Shown one piece after another: positions 1 to 64,000 of a DNA stretch of 64,000 bases (within the stretch, counting starts at the first letter, position 1; each line of letters starts with the position of its first letter). The position numbers were made by a program, and so were the translations under genes. A model generated the notes under the pieces. The model was not told the origin of the DNA and searched no databases. It saw only the letters and a list, made by a program, of their open reading frames with translations. Source of the stretch: Ulva prolifera (lineage: Eukaryota; Chlorophyta; Ulvophyceae; Ulvales; Ulvaceae); the NCBI GenBank assembly GCA_023078555.1, contig CM041198.1, forward strand, positions 10,917,874 through 10,981,873. Reading direction: 5' to 3'.

Positions 1-654
1 CGAGATCTCGGGGTAGATAAGATACACACGTGCGGACCTGAGAGCCACTAGGCCTATCTTGGCCCTGGCATGCTGCAGGGCCTTGTAGAGTCTCGCAATC
101 ATGACATGTCATGCTGCGAACAAATTCAAGCCGGGCATTGATCTCCAGACACGATACGTGATGCTGCACCAGCACTATTGACGCTAAGGACCCGATGAAC
201 GGAGTTTCCAGACTATCCATGCACCCTGCATACGAAATACCCGGCAGGGATAGCTGTAATTCCACCATGCCTTCAGGCGGGTTCAATGTCAACAGTGTAC
301 CTCCCTTGAATGGGCGCCACTCATCTGGGCCAGATCAATCGCTATCTCCGTGAATGAAGTAACAGGAAGCAGTCACAACCAGTCCCTACATCACAACTGC
401 ACAAAGCCACGGCCATGCACATACGGCACACACACCTTTTGCACCCGGGCGGAAACTGACCCCGTGAACAGAAGGAGTGTGCTGGCTGGGATTGGGCTGC
501 GGCTGGGATTGGCACATCAGCGCACAGGGCCAGCTGGGCAGCGGGTTTCGAGCTCTGATGGCGTGGTACATGCGTCTTGGGCTGCGCCACGTGGTTAGCC
601 TTTCCAGTTGCCCCTTGGGTGTGCCTCACACACCTCAAGCTCTGTTCACGCACA
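1..654. other. no gene recognised
   Basis: I see no convincing coding exon, RNA gene or repeat here. Open frames are short, overlap on both strands and show no family motif. Confidence 0.5.
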
Positions 655-669
655 GACAAGTGCACATAT

Positions 670-752
670 GTAAAGTAAAGTAAATCTGAATTTATTGAGC
701 TGTATCCTATTGGACATTGACAACTCCGAGTAAACGGGACCACATATGCCGA
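670..752 (+). repeat. dispersed repeat R1, copy 1
   Basis: About 83 bp is nearly identical, in the same orientation, to 60411-60494. It includes the stretch CCTATTGGACATTGACAACT. Both copies have a GTAAAGTA-type A/T-rich run just upstream, and both have a copy of the R2 motif within about 250 bp. It is probably part of an interspersed element, but no ends or target-site duplications could be defined. Confidence 0.6.
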
Positions 753-835
753 AGGGGTAAACCACCTGGAAACTCCCCTCAGACGACCATACGCAACTCA
801 CAGGGCCTCCTCCTGTGCTAAGCGAGGTGGTGTGT

Positions 836-882
836 TGTGTTATGAGGACCCAGTTGGATAGGCAGGTAGCACCGCGAGATGT
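836..882 (+). repeat. dispersed motif R2, copy 1
   Basis: A motif of about 40 bp built around GGCAGGTAGCACCGC, preceded by a GTTA-GGAC block. It recurs at 2933-2976 (+), 3112-3155 (-), 4184-4223 (+) and, slightly changed, at 60664-60705 (-). This copy is the most diverged in its left half. Each copy is followed, in motif orientation, by CA-rich sequence. Confidence 0.55.
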
Positions 883-2814
883 GCGCTCGACACAAACACG
901 ATTGGGAGCACCACTCATGCAAGCCATCACCGCCGTGCCACACACAGCGCGCAGACACCGCTGTGCACCAACACCAGCCGCGCACGCCAGCACACACACC
1001 CCCACACCCACACACATGCATATGCAATGTCCCACCTGCACCCGCATGCACCCACCCGACCCTGTGGTACCATCCCCACAATCCTCACTGTATGCGGGGT
1101 CCAGGCGGCCCGGCACTGACACACATGCCGCCGTCCGGCCACCGTCGGGCACTTGGGTTCACCACGGGCCCCCGCACCCAAACCCCCTCCCCATGCCCAC
1201 CACAATGCAGGGACCCTCCCGAGAGGCGCACAGCACATGCACACCTGTACTGCGTTAGCGTACCCAACCCGCTCCAAATGCTGTGACGTGCCGGCGACGC
1301 GCGAAGCAAGCACCCGTAATGTCGCCCACCGGACAGAGCCTAGCAGCTGAACCCCTCAGTGCATGTCTGTGTGTCGCGAATCGCCTCCCGATAGCAGAAA
1401 CGCGGTGTTCCTCCTGTCTGCGTTGCGCTTGCCAACACCTGCAGGCGCTGACTCAGCCTCCGACGTGACGTCTCTCCATAGATCCGTGCAGACACCCATG
1501 CTGCTATGGGTTGTGCTAGTTGATAGTGAATACGCCTGCTGACTCTCCGACAGACTCTGCTTTGTGATGTTTAGGTACACTGAAGCCACCCGCTTCAGGC
1601 CGCACACTATAGCGGAACCGGCCCCGTCGTACATAGCAAATTCAAAACTCGAGTATTTCTGAGATCACTGCAGTACAATGTAAAGCATAAGGGCGTTGCG
1701 CTCACCTACGTGCACCCCCTTTGGTGGGTCTGGAATGATTCAACGCAATGGGCTGCAGAAGGACAGCAATCAGTGTTCCGCCTGCACAGTCCCTCTAGAA
1801 CAACTGGCTAATGTATGCTGCGCCCTGTTAGGATCCCAAATCATCTGATCATTGATGATCGGGCCATGTGCTGTGGGGTCCATGGACGGACGCTTCCACG
1901 CTCCACCACCTCGCCCTACTGCTCAATCTTCCCGGCTTCACATTGGAGACAGCTTCACCCATGAAGTGGTGCTTCAGCTTGAAACTGCCTGCTACTGTAC
2001 ATGTGAGTCGCCGGCAGGATGGCAAGATCCAGCAAGACACGGTTGTCACGGTTGTCCCGAGGCAACATACGCATGCACAATTGAGGGCAGCGGGCTAGCA
2101 CTAGCTCGTGGTGATGATCAGTACCATTTAAACTTCGCTTAAATGAGACCTCAGCGCAGCTGTTGAGAGGCCTCTAGGGAATGTATATATTTCCCGATTC
2201 CTTAGCTCACCTGGATCGCCCACTCAAGGGGGAGCCACCTGCACGTCTGCTGTGCTAGTACAGCACCCGCTTGTCAAGATATGCATTGTGCTGGCCGCAT
2301 CTGCAAACCAGGCCTTGCATCCATCGGGTGCGGACAACGCACAAGGCGATAAGTGATCCCACCTTGCCAGCTAACTAGCGATAGATAGTGTGCACCAACT
2401 CGTACGATCCAGATCGACGTCCCCGTCACCTATGGATGTGCGCACTCTGGCCACGCTCCACGCACCCCCGCAAGCAAGCTAGCACTGCCGCGCGGAGTCG
2501 CGGAGGTTCCATGAGCCACAGCGTACACGTGCCAAAGACTGTGTGACGATCAGCCCAGTCGGTGACCGCAGGCACAGCGTGTAGGGAACATTCCCACATG
2601 TGCACCCTGGGGCTCTCAGGGAGGCCCCTCGGCCCGGCAATGCCAGGTGAAAGTCTTTGTCGACAGTGTTCAGGCAGTGTGCACCAACAGTCAGAGTATG
2701 GCCTCTAGTATTTGGCGTAGATATTTTGTTTCGATTCTTGCTATTTATACATGCACCTCGAGATATTCAACATGTTTTGGCCTTGCCAAAGCACCTCATG
2801 TAACGCTGTGTTGG
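883..2814. other. no gene recognised; CA-rich in first part
   Basis: 950-1050 is rich in CACACA/CACCC. The remainder is of mixed composition, with no supported exon, RNA gene or repeat. Long overlapping open frames near 650-1310 lie on both strands and are low-complexity artefacts. Confidence 0.45.
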
Positions 2815-2935
2815 GCAGTCAGCAAAATACCATTGGGGACTTCCACCATGAACATCACTGCAAGTAATTTCAAAGGTGGGCAGAGGCTGCATGAGCACCG
2901 CACCAGCACACACGATTTCAATGTGCATGTATGGT
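2815..2935 (+). repeat. dispersed repeat R3, copy 1
   Basis: Aligns with 25518-25640 in the same orientation. Shared blocks include GGTCAGCAAAAT/AGTCAGCAAAAT, TCAAAGGTGGGCAG, GCACCAGCA and TGTGCATGTATG. Identity is roughly 70-75% by eye. It abuts the left arm of the R2 inverted pair. Confidence 0.5.
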
Positions 2936-3157
2936 AAGGACAAAGCCAGAGAGGCAGGTAGCACCGCAGGACACAAACAGGTGTACCATACACACAAGCA
3001 ACCACGCAATGCAACCGTGCATGGCCACCCGGGCAACATTGCAAGGCAGGGTTCGATGTGGGTCTGCATTTGCTAGTGTTGGTGGCGTTGCTGTGCTTGT
3101 GCGCTGCCCAGCTGGCGGTGCTACCGGCCTCTCTGACTTTTGCTTGTAACAAACGAA
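2931..3157. repeat. R2 motif as an inverted pair (possible MITE)
   Basis: A forward R2 copy at the left end and an inverted R2 copy at the right end form imperfect terminal inverted repeats of about 35 bp around a 150-bp centre. This looks like a small foldback element. I could not find a flanking target-site duplication, so two independent insertions remain possible. Confidence 0.4.
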
Positions 3158-3444
3158 ATCAACCGCTGGCATGCAACATGGACCAACACACCTGCACCGC
3201 TGCACACCAAAACCGGCCATGTGCATGCAAGCTGCTGCGGGAGGCGGACCTCGAGGCCGAATAGGCCGCGCTGCTGGACCTACTGTCCGTGATGTGCGGA
3301 CAGCATGCAACACACGTGTCAGATCACTCTCAACAACATCCTGCGGTGTCTGCAGCAGCTCGTGCGGCACCCCGACCGCACCATCCAGCGCAGCGCGGTC
3401 CGTCCTTGGTGCTTGTGTGTACTTGTGTTCGCTGGTCCCGCTAT

Positions 3445-3708
3445 CGCATGACGCTGGTCCCGGTAACGCATGAGACAAGTGGACGGGTCGGCCCGGCCGC
3501 CTTTACGTTCCTCAACAGGCTTGCTGATGTAGCTGCTGGGTCTGGCGCAGCCTCGTGGCGGCGATTCCTCAAGAATGCGATGCGCGATTTCTCGACGACG
3601 CTCTGCCGTGCAGTGGCGCGCCAGGTCCGCGCCGCGGCTCCGCTGATGGCACATCACGCAGGCATGTCAGTTATGGCGGGAGTTACAGTCCCGTCCGATG
3701 ACCTCTAG
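3445..3708 (+). pseudogene. retroelement protein C-terminal domain fragment, copy 1
   Basis: The frame ending at 3708 encodes a domain with the pattern LVPVTHETSGRVGPAAF, then FLNRLAD, AGSGAAS, a basic FLKNAMRD block and TLCRAVARQV. It matches the minus-strand copy at 4742-5523 almost residue for residue, ending in the same VPSDDL, and resembles a third copy at 46214-46618. From memory of the family, this V-E-T-x-G-R-x-G plus A-L-R-x-L-S pattern closes the ORF2 protein of algal and plant non-LTR retrotransposons. No reverse transcriptase is present upstream, so it is a truncated relic. The family assignment is from pattern, not a search. Confidence 0.5.
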
Positions 3709-3963
3709 CCGCTCACAGGCCATCCGGTCTGAGTGGTGGGCCGCCCCTCGGGGGCCCTATGCGCTTTGCGCCAACAACCGACGGCTCCTGGACGCCCGAT
3801 TCTGCATGGTATGTGGGATGACTGTCGATAGCATTGCCGGGGGGCAGGGGGACTGATTGGGGACGGCCTTGTCCCTGGTGCAATACGGTGTGGGTGCGCG
3901 TCAGGTGGGCTGCGCGGCGGTGTGCTGGCAGACAGAGTGCGCTGTGGGCCTATGGTTGGGGAG

Positions 3964-3989
3964 GGGGGGGGGGGGGGGGGGGGGGGGGG
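3964..3989 (+). repeat. poly-G tract
   Basis: About 26 consecutive G, ending in a C. It lies 20-45 bp from the CG and TG tracts that follow. It could form G-quadruplex and is likely length-unstable, so the assembled length may not be exact. Confidence 0.9.
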
Positions 3990-4011
3990 CGGTCGGGTGG
4001 CCAGGGCGGGC

Positions 4012-4223
<212 letters not shown>

Positions 4224-4741
4224 CAAGAAGCAGGGGAAACGCACACCACGCAGCAAGCCACACGAAGCGCACACCAAAACACCCACGCAACGGCAGCACC
4301 CGCGCCGGACACAGCGACACGGCAACACAACCACACACACGCCCATGCCCACACGCCCATCCCACCCGAACCCCGCCCAACAGCAAGGCGCACGAGCCCC
4401 GGAAGCACAAGCAGCCAAGGCCGCCCGGCAAAAAAACAGCGAGACCGCAACAACCCCCAGCCCGGGGAGGCCCCCGCCTCCCCCAGCACAACCCCCCAAG
4501 CCCAGCCCGCGCACACCACCCCGCCCGCCCGCAAACCCACACCCGCAACCCCCAGAGGCCAGCCCAGCCCGCCCAAACCACCCGGCCGCGCCCCAACGGC
4601 GGGCCACACACAGGCGCACGGGGAAGACACCAGCGAGACGCGGCACGCCCGAGCCGTCACCACAATAAAGCGGACAAGGCTGCGAGCGCACAAGCAGCGG
4701 CAACTGCCCACCACGCAGCCCGGGCGGGTGCGCAGCGCCGC
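4224..4741. other. C/A-rich unique spacer, no gene
   Basis: Strongly C- and A-rich on the plus strand (many CCC, CCACAC and CCCGCC runs). Open in several frames because stop codons are depleted. No protein motif is recognised. Confidence 0.5.
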
Positions 4742-5523
4742 TCAAGCCGGGTGGCCCGTGAGCGGCGTGAGGTCATCGGACGGGACCGACAGCCCCGTCA
4801 AAACAGCCTTGCCCGCATGACGCGCCATCAGCAGGGCAGCGGCATGCACCTGCCGAGCCACCGCGCGGCACAGCGTCGTGGACAGGTCGCGCATCGCATT
4901 CTCCAAGAACAGCCGCCGGGAGGCGGCGCCCGAACCCGCAGCAAGGTCGGCAAGCCGGTTCAGGAAGGCGAACGCGGCTGGGCCAATCCTCCCGTACGTC
5001 TCGTGAGAGAGTGGCACCAGGGTGAACGCGCCAGAGCCCGCACGGCCATATTTGTCGCGCTTGCGCTGGTCGGCTTGCGCCGCGGCGGCGCCGTCACAGG
5101 TCGCCGCCGAGCGGACATTCGAGCCAGCCAGCGGGTGAGACACGCACACATCGCCGATCACCGGCGAGCCAGGGAAGAACGCGAGAATGTCACCGCGCTG
5201 AGCGCCTCTGCGCGACCGGGGAGGAGAAGCCGAAGGGGCACTCCGGGCGTTGTCCGATCGCCGCGAACACCGTCCGGCAGCCAGAGGCCGTTGAGGCTCA
5301 GGGGCGTCGCGCTCGTCGCCCGCCGCCGCCGGCGCCGGCGTCGGCGCCGCGCCGGGCTCAGCCGGGGTGGGGGACGGGCCGGCTTCGGGGGCAGGTGTGA
5401 CACAGGGAGCACACCCTGAGGCAGAGACAGCAGCTGCGTACGTGACAAGAGGGGGAGCCTGGGCGCCATGGGAGGGAGCGGGCGCGGCCGAGGCAGGGGA
5501 GGTGTCGGAGACAGGCTGAGCTG
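4742..5523 (-). pseudogene. retroelement protein C-terminal fragment, copy 2 (inverted)
   Basis: The minus-strand frame ends at 4742 and encodes, from its N-terminal side, an Ala/Pro-rich linker, a GDVCVSHPLAGSNVRSAA segment, a K/R-rich KRDKYG block, then the domain LVPLSHETYGRIGPAAF...FLNRLADLAAGSG...AMRDLSTTLCRAVARQV. The last 90 residues are about 80% identical to the plus-strand copy 1.0 kb away, so the two form an inverted repeat with the first poly-TG block in the centre. Upstream in this frame the CA microsatellite replaces coding sequence. The GD-x-x-x-x-HP element followed by the GR-x-G element is, to my recollection, characteristic of non-LTR ORF2 C-termini. No intact element remains. 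Confidence 0.5.
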
Positions 5524-5528
5524 TTGCT

Positions 5529-5685
<157 letters not shown>

Positions 5686-5738
5686 AGTAATGCTTAAGTG
5701 CCGTCGTGGACGCGACAAGCGCAGCGAGTCTGAATCGC

Positions 5739-5872
5739 AACCGGGCTGGTACGGAGTCTCGGACCGGCGAGAGGTCGTGCACACCTAGGCCATTGGGTGA
5801 TCTACTGCCTTTAGAAACCTGGGTGAGAGATCAGCCGATCTATGTTGGTGGGGCTGATTGCGGTCTCAGCTC
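5739..5872 (+). repeat. dispersed repeat R4, copy 1
   Basis: Aligns in the same orientation with 25912-26041. Shared blocks include ACCGGGCTGGTACGGAGTCT, ACCGGCGAGAG, GGGTGATCT, CGATCT and GGGCTGATTGCG. Both copies are followed by a second shared block (R5), but the spacing differs: about 680 bp here and about 140 bp there. Confidence 0.55.
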
Positions 5873-6552
5873 CGTTTTGCAGGCATATTTGTGGTGTGCA
5901 CATTCAACTTTAGTGTCGTCATGTCGGTCGACGTGATGTGACTACATCAGACGGACCCTGCAGCTGGGGCAGGCCGCCTTACCAGCCCCCAGATGCAAAA
6001 GCTCATCGACGTGTTTGGCACATGTAGAAGTGCTAGATGATTTTTTTTGCCTGGTGGTTGCTATGTGTGGTGCAGTGCAGCTCCAAAAGCCAAAAAATTC
6101 ATTGATTTCAAGCCCTGATTGTGCAAGGATTCCGGCACGCCCACAAACCAGCCCGACGTGCATTCCCACTGAGATGTTGTGAGAATTGGCTTCCTCAAGG
6201 CCACGTACCCAACATGCTCTACATACCAACAGCGCCCGATCAGAGTACTTCACATATACCTCAAGTGATCTTCTGCTCGAATCAGAGCCTTTGACTTTGC
6301 ACACCAGCACTGACCCCCGAACCCCGAATATGTGTGTGCACCATTTTTTCCCCGGAAAGTTTTCATGCACTCACTCTCACAAATGAAAGGCATACACAAG
6401 CAGATTTTCGCGTGCATCGCGAAACTGCGATCCAGCTGTCAACAACGCTCTCGTGGTGGCAGTGGAGGTCCAGAATCTGGACTCCAGATATACATGATAG
6501 TTCAGAGTCCATGGCTAGTCCCGCAGCGCAGTGTATTTGGCAATGTATGGGG
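5873..6552. other. no gene recognised between R4 and R5
   Basis: Open frames on both strands overlap and have no motif. If R4 and R5 belong to one element, this is its internal sequence, which is shorter in the second copy. Confidence 0.35.
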
Positions 6553-6637
6553 CTTCTCTGCTGTGCATTCCGCCTGGCGGTATAGGGGCTTGCCCTGTTG
6601 GATTCAGCACGTTGAAAGGCCCCATCAGCTCTCATGT
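6553..6637 (+). repeat. dispersed repeat R5, copy 1
   Basis: CTGCTGTGCATTCCGCC, then a G-rich stretch, then GTTGAAAGGCCCCAT, is matched by 26185-26250. Together with R4 it suggests two diverged copies of one longer element. Confidence 0.5.
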
Positions 6638-7035
6638 GACCGCAGGAAACAGCAACACCCGCGCATGCATGAATACGCGGCCGCTGGCCCGACGGCAAAT
6701 CGTCAACGCATGTGTACAATATAGCTGTGCCGGAGCGCTTCGCGTTGTAGAAGATGTATGACATATGAAGTCTGTGGATTCTGGTCGAGTGCAAGGCGCT
6801 CATCAAGCGAAGTAAGGTTGAAAAACGTCACTCGCTCATCTTGGTGTTCGGGCTCATGGGATCCTCGTCGTTGTTGAAGCCATAAGAAAAGTCGTATCCG
6901 CTTTATATACCTGAGCGCAGCTGGAATGGAAGCGTGAAAGCGCTACCATTGTCATGTGCTTGGCGTCGTTGCGAGTGCTCAGTTGTGAGGTCTCACTCAA
7001 ATTTGGAGTCTGAGCCAATGTAAAGTAAGAGACAA

Positions 7036-8447
7036 ATGACGATCAACAGCGGCATCCTTTACCTCGAAAAGTTTATTGAGGACTCGAATCTGTTGCCCTC
7101 TGATCTTGGCCGACTGCTGAACTTCATCAAGGCACTGGACGAGAGATTGCAAGGCGCGCCGCGCTTTAGCCACAAGGGTCCAGCAGCCCAAATCGTACCA
7201 GCAAGTGCTATCCTGAAGTCTGTCTGCTTTAGTGTACCATGTTTCACCACATCCTGGAAGCCCACATGGGCAATATCACATCTGTGTCGCAGCTCTACTC
7301 ATGTCAAGAACGCTTGTGACAGTGACAAGTACTGAATCTGCAGATGTCACAGCTGAAGCAGACGAAAAACTGAAAGCATTTATTGGTTCACAACGGGTTG
7401 CAGCGCAGCGTCCTGAGGATGTCAGTGAGCAGCGAATGGCCATTGATTCACTACATACAGAGATGATCCACCTGCAGGAGGAAAAGAACCTTGTTGCCAT
7501 GCAAGTATGCGCCACATGTTTTCAATATGATTTGCTTGATGATATACCGAGAATATTGGATGCCTCACCAGTATCGCTGCGATGCTTTGGCTATCAAGCA
7601 GCGCATTGGTAATGCAGTTGGAAACGCTGCTGCGTGGCAAAGAAGAGGAGCTAGCAAGATCCGAAGCAGCTCTGAAACGGGAACTTTCAATCAGTGAAAC
7701 AGAAAATCGCTTTTCACATCAGCCCCAGCAATTCGCTGTTGGAATGCAAACCCCCCATGCTCAAGGCACGTACCAAGCAATTCCTGGGTCAGGAAGGACC
7801 GGCTCCATGCATGGTGTTCAACCTGTAGAATATGGTGCGGGATCCCCAACCCTGACGAAGAAAGACTGTCCTTTGGTTTTTGCCTTCAGCCTATGGGCTG
7901 CCAAATGCCTAACGGATAGCATGATTGCCCAGGTCAACGAAAATCTGCCGGCATACCTGTGGCGGGGCAGATGGCAATGGGCGGTCGCCATCACAGCCAC
8001 CACAGCTTGCCCGCACACCATGGTCAAGTGGCAGGGGCACCAGTGCACATGGCGCAACCTATGATGGCACCTTATGTTGTGAATGGTGGTCCCATGGGTG
8101 CACCAATGTATGCATACCCCAACATGCCTCAGCAAGTTGATGCACAAGAGATAGCAGAACCGGGACCAACATTCATGCCAGTGGACCCGTCGATGAATTC
8201 TCATGCAAGTAAGCCTCAAGCAAAGGACGGGCACTTTTTAACCATGGCAGAGATTTCTCCTGATTTACAGGGCAAGCAGGCAGAGCTGTTGTGGCCAGAT
8301 GACGGCCAGTGGTACTTGGTCATGATCCGCGCAGTTGACATGTACAACCGTACTGCGGATATACAGTATTACACAGGAGAGCACGAATCCAACCTGAATC
8401 TGGAAGAGGTAGTGACTAAGAGAGAGCTGCGGATCATTCCAGGATGA
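7036..8447 (+). CDS. ING-like N-terminus with Tudor/Agenet-like C-terminus (spliced)
   Basis: Proposed exons are 7036-7177, 7344-7504, 7618-7834 and 7933-8447; all three junction phases agree, giving about 344 residues. Residues 8-35 read ILYLEKFIEDSNLLP and LLNFIKALDERLQ, fitting the N-terminal helix pair of ING chromatin proteins (Y-L-E-x-Y/F, L-P-x-x-L, L-D-x-R). A coiled coil of about 80 residues follows, then a Met/His/Pro-rich linker. The last 65 residues read LQGKQAELLWPDDGQWYL then ADIQYYTGEHE, a Tudor- or Agenet-type fold that would read methylated lysine or arginine. There is no PHD finger. The likely role is a histone-acetyltransferase subunit or chromatin reader in the nucleus. 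The start is the first in-frame ATG. The first intron is the least certain junction. Confidence 0.55.
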
Positions 8448-11400
8448 CATGCTATTATTTCTGCGTGAACCAAATCTTCAATCAGCTCGATTTTTGTACA
8501 ACAGTTCACCTGGCCTGTCCAAATGTAAGCAGCGTATGTAGAGTTCTTGTATTGTCAGCTTGTGGACGAGTTGAACATTCAACTCCCAGATACAGTCATG
8601 TGCTATGTAGCGTTCACTCAGATCTAATAGCCTCATGCATCACCACTCGACATATCGAGTGAGCATATGGGGGTACGAGGCACGCTAACTGGGAGTTTCG
8701 CAGCCTTGCAGATGTCGCTGCACACCGGAACCGTGAGCCGTGCAGAGATACAGGCAGGCCAGCTGAAATTTACGAAATTATATTTGGATCAAGCCAGCTG
8801 GCGTGCCCCAGTCTCAGAGTCGGTGGCTTTGTTCAGCAACAGGTGGAACATCTCTGGGTGACTTTCTACATCACCAGCTATGGTATGTATCCACGCAATC
8901 CTCATTTACTGGCCTGTGTTCAAAACCTGCTGCCAAGTTATTTTGACACTTAGCGCTTTTGTAGACGGCATCTCGTAGAGTGCAAAACGCGAAAAGCGCG
9001 AGCTACCATAAAAACGTCCTCAAGCGTGGCGATGCATCTGTCAAAGCTGCATCTAAGGAGGTGCTTTCTAGCCTGCATTGCTCGAATGCGTGCAGCACTG
9101 GGCTGTGCTGCGGATTCAGTCCCGAAGGAATCTTCGGGACTGCTTCTACACAGAAATGCTGCCGTTTAGAATTTTGGAATCAACGCTTGACTCTCTTGTC
9201 CGGTCGTCGTGTCCCAACCACGGGATCAATCGAGCTGATCAGGCGCTCGCGTACAGAAGGCGCGTGAAGGGCCCAGGCTTGGATCTGTGGTGATCGCATT
9301 CTTCTTCTTCGTTGTCGTTGGATCATGTATGTTCCACTTTCATGATACTGTTTTGGGTGCCGAAGCTGTTTCAATACAGCAGCTGAGCTGACTCAGAATA
9401 CCGACCTTCACAGCTGCATGCAGCGATCTTGCACTTCATCCGATCCATCACTTAAGTCGTAAAGGAGCTGACGCCCACCTTGGTTTACATTCCGTGGCTG
9501 GAGACAAGCTGCTTCAGGGCTCTTCAGGTACATTAAAAAAAAAAAAAAACCCCCTGCTACGTGGCTGATTGCAATTAGCTGCTTCTACATCATGGTAGGC
9601 AAAGATCTGAGAATTCCCTGTTGAGCGTGTGGGTGTCCCTATGATATGCTATATCTGCTTTTCGGATCTTGAGATGAAACAACACCCTTGTCAGATGCTG
9701 TGCAACGCTTGCAGCTTTGTTGACACGCAGTCAAGCTTCTCTGCGTTGCGATCGCTGACAGTGTATTTGATCAGTAACTGTGGTAGTATCCGCGTCGATT
9801 CATTGGCGTTATGTGTCAAACTGTGATGCATCTGACGCTGACCCAAGGGTGGTGTCTTGGATAGTGATCATATTGTGGTCTAGTTACACATGTCGCATGG
9901 AGTATGGTCACGTCACCTCTGTTCCTCTTCTTTCTTGCCGAACCATGGCGATGTACATGCTGTATCAGCACTGGTCGCAATTGCTACAGATGATACCTTG
10001 TGTGAGGGTGTGAGTCGACATGTTCGCGGAAAGAATTAAACATCTGCACTTGCTCAGAACTGTGGTATGTGTTCAGTGATTCGCAAGTGACTCATTTGAA
10101 GTGAGTGTTGTCACTGGCGTGGCACAAGGTAGCCCTGATTGTGCCATGATATATTTCATTGTGCCAAGACACATGCTGGTGCCTTCAAGCACGGCCCCAT
10201 ACATTGATTGTCCTGAAGAACGAATACATGTTTGTCATGCGTGAAAATTTGCTCATGCATTGAATGTATCCACTGATTATGTTGGCTTGTCGCAGCTCAC
10301 TGTGGGGCAGGCTGTGCTCGAAGCATAGTGGGCCCTTGGATGTAGTCAATGATCTGTCGCCATTGTGACATGTTTGAAACACCGACACCTGCTCTACCAA
10401 CTCGGGTACCGGTGACAGCGGTGAGCCTGACTGCAATCTGGAGCCTTCACAACTCACAAACTAAACAACTCATGCCTATGGTATTGTACTGCACGTCACA
10501 TTCATACTGCCCCCCACATACCATAGCAATGAAATAGGTAATAACATGGGCAGTTTGACAATGTGCCAGAAAGCCCCACAACTGTGAACTGACTCTGTGC
10601 AACTGAGCAGCTTTGCATCACACCCCGACCTGTGCCTGCAAGCACTTTCCAGTCACTGTTGAGACTGAATTCTGCGGAGCAATGGCTGCGTTGATGGCTA
10701 TTGGACATCTCTTGTACTCCGGAAATGCGCAATGGAACCAGCCTGTGCGCAACAAGGATATTGAGCAGCAACGGAGCTGGAAGCAACACTGACACATGAT
10801 CTGAGGCATTATGTCAATGGCATGAGCAAGCGATGCAGCAGCAGGTGTTGCATACGGAGGAAGTGCTGAAGGCATGGTCATGACCAAATCACCATCCCAA
10901 CCGTACACCGCAGCACATAGCGGCCACAATGACGGCTGCTCCAGGGCGCTGTAAGATGGAATTGACATAGCATGTACATGACGGTTCCCTTGTTACCACA
11001 CTCAGGCAATAGCATACATGCCCACTGTGTTAGGTCGCCGTGCATGGAGACAGTCTGCACAGCCAGTACCTTCGCCACCCCACCACTCCAGTCACCAAGC
11101 ATAATCCTGGAACTGGTCCGCTACTGCACGCCCCTGCATCAAGTCGGCGTCAGGCATGCACGCAAGCATGCCAGACCGGCCTGTGAATACTCTGAAAATG
11201 ACCTCCCGGCGAGCGGTTGCAGGGCCTGCAAGTTGACGTCAATTTGTATGTAAACGCTGATTCAGGAATCTCAGCAGGAGATTTGCACCGAACTCATGCA
11301 AGATTTCAAGCACTCAAAAACTCTACTTCAACCCGCCACGCCACGTCGCACCTGCCCCGCAGACCCCATTAATAGTACATGTGAACGCCTATAATACCGG

Positions 11401-12295
11401 TGCTAGACTGCCACTATCGTCACTTGCATGAGCTTCTTCAAGTCTGTGGTCGCGGCCATGCTGTCCGGGCGTTGTGGCATGTGCATCTTATGGAATATAC
11501 ACGCGAGTCGATGTATGTTTCCGTTGCGATTGTTCCAGCACGACGACCAAGATGTGGACTGAGCGTTAATTGTCATTTCTGCACGCCGAATCCAGGACAT
11601 CGTGCACCGCAACAACGGACACCCGGCCCGGTAACCTTTTAAAAAAATCAAAAATTGCTTTTTTCATTAAAAAAAAAAATTCTATTATTTGTTGAGAAAC
11701 ACAGTGCGGTTGACCCAGGTCAACCACGGCTGATCTGCACGGTAAGCAAAATGCAGATCAGAAGGCAAGCACTTCACACCATCATTGAAACAAATACGGC
11801 AGTGAAGATCACACTTTGTGCACTTGAGCGCACGAGAAGAAGTTTCGCGCTGGGCTTTTTCTCTCGTTGCGCCGCGACCAGCTGGCCAAGTATCACACAA
11901 CCCCACAAAAAGCGCAATGACGGCGTCCTCATGCTGCTCAGGCGCCAAGTCGGAGGACCATGCGCGCGAGGTACCTGTACTGCCGTTTGTTCATTTGTCG
12001 AAAATCCCGCTATATGGGCCCGACTGCGCTGTGTCTCTGCGATTTGTATTCTGTGTTGGAGCAGCAACACTAGACTGAGGTCATAAGTATTGGACAATGG
12101 ATCGTTAAAAACATCGACCAGCTGGCTGTATTTGTCGAGGACAAACGCTGCTCGCAGAGACTGTTTGGGAATACGGATTGTACACACGGCGATCTCGATC
12201 ATTTGTCAAGCCTACAGCATAAGCATACGCGTGACAGCGATGTACAAAACCATCTGATGTAGTCAATCTTGAAGGGACTTGGGGGGGGGGCAGAT
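8448..12295. other. 3.8 kb without a recognised gene
   Basis: No exon, RNA gene or transposon was found. Notable small items are a perfect hairpin at 9117-9142, a 13-16-base A run near 9535, and a tandem A-rich stretch at 11638-11690. Some of it may be 3' and 5' untranslated sequence of the flanking genes. Confidence 0.45.
9117..9142. repeat. perfect 11-bp hairpin with GAAT loop
   Basis: CAGTCCCGAAG is followed after four bases by its exact reverse complement CTTCGGGACTG. It has no T-run after it. It could be a structured RNA element or chance; no gene is assigned. Confidence 0.5.
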
Positions 12296-15200
12296 ATGAC
12301 CGCTTGGCCAGCTTTTCGCCAGGTTCTGCCTGTATCATGGGCGTTACTGACCGTCTTTGCCTCTGCAAGTGCGGTTGCTGCTCGTGGAGTACAGACTCTA
12401 TTACATGTAAATCCCGATGCTGAAATCAATACAAGAATTCAACTTGATCTGGAGATGATTGATAGTTTTGGAAGCCCTGTTCCATGGGGTGACCTACACA
12501 TGCACCATGGCCGCAGGATGCATGTGTACGTGTTGCATGAGGTACGTGTGATTATTATGTCGACTGAAAATTTATGGCATGCATGAGATTGTGATGCAGG
12601 CCCGTCGATTGTCGTTACAAGCACTGCTTGTAGGACCTTGGACTCATCCAGCACATTCATCCAGATGACTTCAAAAACTTGACGGCAGTGTCCACTACAT
12701 TTTCAATATGGCTAACGTTACCCGTCCCAGGATCGTGGTTCCTACATGTGAGTTTTGTTATCCGCAGCAACCATAACACCCTTGGGGACGCGGTCTCGCA
12801 TGTGCACCAAGTGAACATTTCTGACAGTATGCTGCCACGGCAAAGAAAGAGTTCAGCACAAGCCGACAGGAAGCAACTCGAATTGAAGCATTCGTCGGTC
12901 ATGGCCTTTATAAAATTGCGAAGTATGCATGAAGCAGAGGGCATGTTGGATCTGACAGGTGTTCCAAAGGCATCTGCGCTGCAAGTGGGCATGCACCCTC
13001 CTGCTGGTGGCCTCTGGCGCGGTCAGTGCCAGCGCTTGCTTTTCGTCTTTGAATCTTCCCGCGGAGCGGCTGATGATGTGTATTTGGTGCCATTCCTAGG
13101 CGCGGCCATGCATGCATTCGTTGCCCAATACCCTGTCAATGGTGTATGGGCCAAAGACCTGATTCATGCACATGGAGTTCCAATGTCTTTGGAAGAGTCG
13201 CTGAGCTTGCAAGTGGAAAAAGCTGGCACTGATATGTGCAGTATGGATGTACACAGCATGGACAGCTCACAGATGACTGTTGAGGGAAGTGTCATCATGT
13301 ACGTCAGGTTTGCAGAGGCCGGACCATATGCAGTCTTTGTTCAGGTATATCTCCTCTCCCAAGGACAATGCTGGACGCAGTCTAGACTTGCTCATTTCCG
13401 AATTCGCTGTGGTGATCATTGCCAAATTGGCGCTCAGCAGGTGATTTTGCTTCAGGTCGCTATGGGTGATGACGTTCACGTAGCCAGGATTAATGTCGTG
13501 GTGCAAGATGTACTGCTTGACATGAAGCCCTTGCAGCCGGCTGTATCTGATAGAGGCGGTGTGGATCTGTCATTTTCGGCTGTGCAACCGGACGATGAAG
13601 TGAAGAAACTTTCTGTGGACCAGTATGTCCGACCAGGCAGAGATTCTCCGTGCATGACAATCATTAACACTGCGCTAACTTGGTTTGGCAGCATCTGCCT
13701 TTCAGCTTGCAAACCCGCTGAATCCGAGAAAACACTGAAGTGCCCTATTCCGTTCCCTGCACATGGTGCGCCTGCACAGGCAAACGCAGATTGCAAACTT
13801 GTCTGGGGCGTACAAGCTACCTTATCGAGACCACCGAAATAGCTTATATATCAGCACAACACTGACTGCAGGAGACTATCATATTTTTGTCAGCGGTGAT
13901 ATGGTGGTACCTACGTCAAAAAGTGAACGGAACATTCAGATTTATGCTCAACATCACATCACACTGAATCAGTCAAACGATGCAGAAATCGTTCAAACTG
14001 AACATGCTGCCAGAACTGTAAACTTACATCCTTCAAGGCAGGAAGAAGGTTTCGTTGGAGGGTATGTCAGCATTGAATCAGATGTGGCGAATGATGTAGA
14101 TGTTACAATGACAGCAAACCATGGCAAGACTGTGTATGCTGGTTCATGTGTGTTTCTTGAGCTATCCTATGGAAGTAGAAGTCAAACCGAGATGGTTGAG
14201 GTGCGACCTAGGGCTGATGCACTTCAATGAGGGGTGTCTGGGGAATCCGATATCACTTGCAATGACATTCACTGGCTGCCTTCCACTTTTGGACTTCCTT
14301 CTGTGCTGATGGTGATAATGTATTGCAGATTAGCACTTTGCAGCCATTCAGGAGGTCAGGTGCAAGGATGCTTGTGGTTTCTCCCAATCAGTCAGATGCA
14401 GAGCTGCTGCTGGCTCATAGCCTTAAAGCTTCTCTTTCACGTCCTTGGGACTCCCTGGGCAGCTCGATCGAGGATGACTCCGGTACAACCTTATGGAGTC
14501 CAGCCAACCCATGCATGGCAGGGCTCCAGAGAATCCAAACCCCTCGGGTGACAGGAGATCAGGGTGCGAGGGTCGGACAGTATTTTCGGTTCACATCACC
14601 TGGTATGCTTCCGACCTCGCCATAGCAGGCCATCGCCTGCCCGTTTCCATCAGCCTTAGTCCCTCAGCTGCTGCGAACAAGTGAAGACGCGCTGGCATGA
14701 TTACCTGTGTGTAGGTACGTACGTCATTCTTGGTCAGGCACAGGTCGGGGACAGTTCTTCTATCATCTCAAGACATAAGGTGACTGTCTGTGAATGGAAA
14801 TCCTCTGGTTCCTGGTCAGACGAATGCATGTGGAATGTACCTCCAACACAGAACTCTCACGCGATAGTCGAAGAAGGAATGAGTTTGCTCTTGGATACAG
14901 AGCCACCACAACTGTCGAGCCTAACAGTAAGCTCCAGCTGTTTTCGATTGTCTCCTTAGAGGAGTGCGTGCAGTTTCGAGTGTGTCTTTGCACGTGTGTT
15001 TTTGCACAGGGCGAAGTGAACGCATTCACAGTAATGATGGATCAGATTGCGTTCAGCTGCGCGTGCATTACAGGTTGCAGGAGATCTATTCGTTTCACCT
15101 GATCTGGCAAATGTACGATTAAGTGCCGGAACCGTTTCAATACACAAGAACGGGGCTCTGCAGCTGGGAACAAGGGAGGAACCGTTTGAAGGCACTTTCG

Positions 15201-18200
15201 AGTTGCAACTAAACAGCTCCCTACATGAGTTCGGACCTCATGCAGTTTCTTACCTTGATGTGTATGGCTCTTTGCAGCTTCTATCCAACAGAGTCGATGT
15301 CCCAGATGGGATTGTCAGGTCCTGGAAAGCAACTGATATCAAGGCAGAATCATTTGTGCTTGAAGGAAGCGAGCAATTGCCAGATTTTCAGGCTGGGACG
15401 CTGTTGGGCATTGTGTCATCACATGGAGAAGAGGTTGTGTCTGTGAGTTCGCACAGCAGACGTAAAGTCTCTTTGACGAGCCAGCTTGAAGTCGCACATG
15501 GGGCCAAAGCGATTGTCTACAAACTTTCACACAAGATCAAGATCACAGGGTCAGGCTCAGCTGCAGTTCGTATGTGGAATGGCCAACCGGATGCTGGGGG
15601 TTCTGTGGAAGAGAAACCAGCGGCCTTTCATCATCATCGTCGGCTGATGTACTCTCATACAGCTTTTGGATCTGCGTCTCCAGCGTCAACAGCGGTCCGC
15701 CAGAAGACCTCATGGATCTCAAGCTTTGCAACAGCATCTGTCATGCACCATAGCTCAAGGGCATTGTCGCAGGGTAGCTCATCCACAGACAAGATACAAT
15801 CAGATAGCGGTTACCAGGATACAAATATATATAAAAGCTCCCTGACGCAGCAGCAACTTGCTGGGAAGGTGACCCTCCATGGAGTCGAGATTTCAGGTGT
15901 TGGAGTTTCCACACGATCCGCAGTGCAAGCAGGCCTCAGCATGATAGACTACGCATGTCATGTGCGATGGCCTGAGATCCGCAAGTATGTCAGCCTCAAG
16001 AGCGTGTCGATGCATTCGCTGAAAGCTGGATGCGTTGAGTTCCAGGGGTGTACAGGAGGATTAGAGGTGCGTTGATGTGGCGCCAATGGGTTTGTGCCTT
16101 TGCAGCTTGTCTGAACTCGAACCTGTAAGGTGTTTCCGGGCACCTTGCGCAAGGCTGTCACATCAAAACAGGCAGCCAGCGCGTTTCTGTGACATGCCTT
16201 CTGGAAAACATGTACAATGGTTGCAGATTCAATCATCTCTATGTTTTGGCAGCAAGGGCGATGGATTCGTGTTCAAGCCACAGGATGTGCTGAACGCGCC
16301 GCGGTGGAGATTGGGGGTGGAAGATTCTATTGTGCATGTAAGCACTGATACAGGTCTTGTGCGCAGTAGTGAAAGCCGTAAGCGGCCGCCAGCTGCTCTG
16401 TTGGTCGGTAATGCAAGAGTGCCTACTGGCAGCATCACACATGTATGTCCGCCCTCGCATCCTGGAAACGGTCCATCCCGTCTGCTTCGATGCCTCAAAG
16501 GTTCTACTTGCCCCACATGTACCAAGAATGATCTATCGTTGTAGGTGTTGGCTCTTTCTGTTTCAGACAGCTTCTTCATTAATCCACATGGCCCTGCGGT
16601 CGTATGGACGCCTGCTGTGCCTGGTCAGCTCCAAAATTGTGAGGCGCGTGGCAATGCATCAGCTTCTGCCAAATTTTTTGCGTCTTGTGATCATCTTGCA
16701 GGAGGGCGTGGCTTGGAGCTGTCAAGTATTAATGAGACAGCGTTTGACCGATTGAACAACAATCCGGAAAATATACTGCAGCTCATCACGGCTGTCCCTA
16801 CAGATGACTCACCAGTCGAGATTGCTGGTGCTGCAGGAAAAGGCCTTGCACCCATGGCCCATTTGCATGTACATGTACCTCCTGAAGCATACAATATTGC
16901 TGTGGTGTTGGAAGAGGTGTGCCAGCTGGGACGGATCTCCCTGTGGCTTCCGTTTTTAGGCCATACCAGCTTCGCCATACTGTGATGGTGCTGTCAGCAA
17001 TGTCATGCATTTCTGTGAGCTTTTATACAATGCAATCTGGAGGTTTCTGACCACTTTGTATTCCAGATTCGTGGCAGTGACAAACTTTGGGCCACATTGA
17101 CATGGCCGACTGAAGCAGATCTGTGGTCGGACTTCGAGGATCATCAGCGGATTTTCACAGGCGGCATTCCATGCCTGCCCAGGACCACGGGATGCTCTGA
17201 AGTCCACAACTCATCGGCAAGAGCAGAGCAGTCAGGATTTTACGATGAAGCTGTTGATGGGCCATTAAAGCCCACAAGTAAAGAGCCAATTGAGTTCTTG
17301 CTTGCCACAAAAGGGGAGGGCGTGTATGGCATAGGCCTCACATCGTTTCAAGCTTCGAAAGCAGTCTCATCTCATGATGATCTGAAACATTTTCAGGCGA
17401 CCATCGCTGCTGAAGTACGGCGGTGCTCACCAGGTCACATCCCAGTTGCAGTGGAGTCTGCCACTTACCCTGAAACTGTCAGCTGGAGTTCTCATGGCAG
17501 CACCTGGTACAGTCAGTGTGTCGTGCCCACTCAGCTTTACCTGAATCAACCTTCCAGGGTGCGCATATGCTTGGTCCAACTTCTTTGTGCTATATGTCAA
17601 GAATTGAGCCTGGAGGTTACAGCGGGCGCTCTCTCCAGGGCTTTGTCCTCTCTGGAAGCACCATGGAGTATTTCCGTTTCGATTTGCCAGAAGGACTGCA
17701 CTCACTCTTTGTGATGGTCAAGATCTTGTACTCCGATGAGCCAGATGTGATGCTTGATTTTTATGCCACAAGGAACTTGCTGTGGACGAAACGAACACCC
17801 TACGAAACAGAGCAGGTCGCTGCACACCACCGTCCGGCTGTCCAAAAGGATGTCGACGCAAGCATTCACCTCCCATTTGAAGTCACAAACATCCTGGTAC
17901 GCAGACTTGCAAAGGGATCTGACATATGTCAGTCTCTGGCTGCCGTTCTGCATCAACCAGCGGTTTATAAACTATCCTCTATTGCAGGAGTACCCCCCGT
18001 GGGGAACATTCTACGGTGTTATCTCTCAAGGGGTTCGGAGCAGTGAAAGCAAAACTGAGGTCGAAGTCACAGTTGTAGCAACAGACGACATGAGGGCATA
18101 TCAGCTGCTCAAGTCTGGAAAGCATGGCATTGATACTGTGCTACGTTGTGCACAGCACACTGTTGCTCATCCAATCGTCGCTCCTGGGCACCAGATTTTG

Positions 18201-20761
18201 CAAATGCACGTCTTTCGCACAAGTGATGCATATTGTAATCTTGTCCGCATGAGGTGCACGTTCTGTTTCTATCCGCGGACTGATGCATGCAGGGAGCCCG
18301 CTGGTGCGAACGGAACTATGCACAAGAATTTTCTGGTCGAAGTCCCCACAGGTGCTCAACAGCTGCAGCTTACAGTCAAACCATCAGCGAACATCACGGT
18401 CCGTGCCAGCCACAGAAATTGGTCTCCATGGTCAGCCACATCAGAATCTGAGTTCGAGGTATGGACTTGTGGTCTGGTGCTATGTATAAGTTTCCTCTGG
18501 GATCACTTGCGCACTAGGACGGCATACAGGCCTTGGCTTTGGCTTTTCTAGTGCTTATGCTTGCAGAGCTCTACTGGGATGCTTGATCTGAGCGCTCATG
18601 AGCTTTATGGTCGATGGGGGACATGGTTCATGTCTGTGTCAATTGAGCCTGAGAGCCTGCCGGCGACTGGAGATATTGATGTGCATCTACGAATGGGAGA
18701 AGCAAATTGCCCTGGTGCCCCCATGTGCAGTGGCAGGGGGCTATGTGTGGATGATGCGTATGGCTCGCAGTTGTGCAAGTGTGAGCCTGGCTGGTATGGT
18801 CACCTTTGTGAGGTGAGGTCGCCTAGCTCGAACAGCCATGCTGCTTGCGCAATAGAGCATGGTTGGAGTCACCTACGTACTGGGTACTCCCACCTGCATC
18901 TCCAGTCAGCATAAACACCGGGTCGGCATATGCAGGTTTCAGCAGCAAGCATGCATGGTGGTGTTTACACGCATTTAGCTGATCAGTTACTCCTAGTTAT
19001 CGACAATTTGTTGGCAGAATCTTCATCCACCAATGCAGTCCATATGGAGCTTCATGCTCCACTGGAAACAGCCACAGCATCAAGTGGTGAATTGGCCGAG
19101 GTCTATGGGCAGTTGTTTGGTCCTAGCATCTGCCAATCCATTGCAGTTGAAGGATCTGATGCCATTCCTGACGACAGGAACGATCCAGCAACAGCACAAG
19201 GAACTGCACTAGATGTGACAGAGCCGAAAAATGTCGTTGGTTCTGAAGGTCAGCAGGCAGCATCGCAGCCATCTTCCTCCCCCTCATCTGAATTATCAAC
19301 ACATTCAAAAGACAAAGATACATCTTCTACGCCCAGCAAAAGTGGTGATGCTCCACAGTCCAGCCCTGGTAAAGATGCATACAGGCCTGGTACTGCTGCG
19401 CCGCCAGCAAGATCCCACTCAGAGATTACAGCAAATATTGATCCTTCCGTGAAGGCAGCACAAGCCTCCCACATAGTGTTGATTCTTCCAGGTATGGTTT
19501 GTGCTTCAATTGGATTTCAACAGCTCTCTCTGCCGCATCTGTAAGTAAGCAGAATTTGTGCCTTATAGGCGGCGTTCCTGACTTCCAGTATGGATCAGCT
19601 GTGGTTGGCTCAATGCCGACATTGCCAACGAGAACATCCACCAGAATTATACAGTCTGTAGTCCTGGTCACTGCATACTCAATGAAATTGCGGGGAGTCA
19701 TCGGGAGCAACATCGAAGTTCTCCTTTCGGCACTCTCAGCCGCTCTGACATCTCAAGTACGCCATGATGCTGGTGAAGGTCCACAGGTACATGTGGTGCC
19801 TGTATCCACTCTGTCACTCAGTGAAGAGCAGGCTGGCAACATAGCGAGGGTAGGCCGCCTGCTCCGTGGCAGTAGTGCTGCGGAACCAGGTTTTGATTTG
19901 ATGGCGGGGGTAATCATTTATGATTTCAGCGCAAGGCAGCAACCTGTTCTGGAAGACCGACTTGCGGATGCATCTTTTGTCACTGAGGTCTGGAAGGCAG
20001 TGAATAATCGTCTGGAGGGAACTGGCGCCAGCATCTTGAACCTGATGCCCGGCCTCATTGTCCCAAGCGTGATGCTGGATGTCAATTGCACAAGATCAGA
20101 AGCTTTCGATATGGACGCCACACAGTGGGCAGATACTGTGCGTACTGCAGCTGAGACACAAAGCCTGCAGCAGCCTGATGACGTCTGGGTATTTGTTTCT
20201 GGTTCAGCTGGTCTTGTGCCAGTTTCAGAGGACTTTCAGTCTGTTAAGCTGCGGAGGCAACGAGTCGTTCCATGGCATGCGTTACTTTTCTGGGGCGGTG
20301 CAACGCTGGCAGCTGCATCTGTTGCACTGGCTGTATACATGTCACTCTCACAGAATCGATGGCATCAGCCAAGAAATAAGATGTGGGAGGGCTACTCAGC
20401 TATAGGCGGCCCTGCCGTTGCTGTTGCTGAGGGCATCAGCTCGACGTCCAGTCCATTCAGTATGTCAGATCTATCCCCCATGTCCAGGAGCTCAGTCCGC
20501 ATTCGATTGGCGAGAAATTCTTCTGTGGTAGATTACTACAGGGTTGCGCCAGGATACGGTCAGCTCGCACCTGTTGAGCAGACCTGGTCTGACAGCACAG
20601 GGCAGGCGGCTTCTCTCATGCACCCGTTGGTTGTGTGTCGTCAAACAGATGACGAACTGCCAGAGTCCACGACGATGCCATCACTGCCATCTGGAGTCAG
20701 CTTTGACAGTCAACTGCGCAGCGTTGCAAGGTGTGGCTGTGCTGGTGCTTCCGACATATGA
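12296..20761 (+). CDS. large G8/EGF-containing type I membrane protein (many exons)
   Basis: Phase-consistent exons: 12296-12541, 12634-13344, 13456-13682, 13780-14200, 14329-14602, 14715-14926, 15074-16066, then an unresolved stretch to 16567-16916, 17067-17558, 17639-17896, 17988-18458, 18567-18812, 18936-19491, 19569-20761. It starts with a signal peptide (WALLTVFASASAVAA). Exons 1-3 hold MHVYVLHEDLGLIQHIHP and LVPFLGAAMHAF...HAHG, patterns I know from secreted bacterial beta-sandwich proteins. A G8 domain (MWNVPPTQN, MSLLLDTEPPQLSSLT, GALQLGTREEPFEGT) and a beta-helix-like part follow, as in fibrocystin-L. Then come a PPC-like sandwich (EYFRFDLPEGLHSLFVMV), a six-cysteine EGF module at 18709-18810, a Ser/Pro-rich stalk, a membrane-proximal domain, a transmembrane helix (FWGGATLAAASVALAVYM) and a tail of about 130 residues. 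It is likely a surface adhesion or matrix protein. The exon structure at 16.07-16.57 kb and the final exon are uncertain. Confidence 0.7.
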
Positions 20762-21008
20762 GGTGACGATGCAGACAGAACATCCGATTTCGATGCCAGC
20801 AGGAAATGTGTAGGACGTCCACAACAGGGACATCTTTGACACGCCAAATATCGACAGGGAGCTTGCATCAACCCAGCGCCGCACCCGGGCCTGAGCCAGA
20901 AACTACAGTAAAATCAGTCAGACATTCACGTGCGTCCAACTGAATTGGAGTGTGTGTGCATGCATTTGCACCACATCACACAGCTTTGGTATAGCGCTAG
21001 CTGGCTAG
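20762..21008. other. possible alternative last exon of the membrane protein
   Basis: After an AG at 20813-20814, a frame reads DVHNRDIFDTPNIDRELAST and stops at 20893. It might be an alternative cytoplasmic tail if an intron begins near 20728 (AAG|GTGTGG), but the phases do not agree, so it was not joined. Confidence 0.2.
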
Positions 21009-22067
21009 ATGAAACTGTTCATTAAGCAGGGCATGGGCATGCACACAATCAAGCCGCTGCTCTTGATTCGAGCCCAATGTGGCCATAAGACATTCACCTC
21101 GAGTGTGTCTGCAGTGTTCCAGCTGACTGGACGCCGTACAACACAAAATTGTGGTGCTGAGCTGCCTGATCTGCATGCATCATGCACACCCTCCACAGAC
21201 CACCTACCTGCTTACAAAGCATGGATGAAAGGTGAGGCACACTCGCTTGTGACCCACCGTCTCGGTGTCTCCACCGTGCCATGCCTATGTGAGGCTGTAG
21301 CGTCTTTGTGCTGAAGTATGACATGACAGCATGATGCAGGTGGTCTGAGTACCAAGCATGTTGACTGGCTCAGTGCGAGGCGTTGGTCTCTCCTGATGCG
21401 ATCCGGAGAGGCTTCATCCTTGAGTGAAGCCATTGATCTCAGCTTGAGCAGCATGAACTCAAGTGCATCCTCGGCATTGCCAGATTCAGGGCCAGGCGGA
21501 GCATCTGGGGCATTGCCGTCTAGCAAGCTGGCAGTCATCGCAGAATTGCCACATGGGACCGGAGCTAATGAAAGCGATGAGATGCATGCTCTGCAATGTG
21601 ACCTGCTAGAAGCGTTTCCGCGCGCGTCCCGACAGGCAAATGCAACCACTGCAGCAGTACACATACATGAAGAGGCAGAGGCAGCCAGTGGTGGTGGTCA
21701 ATCAGCCACAGAAGCTACATCTGCTCGAGATGTGTCGTCTGCCCCTGAGTCAAGATGGGATGTAGAAGAATCCACCGGGGACAAGGGATCACCCTCAACC
21801 GTGGATGTGCCATCTCAATGTGCTTCACAAGATGCACAGCTGCGAGAGGAGCTAGGCATTTGCAGGACTGGCAACATAGGGGTACCATGCATTTTACAAG
21901 CACGCACACACCAATGGGTAAGCGGTACGTCAGTTGGGGACACTGCGCCAGATTTGTCAACTGAGGAGACGCAGCCAACCCTCACTAGCTCATCACTAAC
22001 AGCACAGGAAGTGAGCACGGAGGCAGCACAGTCCCTACTAGGTTTGCGCATGAGACCCACTGATTGA
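21009..22067 (+). CDS. acidic Ser-rich low-complexity protein, unknown
   Basis: Proposed exons are 21009-21231 and 21340-22067 (phase 1 junction, GTGAGG donor and GCAG acceptor), giving 316 residues. The N-terminal 45 residues are basic and hydrophobic with few acids (MKLFIKQGMGMHTIKPLLL), possibly a targeting peptide. After the junction the frame reads LSTKHVDWLSARRWSLLMR, then about 220 residues rich in Ser, Ala, Glu and Thr with no fold I recognise. It could instead be an extension of the membrane-protein gene that ends 250 bp upstream, since the strand is the same. No function is proposed. Confidence 0.35.
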
Positions 22068-22714
22068 TTTAGCTGGGCGATATTGAGCAGATGGTGATTC
22101 TATGCGAAATTTATCTCCGGGTATTTACAACACGCTGTGATGCTCGAAGGTCTTGTATTGCAATTGATGGGTATTCTGAACAAGATGGCCCTGCAGGGCC
22201 GTGTCTCCAGAAGCTGCCTTGAGCCGCGGTGTCTGCCCCTTTATCTCGCATGGAGGATTGCACCACCGGCGGTCGCAGGCAATGCACAGGCACTAAGGAC
22301 AGCGCGGCATCCTTCATCTCGCTGATGCGATGTCGCAATAATGTTCTGTTGAACGTTATAGCGCCATATTGCCCTATGTGCGGTAACGAACAGAAAGAAC
22401 CAGAAACAGAACGTTGAATGGCCGTCGCTTCAGGGACGTGGGGTCACCTTGTGACGCTGAAGTTGCTCAGCTGTAGCAAGAACATTATGGTTATATCGAG
22501 GTAGCGCTATGCCTGACCGGGAGAAGGCGAGCATGCATCCCGGCAGATGATGTTTTCAAGACAACACAGTCCAACTACAGCCCTGCTGTTCACCTAACCT
22601 CTGAGCTGAGGCGATTAAAACGTCGCTACATATAAAACACGTCCGCATTTCTGCCGTCAGTGCGCGTGGTCAGGCTGACGCAGGTGTACAAAAACGAGCA
22701 CGCTGTGGCTCGCG
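22068..22714. other. intergenic, no gene recognised
   Basis: Presumably the 3' end of the upstream gene and the promoter of the next. A TATA-like TACATATAAAA lies at 22628-22638, about 80 bp before the proposed start of the following gene. Confidence 0.35.
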
Positions 22715-25262
22715 ATGCCACAGCCACCCATCAACCGACACCGCCTCGCAGGACTTACGCCAGTGCGCTCAGCGCCACGACGTCAATCACTGACTCAGAT
22801 GCCACTTCAAATGCTGTCGGTGATCCTGATCACACTACACCCTTTTGAAGTCCTTTCGTCCGCCGTGGCGTCGGGACCGCCAGATGTGGCGCAGGGGGCA
22901 GCCGCGGGCGTTATCCGCATAGATGCTCAGGATGAAGATACTGTTCTGTCCAATCTCTTAAATGAAGCCATGTCTTACATCTCAGGTGCTTTGCCTGCAT
23001 TGTCCTCCAGGCACCAGGCCCGCAGCAAACATGTGCTGCCTTCACGGCTGAGCAAACATGTGCATCCAGCTCTGCATTGGCCTTGACAATGTTCCAGGTT
23101 CCTCGCAAGACAATGGACCTGTGGGCAAAGCAGTCCTTGACAATGGGGATGAATTGCTTGCGAAGATGCGGAAGGAGCAGGATCGATTGAAGGAGAAAGC
23201 TCAGGAGGAGGCTGCAGCGAAGAAGGACCGCGAGGTTGCCCGTCAGGAGGCAATCGAAAAGGCCAAAGCCGAAGCAGAACAGAGAAAACTACAAGAGGAG
23301 GAGCGTAAGCGAGTGGAGGCTGCACGGAAGGCGGCAGAGGAGGAAGCCATGAAGAAGATCCGTGAGGAAGAGGCCGTGAAACGCACGCGTGAGGTCGAGG
23401 CACGGAAAGAAGCCGAGAGGCGTGAGAAGGAGGAACGTGAAATGCGCCTGCGCGCTGAGCGAGAGCGGTGCGGGCCTCCTCAACAATTCTTTTGGCAGCA
23501 TCGTGAGCACCACCGCAACGCTGCAGTTGTTAGTTCTGTGCTTGAAGTCCCGTGCATGGGTAGGTGAATCACCTTGCACGTGGTGATGCTGTGATGATGC
23601 TGCTGCAGACAGGAATCTGAGCGGCTCAGGCAGGTGGAGGGAGCACAGCGGCGGAGGGACCAGGTGCTTGCAGCTGCCGGCGGCGCCAGCATCGGTGTGG
23701 TTGTCAGCATTGCAGGGGAGGTACGCTTAGTCCGGTCAGACAGACACTGCCATGCAAGCATGATGGTACAAATGTATGGTAAGTCAGGGGTGAGGCATTT
23801 GCCATGCAATCACTCAGTGCCATGTGTAGTGCATGGGCACCTGTAGTTCAACATTCAACCATGGGCCTGCAGGTCTTTCGATCCATAGGAGGGCCGACCA
23901 TCATAGCAATGGCGTTGCGAACACCAGGTGTGCTCTGCACTGCTGCTGGTGGTGCCATTGTGTGGTTGAGTGGATTTGAAGGTGCCCTGGATCGCAGTGT
24001 GCATGGCATGCCATATCCAGCAGGAGCATGTTCACGGGCTGCAAATTCGGGGGTATGTGCACACCATGTGTTCGACTGTTCTGTAATTGGCGGCGGCAGA
24101 CTGCTGATATATACTTTGTCTCGATATGTACTTTGTCTCTTGCTATCAGCCTGCAAAGCCACTTTGCATGTGTGAAGGTGTGGTCGTCGGGAAGCAGTTT
24201 CGTGTCGTGGAGTGGGACATTCAGAACAGTCCAAGGGAGCCCGATGGCGCTTGTGTCACCATCAACATCCGTGCAACACAGCTCAATCCCAAGGGACTGC
24301 GAACAGAAATTTCAAAGGCCTACAGGCTAGACAGCTCAAAGCAAGTCAAGCAGTTTCGGCATTGTTTCGTGTTTGGCCCGATCATATTCTATGAACAGCT
24401 TGACAACCCACAGGCAATCAGCAAGCTCGAAGAAGGTGGTATCATCGTGTGGACACGGGTACCCCCTTCTATCTCCAGAAGAACCATGCCTAGATGGCCT
24501 GCAGCAAGCCATGCATATGTATCATGTGATGCACAGTATCCGTGTCCTGCACCTCATTCACGAATGTTCCATATGATGTTGCAGCCTGCTGGGTAGCTTT
24601 AAAACATCCTAGAATGCAGGTGTCTCCGTCCAGGTTGATTATGCCCAGTCGTAATGACCGCCTCCCGTCTCACACAGAGGCTGGTGTCAAAGTCGAGGCA
24701 ATCAGCACCCTTGCTGAGGAGTCCTCTTCAAACTACATCCGGCGTATTGCCGCTGCGACTGCATTGATCTGCCGTTGGAGCCGTGGCGATTTCAGAACAG
24801 ACATGGACATCAAAATCGTTCAGGTACGCAGAGTGCAAGCACTGCCCAAGAATAAAGTATGACAATGATGAAGAATTAGGTCCTAAAATGCCCATGCAGG
24901 AGGCACAAGATCTTGGTAATAGTGTGTCTGTGTCAGCTGTCAACGGAGTTGGGGACACAAATGCCCCGAGCGGCCCTCAGGAAGCCGTTGCCATATTGCC
25001 TGCACTGTCCTGTGATTGGCTGTTGACACACGGTCTTGAAGCAGATGTTGTGCACACTGCTGAAGTGCAGGCGCAGTTAAGACAGTTGGGAGCTGTCAGC
25101 CTGGAAGAGGAGGGACGAATCATTGCATGCGTTTTCAACTCGGACAGAGTTGTCCTAGATCTGTTTGAGGCTTTTGCCGACGCCAGTATTTTCCGATTTG
25201 TTGCATATTCACAGGCGTATGTAGGACGTGGCGTTAGTAGCAGCGGATATGATGACAGATGA
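22715..25262 (+). CDS. coiled-coil protein with hydrophobic middle, unknown function
   Basis: Seven proposed exons: 22715-22985, 23098-23467, 23609-23720, 23873-24052, 24150-24458, 24620-24823 and 24900-25262. Every phase matches, giving 602 residues. The N-terminus has a basic stretch followed by SVILITLHPF, possibly a signal or targeting region. Exons 2 and 3 encode a charged Glu/Lys/Arg coiled coil of about 110 residues (REEEAVKRTREVEARKEAER). Next come hydrophobic stretches (GASIGVVVSIAGE, GPTIIAMALR, CTAAGGAIVWLSGFEG) that could be one or two membrane passes. The C-terminal half is a mixed alpha/beta region (GKQFRVVEWDIQN, VTINIRATQLNPKGL, GIIVWTRV). I recognise no family. The start is the first ATG in frame; an upstream exon is possible. 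Confidence 0.5.
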
Positions 25263-25517
25263 CTCTCAGTGTTGTACAAGCTTCCATGAACATGTCCAGA
25301 ACACCGTCTCGAATGAAGAGGTTCAACACCAGAGTCCAGCGTTACAAGGACCAATTTATATGTGAGGCCCGGCACATGGGCATGTTTTTATGCGGTGCAG
25401 GGGTAAAAGGGGTTTTCAATTTCCGTAGCCTCGGAACTCCTGCCCAGCGTTGCGCGCGACAACACGGGATCTGTAAACATCAGCGTTGCGCGTGACAACA
25501 CCGAGCGCGCGTCAATT

Positions 25518-25640
25518 TGCGGTCAGCAAAATGCTATTGGGGCCATTCAACAAACACATCAGTCTAAGTAGTATCAAAGGTGGGCAGGCGCTGAACAAGC
25601 TGCGCACCAGCAAGCACAAGCTGCATGTGCATGTATGCAT
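25518..25640 (+). repeat. dispersed repeat R3, copy 2
   Basis: Same-strand match to 2815-2935, including TATCAAAGGTGGGCAG and TGCATGTGCATGTATG. It lies 0.26 kb after the end of the coiled-coil gene. Confidence 0.5.
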
Positions 25641-25911
25641 GCGAGTGCGACGCGGCATCTGTAGTGCACGAGAGCAGGCGTGGATGGCATAGTTGAGTAG
25701 AGGGCGTTTTTGTGAGTCTCATGATGCTCGCACAGGTCATATGGGGCACTGTGCGGGCCGGCATGGCGGGTTGACTGCCCTGAGAACAACCATTATCGCG
25801 CAGCCTGTGGTGGGTTCGCTGGCCAGATCTCGGATCCATGATAGCAAGATGGTGCTGGATTAGTTTTCGAACGCCGCTGTGGACCGGGCGACTGTAGAGA
25901 GTCTGATATGC

Positions 25912-26041
25912 CACCGGGCTGGTACGGAGTCTTGTACCGGCGAGAGTTTGTGGAGACATAAGGCAGTGGGTGATCTGTTGTCTGTAAAACTTTCAGAGGT
26001 AAATCAGGCGATCTGTGTGGTTGGGCCTGATTGCGCTCTCA
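25912..26041 (+). repeat. dispersed repeat R4, copy 2
   Basis: Matches 5739-5872, starting at CACCGGGCTGGTACGGAGTC and ending at GCCTGATTGCGCTCTCAG. See R4 copy 1. Confidence 0.55.
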
Positions 26042-26184
26042 GTAGGCTTGGCTGCCACCCGGGGGTGCATCACAGCACCCATACACCGCTCTGACACCCC
26101 CGCCGCACGGGCCACAGCTGCGCAACAATCCTGTCCTTTGGATGCTAACAGCACAGTTTGCTTTAGAGTCTACAGGGCTTGATT

Positions 26185-26250
26185 GCTGTGCATTCCGCCA
26201 GGCAGTCTGCGGGTGGGGCCTGATGATTCACAGAGTTGAATGGCCCCATT
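26185..26250 (+). repeat. dispersed repeat R5, copy 2
   Basis: GCTGTGCATTCCGCCAGGC and GAGTTGAATGGCCCCAT match R5 copy 1 in order and orientation. Confidence 0.5.
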
Positions 26251-27078
26251 AGCATTTTCCTGACCGCCAGCCCTACATTAGCTCGGTTTGGCACGTAAAT
26301 GCACTGTACTCTTTTCCAACAGCAATTTGCTTACGCACAACCTTATGAGGCATTTCAGGGTTACGAGCTTCGCTATCGGATGGCTCTACCGCGGACAGCT
26401 CGCCCGACGCTGCTGCGGACGATGTGCCGAACTGAGGTCTGTTGACTCGTCCATCGTGCAGAGTGCGTCGTCACAAATAAAAGTTGCCTCTCTGCCCAAG
26501 AATAGTAATTAATTCATCTTTTGACGTGCACTGCTACTGTATTCGTGGCTCGTAAGGGCTGCTTCGCAGCTGTTTGTGGCGTGTTCCCCTGTGGACACTG
26601 CACAGCTTAGCGGACACCGTGTACACGCCGCGCGCCGTATACACAGTATAAAATTTCACGAATTACACGCGTAAAACCGTGTACATATATAACTGTACCG
26701 TATATGTATACGTATACGGAGTTGTAACTCCCTAGTCATGCAGCAGGTGACGTGAGGTGGCCCAAGTGTTTCGGGTTCAAACAGTTTCCTGTAACACATG
26801 CAGAATCGACAAATCCGTGAACTCGCTGTATAGCGGTGATGGTCTCGGTGATTTCGGTAAAACTTGGAAATGCATCAAAAGCACGTGCATTCAATTGTTT
26901 GTGTTCTACGCTGCACGAGTATGTTGTTTGCGCCTTCAGATGATGCCTATGCGCGCAGCTAGATGTATTTCTCTATCAAGGAGCGCACCGCTTTACACGG
27001 TGCTACCGCGCAACACTGCTCGAGTACAGCGGAGAGTGTAAAAGCTCCACGGCGTCGTTGTGAATTCAGTTGTTAATA
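26251..27078. other. no gene recognised; TATAC-rich block at 26625-26725
   Basis: The block contains several GTATAC/GTGTAC palindromes (for example ATATGTATACGTATAC). No exon or transposon end is identifiable in the rest. Confidence 0.4.
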
Positions 27079-28153
27079 TGGTTGGGTCGAGCCCGATCCC
27101 CCGATGTCGGGATTTGTCAAATCGGGCCCGATAAATCGGGAATTTTCGGTTGGATCCGGATAAGCAAATTGAATATTTAGGGATGTCTACAACTGGACGC
27201 ACTTCAATCGAGCTGCCCAAAGCTTGACATAAATTTGATGCCGATGAAGCGAGAGCACATGATCATAGCGCTATATTTGTAGTCTTGCATGAGTTGTAAC
27301 GGATTGACATGAGCAACATTCACTGATGCCACTGCTATGACAGGCTGCTCGGATCTGTCCAATCACAAGATCATAACGACACTCCACAATGCAATCCTGT
27401 GGGTCCAAAGCCACCTGATCAATAATAAGCATTTGCTTTTTTTTATATACATATGTGTGTTTAATCTAAGAGAGAGCTGACACACTTGTGTGATGATACA
27501 CAGAAACCAGGTCCAATTCTGATCATGATTGCGATGGAATTACGAATGTCCGAGATATTAAATGCACTAAGAGATACCAGATACATTGATTCTTGATCGA
27601 TTGCTGCCCTCTCATGGTCGTGCGTAGCCTCATAGACTGCTGATGACACGAATGCTTGCCGCAGCCACGGGCCTGCACCAACAAATCTATTGCGAAAGAC
27701 TTCTTTGAAACATAATGGATTTTTGCAAGGAATTCCTGATGTCTTTGTCTGTTCGCCAGCCGATTGAGCCTTGTGCTCGTTCGTGCTAGCTCGTTGACGA
27801 GACCATGAGCAGTACTTGCACGCCATGCCGCGAATCGAGTGTAGCGCTGACACCGTTTATGAAGGCAAATTTTGATTTCAAGTGCTGCGCAAGCGTGCGT
27901 CGCTGAGCACCTGTGGTCGTTTATATGTCCACGGCGAGCTGAGTCGCACTCAAAAACGTCCACAGGTCGAATGTTTTGACGGGAACACTTGCCACAATCC
28001 GCAAACATGTTGATCTATCGTATGAAACCTCAATAATCGTCAACAGAGTTCATTCTAGCTCGAAGATGACCAAATCGAGAGGTTAATCGGGATTTTTCTC
28101 ATCGGGCCCGATAAATCGGGAAATTTGCCCAATCGGGCCCGACGACCCAACCC
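27079..28153. mobile_element. TIR element (non-autonomous, probably hAT-like)
   Basis: The left end reads GGTTGGGTCGAGCCCGAT. The right end, read inversely, is GGTTGGGTCGTCGGGCCCGAT. Both ends carry subterminal palindromic blocks CGGGCCCGATAAATCGGG, once at about 27125 and once at about 28103. The interior contains only a degenerate minus-strand frame (27523-28008) with several Cys/His but no recognisable transposase catalytic motif. I found no clean target-site duplication. It directly abuts the copia relic. Confidence 0.5.
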
Positions 28154-28203
28154 AGCATATCAACTTGATATGGACTGCTGTTGCTGTAAGGAGCACAACT
28201 ACG

Positions 28204-28590
28204 TTGATTGTTCGGATGTATGGGAATTGTGTTCTCTGGCGTTCGAAGAAGCAGAGTATAGTGGCTGGGGATACAACGGAGGCTGAGCTCATTGCGATGA
28301 GTGCAACAGCCAACGAGTTGATGTGCATGAAGCCGTTGCTTCTTGATGTGAAGCTGGTCCCACATAAGCCGACTCTGTGGGATGACAATAAGAGTGCCAA
28401 TATTTTGGCTGTGAATGCTGTGTCCACTGACAGGTACAAGCACATTCGTGTGCGGCACTTGCGAGTGCGGGAATATGTCCAGATGGACGAACTAAAGGTA
28501 GAACGGGTTGGCACTGATGATCAGATGTGTTTACTAAAGTGCTGCCCGGTCCTTCTTTACAAGAAGTTCGCAATAAACTCCAAGTAGTGG
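28204..28590 (+). pseudogene. relic of copia RNase H C-terminus
   Basis: The frame reads MYGNCVLWRSKKQSIVAGDT and onward, matching the last 125 residues of the intact copia polyprotein at 34580-34961 with many substitutions (for example WDDNKSANILAVNAVSTDR). A one-base-type disruption after GTDDQ changes the frame. It ends at a polypurine tract (GGGTTTATGGGGGAG) and its own LTR. This is the 3' end of an older element. Confidence 0.8.
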
Positions 28591-28615
28591 AAACGTAGCA
28601 GGGTTTATGGGGGAG

Positions 28616-28746
28616 TGTCACAATGCATGCGCCTACGGGCAGCAGTGTGGTGACAGGTGCACCCATGCATGATCGATCTGCGGGTCTAGTGCAGGGGTAA
28701 GCCGCCAGCGGGATTGTCCCGGAGTAGTGAGGGAGATCTTGTGAGT
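28616..28746 (+). repeat. older copia LTR, left half (split by insertion)
   Basis: Begins TGTCACAATGCATGCGCC right after the relic's polypurine tract. It diverges moderately from the intact element's LTR and is cut at TGAGT, where the intact element begins. It continues after the element at 35334. Confidence 0.75.
28742..28746. repeat. target-site duplication TGAGT (left)
   Basis: Repeated exactly at 35334-35338 on the other side of the copia element. Confidence 0.85.
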
Positions 28747-29101
28747 TGTCACAATGCATGAGCCTGCGGGCAGCAGTGTGGTGACAGGTGCACCCATGCA
28801 CGGACGATCCGCGGATCCAGTGTAGGGGTAAGCCGCCAGTCGGGATTGTCTCGATGTAGCGGGAGAGATCCCGCGAGGGTTTCCCGTCGTAACCTTGAGT
28901 GTTATGTGTTCAGTGTGCATATATGGATGTGCACACTGAGATCTGTAACCATTCTCTTTACTGTCTTACGGTACTAGCACTTCCCTTAAGCATCTCTCGG
29001 TTCTGCCTCTGTGCGCAGCAGGTATGAGATGCTGGCTGTCCTGACCTGACCTGAACAAGGACTGCGCGTCCTGACCTGCACAAATGATAGCTTTTCTGAC
29101 A
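28747..29101 (+). repeat. 5' LTR of copia 1
   Basis: 355 bp, TG...CA ends. Contains TATATGGATGTGCACAC followed within 15 bp by CTGTAACCATTCTCTTTAC. TGTAA is a plausible polyadenylation signal and TATATG a plausible TATA element. Confidence 0.95.
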
Positions 29102-29113
29102 TGGTATCGGTGA
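29102..29113 (+). other. primer-binding site of copia 1
   Basis: TGGTATCGGTGA starts immediately after the LTR. TGGTATC is the usual copia site complementary to the 3' end of initiator-methionine tRNA. Confidence 0.75.
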
Positions 29114-29410
29114 ATGTTAGCGTTATGTCTGTTTATGGTCTTGTTCAGGAAGCCGTCGGCCAATGTCTGTGCGCAGACACGGCGGGCATTCCACTGTTCT
29201 GCCGGCGCTCAGACTGCGGTCAAAAGCGCAGGCATCATTTAGCTCTCTCGTAGTATATTGTTGTTAGACACAATTCGAGAAGCTTGTTCAAATGATCAGC
29301 GCTGAGAAAAGCGAACGCGTTCGCTTGTTTTTCTCAACCTGTCGGCTTGCGAGCCAATCCCATCGGTTAGTTGCTGCGCGCGACGAAACAACCGTCTGTA
29401 TTAATGCAGG

Positions 29411-32400
29411 ATGTCTCTCTCCAACGCTAATTCTAACGCCAACTCTCCTCGCGAGGAGAGGCGTGACGATGCTGACCAGCAGCCTCTCGTCGCCAGGGAC
29501 GCTGACCAGCAGCTCCCTGACGGAGAACAGCCCGCGGGCATGTTGCTCCGTGGCGGACGAATTGTCCGGCCACGACCATCTTCCAATACTGGGCAGAGTA
29601 GCCAGCAGGTGCCTCATTCCTCTCATGTTGTGAACGATTCTGGTCACACTGAGTCTCTCATTTCACTCGCAACGTTGACTGAGGCGCTGCGCGCATCTCG
29701 AGGACGTAGCGAACCTGATTTGACAAAAGGAAAGTTGCCTGAGTGGAATTATAAGACTGAAAGCTTCGTTGCGTACGAGCAGAAAGTCTTTTTGTGGTTA
29801 GGCCAATTTGAGTTAGACCATTTGTTGCAGCACGCTCCGTCTGCGGACGAACAGCGTGTTCATGCTAGGGCGAGGACACAGGTCCTAATGTCTTTGCCTG
29901 ACGCGGATAGGACGACTGTCTATCGCATGTCACACCTGTGTGAAGCATGGTCTTACTTGACTGCCAAGTACAGACCTAGCACCGAAGCCGAAATCCACAG
30001 GTTGTGGAGTCGGTTCAATTCGTTATCACAACACAACAAGGACGTTGCGACGTATTGTGGTGAAGTGATGAGTGTTTACACTCAACTGGAGGCACTAGGT
30101 GCCGATGTGGGCCAGCGATGGCTTAGATTGAAACTTTTAGAAGTGGGGGAAGAGTTCAACGCTGTGCGCGGCGAAGTACTACACTCTTCCCCCCATGTAA
30201 TTATATCACGTTTAACCGAACACGCTGACCTGCTCAAACAACAGCGGCAGCTGCAGGCAAGGTCTGGGGCGCCCGCGGGCAAACCAGGCTGGCGCAAGCA
30301 GGCCCGTGGTGACGGTCCTGTGGTCGCCGCTCTCGCGGCTGGCCAGGCTCCTCGCGAGGAGACCAGGACCTGCTTCTTCTGCAAGAATAAGGGACATCTG
30401 CGTGCGAACTGCCCCCAACGCAAACAGGCTGCGGCCAAAGATGTTTGCACTGTTGAAATTCCTGAAAAATATCCCCAGCCAGACGCGTCTCTGCCGTGGA
30501 ACATCATTGTAGATAGTGGGTCGGACATGCATATCGTAGGCAATCGTGAGATGTTCACTGAGTACGGCCCGTGTCAGAAAGTTGCCAATCTCGCGGGACC
30601 AGGGCAGCTTTCGATCATGGGTAGGGGAACCATTCTGGTGAACCTGGGTACTTATGTAGACAAATGTGGGAACAAGCATCCGCTAGATGTGGAAATCCCT
30701 GGTGTTTATTACGCGCCTGAATGTCCGTACAACCTGCTCAGTACGATGGGTCTTAGGCATGAGCAGATGTTCCTAGACACGCGTAGAAATGTCTTGTATG
30801 TTCCTGGTCTGGGTGATATGGCTACCGACGTAGAGGACGACGTCAAGTATCAGGAACTTGATGTAGATGGTCACCCTGTCTTTGCTTTCAAAATGGCAGT
30901 AGAGACCAAACCTATTCTCGTCGGTGCGCCGGTCAATAGGGGGGTAGTCTGGTCTAACCAGAGCAGCCCAACCTCAGTTATTGAGGACCAACAGCAGTGG
31001 CATCATGTGGCGGTCGCGGCCGTTGACCTGAAGCGACCCAATGCTGGGGGAGCTGAGGTCCCACATGATGCGTACTTGCTGGAACCTGCATTTCTCGCAC
31101 ATTTGTCATTTCACCAGTCAACGTGGGTCCTCAAGCGTATGCAAGCCAACGCTGAGTTTTATGGTGATTTAAATTTGAAAGTTGATTCCGAGCCATTAGG
31201 GAATCGTTGTCATGGCTGCAGAATTGGCAAAGTGCCTGCGGGCAAATTTTCTGCCAATGATCGTGAGCTCATGGGCCAGGCCAAGTTTCCTGGTGAGCAA
31301 CTGCATGCCGATTTAGCTGGTACTGTCTCTCCTGTAGGAATTGGTGGTGTGAAGTATGTTTTGTTTGTGATGTGTGCCTTTACCCGTTATACTTTCGTGG
31401 TCGGTCTGCGCAAAAAGAGTGAGGCTGCGGCCATGATCTCTTATATTATCGAACGCATTCGGGTGAATGTGGTGAAGCCAGGTGAACCGTGTGTGCGCAT
31501 CCTACACACCGACAAAGGGGGAGAGTTCATGGTCGAGGCCTTAACACTCTACCTCCAGCGTCGTGGCATCACTCACCGCTTGACCCCCACAGCCGCTCAT
31601 CGCTGTAATGGCATGATTGAGCGGAGGATCGGAGTTGCCTTTGAGTCACTCCGTGCCGTGCTGCTCGCGAGCGGCCTGCCTCTGTTCCTGTGGATAGAAT
31701 GCCTCGCCGGTGTTGTACATGGTCACAATCTCACGCCGTCCTCGGCACTGTACCATGACAAATTGGCGAGTATCCTCAAATCTCAGAAAGGCCAGCATGC
31801 TGTCAACGCGTCTGCGGATGTTGACGAAGCTGAGCGGAGTTTGGGGAAGGGTAAGCGCATGAAAAAGGCCGAACGCGATAGGTTGAGGGAAGAGGAAAAA
31901 CGCAAGTACAAGTTGCTTGCGAAGACAGAGTTAGATGAGTTTTTGGTTCGGTCTTGTGATAAGGATATCATTCCTTACATGTCCTTTTTCAGAGACACCT
32001 CCGTTGAGGTGTTCCAAGATCTGCTGCGGCAGCAGCGTCCGTGGGGGGTTGAGGTGTATGCATACCCTAGGGATGACAAGCTGCGGAAGTTGTCCCAAAG
32101 GGGTGTCCTCGCATACTGGGTCGGGGCTGGGCTGGGCCCCAGCATGCAGCGTGTATACGCCCAGGATGTTCCTGGGGGTAGGGTTTTTGTTGTGCGCCAG
32201 GTTGTGTGCACTGCGGATCAGATGATCCGCCACGTACGAAAGTACGATGCGTCCGCCGTTGTGGACAAGAGAGAACCTGAGGAGTTTGCGAACTCCTATA
32301 CGGTTGTCTTCGAGGGTGACGATGAGGGTGAGCGTGTTACTGACGCCGATGTGCCTCCATTCGCGGCAGAACACACCTATGACGGGGGAGTGTTGCGCCG

Positions 32401-33010
32401 TCTGCGTGACCAGCTTCACACCCCCCCTGGTCATGGTAGGGTCTCTGTCATGGAAATGACATTCCGGCAGGACAACCCTGAGCCTAGTCCGGCTGTGTAC
32501 TCTCCGCGATTTGGAGCTGGCTCCACTGCGGAGATCGTCCGGCGTGACCCTTCTCGGGCCACACCGGAAATGGCCAGATCAGCTTTGCATCGCACGCGTG
32601 CGACATCCAGAGCTGCTGCTCACCCTGACGTCCCTGTCCCCCCTCGTGTGCGCGGCGAAGTGCATCACCCTGTCGCCACGCCCTCCCGCACTGCGCAGTA
32701 TGTCGTCACGCGCAATGCTGTGTTGCACGACCCTGGTGTAGAAGCTGCGTTCCCTGTTCAAGTGTCTGTCAGTGCGTCTGATGATGACATGGATGAGGAC
32801 GACGACAGTCCTGGCATCTATGACGACGATGATGAACAGCGCATGGACTACACCGTCTCAGATGATGAACGGGCTGCGGCCCATCAGAATCTGGAGGCTC
32901 AGCGGGTCCGTTCCGGGAGTAATTCGGCAGCGGCCTCAGCATCTGGCGCGGGGGCAGTTGCTCAGCCCCATGCGAGGAGCCGAGGCGCCGAGGCCCTTCT
33001 GGGCGGATGA
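29411..33010 (+). CDS. copia 1 polyprotein, gag-protease-integrase part
   Basis: 1199 residues. Order: gag with a helical core (EAEIHRLWSRFNSLSQHNKD), zinc knuckle CFFCKNKGHLRANC near 320, aspartic protease motif VDSGSD near 367, a pre-integrase region with CHGC, then an integrase core with D near 633 (HADLAG), D701 (HTDKGGEF) and E737 (GMIERR). The 35-residue D-E spacing is the classic DD35E. It makes the capsid, the protease and the enzyme that inserts the cDNA. An extra C in the C-run at 32966-32969, compared with copia 2, shifts the frame: the last 11 residues here are out-of-frame read-through, and the true continuation lies in the next frame. Confidence 0.93.
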   Translation: MSLSNANSNANSPREERRDDADQQPLVARDADQQLPDGEQPAGMLLRGGRIVRPRPSSNTGQSSQQVPHSSHVVNDSGHTESLISLATLTEALRASRGRSEPDLTKGKLPEWNYKTESFVAYEQKVFLWLGQFELDHLLQHAPSADEQRVHARARTQVLMSLPDADRTTVYRMSHLCEAWSYLTAKYRPSTEAEIHRLWSRFNSLSQHNKDVATYCGEVMSVYTQLEALGADVGQRWLRLKLLEVGEEFNAVRGEVLHSSPHVIISRLTEHADLLKQQRQLQARSGAPAGKPGWRKQARGDGPVVAALAAGQAPREETRTCFFCKNKGHLRANCPQRKQAAAKDVCTVEIPEKYPQPDASLPWNIIVDSGSDMHIVGNREMFTEYGPCQKVANLAGPGQLSIMGRGTILVNLGTYVDKCGNKHPLDVEIPGVYYAPECPYNLLSTMGLRHEQMFLDTRRNVLYVPGLGDMATDVEDDVKYQELDVDGHPVFAFKMAVETKPILVGAPVNRGVVWSNQSSPTSVIEDQQQWHHVAVAAVDLKRPNAGGAEVPHDAYLLEPAFLAHLSFHQSTWVLKRMQANAEFYGDLNLKVDSEPLGNRCHGCRIGKVPAGKFSANDRELMGQAKFPGEQLHADLAGTVSPVGIGGVKYVLFVMCAFTRYTFVVGLRKKSEAAAMISYIIERIRVNVVKPGEPCVRILHTDKGGEFMVEALTLYLQRRGITHRLTPTAAHRCNGMIERRIGVAFESLRAVLLASGLPLFLWIECLAGVVHGHNLTPSSALYHDKLASILKSQKGQHAVNASADVDEAERSLGKGKRMKKAERDRLREEEKRKYKLLAKTELDEFLVRSCDKDIIPYMSFFRDTSVEVFQDLLRQQRPWGVEVYAYPRDDKLRKLSQRGVLAYWVGAGLGPSMQRVYAQDVPGGRVFVVRQVVCTADQMIRHVRKYDASAVVDKREPEEFANSYTVVFEGDDEGERVTDADVPPFAAEHTYDGGVLRRLRDQLHTPPGHGRVSVMEMTFRQDNPEPSPAVYSPRFGAGSTAEIVRRDPSRATPEMARSALHRTRATSRAAAHPDVPVPPRVRGEVHHPVATPSRTAQYVVTRNAVLHDPGVEAAFPVQVSVSASDDDMDEDDDSPGIYDDDDEQRMDYTVSDDERAAAHQNLEAQRVRSGSNSAAASASGAGAVAQPHARSRGAEALLGG

Positions 33011-34961
33011 GCCAGATGAGGTGAAGACCGGGTCCGAATTAGGGGGAGAGGATGCGGACCCCTCAGCCGCAGTCGGGGTTGATTTGCCTGACGAGGTGAG
33101 GGCCATTCCAGCTGCCTTACCTCGTATTAAAATCAATCCCCTTGTACGCAGACGCCTTGTTCCATTGGCTGCGGATGTAGCAGCTGTACAAATGCATGAG
33201 CCTGCGGGCTCTGACATTGCTAGTAGTGAGACAGTTGTAGCTGCTATTGATGTTTCAGCTTGCGATCAGGACACATCAGCCGCGGCTGACTGTGGAGTGT
33301 CCTGTGCAGGCCTGAAGCCTCAGCATGTGGAGTCTGGTGAGCAGCAGAGTGTTCAGCGTCGTGGGTCGCGCCGAGCAGCTGCCGCCAGGAAGCAGAAGGC
33401 CTCCTCCGACCCTGATATGCCTTCTTTGAAGGAAGCACTCGCGAGTGCTGACAGGGATGCATGGCTGCGTGCCATGCAGGAGGAGGTAGATGCACTAGGT
33501 GAGCACGGAACCTTCGGGTTGTGCTATCTGCCTACGGGCAAACGGGCTATCTCGGGCAAATGGGTGCTTAAGATTAAGCGTGGGTCTGCGGGGGAGATTC
33601 AGCGCTATAAGGCACGTTATGTAGCGCGTGGTTTTTCTCAGGTAGAAGGAATTGACTTCTTTGAGACTTGGTCTCCTGTTGGTAGTTATGCGACACTGCG
33701 TGTGTTGCTGTCAGTTGCTGCTCAGGAAGATTTAGAGATCAGGCATGTAGACATTCAGTGCGCTTTTCTGAATGGTGAGCTGGAGGAGGAAGTGTTCGTT
33801 GAACAGCCCCCGTACTTCACTGACGGGACAGCACGTGTATGGAAATTGCATAAAACCCTGTATGGCCTGAAGCAAGCTGCTCGCGAGTGGCATAAAGCTT
33901 TAGTAAAGGTCCTAGCAGAGATGGGATTTGTGTGCGCACAAAGTGATCCCGGACTGTATGTTAGAACATCTGGTCTTTGTTTTATTTTTCTGTGGGTCGA
34001 CGACTTGTTCATATTCAGCGGCACTGCGGGGCTGCAAGAACTCGTCGACATAATTCTCACAAAATTGGAAGGCAGAGACCTGGGTGAACTAGCCTGGGCA
34101 CTTGGCACTGAGATCATGCGTGATCGTAAGGCCAAGACAATCACCATGACACAGCGAAACAAAATCCATAGCCTGCTTGAAAAGTACAGTATGTCTGATT
34201 GTCGAAAGTCTCCCACTCCGTTAGTGCCGCGGCAACAACTGAGGAGTGTGAAAGAGCATCCGGACCTGGAGAAAGCCAGTGCTGCTGAGCATTCCAGGTT
34301 CATGAGTGCTGTAGGAAGCATCCAGTACATTGCAGGAGTGACACGACCTGACCTCAGCTACGTGGCACATGCCCTGGCCCGGCACATGTCCAGTAGTCTG
34401 AAGGAACATTGGTTGGCTGTGCAACACGTTCTGAGATACCTGCAGTCCACAAAGAATTTAGGAATAAAATTTGTAGGCTCTGTGGGGCATGGGTGCCTGT
34501 TAGAGGCTTTTTCTGATGCAGATTTTGCGAACTCTTCTGATTTGAAGAGTGTATCTGGTATGGTTCTTCGAGTGTATGGGAACTGTGTTCTCTGGCGCTC
34601 GAAGAAACAGAGTATAGTGGCTGGGGATACAACAGAGGCTGAGCTCATTGCGATGAGTGCAACAGCCAACGAGCTGATGTGGGTGAAGCCGTTGCTTCTC
34701 GACCTAAAGCTCGTCCCGTATAAGCCAACTCTGTGGGGTGATAATAAAAGTTCTAATATCTTGGCAGTAAATGCTGTGTCCTCTGACAGATCCAAGCACA
34801 TTCGTGTGCGGCACTTGCGAGTGCGGGAATATGTCCAGATGGATGAACTTAAGGTAGCATGGGTGGGCACTGTTGATCAGTTAGCGGATGTGTTTACTAA
34901 AGTGCTGCCCGGACCTGCTTTGTTAGAAGTTCGTAATAAACTCCAGCTAGTGGAGACGTAG
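32970..34961 (+). CDS. copia 1 polyprotein, RT-RNase H part (frameshifted)
   Basis: Continues the polyprotein after the one-base insertion. It begins with an acidic linker and a KR-rich stretch (VQRRGSRRAAAARKQKA). The reverse transcriptase follows, with GKWVLKIKRG, YKARYVARGFSQVEG, TLRVLLSVAAQ, DIQCAFLNGELEEEVFVEQP, YGLKQAAREWH and the catalytic FLWVDDLFIF. RNase H motifs follow: SDADFANSSDLKSVSG, VAGDTTEAELIAMS, GDNKSSNILAVN and HIRVRHLRVREYVQ. It stops 17 bp before the 3' LTR. It copies the RNA genome into DNA and degrades the RNA strand. Without the frameshift it would be one ORF with the previous entry. Confidence 0.93.
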   Translation: MRGAEAPRPFWADEPDEVKTGSELGGEDADPSAAVGVDLPDEVRAIPAALPRIKINPLVRRRLVPLAADVAAVQMHEPAGSDIASSETVVAAIDVSACDQDTSAAADCGVSCAGLKPQHVESGEQQSVQRRGSRRAAAARKQKASSDPDMPSLKEALASADRDAWLRAMQEEVDALGEHGTFGLCYLPTGKRAISGKWVLKIKRGSAGEIQRYKARYVARGFSQVEGIDFFETWSPVGSYATLRVLLSVAAQEDLEIRHVDIQCAFLNGELEEEVFVEQPPYFTDGTARVWKLHKTLYGLKQAAREWHKALVKVLAEMGFVCAQSDPGLYVRTSGLCFIFLWVDDLFIFSGTAGLQELVDIILTKLEGRDLGELAWALGTEIMRDRKAKTITMTQRNKIHSLLEKYSMSDCRKSPTPLVPRQQLRSVKEHPDLEKASAAEHSRFMSAVGSIQYIAGVTRPDLSYVAHALARHMSSSLKEHWLAVQHVLRYLQSTKNLGIKFVGSVGHGCLLEAFSDADFANSSDLKSVSGMVLRVYGNCVLWRSKKQSIVAGDTTEAELIAMSATANELMWVKPLLLDLKLVPYKPTLWGDNKSSNILAVNAVSSDRSKHIRVRHLRVREYVQMDELKVAWVGTVDQLADVFTKVLPGPALLEVRNKLQLVET

Positions 34962-34978
34962 CAGGGTTTATGGGGGAG

Positions 34979-35333
34979 TGTCACAATGCATGAGCCTGCG
35001 GGCAGCAGTGTGGTGACAGGTGCACCCATGCACGGACGATCCGCGGATCCAGTGTAGGGGTAAGCTGCCAGTCGGGATTGTCTCGATGTAGCGGGAGAGA
35101 TCCCGCGAGGGTTTCCCGTCGTAACCTTGAGTGTTTTGTGTTCAGTGTGCATATATGGATGTGCACACTGAGATCTGTAACCATTCTCTTTACTGTCTTA
35201 CGGTACTAGCACTTCCCTTAAGCATCTCTCGGTTCTGCCTCTGTGCGCAGCAGGTATGAGATGCTGGCTGTCCTGACCTGACCGGAACAAGGACTGCGCG
35301 TCCTGACCTGCACAAATGATAGCTTTTCTGACA
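34979..35333 (+). repeat. 3' LTR of copia 1
   Basis: 355 bp, three differences from the 5' LTR. Followed by TGAGT, the right target duplication. Confidence 0.95.
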
Positions 35334-35372
35334 TGAGTATCTCCCATCGTAATCTTGACTGTTCAGTGGGTA
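35334..35372 (+). repeat. older copia LTR, right fragment
   Basis: After the duplicated TGAGT the sequence reads ATCTCCCATCGTAATCTTGA and then GTTCAGTG, which continues the older LTR interrupted at 28746. It aligns with the GTTTCCCGTCGTAACCTTGA segment of the intact LTR. Similarity stops around 35372, so the older LTR is truncated. Confidence 0.65.
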
Positions 35373-35635
35373 TACCGTACTAAATTCAAACCATCGACAC
35401 GTAACGCAGAACGCAGGCCTGCAGTGGCGTTGAAACACCTCGCTGTAACGCATAACGGTGGCCAGATGGGCCGTATATATCTCCAGGAATATTTCGTACA
35501 CCCGTAACGCTTAGAGCACCTCACGTCACGAACCGCATGTCGCAGCTCACCGTCTAGCACCGTCTAGCACGTTTGTCGTAACAACTCACCGCGACTCTGC
35601 TGGCCATCGTCGCTCGGCAGACTCGATTCAATACT
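35373..35635. other. short unique spacer with repeat R6 copy
   Basis: 35445-35475 (GTAACGCATAACGGTGGCCA) is matched at 43461-43490 on the same strand, both followed by a TATAT-type stretch. There is also a small tandem duplication, CACCGTCTAG, near 35550. No gene. Confidence 0.5.
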
Positions 35636-35640
35636 GCACT
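35636..35640. repeat. target-site duplication GCACT (left)
   Basis: Repeated exactly at 42999-43003 beyond the outermost LTR of the composite element. Confidence 0.85.
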
Positions 35641-35986
35641 TGTCAGAAAGCACTCTATCTGTCAGGTCAGACACGCAGTCTTAGGTCAGGTCAGGTAGCC
35701 AGCATTCCATACCTGCTGCGCACAGAGGTAGAACCGAGGAATGCGGGAGGAGACAAGATACAGCTAGTACCGTGAAACAGGAAAGAGAATGGTTACAGCT
35801 CTTAGTGTGCACGGCAATATATGCACACTGTAAACACTCGAGGGTTACGCCGGGAAACCCTCGCAGGATCTCTCTCGCTACCTCGATACGATCCTGGCTG
35901 GCGGCTTACCCCTGCACGTGATCCGCAGATCGTGCATGGGTGCACCTGTCACCACGCTGCTGCCCGCAGGCTCATGCATTGTGACA
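35641..35986 (-). repeat. 3' LTR of composite copia 2
   Basis: 346 bp. It differs from the outer 5' LTR only at three sites. The polypurine tract lies next to it at 35987-36000 (minus strand TTTATGGGGGAG). Confidence 0.93.
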
Positions 35987-36003
35987 CTCCCCCATAAACC
36001 CTG

Positions 36004-37299
36004 CTAAGTCTCCACTAGCTGGAGTTTATTACGAACTTCTAACAAAGCAGGTCCGGGCAGCACTTTAGTAAACACATCCGCTAACTGATCAACAGTGCCC
36101 ACCCATGCTACCTTAAGTTCATCCATCTGGACATATTCCCGCACTCGCAAGTGCCGCACACGAATGTGCTTGGATCTGTCAGAGGACACAGCATTTACTG
36201 CCAAGATATTAGAACTTTTATTATCACCCCACAGAGTTGGCTTATACGGGACGAGCTTTAGGTCGAGAAGCAACGGCTTCACCCACATCAGCTCGTTGGC
36301 TGTTGCACTCATCGCAATGAGCTCAGCCTCTGTTGTATCCCCAGCCACTATACTCTGTTTCTTCGAGCGCCAGAGAACACAGTTCCCATACACTCGAAGA
36401 ACCATACCAGATACACTCTTCAAATCAGCAGAGTTCGCAAAATCTGCATCAGAAAAAGCCTCTAACAGGCACCCATGCCCCACAGAGCCTACAAATTGTA
36501 TTCCTAAATTCTTTGTGGACTGCAGGTATCTCAGAACGTGTTGCACAGCCAACCAATGTTCCTTCAGACTACTGGACATGTGCCGGGCCAGGGCATGTGC
36601 CACGTAGCTGAGGTCAGGTCGTGTCACTCCTGCAATGTACTGGATGCTTCCTACAACACTCATGAACCTGGAATGCTCAGCTGCACTGGCTTTCTCCAGG
36701 TCCGGGTGCTCTTTCACACTCCTCAGTTGTTGCCGCGGCACTAACGGAGTGGGAGACTTTCGACAATCAGACATACTATACTTTTCAAGCAGGCTATGGA
36801 TTTTGTTTCGCTGTGTCATGGTGATTGTCTTGGCCTTACGATCACGCATGATCTCAGTGCCAAGTGCCCATGCTAGTTCACCCAGGTCTCTGCCTTCAAA
36901 TTTTGTGAGAATTATGTCGACAAGTTCTTGCAGCCCCGCAGTGCCGCTGAATATGAACAAGTCGTCGACCCACAGGAAAATAAAACAAAGACCAGATGTT
37001 CTAACATACAGTCCGGGATCACTTTGTGCGCACACAAATCCCATCTCTGCTAAGACCTTTATTAAAGCTTTCTGCCACTCGCGAGCAGCTTGCTTCAGGC
37101 CATACAGGGTTTTATGCAATCTCCATACACGTGCTGTCCCGTCAGTGAAGTACGGGGGCTGTTCAACGAACACTTCCTCCTCCAGCTCACCATTCAGAAA
37201 AGCACACTGTATATCTATGTGTCTAATTTCTAAATCTGCCTGAGCAGCAACTGACAGCAACACACGAAGTGTCGCATAGCTCCCAACAGGTGACCAAGT
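36004..37299 (-). pseudogene. copia 2 RT-RNase H after in-frame stop
   Basis: Same frame as the following entry, downstream of its stop codon. It retains the RT motifs QCAFLNGELEEEVFVEQP, YGLKQAAREWQ and FLWVDDLFIF and all RNase H motifs seen in copia 1, at well over 90% protein identity. Apart from the upstream stop this part looks functional. Confidence 0.9.
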
Positions 37300-40200
37300 C
37301 TAAAAAAAGTCTACACCCTCTACCTGAGAAAAACCCCGCGCTACATAGCATGCCTTGTAGCGCTGAATCTCCCCCGCAGGCCCACGCTTGATCTTGAGCA
37401 CCCATTTGCCCGAGATAGCCCGTTTGCCCGCAGGCAGATAGCACAACCCGAAGGTTCCGTGCTCACCCAGTGCATCTACCTCCTCCTGCATGGCACGCAG
37501 CCATGCATCCCTGTCCGGACCCGCAAGTCCTTCCTTCATAGAAGGCATATCAGGGTCGGAGGAGGCCTTCTGCTTCCTGGCGGCAGCTGCTCGGCGCGAC
37601 CCACGACGCTGAACACTCTGCTGCTCACCAGACTCCACATGCTGAGGCTTCAGGCCTGCACAGGACACTCCACAGTCAGCCGCGGCTGATGTGTCCTGAT
37701 CGCAAACTGAAACATCAATAGCAGCTACAACTGTTTCACTACTAGCAATGTCAGAGCCCGCAGGCTCATGCATTTGTACAGCTGCTACATCCGCAGCCAA
37801 TGGAACAAGGCGTCTGCGTACAAGAGGATTGATTTTAACACGAGGCAAGGCGGCTGGAATGGCCCTCACCTCGTCAGGCAAATCAACCCCAACTGCGGCT
37901 GAGGGGTCCGGATCCTCTCCCCCTAATTCGGATCCGGTCTCCACCTCATGTGGCTCATCCTCCCAGAAGGGCCTCGGCGCCTCAGCTCCTCGCAAGGGCT
38001 GAGCAACTGCCCCTGCGCCAGATGCTGAGGCCGCTGCCGAATTACTCCCAGAACGGACCCGCTGAGCCTCCAGATTCTGATGAGCCGCAGCTCTTTCATC
38101 ATCTGAGACGGTGTAGTCCATGCGCTGTTCGTCATCGTCATCATAGATGCTGGGACCGTCGTCATCCTCATCCATGTCCTTGTCAGACGCACTGACAGAC
38201 ATTGGAATGGGGAACGCAGCTTCTACACCAGGGTCGTGCAACACAGCATTGCGCGTGACAACATACCGCGCAGTGCGAGAGGGCGTGGCGACAGGATGAT
38301 ACACTTCGCCGTGAACACGAGGGGGAGCAGGGACGGCAGGGTGAGCAGCAGCTCTGGACATTGCACGCGTGCGATGCAAAGCTGCTCTGGCTATTTCCGG
38401 TGTTGCCCTAGCAGGGTCACGCCGGATAATCTCCGCAGAGGAGCCAGCTCCAAACCGTGGAGAATGCACAGCCTCACTAGGCTCAGGGTTATCTTGCCGG
38501 AAAGTCATTTCCATGACAGGAACCCTACCATGACCAGGGGGGGTGTGAAGCTGGTCACGCAGACGGCGCAACACTCCCCCGTCATAGGTGTGCTCTGCCG
38601 CGAATGGAGGCACATCAGCGTCAGTAACACGCTCACCCTCATCGTCCCCCTCGAAAGCAACCGTGTAGGAGTTCGCAAACTCCTCAGGTTCCCTCTTGTC
38701 CACAACGGCGGACGCATCGTACTTGCGTATGTGCCGGATCATCTGATCCGCAGTGCACATCACCTGACGCACAACAAAAACCCTACCCCCAGGAACGTCC
38801 TGGGCGTATACACGCTGCATGCTGGGGCCTAACCCAGCCCCGACCCAGTATGCAGGCACACCCCGCGGGGACAACTTCCGCAGCTTGTCATCCCTAGGGT
38901 ATGCATACACTTCAACCCCCCATGGACGCTGCTGCCGCAGCAGATCTTGGAACACCTCAACGGAGGTGTCACGGAAAAAGGCCATATAAGGAATGATATC
39001 CTTATCACAAGACCGCACTAAAAACTCATCTAATTCTGTCGTCGCAAGTAACTTGTACTTGCGTTTCTCCTCATCCCTCAACTTATCGCGCTCGGCCTTT
39101 TTCATGCGCTTACCCTTCCCCAGGCTCCGTTCAGCTTCGTCAACGTCCGCAGACGCATTGACAGCATGCTGAGCTTTCAGGCCCTTGAGGATGCTCGCCA
39201 GTTTGTCATGGTACAATGCCGACGATGGCGTGAGATTGTGACCATGGACAACGCTGGCGAGGCATTCTATCCACAGGAACAGAGGCAGGCCGCTCGCGAG
39301 CAGCACATCACGGAGTGACTCAAAGGCCACTCCGATCCTCCTCTCGATCATGCCATTACAGCGATGAGCGGCTGTGGGGGTCAAGCGGTGAGTAATGCCA
39401 CGACGCTGGAGGTAGAGTTTTAAGGCCGCGACCATAAACTCTCCCCCTTTGTCGGTGTGTAGGATGCGCACACCCGGTTCACCTGGCTTCACCACATTCA
39501 CCCGAATGCGTTCGATAATATAAGAGATCATGGCCGCAGCCTCACTCTTTTTGCGCAGACCTACCACGAAAGTATAACGGGTAAAGGCACACATCACAAA
39601 CAAAACATATTTCACACCACCAATTCCTACCGGAGAGACAGGACCAGCTAAATCGGCATGCAGTTGCTCACCAGGCCACTTGGCCTGACCCATGAGCTCA
39701 CGATCATTGGCAGAGAAGTTACCCGCAAGCACCTTGCCAATTCTGCAGCCGTGACACCGATTCCCCAATGGCTCGGAATCGACATCCAAATTCAAATGAC
39801 CATAAAATTCACTGTTAGATTGCATACGTTTCAGAACCCAATTAGACTGATGAAAAGACAAGTGTGCTAGAAAAGCAGGTTCCAGCAAGTATGCATCATG
39901 TGGGACCTCAGCTCCCCCAGCATTGGGTCGCTTCAGGTCAATGGCCGCAACCGCCACATGATGCCACTGCTGCTGATCCTCAATAACTGAGGTCGGACTG
40001 CTCTGGTTAGACCAGACTACCCCACTATTGACAGGCGCACCGACGAGAATGGGTTTCGTATCTACCGCCATTTTAAAAGCAAAAACAGGATGACCGTCTA
40101 CATCTAATTCCTGATATTTGACGTCATCTTCCACGCCGGTAGCCATATCGCCCAGACCAGGGACATACAACACATTCCTACGCGTGTCTAGGAACATCTG

Positions 40201-41559
40201 CTCTGATCTAAGACCCATCGTGCTGAGCAGGTTGTACGGACATTCAGGGGCATAGTAAACACCAGGGATTTCCACATCCAGTGGATGCGTATTCCCATGC
40301 TTGTCCACATAAGCACCTAGGTTCACCTGAATGGTTCCCCTACCCATGATAGAAAGCTGCCCTGGTCCCGCGAGATTGGCAACTTTCTGACACGGGCCGT
40401 ACTCAGTGAACATTTCCCGATTTCCTACTATATGCATGTCCGACCCACTATCAACAATGATGTTCCACGGCATGGACGCGTCCGGCTGTGGGTACTTGGC
40501 AGGCATTTCAATAGTGCAAACATCTCTGGCCGCAGCCTGTTTGCGTTGGGGGCAGTTCGCACGCAAATGTCCCTTCTTCTTGCAGAAGAAACAGGTCCTG
40601 GTCTCCTCGCGAGGAGCCTGGCCAGCTGCGAGAGCAGCGACCACAGGGCCGTCACCACGGTGCTGCTTGCGCCAGCCATGGCCTGGTTTGCCCGCGGGCG
40701 CCCCAGACCTAGCCTGCAGCGACCGCTGTTGTTTGAGCAAATCAGCATGCTCAGTCAAACGGGCTATTATCACATGAGGGGAGGAGTGTTGGACTTCGCC
40801 GCGCACAGCGTTGAACTCCTCCCCCACCTCTAACAGTTTCAATCGAAGCCATCGCTGGCCCACATCGGCACCTAGTGCCTCCAGTTGAGTGTAAACACTC
40901 ATCACTTCACCACAATACGTCGCAACGTCCTTGTTGTGCTGTGATAACGAATTGAACCGACTCCACAACCTGTGGATTTCGGCTTCGGTGCTAGGTCTGT
41001 ACTTAGCAGTCAAGTAGGACCATGCTTCACACAAATGTGACATGCGATAGACAGTCGTCCTATCCGCGTCAGGCAAAGACATTAGGACCTGTGTCCTCGC
41101 CCTAGCATGAACACGCTGTTCGTCCGCAGACGGTGCGTGCTGCAACAAATGATCTAATTCGAACTGACCTAACCACAAAAAGACTTTCTGTTCGTACGCA
41201 ACGAAACTTTCAGTCTTGTAATTCCAATCAGGCAGTTTCCCTTTAGTCAAATCAGGTTCGCTACGACCCCGAGATGCGCGCAGCGCCTCGGTTAACGTCT
41301 CGAGTGATATGAGTGACTCAGTGTGACCAGGATCGTTCACAACATGAGAGGAAAAAGGCACCTGCTGACTGCTCTGCCCAGTGTGGGAAGAGGGTCGTGG
41401 CCGGACAATTCGGCCGCCCCGGAGCAACATACCCGCAGGCTGTTCTCCGTCAGGGAGCTGCTGGTCAGCATCCCTGTCGACGAGAGGCTGCTGGTCAGCA
41501 TCGTCACGCCTCTCCTCGCGAGGAGAGTTGGCGTTGGAGTTGGCGTTGGAAAGAGACAT
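37300..41559 (-). pseudogene. copia 2 gag-protease-integrase-RT start, ends at nonsense codon
   Basis: 1419 residues on the minus strand. It contains gag, CCHC (CFFCKKKGHLRANC), protease VDSGSD, integrase HTDKGGEF and GMIERR, and the acidic linker in one continuous frame. This shows that the copia 1 frameshift is a lesion, not a family feature. It stops within the RT at VEGVDFF, where copia 1 has GAG (Glu) and this copy has TAG. The polyprotein is therefore truncated at the RT fingers and could move only by complementation. Confidence 0.92.
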
Positions 41560-41854
41560 CCTGCATCAGGACAGATGGTTGTTTGTCGCGCGCAGCAACT
41601 AACCAGTGGGATTGCTCGCAAGCAAACAGGTTGAGAGAACAAGCGAACGCGTTCGCTTTTCTCAGCGCTGATCATTAAAACAAGCTTCTCGAATTGTGTC
41701 TAACAACAATATGCTACGAGAAAGCTAAATGATGCCTGCGCTTTTGACCGCAGTCTGAGCGCCGGCAGAACAGTGGAATGCCCGCCGTGTCTGCGCGCAG
41801 ACATTGGCCGACGGCTTTCCTGAACAAGACCATAAACAGACATAAACGCTAACA

Positions 41855-41866
41855 TCACCGATACCA
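41855..41866 (-). other. inner primer-binding site of copia 2
   Basis: Minus strand TGGTATCGGTGA directly follows the inner LTR, identical to copia 1. Confidence 0.7.
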
Positions 41867-42219
41867 TGTTAGAAAAGCTATCTTTGTGCAGGGCGGACGC
41901 GCAGTCCTCATTCAGGTCAGGTCAGGACAGCCAACATCTCATACCTGCTGCGCACAGAGCTAGAACCGAGAGATGTTGAAGGGAAGTGCTAGTACCGGGA
42001 AACAGTAGAGAGAATGGTTACAGATCTCAGTGTGCACATGCTTATATGCACACTGAACACTCAATACTCAAGGTTACGGCGGGAAACCCTCGCACGATCT
42101 CTCTCACTACATCGAGACGATCCTAGCCGGCGGCTTACCCCTACACTGGATCCGCGGATCGTTCGTGCATGGGTGCACCTGTCACCACACTGCTGCCCGC
42201 AGGCTCATGCATTGTGACA
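41867..42219 (-). repeat. internal LTR (copia 1 subfamily) inside composite copia 2
   Basis: 353 bp, minus-strand TGTCACAATG to TTTTCTAACA (one end mutated from TGACA). It is closer to the copia 1 LTR than to the outer LTRs that enclose it. Its 5' end joins the outer gag fragment with no duplicated bases visible, because the other junction is missing. Confidence 0.9.
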
Positions 42220-42345
42220 GCCCTCGGGCTGCTCTCCACCAGGGAGCTGCTGGTGAGCGCCCCTGTCGACGATAGGCTGCTGATCAGCCTCGCCGCGAAT
42301 CTCCTCGCGAGGAGAGTTTGAAGCTGAGCGGTTGGAGTGAGACAT
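42220..42345 (-). pseudogene. truncated gag start of the outer element (42 codons)
   Basis: Minus-strand frame MSHSNRSASNSPREE to GEQPEG, homologous to the first 43 residues of the full gag (MSLSNANSNANSPREE). It is interrupted by the internal LTR. The leader upstream (42346-42640) matches the inner leader. Confidence 0.85.
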
Positions 42346-42640
42346 CCTGCAGTAGAACAGGCGGTTGTGCGTCGCGCGCAGCAACGAAGCAAAGGTTTGG
42401 CTCGCAAGCCGTCGGATTGGAAAAATAAGCGAACGCATTCGCTTTTCTCAGCGCTAATCATTTGAAACAGCTGCTCGAATTGTATCTAATAACAATATGC
42501 CACGAGACAGCTAATGATACCTGAGCTTATTGACCGCAGTCTAAGCGCCGGCAGAACAGTGGAATGCCCCGCCGAGTCTGCGCACAGACATTGGCCGAAG
42601 ACTTCCTGAACAAGACCATAAAAAGACATAACGTAAACGA

Positions 42641-42652
42641 TCACCGATACCA
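42641..42652 (-). other. outer primer-binding site of copia 2
   Basis: Minus strand TGGTATCGGTGA next to the outer 5' LTR. Confidence 0.7.
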
Positions 42653-42998
42653 TGTCAGAAAGCACTCTATCTGTCAGGTCAGACACGCAGTCTTAGGTCA
42701 GGTCAGGTAGCCAGCATTCCATACCTGCTGCGCACAGAGGTAGAACCGAGGAATGCGGGAGGAGACAAGATACAGCTAGTACCGTGACACAGGAAAGAGA
42801 ATGGTTACAGCTCTTAGTGTGCACGGCAATATATGCACACTGTAAACACTCGAGGGTTACGCCGGGAAACCCTCGCAGGATCTCTCTCGCTGCCTCGATA
42901 CGATCCTGGCTGGCGGCTTACCCCTACACGTGATCCGCAGATCGTGCATGGGTGCACCTGTCACCACGCTGCTGCCCGCAGGCTCATGCATTGTGACA
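42653..42998 (-). repeat. 5' LTR of composite copia 2
   Basis: 346 bp. The minus-strand start TGTCACAATGCATGAGCC is shared with all family A LTRs. Followed on the plus strand by GCACT. Confidence 0.93.
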
Positions 42999-43003
42999 GC
43001 ACT

Positions 43004-43827
43004 GACTATCGCCAATCTCATACATTCCAGCATAAACATCTGAATCATCACGGCCAGATGTTGAAAGTTTGATATGGTGGCAATACCATTGATACACATA
43101 TGCATAGTTGACGTGCTTATCGTAATCGTAGTGAACATCACCGTACCGTTGTTCGTCTACGTCAGCATCATCTCCGATGCTATCACTGTCCGACATGTTT
43201 GCTAGACACACAACTTCACGATTGGCGACAAAGCAGTCTCACTGTGTGAATTGTTGGCATATAGACACATCAGCTGATGTGTTCTAGCTGCAGCATGTCC
43301 CTTACATTTAGTTCGGTGCTCATTTTCAAATATGTGCCGTGTGTCACCGCGGTACAGTGCGCTGCACCGCTGGTGCAGCAGGTCGCGCGCTCTGCGCACG
43401 CGCCTTCGTCATGTGTACCGCTCAGCTGTTACGCCGAGATTCCGAAAATTTTACAACACCTATAACGCATAACGGTGGCCAAATTGGCATGCCCCAGATA
43501 TATTTTGAACACAATAACTGTTGACTGATCGGGTAGCGCAGGGAGCTGGGCACCCTAGCGAGCGTACAGAAACGACAGGAGAGAAAGACACGGGTAACAA
43601 TGCAGCACAGATGGAATGACTGGAATAGAAGCGCCCCAATCGACCAAAGGTAATTGTGTCGATCACAGCAAAACACTTGGAATATATGTGCCCAGGCCCA
43701 TCCCTGCTTTGTGATGTCCTCGCTACTGATAGCTCTGTGGAACTGTGGAATCGCGCTGCTTGTTGATCTCTGTGCGGATCAGGGTGCAGCTTCCCGCGAG
43801 ATCTGGCGATCTTCTGCGGGGATTGGG
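43004..43827. other. no gene; contains R6 copy 2
   Basis: ATAACGCATAACGGTGGCCA at 43461-43480 repeats the 35.45-kb sequence. Otherwise I see nothing identifiable. Confidence 0.45.
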
Positions 43828-44221
43828 TGTCATAAGCAAGGACCTATGCGCAGCATTCATCAAGCTAGCTAGTGGGCTGCAGAGCCGTTACCTGTGGAGC
43901 ACTCAGGTCGTACGTCGGCAATGCACAGATCCAGGGATGTACTGTAATGCAGTGAGGCAATACAGGAACCACGTAAGACTGTAAGAGAATGGTTACAGTA
44001 GACTTGGAGGCACATGACTATATGCCACCGATCAATCAAGTCTACAGCGGTCATAATCACAGTGACCGCACACAATCCTCAAATGGATTGTGCTGGATTA
44101 CGCTCATGCATATGATTATGCATATGTCCTAACATAACAGGAGTTGGGCCCGTGGCCACCACACTCATGTGCGTACTTGCACGTCATGCATTGTGTCCCA
44201 GGATGGACCTCATTTATGACA
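43828..44221 (-). mobile_element. solo LTR, family B, copy 1
   Basis: 394 bp. The ends form a perfect short inverted repeat (TGTCATAA and TTATGACA). It is flanked by exact TTGGG duplications at 43823-43827 and 44222-44226. The sense orientation is minus, judged by the shared core GGTGGCATATAG then CTGTAACCATTCTCTTAC. It is a solo LTR left by LTR-LTR recombination. Confidence 0.88.
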
Positions 44222-44739
44222 TTGGGATTTGGCATGTATCATCCTCCGTCAATCCAATGCAACAACATCGTGCTGCATGGATACGCAGACGTAGACTGGC
44301 CGGCATGGTCTTTGACGCTGCACCCTTGGCTTGCGCAAGCGCAGACCAGGGGTATGCATGCGCCGCATGCATGACGTGTCATGTACTGAGCTGGCACTTC
44401 GCACTGCCAAAAGGCTGTGGCATAAGGTGGCATGATACATGGGATTGGTATGCGAGATTATACATGTTGAGGAATGCTAGTGGCACTTATGGGCATGTGG
44501 AATTACGCACATGTAGCTGTATGCATGCAGCTCATGTGCACAGCTGTGACGTGGTACATGCTGGCATTCTGAGGTATTCTGTGGTATACTTTCGCCTGGC
44601 TCAAGTTTGCAAGGCACTAGCCTGAGATACATACACATGTATCCACAATTGGTGCCTGCATAGCTGGAATATGTGTGCTTCTGAGCAGACAGATTTGGCC
44701 ATTACAACAATAACGCTGCCCTCGATGTCGATGGGTTTA
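44222..44739. other. no gene recognised between solo LTRs
   Basis: An open frame on the plus strand (44152-44625) overlaps the LTR and has no motif. I treat it as non-coding. Confidence 0.4.
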
Positions 44740-44935
44740 ATTTAGCACGGTATATGGATGTGCACTCGAAGAGCTGTAACCTTTCTCTCTACTGTTTCAC
44801 GGTGCTAGTATCTCGTCTTCAGCGTTCCTCGGTTCTACCTCTGTGCGCTGAAGGTATGGAACAATGGCTGCCCTGACATGACCTGTACTAAAACTGCGCT
44901 TCTGACCTGACAAGATACAAACTGCGTTTCTGACA
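44740..44935 (+). repeat. truncated family A LTR relic
   Basis: TATATGGATGTGCACTCGAA, CTGTAACCTTTCTCTCTAC, TTCCTCGGTTCTACCTCTGT and a terminal TTTCTGACA follow the last 200 bp of the copia LTRs in order. The 5' part is missing. Confidence 0.75.
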
Positions 44936-44980
44936 AGAGGCCGGGCAGCAAGAAGTTGCTCGGAACGCGCTTGCAAATGT

Positions 44981-45737
44981 TGTTATAATCAAGGATCTAT
45001 GCGCAACATTCATCACCTAGCTAACTAGTGTTACCTGTGGAGCACTCAGGTCGTATGTCGGCGATGCACAGATCAGGGTGTCATAAATCAGTGTCTAGGT
45101 ACACCTGCAATGCATGACGCGCAAGTCTGCGCATGGGTATGGTGGCCAGGGCCCAACCCGTACGTGTTATGTTAGGATAGTATGCATGAGCACACTTGGG
45201 GCGCTCCGTGAGCGGCTCGCCCCGGGCCATTGTCATTGGGCCACGGTAGACATGCACGAATGGTCGCATATAGTCGTATGCGTCCAAGTCTGAAGTAACC
45301 TTTCTCTTACATCTTCCATAGGTTCCTGCACTGTCTTGCATCCAGTGCAGTATACTCCCCGATCTGTGTAGTGACCTTTCGTACGACCTGGCGGCTCTCC
45401 AGGTATAGGCACTACTAACCTCCTAATGCACATATAATAGGTTCTCGTTTATAACACAGGGGATATACTGTAATGCAGTGAGGCACTACAAGAACCACGT
45501 AAGAATGTAAGAGAATGATTACAGTAGACTTGGAGGCACATGACTATATGCCACCGATGAGTCAAGTCTACGGCGGTCATAATCACAGTGACCGCACACA
45601 AACCTCGCATTGATTGTGCTCATGCATATGCTCATGCAGATGTCCTAAAATAACAGGAGTTGGGCCCGTGGCCACCACACTCGTGTGCGTGCTTGCACGT
45701 CATGCATTGTGTCCTAGAATTGACCTCATTTATGACA
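44981..45737 (-). mobile_element. solo LTR, family B, copy 2 (interrupted)
   Basis: Its two parts, 44981-45078 and 45462-45737, align continuously with copy 1. An imperfect duplication (AATGT left, GATGT right) flanks it. It is split by the inverse copy described next. Confidence 0.85.
45079..45456 (+). mobile_element. solo LTR, family B, copy 3, nested in copy 2 in inverse orientation
   Basis: 378 bp, TGTCATAAAT to TTTATAACA, with exact CAGGG duplications at 45074-45078 and 45457-45461. It is more diverged from copies 1 and 2 than they are from each other. Confidence 0.85.
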
Positions 45738-45742
45738 GATGT

Positions 45743-46213
45743 ATGTATGTAGTTACAAAGGACATGGGCCGCGCATCGAGCCGTTGTTAGATACGCACAA
45801 ACAAATCCACTCACACGGTCATGGCACTAGGCTGCGCACGAGCGCGCAACATCGCCCTACCGGTAATTACAGCCAAGGATTGGAGCCCCGCACGGAGCAC
45901 ATAAGCATTCCCTTCGCACAATGCCACACTTACTTTACTTTACTTTACACTCAACCAGTTCGAATGCAAGCGCGAGTGGAAGCGTCATACCGTAAGTTTA
46001 GTTGGGCGAAGTGTTAAGTATGTGTGCGGAGTACTTAGCACATGACGCCTGAGATCTGGGATCACACCTGCATGGTCAGTCTCTGAGTCAGATACTTGAA
46101 CCATGACCTTGTTCGACCTATACAGAGAGCTGGAATGTGTCTTCTCATTCGCGGGCTGGTGACTGCCACGTGTCACCCCGTGCGTGCATTCGCATGTGCA
46201 CCTGCCTTGTGCG
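45743..46213. other. no gene recognised
   Basis: Contains a TTACTTTACTTTACTTTAC tandem at 45930-45948, which is the complement of the GTAAAGTA run near R1. No exon. Confidence 0.4.
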
Positions 46214-47017
46214 CTACGAGGCACTTTCACAACACAACCGGCGCAGAGCATTCGTCACAAACAAAGCGCGTTCCACCTTACCACACCGAGACGCAACCTC
46301 CGCTAGCCGATTCAAGTGATCCATAGCAGGCTGTCCCAAGCGACCATGCATCTCATGCGATAACGGCACAAAACTGTATACATCAGGGTCGTACAAACAA
46401 TGAGCATTGCGTTTCTGCACGTCCCGCACCATCGCAACACCCCCGTCCTCTTGAGCCGCCCGGCCGCAGTAGGTATCACCACAGGGGTTCACAATTGACA
46501 CATCCCCTATGCACAGAGGGTCATCCGGTGGCATAAACCTGATGCCTCCCATCTTGTCTCGGGCCAACGTCCGGAGCACATCCTGCGGCCCGCCCGCATG
46601 CGCGGCCGCGGCCTGCACCCCAGGCCCTACCGCACCCTAGCCACCTCCGGTTGCCGCCATCGCCGGCGCCGCAGCTTGCGCGGCAGCCGGCGCGGGCCGC
46701 TCCACAGGGGCGGTGTGTACAACACCGGCAATGTCGGCCTGAGGAGATGTCGACGCTAGCGCCATGGCCACGTGAGCGGCCGGCGGCGGCGGCGGGGCCG
46801 CAGGCGTCAGCTCCGCGGGCGAAGTCACCGCGCGCAAAGGGCCCGCGACTTGCGGGGCAGGCTGTGGCGGGTCAGGGGGGGGAGGGGGGGGGGGGGGGGA
46901 TCGGGCGTGCCAGCACCGACCTGCCGCGGAGCGTCTGCAAGCCGCGCACGGACGAACGCCGATGAGTGCGGGATGTGTGTGGATGCCACACATGCGTGGG
47001 ACCCGATCCCATGCCAT
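46214..47017 (-). pseudogene. retroelement protein C-terminal fragment, copy 3
   Basis: The two open segments (46214-46618 and 46637-47017, minus strand) are separated by one stop. The N-terminal part is Ala/Pro-rich with poly-Pro from the G-run. The C-terminal part has GDVSIVNP, a K/R block, then YSFVPLSHEMHGRLGQPAM, HLNRLAEVASRCG and FVTNALRRL, the same domain as at 3445-3708 and 4742-5523 but more diverged. It ends early, so both ends are broken. An Ala/Pro-rich linker before the domain, shared with copy 2, suggests the same parent family. Confidence 0.5.
46873..46900 (+). repeat. poly-G tract
   Basis: Two G runs (8 and about 17) separated by an A, within the retroelement fragment. Confidence 0.85.
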
Positions 47018-47325
47018 TGTTTTTCAACGATATTGTGGCGCGAAGTCTAGGTCCCCGACATGTGTGCAATTCACCGCGTGGTCGAGATCATGCATGTATG
47101 TATGCATGATTACAACGCCGTATCGCTATGTAATCATGCGTCTAGCTCTGTAATCCACTTTGCGGGTTATCTGCGCACTAAGCGAATTCAGCTCGGATCC
47201 GGAGTTTTCTGCTTCCTTCGCCCGTTGCAATTTGCCGCGTATGCGTACCTCGGAATCGTCCCCCGTGTTATTTATTTTCCCGGACGGTTGCACACCATGC
47301 CACCCTATAGTGCCTATCTATAGAG
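47018..47325. other. no gene recognised
   Basis: Mixed sequence between the retroelement fragment and the MITE. No supported feature. Confidence 0.4.
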
Positions 47326-47333
47326 TATCCAAG

Positions 47334-47453
47334 CAGTGCTCTAAAAACCAATCGGTTTCCCGACAAGAACTGAAAAATATGGGAAAATACCGATGGCCAG
47401 AGAAGGGGGTCGTCGGTTTTCCCGCCAGGAAATAATCCAACTCTAGAGCACTA
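47334..47453. mobile_element. 120-bp hAT-type MITE
   Basis: The ends CAGTGCTCTA and TAGAGCACTA form terminal inverted repeats. An exact 8-bp duplication, TATCCAAG, flanks it at 47326-47333 and 47454-47461. An 8-bp TSD with CAG-N-G-type ends is the hAT signature. Interior blocks ATCGGTTTCCCGAC and GTCGGTTTTCCCGC are shared with the element at 57686-58118. Confidence 0.88.
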
Positions 47454-47461
47454 TATCCAAG

Positions 47462-48085
47462 CCAAGGCCCACGCAAGCCAAGGCACTGAGCAATTGTTTG
47501 AATGGCCGATAGTCACATAAAAAGCAGTGGTATTTAAACTCACGCGCATGCGGATGTGCATGGCTACCACCGTGATCCGTAAGAGTGTGCATGACCCGGC
47601 CGGACTGACGCCGGAATGAGCCCTAACTTTCGGTCTTCGCGAAGCTTCGGTCAGTTCCGCCTTGAACACCCATGCATGATGGTGCACCTAGAGAGTATCA
47701 TAACGGTGGTCGACCGCGCTGGACTGCATGCTGCATGGGCAAAGTGTCGGGCTGCGCGGTGCAAGATGCTAAAGGTCGATACAAGTGGCATGGCCTCCTT
47801 GTGGCACCACAACTTTTCTCCACAGAACGACAAAAACTATACTACTACGTTCCGATCTACCGGCTATGTGTATGTAATTCCATGGCGTAGGCAATCGATC
47901 GCGGACCGTGTGTGTTTTTGCAGCGATCGCTTCACATTCGATCTGTGGGTGCGGGCATTTGCATGTCGCTTCTCTCGCGACCAGGGTGGCCAAAACACCG
48001 TTTTCCGATTCATTCACCTCTGGACAGCATTTCATTGCGTATTGGCTACAGATCGCTTGTAGGAACAGCACTGCGCCGTACACAT
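47462..48085. other. intergenic, no gene recognised
   Basis: Lies 3' of the nucleoside kinase gene. Open frames on both strands overlap each other and have no motifs. Confidence 0.4.
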
Positions 48086-50068
48086 TCAGCACGATGTCAG
48101 GTTGGACAATATTTCAAGACTCCCGGATGGCATGCGATCAATGTTGGGCATCGTTGGAGCGACCTTGATAAAGTCCGATGCGGGGCTCTCCACCGAACGG
48201 AGTGCTGCAAGCATGTCTTTGTTTGCTTCTTGGTAAAGCTGGACCCATGATCGATATTCATGCATGACCTGCATATGAGTTGTGTATATATTGAATCTCC
48301 GGAGGCTTTTGGTCGCGGCATTGTGACATTGATTTGCAGAAAAGCAGCAGATCATCGGATTTTGGCAGTCTGTCGAAGAGACATGCGGCATCAGAGGAAC
48401 GGAGACGCGCCTTGGCACGATGTGCAATCACATCGGGGTCCGCTATGTTGATGTCCTCAATGCAGTCAACATGCAGTGCTGGCACCAGGTGCAGCCGGGT
48501 GCTGGCGGCCACATCACACTTTGCTTTCAGTCGTTCACGATCTAACAGTACAACATTGCCTTGAAGTAGCTGCGGAACCGGGGGAATTGTGAGGTGCCTG
48601 AACATGTTCCGAATGGATTATTCAGTGACCGCGCATGAACAGCACTTGCCTCTTTCAGTGACAGGACAGGTTGATGAATCGCACTCCGGGCCAGGTGCAG
48701 ACAGATCTTGCATATGAAGGCCAACTCCAGCCATGTTCGTTCCGCACTCCGCTGTATGCACAAGGCATCGTACCGACACGAGCTGTGTGTCCATGCAAAA
48801 CGATTGAGACAGCAGCTGGAATTTTGAAGCCAGATATCAAGCTGAATTTGAAATTGAGTATGTCACATTGAATGGCTCGTACCAGCTGGAAATAGAGTAT
48901 TGGCAGTCATCGATCTGGGTTGACCAAGGACCATGCCATGTTGCTGGCCCACAACATTGCCTCCATCTACAAGCCACTTGTCATGCAGGCTGTGCAGACG
49001 CTCCAAGTAATCAAGGGGTACCCCTGCTTCCTCATGTCTTTGTCGCATTTCAATGCGGCGTGCGCACGTTGCAGCATCTGTCTTCAAGTACACAAATCCG
49101 TCCGGCACAAGCTCAGGCTGCCAGTCCAGCATAGGATTGAACCAAGAGTCGTAAATTTCCAGCTCAACTTCGTTGAGCTGTTGTAGAGCGTGCACAGCTC
49201 GGACGAATACCATGCGATCACAAAACACTGACCTTTCAATCAGGCGCAGATTTGCACCAGTGTCTCGGGAGTTCTTCTCCTACATATGCCAATAGAGGTT
49301 AATGGCTACTGTGCATGATGATGATAATCGATGATGCCGCAGGCAAGAGCGCGGCCAGATCTTTACACACCTGTTGCATTCTAGTGATCAGCACATACTG
49401 CTGGAACGCGAATGCATACTTCTGAGGATGCTTGTAAAAGAGCTCCAACAAATTGCCTGTTTGTAAGCTTTGCCAGCTACTCACTGGCTCTGGTACAACC
49501 TCAATGACTTCGTGCAGGCCTGAGTTGGACATGTCGGTTCCATTCGAGCGCACCATGTCCAGCCATGTTGACTTGCCTGCGCCAACATTTCCTTCGATGC
49601 AGAATGTCACAGAGCGTCCGACCTGACAAGTTTCCTCATCAACCCAGTCTGCGATAGTGGAAGTCCATCGTGAGTGAATTCCTAGATCCTGAAGTTTCAC
49701 AAGCCATGTCGCGCACGTGGCAGGTGAACCAGGCCACCACCTCCACACAGCAACAAAAATAATCATGAGAGCCCCCATCATGCAGCTGAAGAGTCACGAA
49801 TTTCATTGCAATGCGTCAGAAATACCTTCAGGTACCGGACCAGAGATTCCTTGCTTCTGCCATGCTCTTCTACGTACAGATCACACAGCTCCGAAACGCT
49901 CTCAACTGAAGCATCTAGCAGGCGATCGAGAGTACGTTTGCCTATCCCAGGCACACTTAGCAACGAAATGTCTTGCCGTGTCGCAAAGGCCTGCAATCGC
50001 GGGCGCCGGAAATGTTGTATCACTGGCGACGGAGCAGCAAATGCAATGCCACGAATCTGTCGCCGCAT
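48086..50068 (-). CDS. deoxyribonucleoside kinase with N-terminal helix-hairpin-helix
   Basis: Proposed minus-strand exons: 49826-50068, 49371-49688, 48978-49279, 48432-48597 and 48086-48268; all phases agree, giving 403 residues. Residues 1-30 are basic and Arg-rich (organelle-targeting type). LLSVPGIGKRTLDRLL follows at about 36-51, a helix-hairpin-helix motif. The kinase has the P-loop FCIEGNVGAGKST near 120, EVVPEPVSSW, RLIERSVFCDRMVF (the ERS/DRS motif), and a LID-like RRIEMRQRHEEAGVPLDYLERLH that binds phosphates. It would phosphorylate deoxynucleosides in the salvage pathway, probably in an organelle. If the last intron is retained, the C-terminus instead reads on to 48258. The HhH-kinase join rests on one inferred intron (49689-49825). 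Confidence 0.72.
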
Positions 50069-51676
50069 CGGTCACAGTACAAAACGGTGACAGCTATCCG
50101 CAAGCATGGAGCTTGCCTATCAGTAGTTCACAACTTATTGGCAGTGCGTGTCTGGGTTATTTGTTCGTCTGCAGTCAGAACGTCAATGCTGCATTTGCCT
50201 GTTACATGCGTTGAGAGCTGCATGTGGCAAGCGCATGCCTGTAGCGGAACACCGAGACGTGTGAGACCGGACTCATGTGCAGCTTCGTTGTGTGCGGCCT
50301 ACGGCCTGCATAGTACATCCCGCGGTGTCGTGTTACGTAGCTTTGTGGCGAGGAGGATGTCCTAAATCGTTAAGCCACGATGTTCAGCACAGGCAACTCA
50401 GCATTTGTAGCCAGACACATTCCGTTCAGATCAGCCTTCACTTCTGGCACACTCCCGCAGGTTCCCATCGGTTGCAACAGTTTGGCAAGCAGCCGGCATC
50501 GAGTGTTTCACAGACTGCAGGATCACGCAACTGGCACCAAATCCTTTGCGTCGAAAATCTTGACACTTATGACTATGGAAAATCTGGAACATAGGCAGAA
50601 TCATGTTTGGGCAGTATGATTGTGGCAAATATCAAGCCTAAGTTGAGAGAAGGGCTGGCGGAACGTCTGGGAGCGTAGGACTTGCTTTCGCGCGGTACCG
50701 CTCCTTTATAAGCACATCAAGCCATAAAGCCTGGCATGGCCTCTGAAACAGTTCAAGCAGGCCTACAGACGCTGCATTGTGCAGTTTCTCGGGTTGGCCA
50801 AGCCTGGCGTTCAAATATTGCGAACAGCTCGTTGCACGAGACTAACTAGTACTTTTTCTGCCTTTGCCCAAAAATTCAGACCGGGGCAGCTTTATACGTT
50901 CTGATTCTGCTGTCAGACTTGACCTGGATACGTTTGCGGCACTGAGAGTAGCGGAATGCTGCATTGCGTAACAGGCATGCAAATTGCAGAAGCGTAGGCA
51001 GGCCCCGTCGACGAATGGACCTACAGGACATATAGGCCTTTAAGAAAGTAATACTTCAGTCGCTAGAAAGAACATCGGTCCTCTCTGCGCATGAGCGTCG
51101 AACTGCCATGGGTTCCAGAAGAATGTTTGTCCACTGTGTGTAAGCAAGCCGCTGCCATTGTAATAACATGCGATCAGCTTTTCAGATCGGCTCTGCTCGT
51201 AGAATTGGCCGGTTTGTTGTGAGCTTTGAAGCATCAAAGGTTGCCAGTCCATATGAATCCACTGATCCATACATACGACTGAACTATTGTTGGGCACTCA
51301 AAGAACACCGCACATGAAAACAAAGAAGGCAAGTCGGTTCGACAGCTTATCCCTGTATGCATCTATCTTACACACGGGCCGAATAAGTTATTTTACTCAA
51401 CATGCAAAAATTAAAGTGTTGGGGGAGGCTACATGTGGCAGGCAGTCTGCACAGCTAGGCTCACTCCCACAAGTCACAAAATTCACATCCATAATCTCCA
51501 CACCTCCTGCTGCAGCATGAACTGCCAGCTGTATAAAGCCAAAAACATGCACGGGTGCAACTCAACCATGCAAAAGGTCCAACTCCTGAGTTGGAGGACA
51601 CAGTGAATTCCCAGGGGATGGCTGCCGCCAAAGCACTGACCATGATCACCACAGACAGAGCTTGCGCATATGTACA
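50069..51676. other. 1.6 kb between minus-strand genes, no gene recognised
   Basis: Holds the promoter side of the nucleoside kinase and the 3' side of the protein kinase. No exon stands out. Confidence 0.4.
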
Positions 51677-54433
51677 TCACGCATCACGGCGACTGCGGCT
51701 TGGAGCAAAGTGTGCCTGGTCATCACGGTCACCAGCATCATCAATGTCAAGGCTAAAACCATGCGCAGACTTGGCACTGTTGGATTGTGCATGGAGCGCA
51801 GCACCCAGACGGCGTGTGTTGCTAGTCACTGCTGGGAGACGCTTACCATCCCGGACGGCTTCCATGAGCAGAAAGTAAGTGGCAGTAATCATATTGCACT
51901 CCTTGTGCTGCAGGTCACGCAGCACTGTGTGCAGGTCGACGCCCATGTCGGCCATGTGATTTAGCACCCGCTGATCCACTTTATACGTGCCTGTCGCTTC
52001 ATCGTACGGCAACAGTGCGCGCGGTAGATATAAGGAACGGTGTGCCAGGGAGCCTGTGACCCATCGGTGGGTCATGATCTGTGCAAGCGTTATGCGGCGT
52101 GCCGGGTCCAGTGTGAGCATGCCGGCCACTACATCTTTCATGCCATCTGAAATGTGGTCAGGCGCATGATACTTGCCCGCCATTATCTTCCTACTCAGAT
52201 CTGACCTCCCTGCACAGTACCATCAGATTCAGACAGTATCTGGGATTCACCTGCAGGGTTAGGGAAAACAAAATGCGCAGCAGAGTGTGCCGGAAAGCAA
52301 AAAGCTACAAGCATGCTGTGCGAGTGACGGGCACACCATTGCGGGAATAAAATGGCAGATGGCCACAAACCATGGCAAATGTCACAATCCCGAGGCTCCA
52401 GACATCAACAGGCGGTCCTTCATAATTTTGCCGGCCAATGATTTCGGGCGCTGCATATGAAGGCGAGCCACAGTGCACGCGCAGCGGCACCCCAGCAGTG
52501 AAAATCGCAGCCAGCCCAAAGTCAATAAGTTTCATGTTGCGCTCTGAGTCCATCAGCAAGTTCTCCAGCTTGATGTCACGGTGCACAACCTGCACAAACA
52601 TCACCTGTCATTGGATGTGTAGGTGCCGGACCAGAACCATGGACGCCTATCAACAAGCGTACCTCATTCTGATGACAGTATTGAAGGCCAGCCACGATTT
52701 GTAAGAACAGTCGCATTGCAAGGTCCTCTGAAATCTTCTTGCGATCACGGACATAGTCAAGCAGGCTACCTCCCTGAGCAAGCTCTTGGATGACATACAC
52801 CTCAGACTTGACGGAGATGACATCATACACATGGATGACTGCCGCATGATTCTTCAATCGCTTTAGGATTCGAATTTCACGGCCGACTCTTCTCCAATCA
52901 TGACCATCTTTCAAAGCCATCTGCATTGCCAGCGCAATCTGATGAACAATGGGCATGCTGACAATGTTGTTCAATGTCTTTTACAGTACATTGAAGTCCT
53001 GACATAGCAGACTCAATACAATTGCAGGCAACAGCAGTTCCAGAAACATCAGGTTAGCATTGCAACTCCCGTGGTGAATGCGCCGAACTCAGATGACGAA
53101 CCTTGTTAATGACCTTGATAGCAACTGGTTGATTTGATGCAATGTGGCGACCACTCTTCACCTTGCAGAATCCTCCTTCACCAATGACAGGGCCCAGCTC
53201 ATAACCTTCGAGTTGGTCTTCTGCCTGGACCGCTGCCAAGTCAGGTGGCTGCCGCATCCTCTCTGACATGCCCACCACGGGACGCACTCCAGATGTTGCC
53301 CTGCTAGCCACTGGCGCAGGAGCGTCCTTCGAGAACTGGTGGCCTGGTCCAGCCGGGGGCCTTGCTAATGGCGCTGAAGCAGCAGATGCAGCTTCTCGTG
53401 TGACGTGTGAGGATATTGTCCGTGGGTGTTGTGGTGGTGTGGGCTTGTGTGGATGTTCATTGGATGCAGGCAAATTTCCGCAGGATTGCCTTGAAGGCGG
53501 TGCAGCCGCAGCACGAGCCACGGAAGTAGCACGACGCCGCAACGGCGAGTCCTGAGACGGCAACCGATAATGATTTGCTGCAGCTTTATCTCGACGCAAT
53601 TGAGCATCTTTGGTGATTCGCACTGGGGTTGTAGAACGATGCCGTATGCTGGCGGCAGAAGTTTGTTCCTGAGTCCCAGACGAGTGAATCTGCTGTTCTA
53701 CAGGGCGGTCGGGGGAACAGGATTTTCTGGCCTCCACACTCCTGCGCAGTGTTGCATCTTTCACTGCTGGGTGCAGGCTGTGACTCTGAGGCTGTGGGAG
53801 ACCAGAAGGAAGGTGCGATCGTGGCCTGGGATGCGATACGCAATGCCACCCGGGTGGTGATGAGGATGCCTGATATTGTTGCTGCCGCATAGCCCCTATT
53901 GCCGTACGTGAGCGAGGTCGGGACGTGGCTGGCCTGCTCTGGAGGACAGAAGTTGGTGGGGCCTCTGGCATGGGTCCGAGAAAGCGGTGTCTCCGAGAAA
54001 CAGCTGCCTGGGAGCTTGGTGGCGGCGAAGCTGGGGGTGGCGTGGGTTCAGTATGTGTTCGGCCACGGCTCTGGCTTCTTGAGGGGGGACGGGGAAGAGT
54101 TGACGCGGCATTTCTACCGACTGTGTCCGGGCGGTTATGTACCGCTGCTTGCGGCGATGGCATTGTTGCAGAGGGAATGGCTGATTTGAAGGTGTGGTCC
54201 CTCAATGCGTCAGCTGGACTTGGGCTTTGACTTCTGGCAAGCGTACATGCGCGACCCGGCTTTGATGTGTTGTGCTTCGGTGGCATTGCTGAGTGCTCGC
54301 GCGCTGCCTGAGCACCGGACAGAGCGCCAACTGATGAATTGACCGCACCCGACCGCTTCCGACCTGCGAGACGATCATGTTCAGCTTGAAATACATAATA
54401 GCCTATTGTGGAAAAGCTTAAACAGAGCATCAT
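51677..54433 (-). CDS. SNF1/AMPK-like Ser/Thr protein kinase, long N-terminal extension
   Basis: Proposed minus-strand exons 53102-54433, 52663-52920, 52337-52589 and 51677-52209 join in phase to 791 residues. Residues 1-410 are Ser/Pro/Arg-rich and disordered. The kinase domain starts near 412: YELGPVIGEGGFCKVKSG (glycine loop), VAIKVINK (catalytic Lys), GREIRILKRL (helix-C Glu), HRDIKLENLL (catalytic loop), DFGLA, GSPSYAAPEII (activation segment and APE) and DVWSLGIVTFAMVCGHLPF. Exon 4 gives RKIMAGKYHAPDHIS and the helical C-lobe. After the kinase, VLNHMADMGVDLHTVLRDL and ITATYFLLMEA resemble the UBA-like autoinhibitory segment of SNF1/AMPK and MARK kinases. Phosphorylation of the activation-loop Ser or Tyr/Ser near GSPSY is plausible. 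The first ATG was taken as start; an internal ATG (MPPKHNTSKPG) is an alternative. Confidence 0.85.
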
Positions 54434-56419
54434 CTAAACAAGCAAGGAAGTTGCAAGATGAGCAGTGCTATGCGGCCTGAAATTTCAACGCTATGGTCAA
54501 CGAAGCAGGTACGAAAGCATGAGGGTCTACTTGAACAACATGTCGTGCTCTCTGCGGCGGACATTGCGTGACGCGCCTCAGATACTGGCGGAATCGGTGG
54601 CACTCAGTTTCCGAAGAGCTCTGCAGGCAGCCGTGCATGCTACATACAGGGCGAAACTTCACCCACACGTCCGCACAGATACCACTATAGCGTGACATTT
54701 CAGGCATGAACACTTCTCACCCCACATAACGTCACGAAGCCTGTGTGTGATATGGAACGGCAACATCGTACTTGATCATCGGCTCACAGGAATGAAAACG
54801 AAAGCATAGCACACCACGGGCATCATTGGAGCGTTCTTCAGCAACGAGAAGCCTTCCAAAGAAACGTTCCATGGCAGTAGACGGCATAGCGCAAATGGGT
54901 GCGTCTGGTCGAAACGATGCGAAACGGCGTTAGACCCCAGACACATTGACTGGATATGCTGAAAACAGGTTGCAAGGAAGTAGATAATAATATTTGTACG
55001 TTTTGCGCCCAGCTCTTCCCAGCCGACGGTAACGCAGTACTTGAGACGTAGGTGATTCCACGCCCTTGGGGTGAGGATACATCACTGAACGAACACTTAT
55101 GGAGCCTGCAATCTTTGCATGAAAAAGTGCACGTCTAAAACCTGTTGCTGTACGTGCGATCAACGTTGCAATTGTACGCGTTGCAATGCCCTTGCAACTT
55201 GGCACTAGGCCGCAGGCCAGGTAACAATACATGCATGCGTACATGCGTAGACACAAGCACATGCACGCGGCCGTGCACATGTCGCGCGCGTCACGCGCCG
55301 GCTGATGACGCACTCCAGCTGGGCCCGACGCCGACCGCAGTCAGCTCCACAAAGTGCAGCTGCGCAGCCTAGAAGCACAAACATACACACGATTGCGCCC
55401 TGTTACACCACAGGACGAAATAAATTGTTCAAGTGGTGGTGCTGTGCTTTGCGCGACATGCTTGCGATGCTGCCCAGCGAGGGCTGGCACAACGCTGCTT
55501 GCGCCAGAGACTTGACTCCGCGAGATATGATGGCTAGGTCACTCCTGGGCGGCAGTCAAACGCCAAAGTCAAGCGTTCGTGTCATTTCGGCGTGTTTCAT
55601 TGTACGCGCTGTCGTCTCGTCGTTCTTTTTAGTGAATAGTTGCATTGCCCTTTTGTTTTGTCTCAAGTGACTCAGCGCATGGCAGTCAGCGAGCACCACA
55701 CGTGATGTAAACGGCAGCAATAAAGATTTGTACCATACTGCAAGAATGCTCTGTGTAAGGGACGAGTAATGTTGTCACGTATGCCTGCACGTAACATCTC
55801 ATGTTGGCCGTGCGATGCAAACTGCAGCAGTTACTGTACGGCACAGGCACACGCGAAGCGACAAGAATAGCACGAATAGCTGACATCCGCTTTGTGTGTC
55901 GGGCGATGCTGCTGCGGGCCATTGGAAAGGTCAGCATCGCTAGTAGCAGCTGCGGAGCTATTGCCACATGCACCCAGCATCTCATTGACCAGCGAGCCAA
56001 CACCAAAGCACCATCAATAACAATTCGATAGGCTTCTTCAGAGGAGATGTGTTGCGACAGACAAGCAGCGTCGCAGACGAGCGCATGCCACTGCAATATC
56101 ACAGGAACAGAGTAGTGCCTCGGCCAAAGCAGTAGCTACATAGGCTCAACAACAATCGCATCAATTCTAGGACGACATATCATTCGCAAGCGGATTGTTT
56201 TTCAGGCTGCGAGGCCTGCCGTATGTTCTCGGTAACATCGGCGTGCCGCTGCGCAGGAGCGTTCATGTCACACAGCGCTGATCAATGCCTGAGAAAAACA
56301 TCGAGGATCATATTTTTTACGTGTAAAGGCTCTAGGCTTTCTACAGCGTACCGCCACGAGCGCCAGCGGTGCACCGTTGTCGTTCCGGCGGATCGGCGGT
56401 GCACCTGCGAAGCATGGCG
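54434..56419. other. 2 kb without a recognised gene
   Basis: Presumably includes the kinase promoter. No RNA gene, exon or transposon could be supported. Confidence 0.4.
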
Positions 56420-56527
56420 GAGGGGGCCCCGTGATATTCTCCCAGCGCTGTGGTCACCAAGCCACCCTCGCTAGCGTGCAGTCACGTCCAAATTCCAATC
56501 ACGAGCATCAAGACAGCAGCGAAAGCA
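56420..56527 (+). repeat. inverted duplication IR1, left arm
   Basis: About 105 bp, from CGTGATATTCTCCCAGC to GCATCAAGACAGCAGCGAAAG. Its reverse complement is at 57562-57665 with roughly 90% identity, including the perfectly shared AAGCCACCCTCGCTAGCGTG. Confidence 0.75.
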
Positions 56528-57561
56528 CCAAAACAAAACGCTCATGTGTCTCCTGTCATCCAGGCATTAGCTTCGAAGCCGCCGTGCGTGCAGATGCCAT
56601 GGCCGATTCTACGCTTACTGCGCTGCTGGGCCTGACCATCGAGGTGGACGTTCGATACCTACGTATAAAACCTTAGACCAATAACACATGCATCTTGTGT
56701 TGAGATTCGTTAATCTTTAGATTCGCGAAGGGGCACTGTCGCTGCCTGTCTCGGGCGTGAGGATGTCAACAAAACACTTGGGCATTTTGTGCTCGCTGGG
56801 AAAAATTGCGAAAACGTTGCGCAATTTACCAGCACGAAAATCATGACGTTCAACAAAAACAATGTGGAATCAAACGTATCGGTGTCGCGCCCAGGCCACT
56901 CGCAGGAAGTCAGCCAAAGCGTAGTAGAGTGCGGGGCTGCTCGCAGCATACGCTGCCAAAACGGCTGCAAGCCAGAGAGCCGCAGAAAGTATATTCACTC
57001 GGGCAGGAACGATTGCAGGGGTACTGGTATCACCTGTTGCGGTTGCGAGTACCAGATGCATTGTCTGCAGCCCCCCGTGAATAGCAATTCTGATACGATA
57101 GCCGAGGAACAGAATGTCGACATCGAAGACATGGTGAGCTTGCTAGAGAGTGGAATGTAGATTGTATGGTTTTCGCACAATGTAGCAGTGGCGTTTGTGT
57201 CATTGTTGTGTGCAAATCATGACCAGGCACCCTCGCGCCAACGCTCATCACACGTCATCGATGTCTTAATTCCTATTGACGAGATCAATTATTGCTATCT
57301 TTCGCTGGCGGTGACAGGATGGGTCATGGGCAGTGCAGTTGTATCGATTTACAACATGCAAGCCGTTTGGCTGATGCGTAGAGGCCCTATTTGCGTTGAA
57401 CAAAAGTTACATACTTGTTTGAAGCTGCACTGCCAAGATACAACGTGCTTGTGAGCAATGCAGCCGCTCAACGGTCAGGCGACGGCACAGCTGCACCAGG
57501 ACGCATCAAAACGTTCTCCGCGAAGGTAGCGAATGGCAAGTCGACAACACACTGAGGCTTC
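56528..57561. other. 1-kb interior between IR1 arms, no recognised gene
   Basis: The longest open frame (56789-57160, plus) contains several Cys (CCGCEYQMHC) but matches nothing I know. If IR1 marks a transposon, this would be its body, without a recognisable transposase. Confidence 0.35.
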
Positions 57562-57665
57562 GTTGCGCTTTTGCTGCTGTATTGATGCTCGTGATTGGAA
57601 TTTGGACGTGACTGCACGCTAGCGAGGGTGGCTTGATGACCACAGTGCTGGGAGAATAACACGGG
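57562..57665 (-). repeat. inverted duplication IR1, right arm
   Basis: Reverse complement of the left arm, ending 20 bp before the hAT-type element. Confidence 0.75.
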
Positions 57666-57685
57666 GGCGGAGGGGCTGGCGAGTC

Positions 57686-58118
57686 CAGGGCTCTACATCC
57701 CGATCGGTTTCCCGAGTCTTTTTTGGAAAAGAGCAAAAAAACCGACGTCTAGTGAACCGAGCCGTCGGTTTTCCCGATAACCCAGGGGAGTGCCGTCGGG
57801 CGTGCCCGGCGGCCGCCAAAGGTGCTTTTCGGGACCCCCGACAATCGTTTAAACGCCGACAGCTTGTCGGGATCCCGAGTTCTTGCTGCAGCAACAGCGT
57901 TAAGATCTGTGCACACGTGAAGGCGAGAACACTGTCCACTGCATTAGCACGTACTAACACAAATCACCCGAAAATTTATTTGTGACACCCCCGACGGAAC
58001 CTGAGGGGGTGGTCGGGACTCCCAACAACCAGCAGCCTGCATATCGGGCCAGCCCGACCAAAAAAATGGGCAGGGCTTCGGTTTTCCCGACAGGAAAAAC
58101 CCGGCCTGTAGAGCCCTG
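57686..58118. mobile_element. hAT-type non-autonomous element, 433 bp
   Basis: The left end CAGGGCTCTACA and right end TGTAGAGCCCTG are perfect 12-bp inverted repeats with the CAGGG start common in hAT elements. Interior ATCGGTTTCCCGA and CGGTTTTCCCGAC next to the ends match the 47.3-kb MITE, so both derive from one family. No transposase. The flanking 8-mers (GGCGAGTC and CACGTGGC) do not match, so a flank has been lost or rearranged. Confidence 0.75.
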
Positions 58119-58126
58119 CACGTGGC

Positions 58127-59223
58127 GCCAGGCTGCGCGCTGAGCGCGAGAGACTGATCGCTGAGGAGCGCTCCTTCTGCCGGCATCTCAAAACGGAGTC
58201 TAACTATTCGCGGGCCAATGACCTGTTTGAGTCCTTTTTGCAACTGACGTTCGCCTCTGTGGACCAGGGCTGGGCCACCTGCCGCCCAGACCACGTGTGC
58301 TTGTTTTTTCATGAACATCTTCTTCCAAGCCTAACCGGCCGCTCCGGCTCTGGTGTGGCCACCTCTACCCTTCAAGGCTGGGTCAGTGCACTGGGCCGTT
58401 GTTTCGACTTCCGGGGGCGCAGCCGGGACTGGTGTGACGAGGGTGTCGGGAATCCCGTGCGCTCGGCTCTGGTGCGGGGTGCTGTGCATGCATACCAGCG
58501 GCAGCAGCATATTATGCCATATGCCACTAGGGCACGTCCACGCAGTGCTGTTCCTTTCACCCCCCAGACTGTGGCTGCTCTGATAAGCCGCACGGACGTT
58601 GAACTTCGCGCGGCAGCTGCCGCCGGTGTGTCTACTAGGGTATCAGTGCTCCTGAAGGATGCTGCCTATATCCTATATCTGTGGAACAGCGGGCGTAGGG
58701 GTCAAGACGCCCTATATGTGGACCGACAGGGTCTCTATTTGCAGCGGGCCGACCGCGCTATTGCTGCTGTCGGTAATGCCTGGGCTGGGGAGCACCCTCA
58801 TCCAGCTGTGCCTATTGGCTGCTTTCTCATGGTGCCCTGCTGCAGCAAGACTGAACAATTCCGGCGGCCTCAGACCCAGGAGATCGCAATCCATGCAGAT
58901 CCCGATATATGTGCAATTCGGCGCCTCCGCCTCCCATATCAGTGGCGGCGCGCCCGGTCTCGCAAACAGCCAGCTGGCCCGTGTTCCGCTCCCAGTGGCC
59001 CGGGTCCCCGCGGCTGTCATCTCAGGCAGCTGGCAACCGGGTGCGGGCTTACCTTGTCCAGTTCGGCGTTGATGGCGGTCAGACTATGCATAGTTTCCGG
59101 CGTGGCCATGTTCAAACTACTCAAGCTGCTGCCGAGCCTGCCGTGGTCACTATGAGGAGGACTGGCATGGTGAGTGCCTCTACATTTGACCGATATGCTG
59201 ACCGTGGGCGTGACCTGCGATAG
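58127..59223 (+). pseudogene. tyrosine recombinase of a DIRS/Crypton-type element, broken
   Basis: A frame open from about 58127 reads RLRAERERLIAEERSFCRHL and an N-terminal SAM-like region (VCLFFHEHLLPSL, TSTLQGWVSALGR). It then gives LWNSGRRGQDAL, the region of the first catalytic Arg. The frame is lost near 58930-59000. A second frame to 59223 reads RAYLVQFGVDGGQTMHSFRR then STFDRYADRGRDL, carrying the H-x-x-R box and the catalytic Tyr. This R-H-R-Y enzyme integrates DIRS, Ngaro or Crypton elements. At least one frameshift and the absence of a start make it a relic. Its 5' side is cut by the hAT-type element. Confidence 0.7.
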
Positions 59224-60410
59224 GCCATGTGGGTCACATTGCGGCACTGTAGTATACATGTAACGAAAATGGTGCTTTACACAGGCCAGCTGGCTACAGT
59301 CTTCTGGTCGATGCTAGTAAGGCAGCGTGTGAAGACTAGCCGCGAATGTGACCTGGCCATGCGATCCCGGAATGTGCCCACATGCCCTGTCGTTCACATT
59401 GACAGGTCACATCACGGATCGACAAATAACTCCCAAACAGCCGGCCGAAAGGCCGAACGGGAATGTGTTTGAAGCCTCTCACAACCCTGCTCGCATTGAC
59501 ACCAGAGTGTGGTGATGTACATGGTGCTTGCTGTTCAGGTCAGGTCACTGTGTTATTTTAACAGCTTTTTGCTTGATGGACCTCCGTGTATCGATGCTGT
59601 GCGCAGATGCTGTTGCCATGACAGGTTCTTCAGCGGTGTATGCCTGTTATCAAGTTCAGTCTCATGTGAGTGCCATATTGTGTTGCAAGCGATATCAGAT
59701 GTTCATAGCAGTCGGGTTGCGTGCTGGATGTTGCTGAAGTGGCGAAGGAGAAATACGCAAAGTGCGTCCGGTCTCACCAGAATGTGAGAGAGCAGTCGCA
59801 GCTTTTTGGTAAGCGAGAAGAAGTCAGCAGACGCTTTGCATCGCTCACATGGCATTCTGCACCGCACAACAGATCTAGGGATGAACAAAAAGCCTCAAAC
59901 ACGGCATTTTCGTCTGGTAAGCCGAGGAGGTCTCTTGTCCCGGGAGCTGCCACATCACGCACGCTGTATAAATGTATTGCCCAATGCTAGAATGCAGTCG
60001 GAAAGCGACACATGCGCTGTCATGCTGGCCGGGTCTGAACAGCGTCCGGCATAGACTCAGCCGAACAAGCAAGGATGTCCTGGCCTGACTGATCCATCCA
60101 TAAACAAGCATTGCACACATGCTTATTACTCATTATTCATATCATCAAAGCAACGACAATCATTGGGCTCTGCCCGGTGGCTGATATTTCGACCACTGTC
60201 CCGTGGCGGCAAGTGGCGGAGGTTGTCATTCACATCGTATCTCGAGATACTTGGTGGTGAGGGTCGGGGTGGGTTTCACGGGGGGAGGTTGGCCCGCGTT
60301 GGGTGGGGGCCTGCCCCGGGTTATTATGGGTGGCTGTGCGTAAGTGATTCTGCAACCTGGGCTGCGTGTGCCTCAGGGGCGGGGGTGCGTGCTGGCGTGT
60401 GCAGTGGTGT
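59224..60410. other. 1.2 kb without a recognised gene
   Basis: No supported exon, RNA or repeat. Possibly remaining sequence of the recombinase element, but no reverse transcriptase motif is visible. Confidence 0.4.
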
Positions 60411-60494
60411 AAAGTAGATTAAATCTGCATTTACTGAGCCGTATCCTATTGGACATTGACAACTCCGAGTTAACGGGACCACATACGCCGAATA
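60411..60494 (+). repeat. dispersed repeat R1, copy 2
   Basis: Near-identical to 670-752 in the same orientation. Confidence 0.6.
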
Positions 60495-60663
60495 TGCCGA
60501 TGTAGGTGTGCTCATTAAGTTACACATACCGGGCCATTATATGGCAAAGCAAACAAATACAACAAGCCAAAGAGCGACCGGCTGCCACCATAGCAATAAC
60601 CAAATCTCAGCACAGATGTGCTGGTCTCTGTTGTGTGCTGGTGGTTGCGTCGGTGTGTTTGTG

Positions 60664-60705
60664 CCCTGTGGTGGTACCTGCCTCTCTGGCTTTGTCCTTG
60701 TAACA
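60664..60705 (-). repeat. dispersed motif R2, copy near R1 copy 2
   Basis: Inverse form: GGTACCTGCCTCTCTGGC and TTGTCCTTGTAACA. Confidence 0.55.
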
Positions 60706-61756
60706 CATCGTACTTTACAGACCGAGCATGACTGGTCGCAAGGGCCCCTCCGCCATGCGATGCCGGTGCACTGCGGTGTTTAGAAATCATTCATCCACGT
60801 CTATGTTCATCAAGACCAAACATACAGCATGTTTGGAAGCAAGCGTTGCATGACTTTCTAGAAAATCATGATTGGTTTCATAGAAAAGATACAAGCAATG
60901 TCACCATCTCTAGCACACGGGTGGTGCCGGGTCACACAGAAGGTGCCACTTGAGAAATCTGCTGCTAGAACATTGGTAGGCACGGTTCTTGATACCGTGT
61001 CAAATGAAGAGGTTCAACATCTGAGTCCAGCGTATACATACACATGCTCTGACCTCATCTGATGACAAGTGCCAGAGTGGTGAGCTCGGGTGTGCTGTGT
61101 GAAATTCGCAGTCACGCCACCTGGTGTGCATGCAGTGAAAAACAAGCATTATGCATTCACCACCATCCAGAGCTTGTAGCTGAGAGTTAGCAGGCATATT
61201 CCTTGACACACTTGCATCAACATATTCTGAAAGCATTGCATAGTATAGCATGACCTCCGCATCACGATTTCATTACAAAATTAGGTGTAAGGAATGACTA
61301 CCAACATATTCTGATCGTACGAAGGGTGAAGACCACGCCCAAGGTCGACTGCATACACAAACTCAACAAAATATGCAGTTCTTGTGCACATTCATATTCC
61401 ATCACCTGCATTGGCTGACCGGTGCCTTGTTCACGATCACTGCACACAACAAAATACCTTGTAGGTAGGCATTGCTACCACAGTCATAGCCAACGAAATG
61501 TGACGGTGGTACTTGAAAGCAGGTGCTTACTGTAGCTACAGCAGGTATGCAAGCTGTGCCTGGGCTATGGCTTCTCCCACCAATGCTGCCAAAAGATAAA
61601 GAATAGCTGAGTCATAACAACATAAGGCATGCATAACGTAGCCTGACTAAGCTACACATGCATGCTGAGGCACTATATGCTCTAGTTATGGAAGAATGGC
61701 CACAATGCAAGGCTATCGCAACAATACATGCCGCTGCAGGTCTTCAGGCATGCGGA
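60706..61756. other. no gene; short repeat R7
   Basis: 60992-61026 (AATGAAGAGGTTCAACATCT then GAGTCCAGCG) repeats 25311-25343. No exon is supported in the rest. Confidence 0.4.
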
Positions 61757-64000
61757 CTACTCCAATACACCAGAAAATATCTGAGAGGAGCACACATTTT
61801 TTTGTTGAGAGGGGGTGGCAGCAGGTGCATCCTGCCTTGCAAGATGCGCGGAAAGATTGATACCAAGGGTTGCCTGAGATGCCAAGTTCTGCATCTGTGA
61901 AAACAGACCCTGGTGGCCTGCTTCCAAGGCCATCTTCTCTTTTTTATATGACTCGTTGATGCCATCGATGACTTTCTGTGCACACGTCCGGACCTACAAA
62001 CGCAGACAGACAGTGGCTGGCTATGAAGCGCGTGTTCATGGAATTGTGACCATCGCTTGGCTGGAGGATTGCTTACCTTTTCCATATGCTGCTGATATCT
62101 GTGAGTAACAGCATCAATCCGCCACTTGTGCGCCAGATCCGATGTCAGCAGCTGTCTCTGCAGATCGGACCAATTGCGAACGGTATCTACAAGCGCCTGA
62201 TTGGCCTCACTGCCACCTGTTGACGCAGTTGCTTGTTGGACCCAGGCCATGCGATGTTCATAGTCAGCTCTCGCCTCCTCAGTAAGGCCACCCGCATTTG
62301 CTGCAGCAATGGCCGTCGGCAGCTTCATGATATTCTCTACCTCTGTCACGAAATCATCTGCTTGCGATGAATGAACAGCTGCATGCAGTCATTGTATTGA
62401 GATTGACAGAGTGCTTCAACAGCATGGCATGGCAGATGTTCCAAGCAGCACTTGCACCTCTACCACATGGCGGCATTGCAATTCACTTTAATATCGTTGC
62501 CATACCACCATGCTCCATGGGTGGGTTGACAAATGCAACGGTCACTTGTTGTGCTCGCATGAGCTCTGTCGAGATCCGATAATCGCTCATCTGCCCTAGG
62601 ATGTGGTTCACAACAGACTTCAAATCAACAAGTGCCTGTTGATACTTGTTTGCAAGCACGTGAATGCCGTCATCTGTTCCAAGAGGATGACCCGACAAGT
62701 GAGCTGCCACAGCAATCAGTGCAATCAGGGTATAGTCCTGAAAATCACTTGGCAGCTCGTTCTGGGGTCGCATGATCAGCAAAATCTGAGCCGCCTGCAA
62801 AGCACAAGCATCTTGTGGCAGCCGTGCTGCAGTCATTATGAAACATCATATCATCTGAGAAAAGCCATCGCTTGACCCTTTGGCAGTGTACACGCCTGCT
62901 GCAACAAGTATCGGACCTGTAGAGCATAGTTGTACACATATTGGTCTCTATCAGATCCGAGATCCAGTCCCGCATCAGTGATCATGGAACGAAGCCGGTC
63001 TTGCGCACGTTTGTAGATGCCATTCACAAGTGAGCTGGGGTCTTGTAGCGCCTTCACAATGTTCTCGAATTGCGTTCGCAACTGCACCAGTGAAGCTTGA
63101 GTGGGATTAGGGCCACCAGCAGTCAGAGGTGTGCCAAGAGTGGCTATGCCACTCGATGACTGTGGCACTCCAGTCGCAGCCCGGCTGCGCTTAGATCCCC
63201 CAGGAATACCACCCTGGGACCGGCTGTCAACCTCATCCCGAACAACAGTTGTCGTGGCCCGGGGCGAAGGCGTATCATCATGAAATCGGCGTTTTGTCGG
63301 CCGTCTTGCACGTGCGGCTCGGCCTTGTCTCACAGCGCGGCTGTCTGACTCCTCCCCAGCTCCCCATTGAGAGCCATTAGAATTTGACACACGCGGGATC
63401 TCCTCTGCACGCGATATGTTGTTGCAGTGAGAACGGAACCAAGATCAAACATTGCAGCGCGCAAAAATGTGGCGAACTCATGGGTCGATTTCTCACCAGA
63501 CGCATCGTCCTCTCCACCTTCCAGAGGCGGGATTTCCTGTTCAAGAAGAGCTTCTGCTTCTTCTGCCTGAAGACGATCCCAACGCAATCGCAACATTCTT
63601 TGCCAGAACGCAGCCGAACTGCTTGCAAGCATGCTTACTGACATTTTGTCAGTTCCTTCATCTTGCTCTTCAGATTCATGTTCATCGTCGTCTTGCTCGT
63701 CATGGCTCTGCAAGACCATACCAGATAACGTTTGGTGAAAAAACCATGGTCACGTATATCACACCACATACTTCAAGCTATTTCAACAAAAATGTGCCCC
63801 AAGCTACTCGAAAGGCACGCACTCGCTCACGACAGTAGCGGCTACTGGCTGACAGTGTGCGCCAATCCTGAAGGAAAGCTCCTTCCACCGCGTCCATCTT
63901 GTCCTGTGAAAGTGGTTGGATACCCTCTGGCAGACTGGTCAACAATCCTTCCAGTAAACTGATCATGCTCTGCAGCTGAACTTTAGTTGGCACCTCAGTG
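61757..64000 (-). CDS. C-terminal part of an unknown helical protein (runs off window)
   Basis: Proposed minus-strand exons: 63808 to beyond 64000, 63497-63707, 62917-63404, 62509-62794, 62077-62378 and 61757-61993, all in phase, about 570 residues visible. The first visible exon is helical. Next comes an acidic stretch (SHDEQDDDEHESEEQDEG), then AFWQRMLRLRWDRLQAEEAEAL, an amphipathic helix recalling the W-x-x-L-L...EE segment after the helicase of CHD remodelers, though this is weak. A basic Ser/Pro-rich segment (RRPTKRRFHDDTPSP) looks like a nuclear localisation signal. The last 300 residues are mostly helical (LVQLRTQFENIVKALQD, DLQRQLLTSDLAHKWR). Probably nuclear; no family is assigned. 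The 5' end lies outside the window. Confidence 0.5.

Follow-up and report, generated by a model that had tools for sequence, protein, structure and literature searches.

A three-LTR copia unit in Ulva prolifera that is probably a collapsed same-strand nest

Introduction

Within the window analysed here, a 64-kb stretch of the Ulva prolifera genome, a Ty1/copia unit carries a third LTR. A complete LTR of one subfamily (A) lies inside the gag of an element bounded by LTRs of another subfamily (B), and the question is whether this unit was inserted once, as a chimera, or was built in place by more than one event. Template-switching complexes of Angela, Squiq and Opie also have three LTRs, together with matching outer LTRs and a flanking duplication (PMC1950507), and the latter two features have been used to distinguish such complexes from the products of recombination between neighbours (Sabot and Schulman 2007, PMC1950507). 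A sequence-only reading of the locus had called it one inserted unit and had offered two models, (1) insertion of one element into the gag of another, with the inner 3' LTR and outer pol lost afterwards, and (2) switching between co-packaged RNAs.

Results

Structure of the unit

All coordinates are positions within the window, and the unit reads on the minus strand. Direct reading and a script gave the order LTR_B, B leader and 42 gag codons, complete LTR_A, A-type gag-pol and LTR_B, with the following features:

42999..43003, minus strand: target-site duplication AGTGC on the element's 5' side (flank comparison)
42653..42998, minus strand: outer 5' LTR, subfamily B, 346 bp
42220..42652, minus strand: B leader and first 42 B gag codons, with primer site TGGTATCGGTGA at 42652
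42345 through 42220, minus strand: B gag, 42 codons from the ATG at 42345
41867..42219, minus strand: complete inner LTR of subfamily A (353 bp), which begins precisely where gag is broken
37700..41866, minus strand: A-type primer site, leader, gag, protease region, integrase and start of reverse transcriptase
36508..37699, minus strand: interval containing the A-to-B switch (strict fixed sites)
37300..37302, minus strand: in-frame stop codon in reverse transcriptase
35987..36508, minus strand: B-type pol end and polypurine tract (diagnostic sites)
35641..35986, minus strand: outer 3' LTR, subfamily B, 346 bp (B state at diagnostic sites)
35636..35640, minus strand: target-site duplication AGTGC on the element's 3' side (flank comparison)

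As the sequence-only reading had it, the outer LTRs are 346 bp long, differ at three sites and are flanked by matching duplications, AGTGC on both sides; at each of the three it is the 5' LTR that differs from the state found in 18 or 19 of 19 B copies. The complete LTR of the other subfamily (42219-41867) does follow 42 codons of gag and is followed by its own primer site, TGGTATCGGTGA, and a BLAST search with both LTRs found no second LTR_A within the unit. The first internal domain, from the B LTR to LTR_A, is only 433 bp long, and it matches all 20 fetched B copies at 96.1-98.6%. The inner gag-pol had been described as full; it is present, but it is split by the reverse transcriptase stop at 37302-37300 and does not form one open frame.

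Family identity and size

Pfam matches place the integrase ahead of a copia-type reverse transcriptase, the domain order of Ty1/copia elements. In the inner gag-pol, Pol_BBD scored above its cut-off, while the gag and integrase matches fell just below theirs (integrase core, residues 631-731, 30.8 bits, slightly under the cut-off of 32.6). The start of RVT_2, from residue 1371, reached 25.4 bits, below the cut-off of 31.6, and RVT_2 in the next frame piece reached 136 bits. The primer-site pattern fits six places in the genome; at one of them, C10:1882405-1882475, the primer site would pair with the 3' end of a tRNA-like stretch, which was picked by eye as a candidate initiator tRNA-Met.

In the 88.9 Mb assembly (44 contigs), 371 LTR-primer and 304 polypurine-LTR junctions were found with up to 3 mismatches, and reversed-pattern controls for both junctions gave 0 matches. 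Twenty B copies were fetched from 26 B gag matches among 40 scored candidates. A 5-bp target duplication, AGTGC at the three-LTR unit, is present in 17 of these 20 and absent in L011, L012 and L013. Identity between the two LTRs of a copy reaches 99% or more in 16 of the 19 B copies measured (exceptions L012, L013 and L028) and in 5/5 A copies, one of them across 323 bp only. The copia family is thus large and young.

Some B copies are unusual in their own right. L025 (5106-8508) is internally deleted, has both LTRs and the duplication and is possibly non-autonomous, and L013 (1228-7806) has LTRs that are 84% identical, with an insertion and without a duplication. L011 and L012, about 53 kb apart, share a 5' flank (12 bases seen) and a 5' half and have different 3' halves without a target duplication, probably through ectopic recombination or duplication.

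The junction between gag and the inner LTR

A 29-base pattern spanning 42220/42219 was found once in the assembly at up to 3 mismatches, and the reversed-pattern control gave 0 matches. When 40 of 1200 first-look candidates were scored, 26 other matches had the gag side only, starting exactly at the break, and 13 had the LTR side only, with ends no more than 5 bases away from it; the pattern search is the stronger test of uniqueness because this scoring covered only 40 of the 1200. A single copy is the outcome that the sequence-only reading had tied to local recombination. A mobile three-LTR lineage was rejected as the main reading, since the junction was found once, without copies having different flanks.

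The gag target is uninterrupted at the break in 20/20 fetched B copies, so the inner element begins exactly at its LTR terminus, as integration leaves it, and there would be no reason for random template jumping to produce such an end. On the left side the inner target sequence, AGGGC, is present; the right-side copy is absent along with the part that was lost. Switching between co-packaged RNAs, the second model of the sequence-only reading, leaves this junction unexplained when taken alone, because a full U3-R-U5 LTR is joined at its exact terminus to gag.

A reverse-transcription origin in a wider sense would be a template jump between pol regions, starting from the transcript of a nested locus or from two co-packaged RNAs, with the resulting three-LTR cDNA integrated once at AGTGC. 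We consider such an origin unlikely: it requires a nested DNA source having the exact junction, and none other was found in the assembly search.

Subfamily states along the unit

Strict diagnostic sites were the 425 fixed differences between four A copies (L030-L033) and 18 B copies; L025 was omitted from the alignment (internal deletion) and L012 from the strict site count (its 3' half is of another subfamily). With this many fixed differences and an empty reversed-pattern control for the junction, the three-LTR structure lies well outside what chance would produce. The inner LTR has the A state at 23/23 sites and is unmixed. The inner body from 41866 to 37699 has the A state at 357 of 359 sites, the others being one B and one neither. 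Between 37698 and 35987 the pol end has the B state at 18/18 sites, the first at 36508, and the outer 3' LTR at 25/25, so that the 3' end overall is B at 43/43. The sole lasting A-to-B change among the 425 sites therefore lies between 37699 and 36508, and the comparison with pure subfamily members that had been proposed for mapping the breakpoint bounds it to this interval but does not place it exactly. From less strict sites, the switch probably lies upstream of 37062.

From 37699 to 37062, about 640 bp, there is no consistent A/B difference. Pol copies this similar are also where an assembler could have merged a nest that is complete in the genome, and the switch probably falls in this stretch. 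Nevertheless, assembly collapse appears very unlikely, given that nests retaining the inner 3' LTR were assembled elsewhere (L034 and L037 with L040) and that contigs are up to 12.7 Mb long.

The unmixed inner LTR also bears on recombination between two neighbouring, independently inserted elements, against which it counts. Such recombination probably does occur in the family (L011 and L012, with the same 5' flank, different 3' halves and no duplications), but here it is contradicted by the AGTGC pair, a chance 5-base match being expected about once in 1000, and we regard it as scarcely credible.

Of the 24 copies compared, L011 comes closest to the 3' B part (37061-35641), at 11 differences and one gap in 1422; for the 5' B part it ties with L012 at 12 differences in 779. 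Private sites numbered 2 in the 353 bp of the inner LTR, 11 in 4167 bp of A internal sequence, 3 in the 638 bp from 37699 to 37062, 1 in 1075 bp of B pol and 0 in the 346 bp of the B 3' LTR. Dating the inner against the outer insertion from these counts was rejected as uninformative because the comparison drew on 5 A copies but 19 B copies.

Mosaic copies with A-type LTRs

B-like pol stretches were found in three of the eight other A-LTR copies examined (L030-L033, the inner element of L034, L035, L042 and a neighbour in the window at 28747-35333), a sample that is not random, L042 having been fetched as the top-ranked nearest copy over 38400-35987. L035 has A LTRs and is B-like from 37777 to 35956; L042 is mostly B-like from 37062 or earlier to 36358 and then mostly A again; the window neighbour is mostly B-like from 36604 to 36067. 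The target duplications of L035 and the neighbour are intact, so these copies were either mobile in mosaic form or acquired their B-like stretches by conversion in place. Judging from these mosaic pol genes, subfamily exchange occurs in the copia family. The mosaic pol of the two duplication-bearing copies could be read in favour of a reverse-transcription origin of the three-LTR unit, although gene conversion in place could also produce it.

The window neighbour is a plus-strand family member with A-type LTRs (3 differences in 355) and the duplication TGAGT, and a truncated LTR fragment lies directly next to it, at 28616-28745. It lies about 300 bp from the three-LTR unit in inverted orientation. 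Over 36508-35987 it differs from the unit at 3/522 positions, fewer than any of 10 B copies, the nearest of which (L011) differs at 4/522. Because of this proximity, orientation and similarity, the two may have undergone local gene conversion. It may also be that the A element was a mosaic already when it inserted, in which case the crossover could lie elsewhere in the B-like pol. The A-to-B switch is thus weakened as a clean mark of a crossover, whose position can be bounded and not exactly placed.

Other nests and close LTR pairs in the genome

Nesting in gag recurs in this genome. In L034 an A element is nested in the gag of another A-type copy on the same strand, with the inner duplication GCTGG on both sides and the outer gag resuming beyond the inner element. 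In L037 with L040 an A element is nested on the same strand in a B-like copy with CCCGC on both sides; the outer 5' LTR is 88.6% identical to LTR_B, and two plus-strand polypurine-LTR junctions lie beyond, as expected of inner and outer 3' LTRs. Both same-strand nests retain the inner 3' LTR, their outer elements having been read partway. L015 is a B element nested on the opposite strand in an A-like gag (GGCAC). In L041 the gag of a more distant copy holds an A-type element, read without its 3' end. The three-LTR unit looks like the L034 arrangement minus one repeat.

Among 213 junctions listed of the 371 counted, at least 12 same-strand LTR-primer pairs less than 6.3 kb apart were found, the three-LTR unit included. 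None of the five fetched from the other 11 close pairs (L034, L035, L036, L037 and L041) could be shown to be a collapsed nest (L041 read without its 3' end), and with 5 of 11 pairs read and 213 of 371 junctions listed, the genome may hold further collapsed nests. One of the copies read, L035, is a complete element behind an LTR that is just 79% like A. The LTR-primer pairs on C1 and C7 that share a spacing of about 1547 bp were considered as a mobile nest and rejected as coincidence, because in L041 the outer copy is more distant and the point of insertion differs.

Several local arrangements were noted in passing. In L041 (1642-1659) the first 18 bases of the LTR are duplicated immediately ahead of the full LTR, and in L036 (5534-9253) two identically flanked LTRs are spaced 3.37 kb apart, which points to a tandem duplication at that locus. 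At about 6.2 kb, the distance within two pairs of same-strand LTR-primer junctions (G000:C3:10092402/10098659 and C3:4338592/4344768) is that expected for tandem arrays sharing an LTR. Pairs 3.2-5.1 kb apart (G000:C1:12649154, C3:3777536, C4:4048972 and C5:409600) are candidates for further nests or collapsed nests.

Discussion

The three-LTR unit is probably a collapsed same-strand nest, formed by insertion of an A element into B gag and subsequent recombination between the two pol regions. A B-subfamily copia element would first have integrated at AGTGC, a step evidenced by the flanking duplication. An A-subfamily element would then have integrated into the B gag after codon 42, a step evidenced on the left side only, by the exact LTR terminus, the right inner duplication being gone. 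Finally, homologous recombination between the direct pol copies, A upstream and B downstream, would have removed the inner 3' LTR together with the duplicated target and, as far as the crossover, the outer gag-pol, so that a single hybrid pol and the B 3' LTR remained; that the loss took this route is inferred. Two insertions and one deletion fit the data, and the description as one inserted unit is probably wrong. Of the two models first offered, the better fit is the first, in which one element enters the gag of another and the inner 3' LTR and outer pol are then lost.

This collapsed nest is supported by the single junction, the target intact in all 20 B copies, the unmixed inner LTR, the sole lasting A-to-B change, the standing of L011 as nearest or joint nearest copy to both B parts, and the presence of L034-type nests. 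Against it stand the mosaic pol of A-LTR copies, such that the A-to-B change may predate the deletion, and the closer match of the A-LTR neighbour than of the nearest B copy over 36508-35987. All three outer-LTR changes fall in the 5' LTR, a slightly uneven split, and mutation counts give no separate dates for the two parts.

Comparison with known systems shows likenesses and differences. As in the nested LTR retrotransposons of PMC6911290, one element lies inside another, here in gag, but the present unit, unlike those, no longer has its inner 3' LTR and outer body. The multi-LTR units of PMC5379124 likewise have more than two LTRs per unit, but they repeat internal regions, and here the first internal region is merely 433 bp. 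Recombinant copies formed in transposition bursts of one LTR family (PMC5668417) likewise have mosaic internal regions in a young family; unlike those recombinants, the present unit has a third LTR as a separate feature.

The closest parallel is with template switching. Both marks of those complexes (Sabot and Schulman 2007, PMC1950507) are seen in the three-LTR unit, which has a flanking duplication and outer LTRs that are nearly identical, and they speak for an origin by reverse transcription. However, the Angela, Squiq and Opie complexes have two complete internal domains (PMC1950507), whereas here the first is cut short at 433 bp by an exact LTR terminus, and the inner LTR, A at every diagnostic site, is not the chimera looked for at a switch. 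An identical structure would result if reverse transcriptase had jumped while copying a nested transcript. There is a small chance that a chimeric three-LTR cDNA, made by such a jump between the pol copies of a nested transcript, was integrated as a unit; if true, this would extend the published template-switching marks to a further route, and chimeric units could yield hybrid-LTR progeny, the inner LTR driving RNAs that end in the B 3' LTR.

Nesting with internal deletion, the route preferred here, satisfies the same two marks as template-switching complexes. A statement to this effect was not found in the literature searched and may still be published. For annotation this calls for caution, as an element that has three LTRs, the outer two matching, between perfect flanking duplications can be taken for a single chimeric insertion. 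Since nests keeping the inner 3' LTR and A/B mosaics are present in the same genome, likely intermediates and products can be directly compared. In a retrotransposon family as young and crowded as this one, such a collapsed nest appears to be an unremarkable product, and not a new mobile kind.
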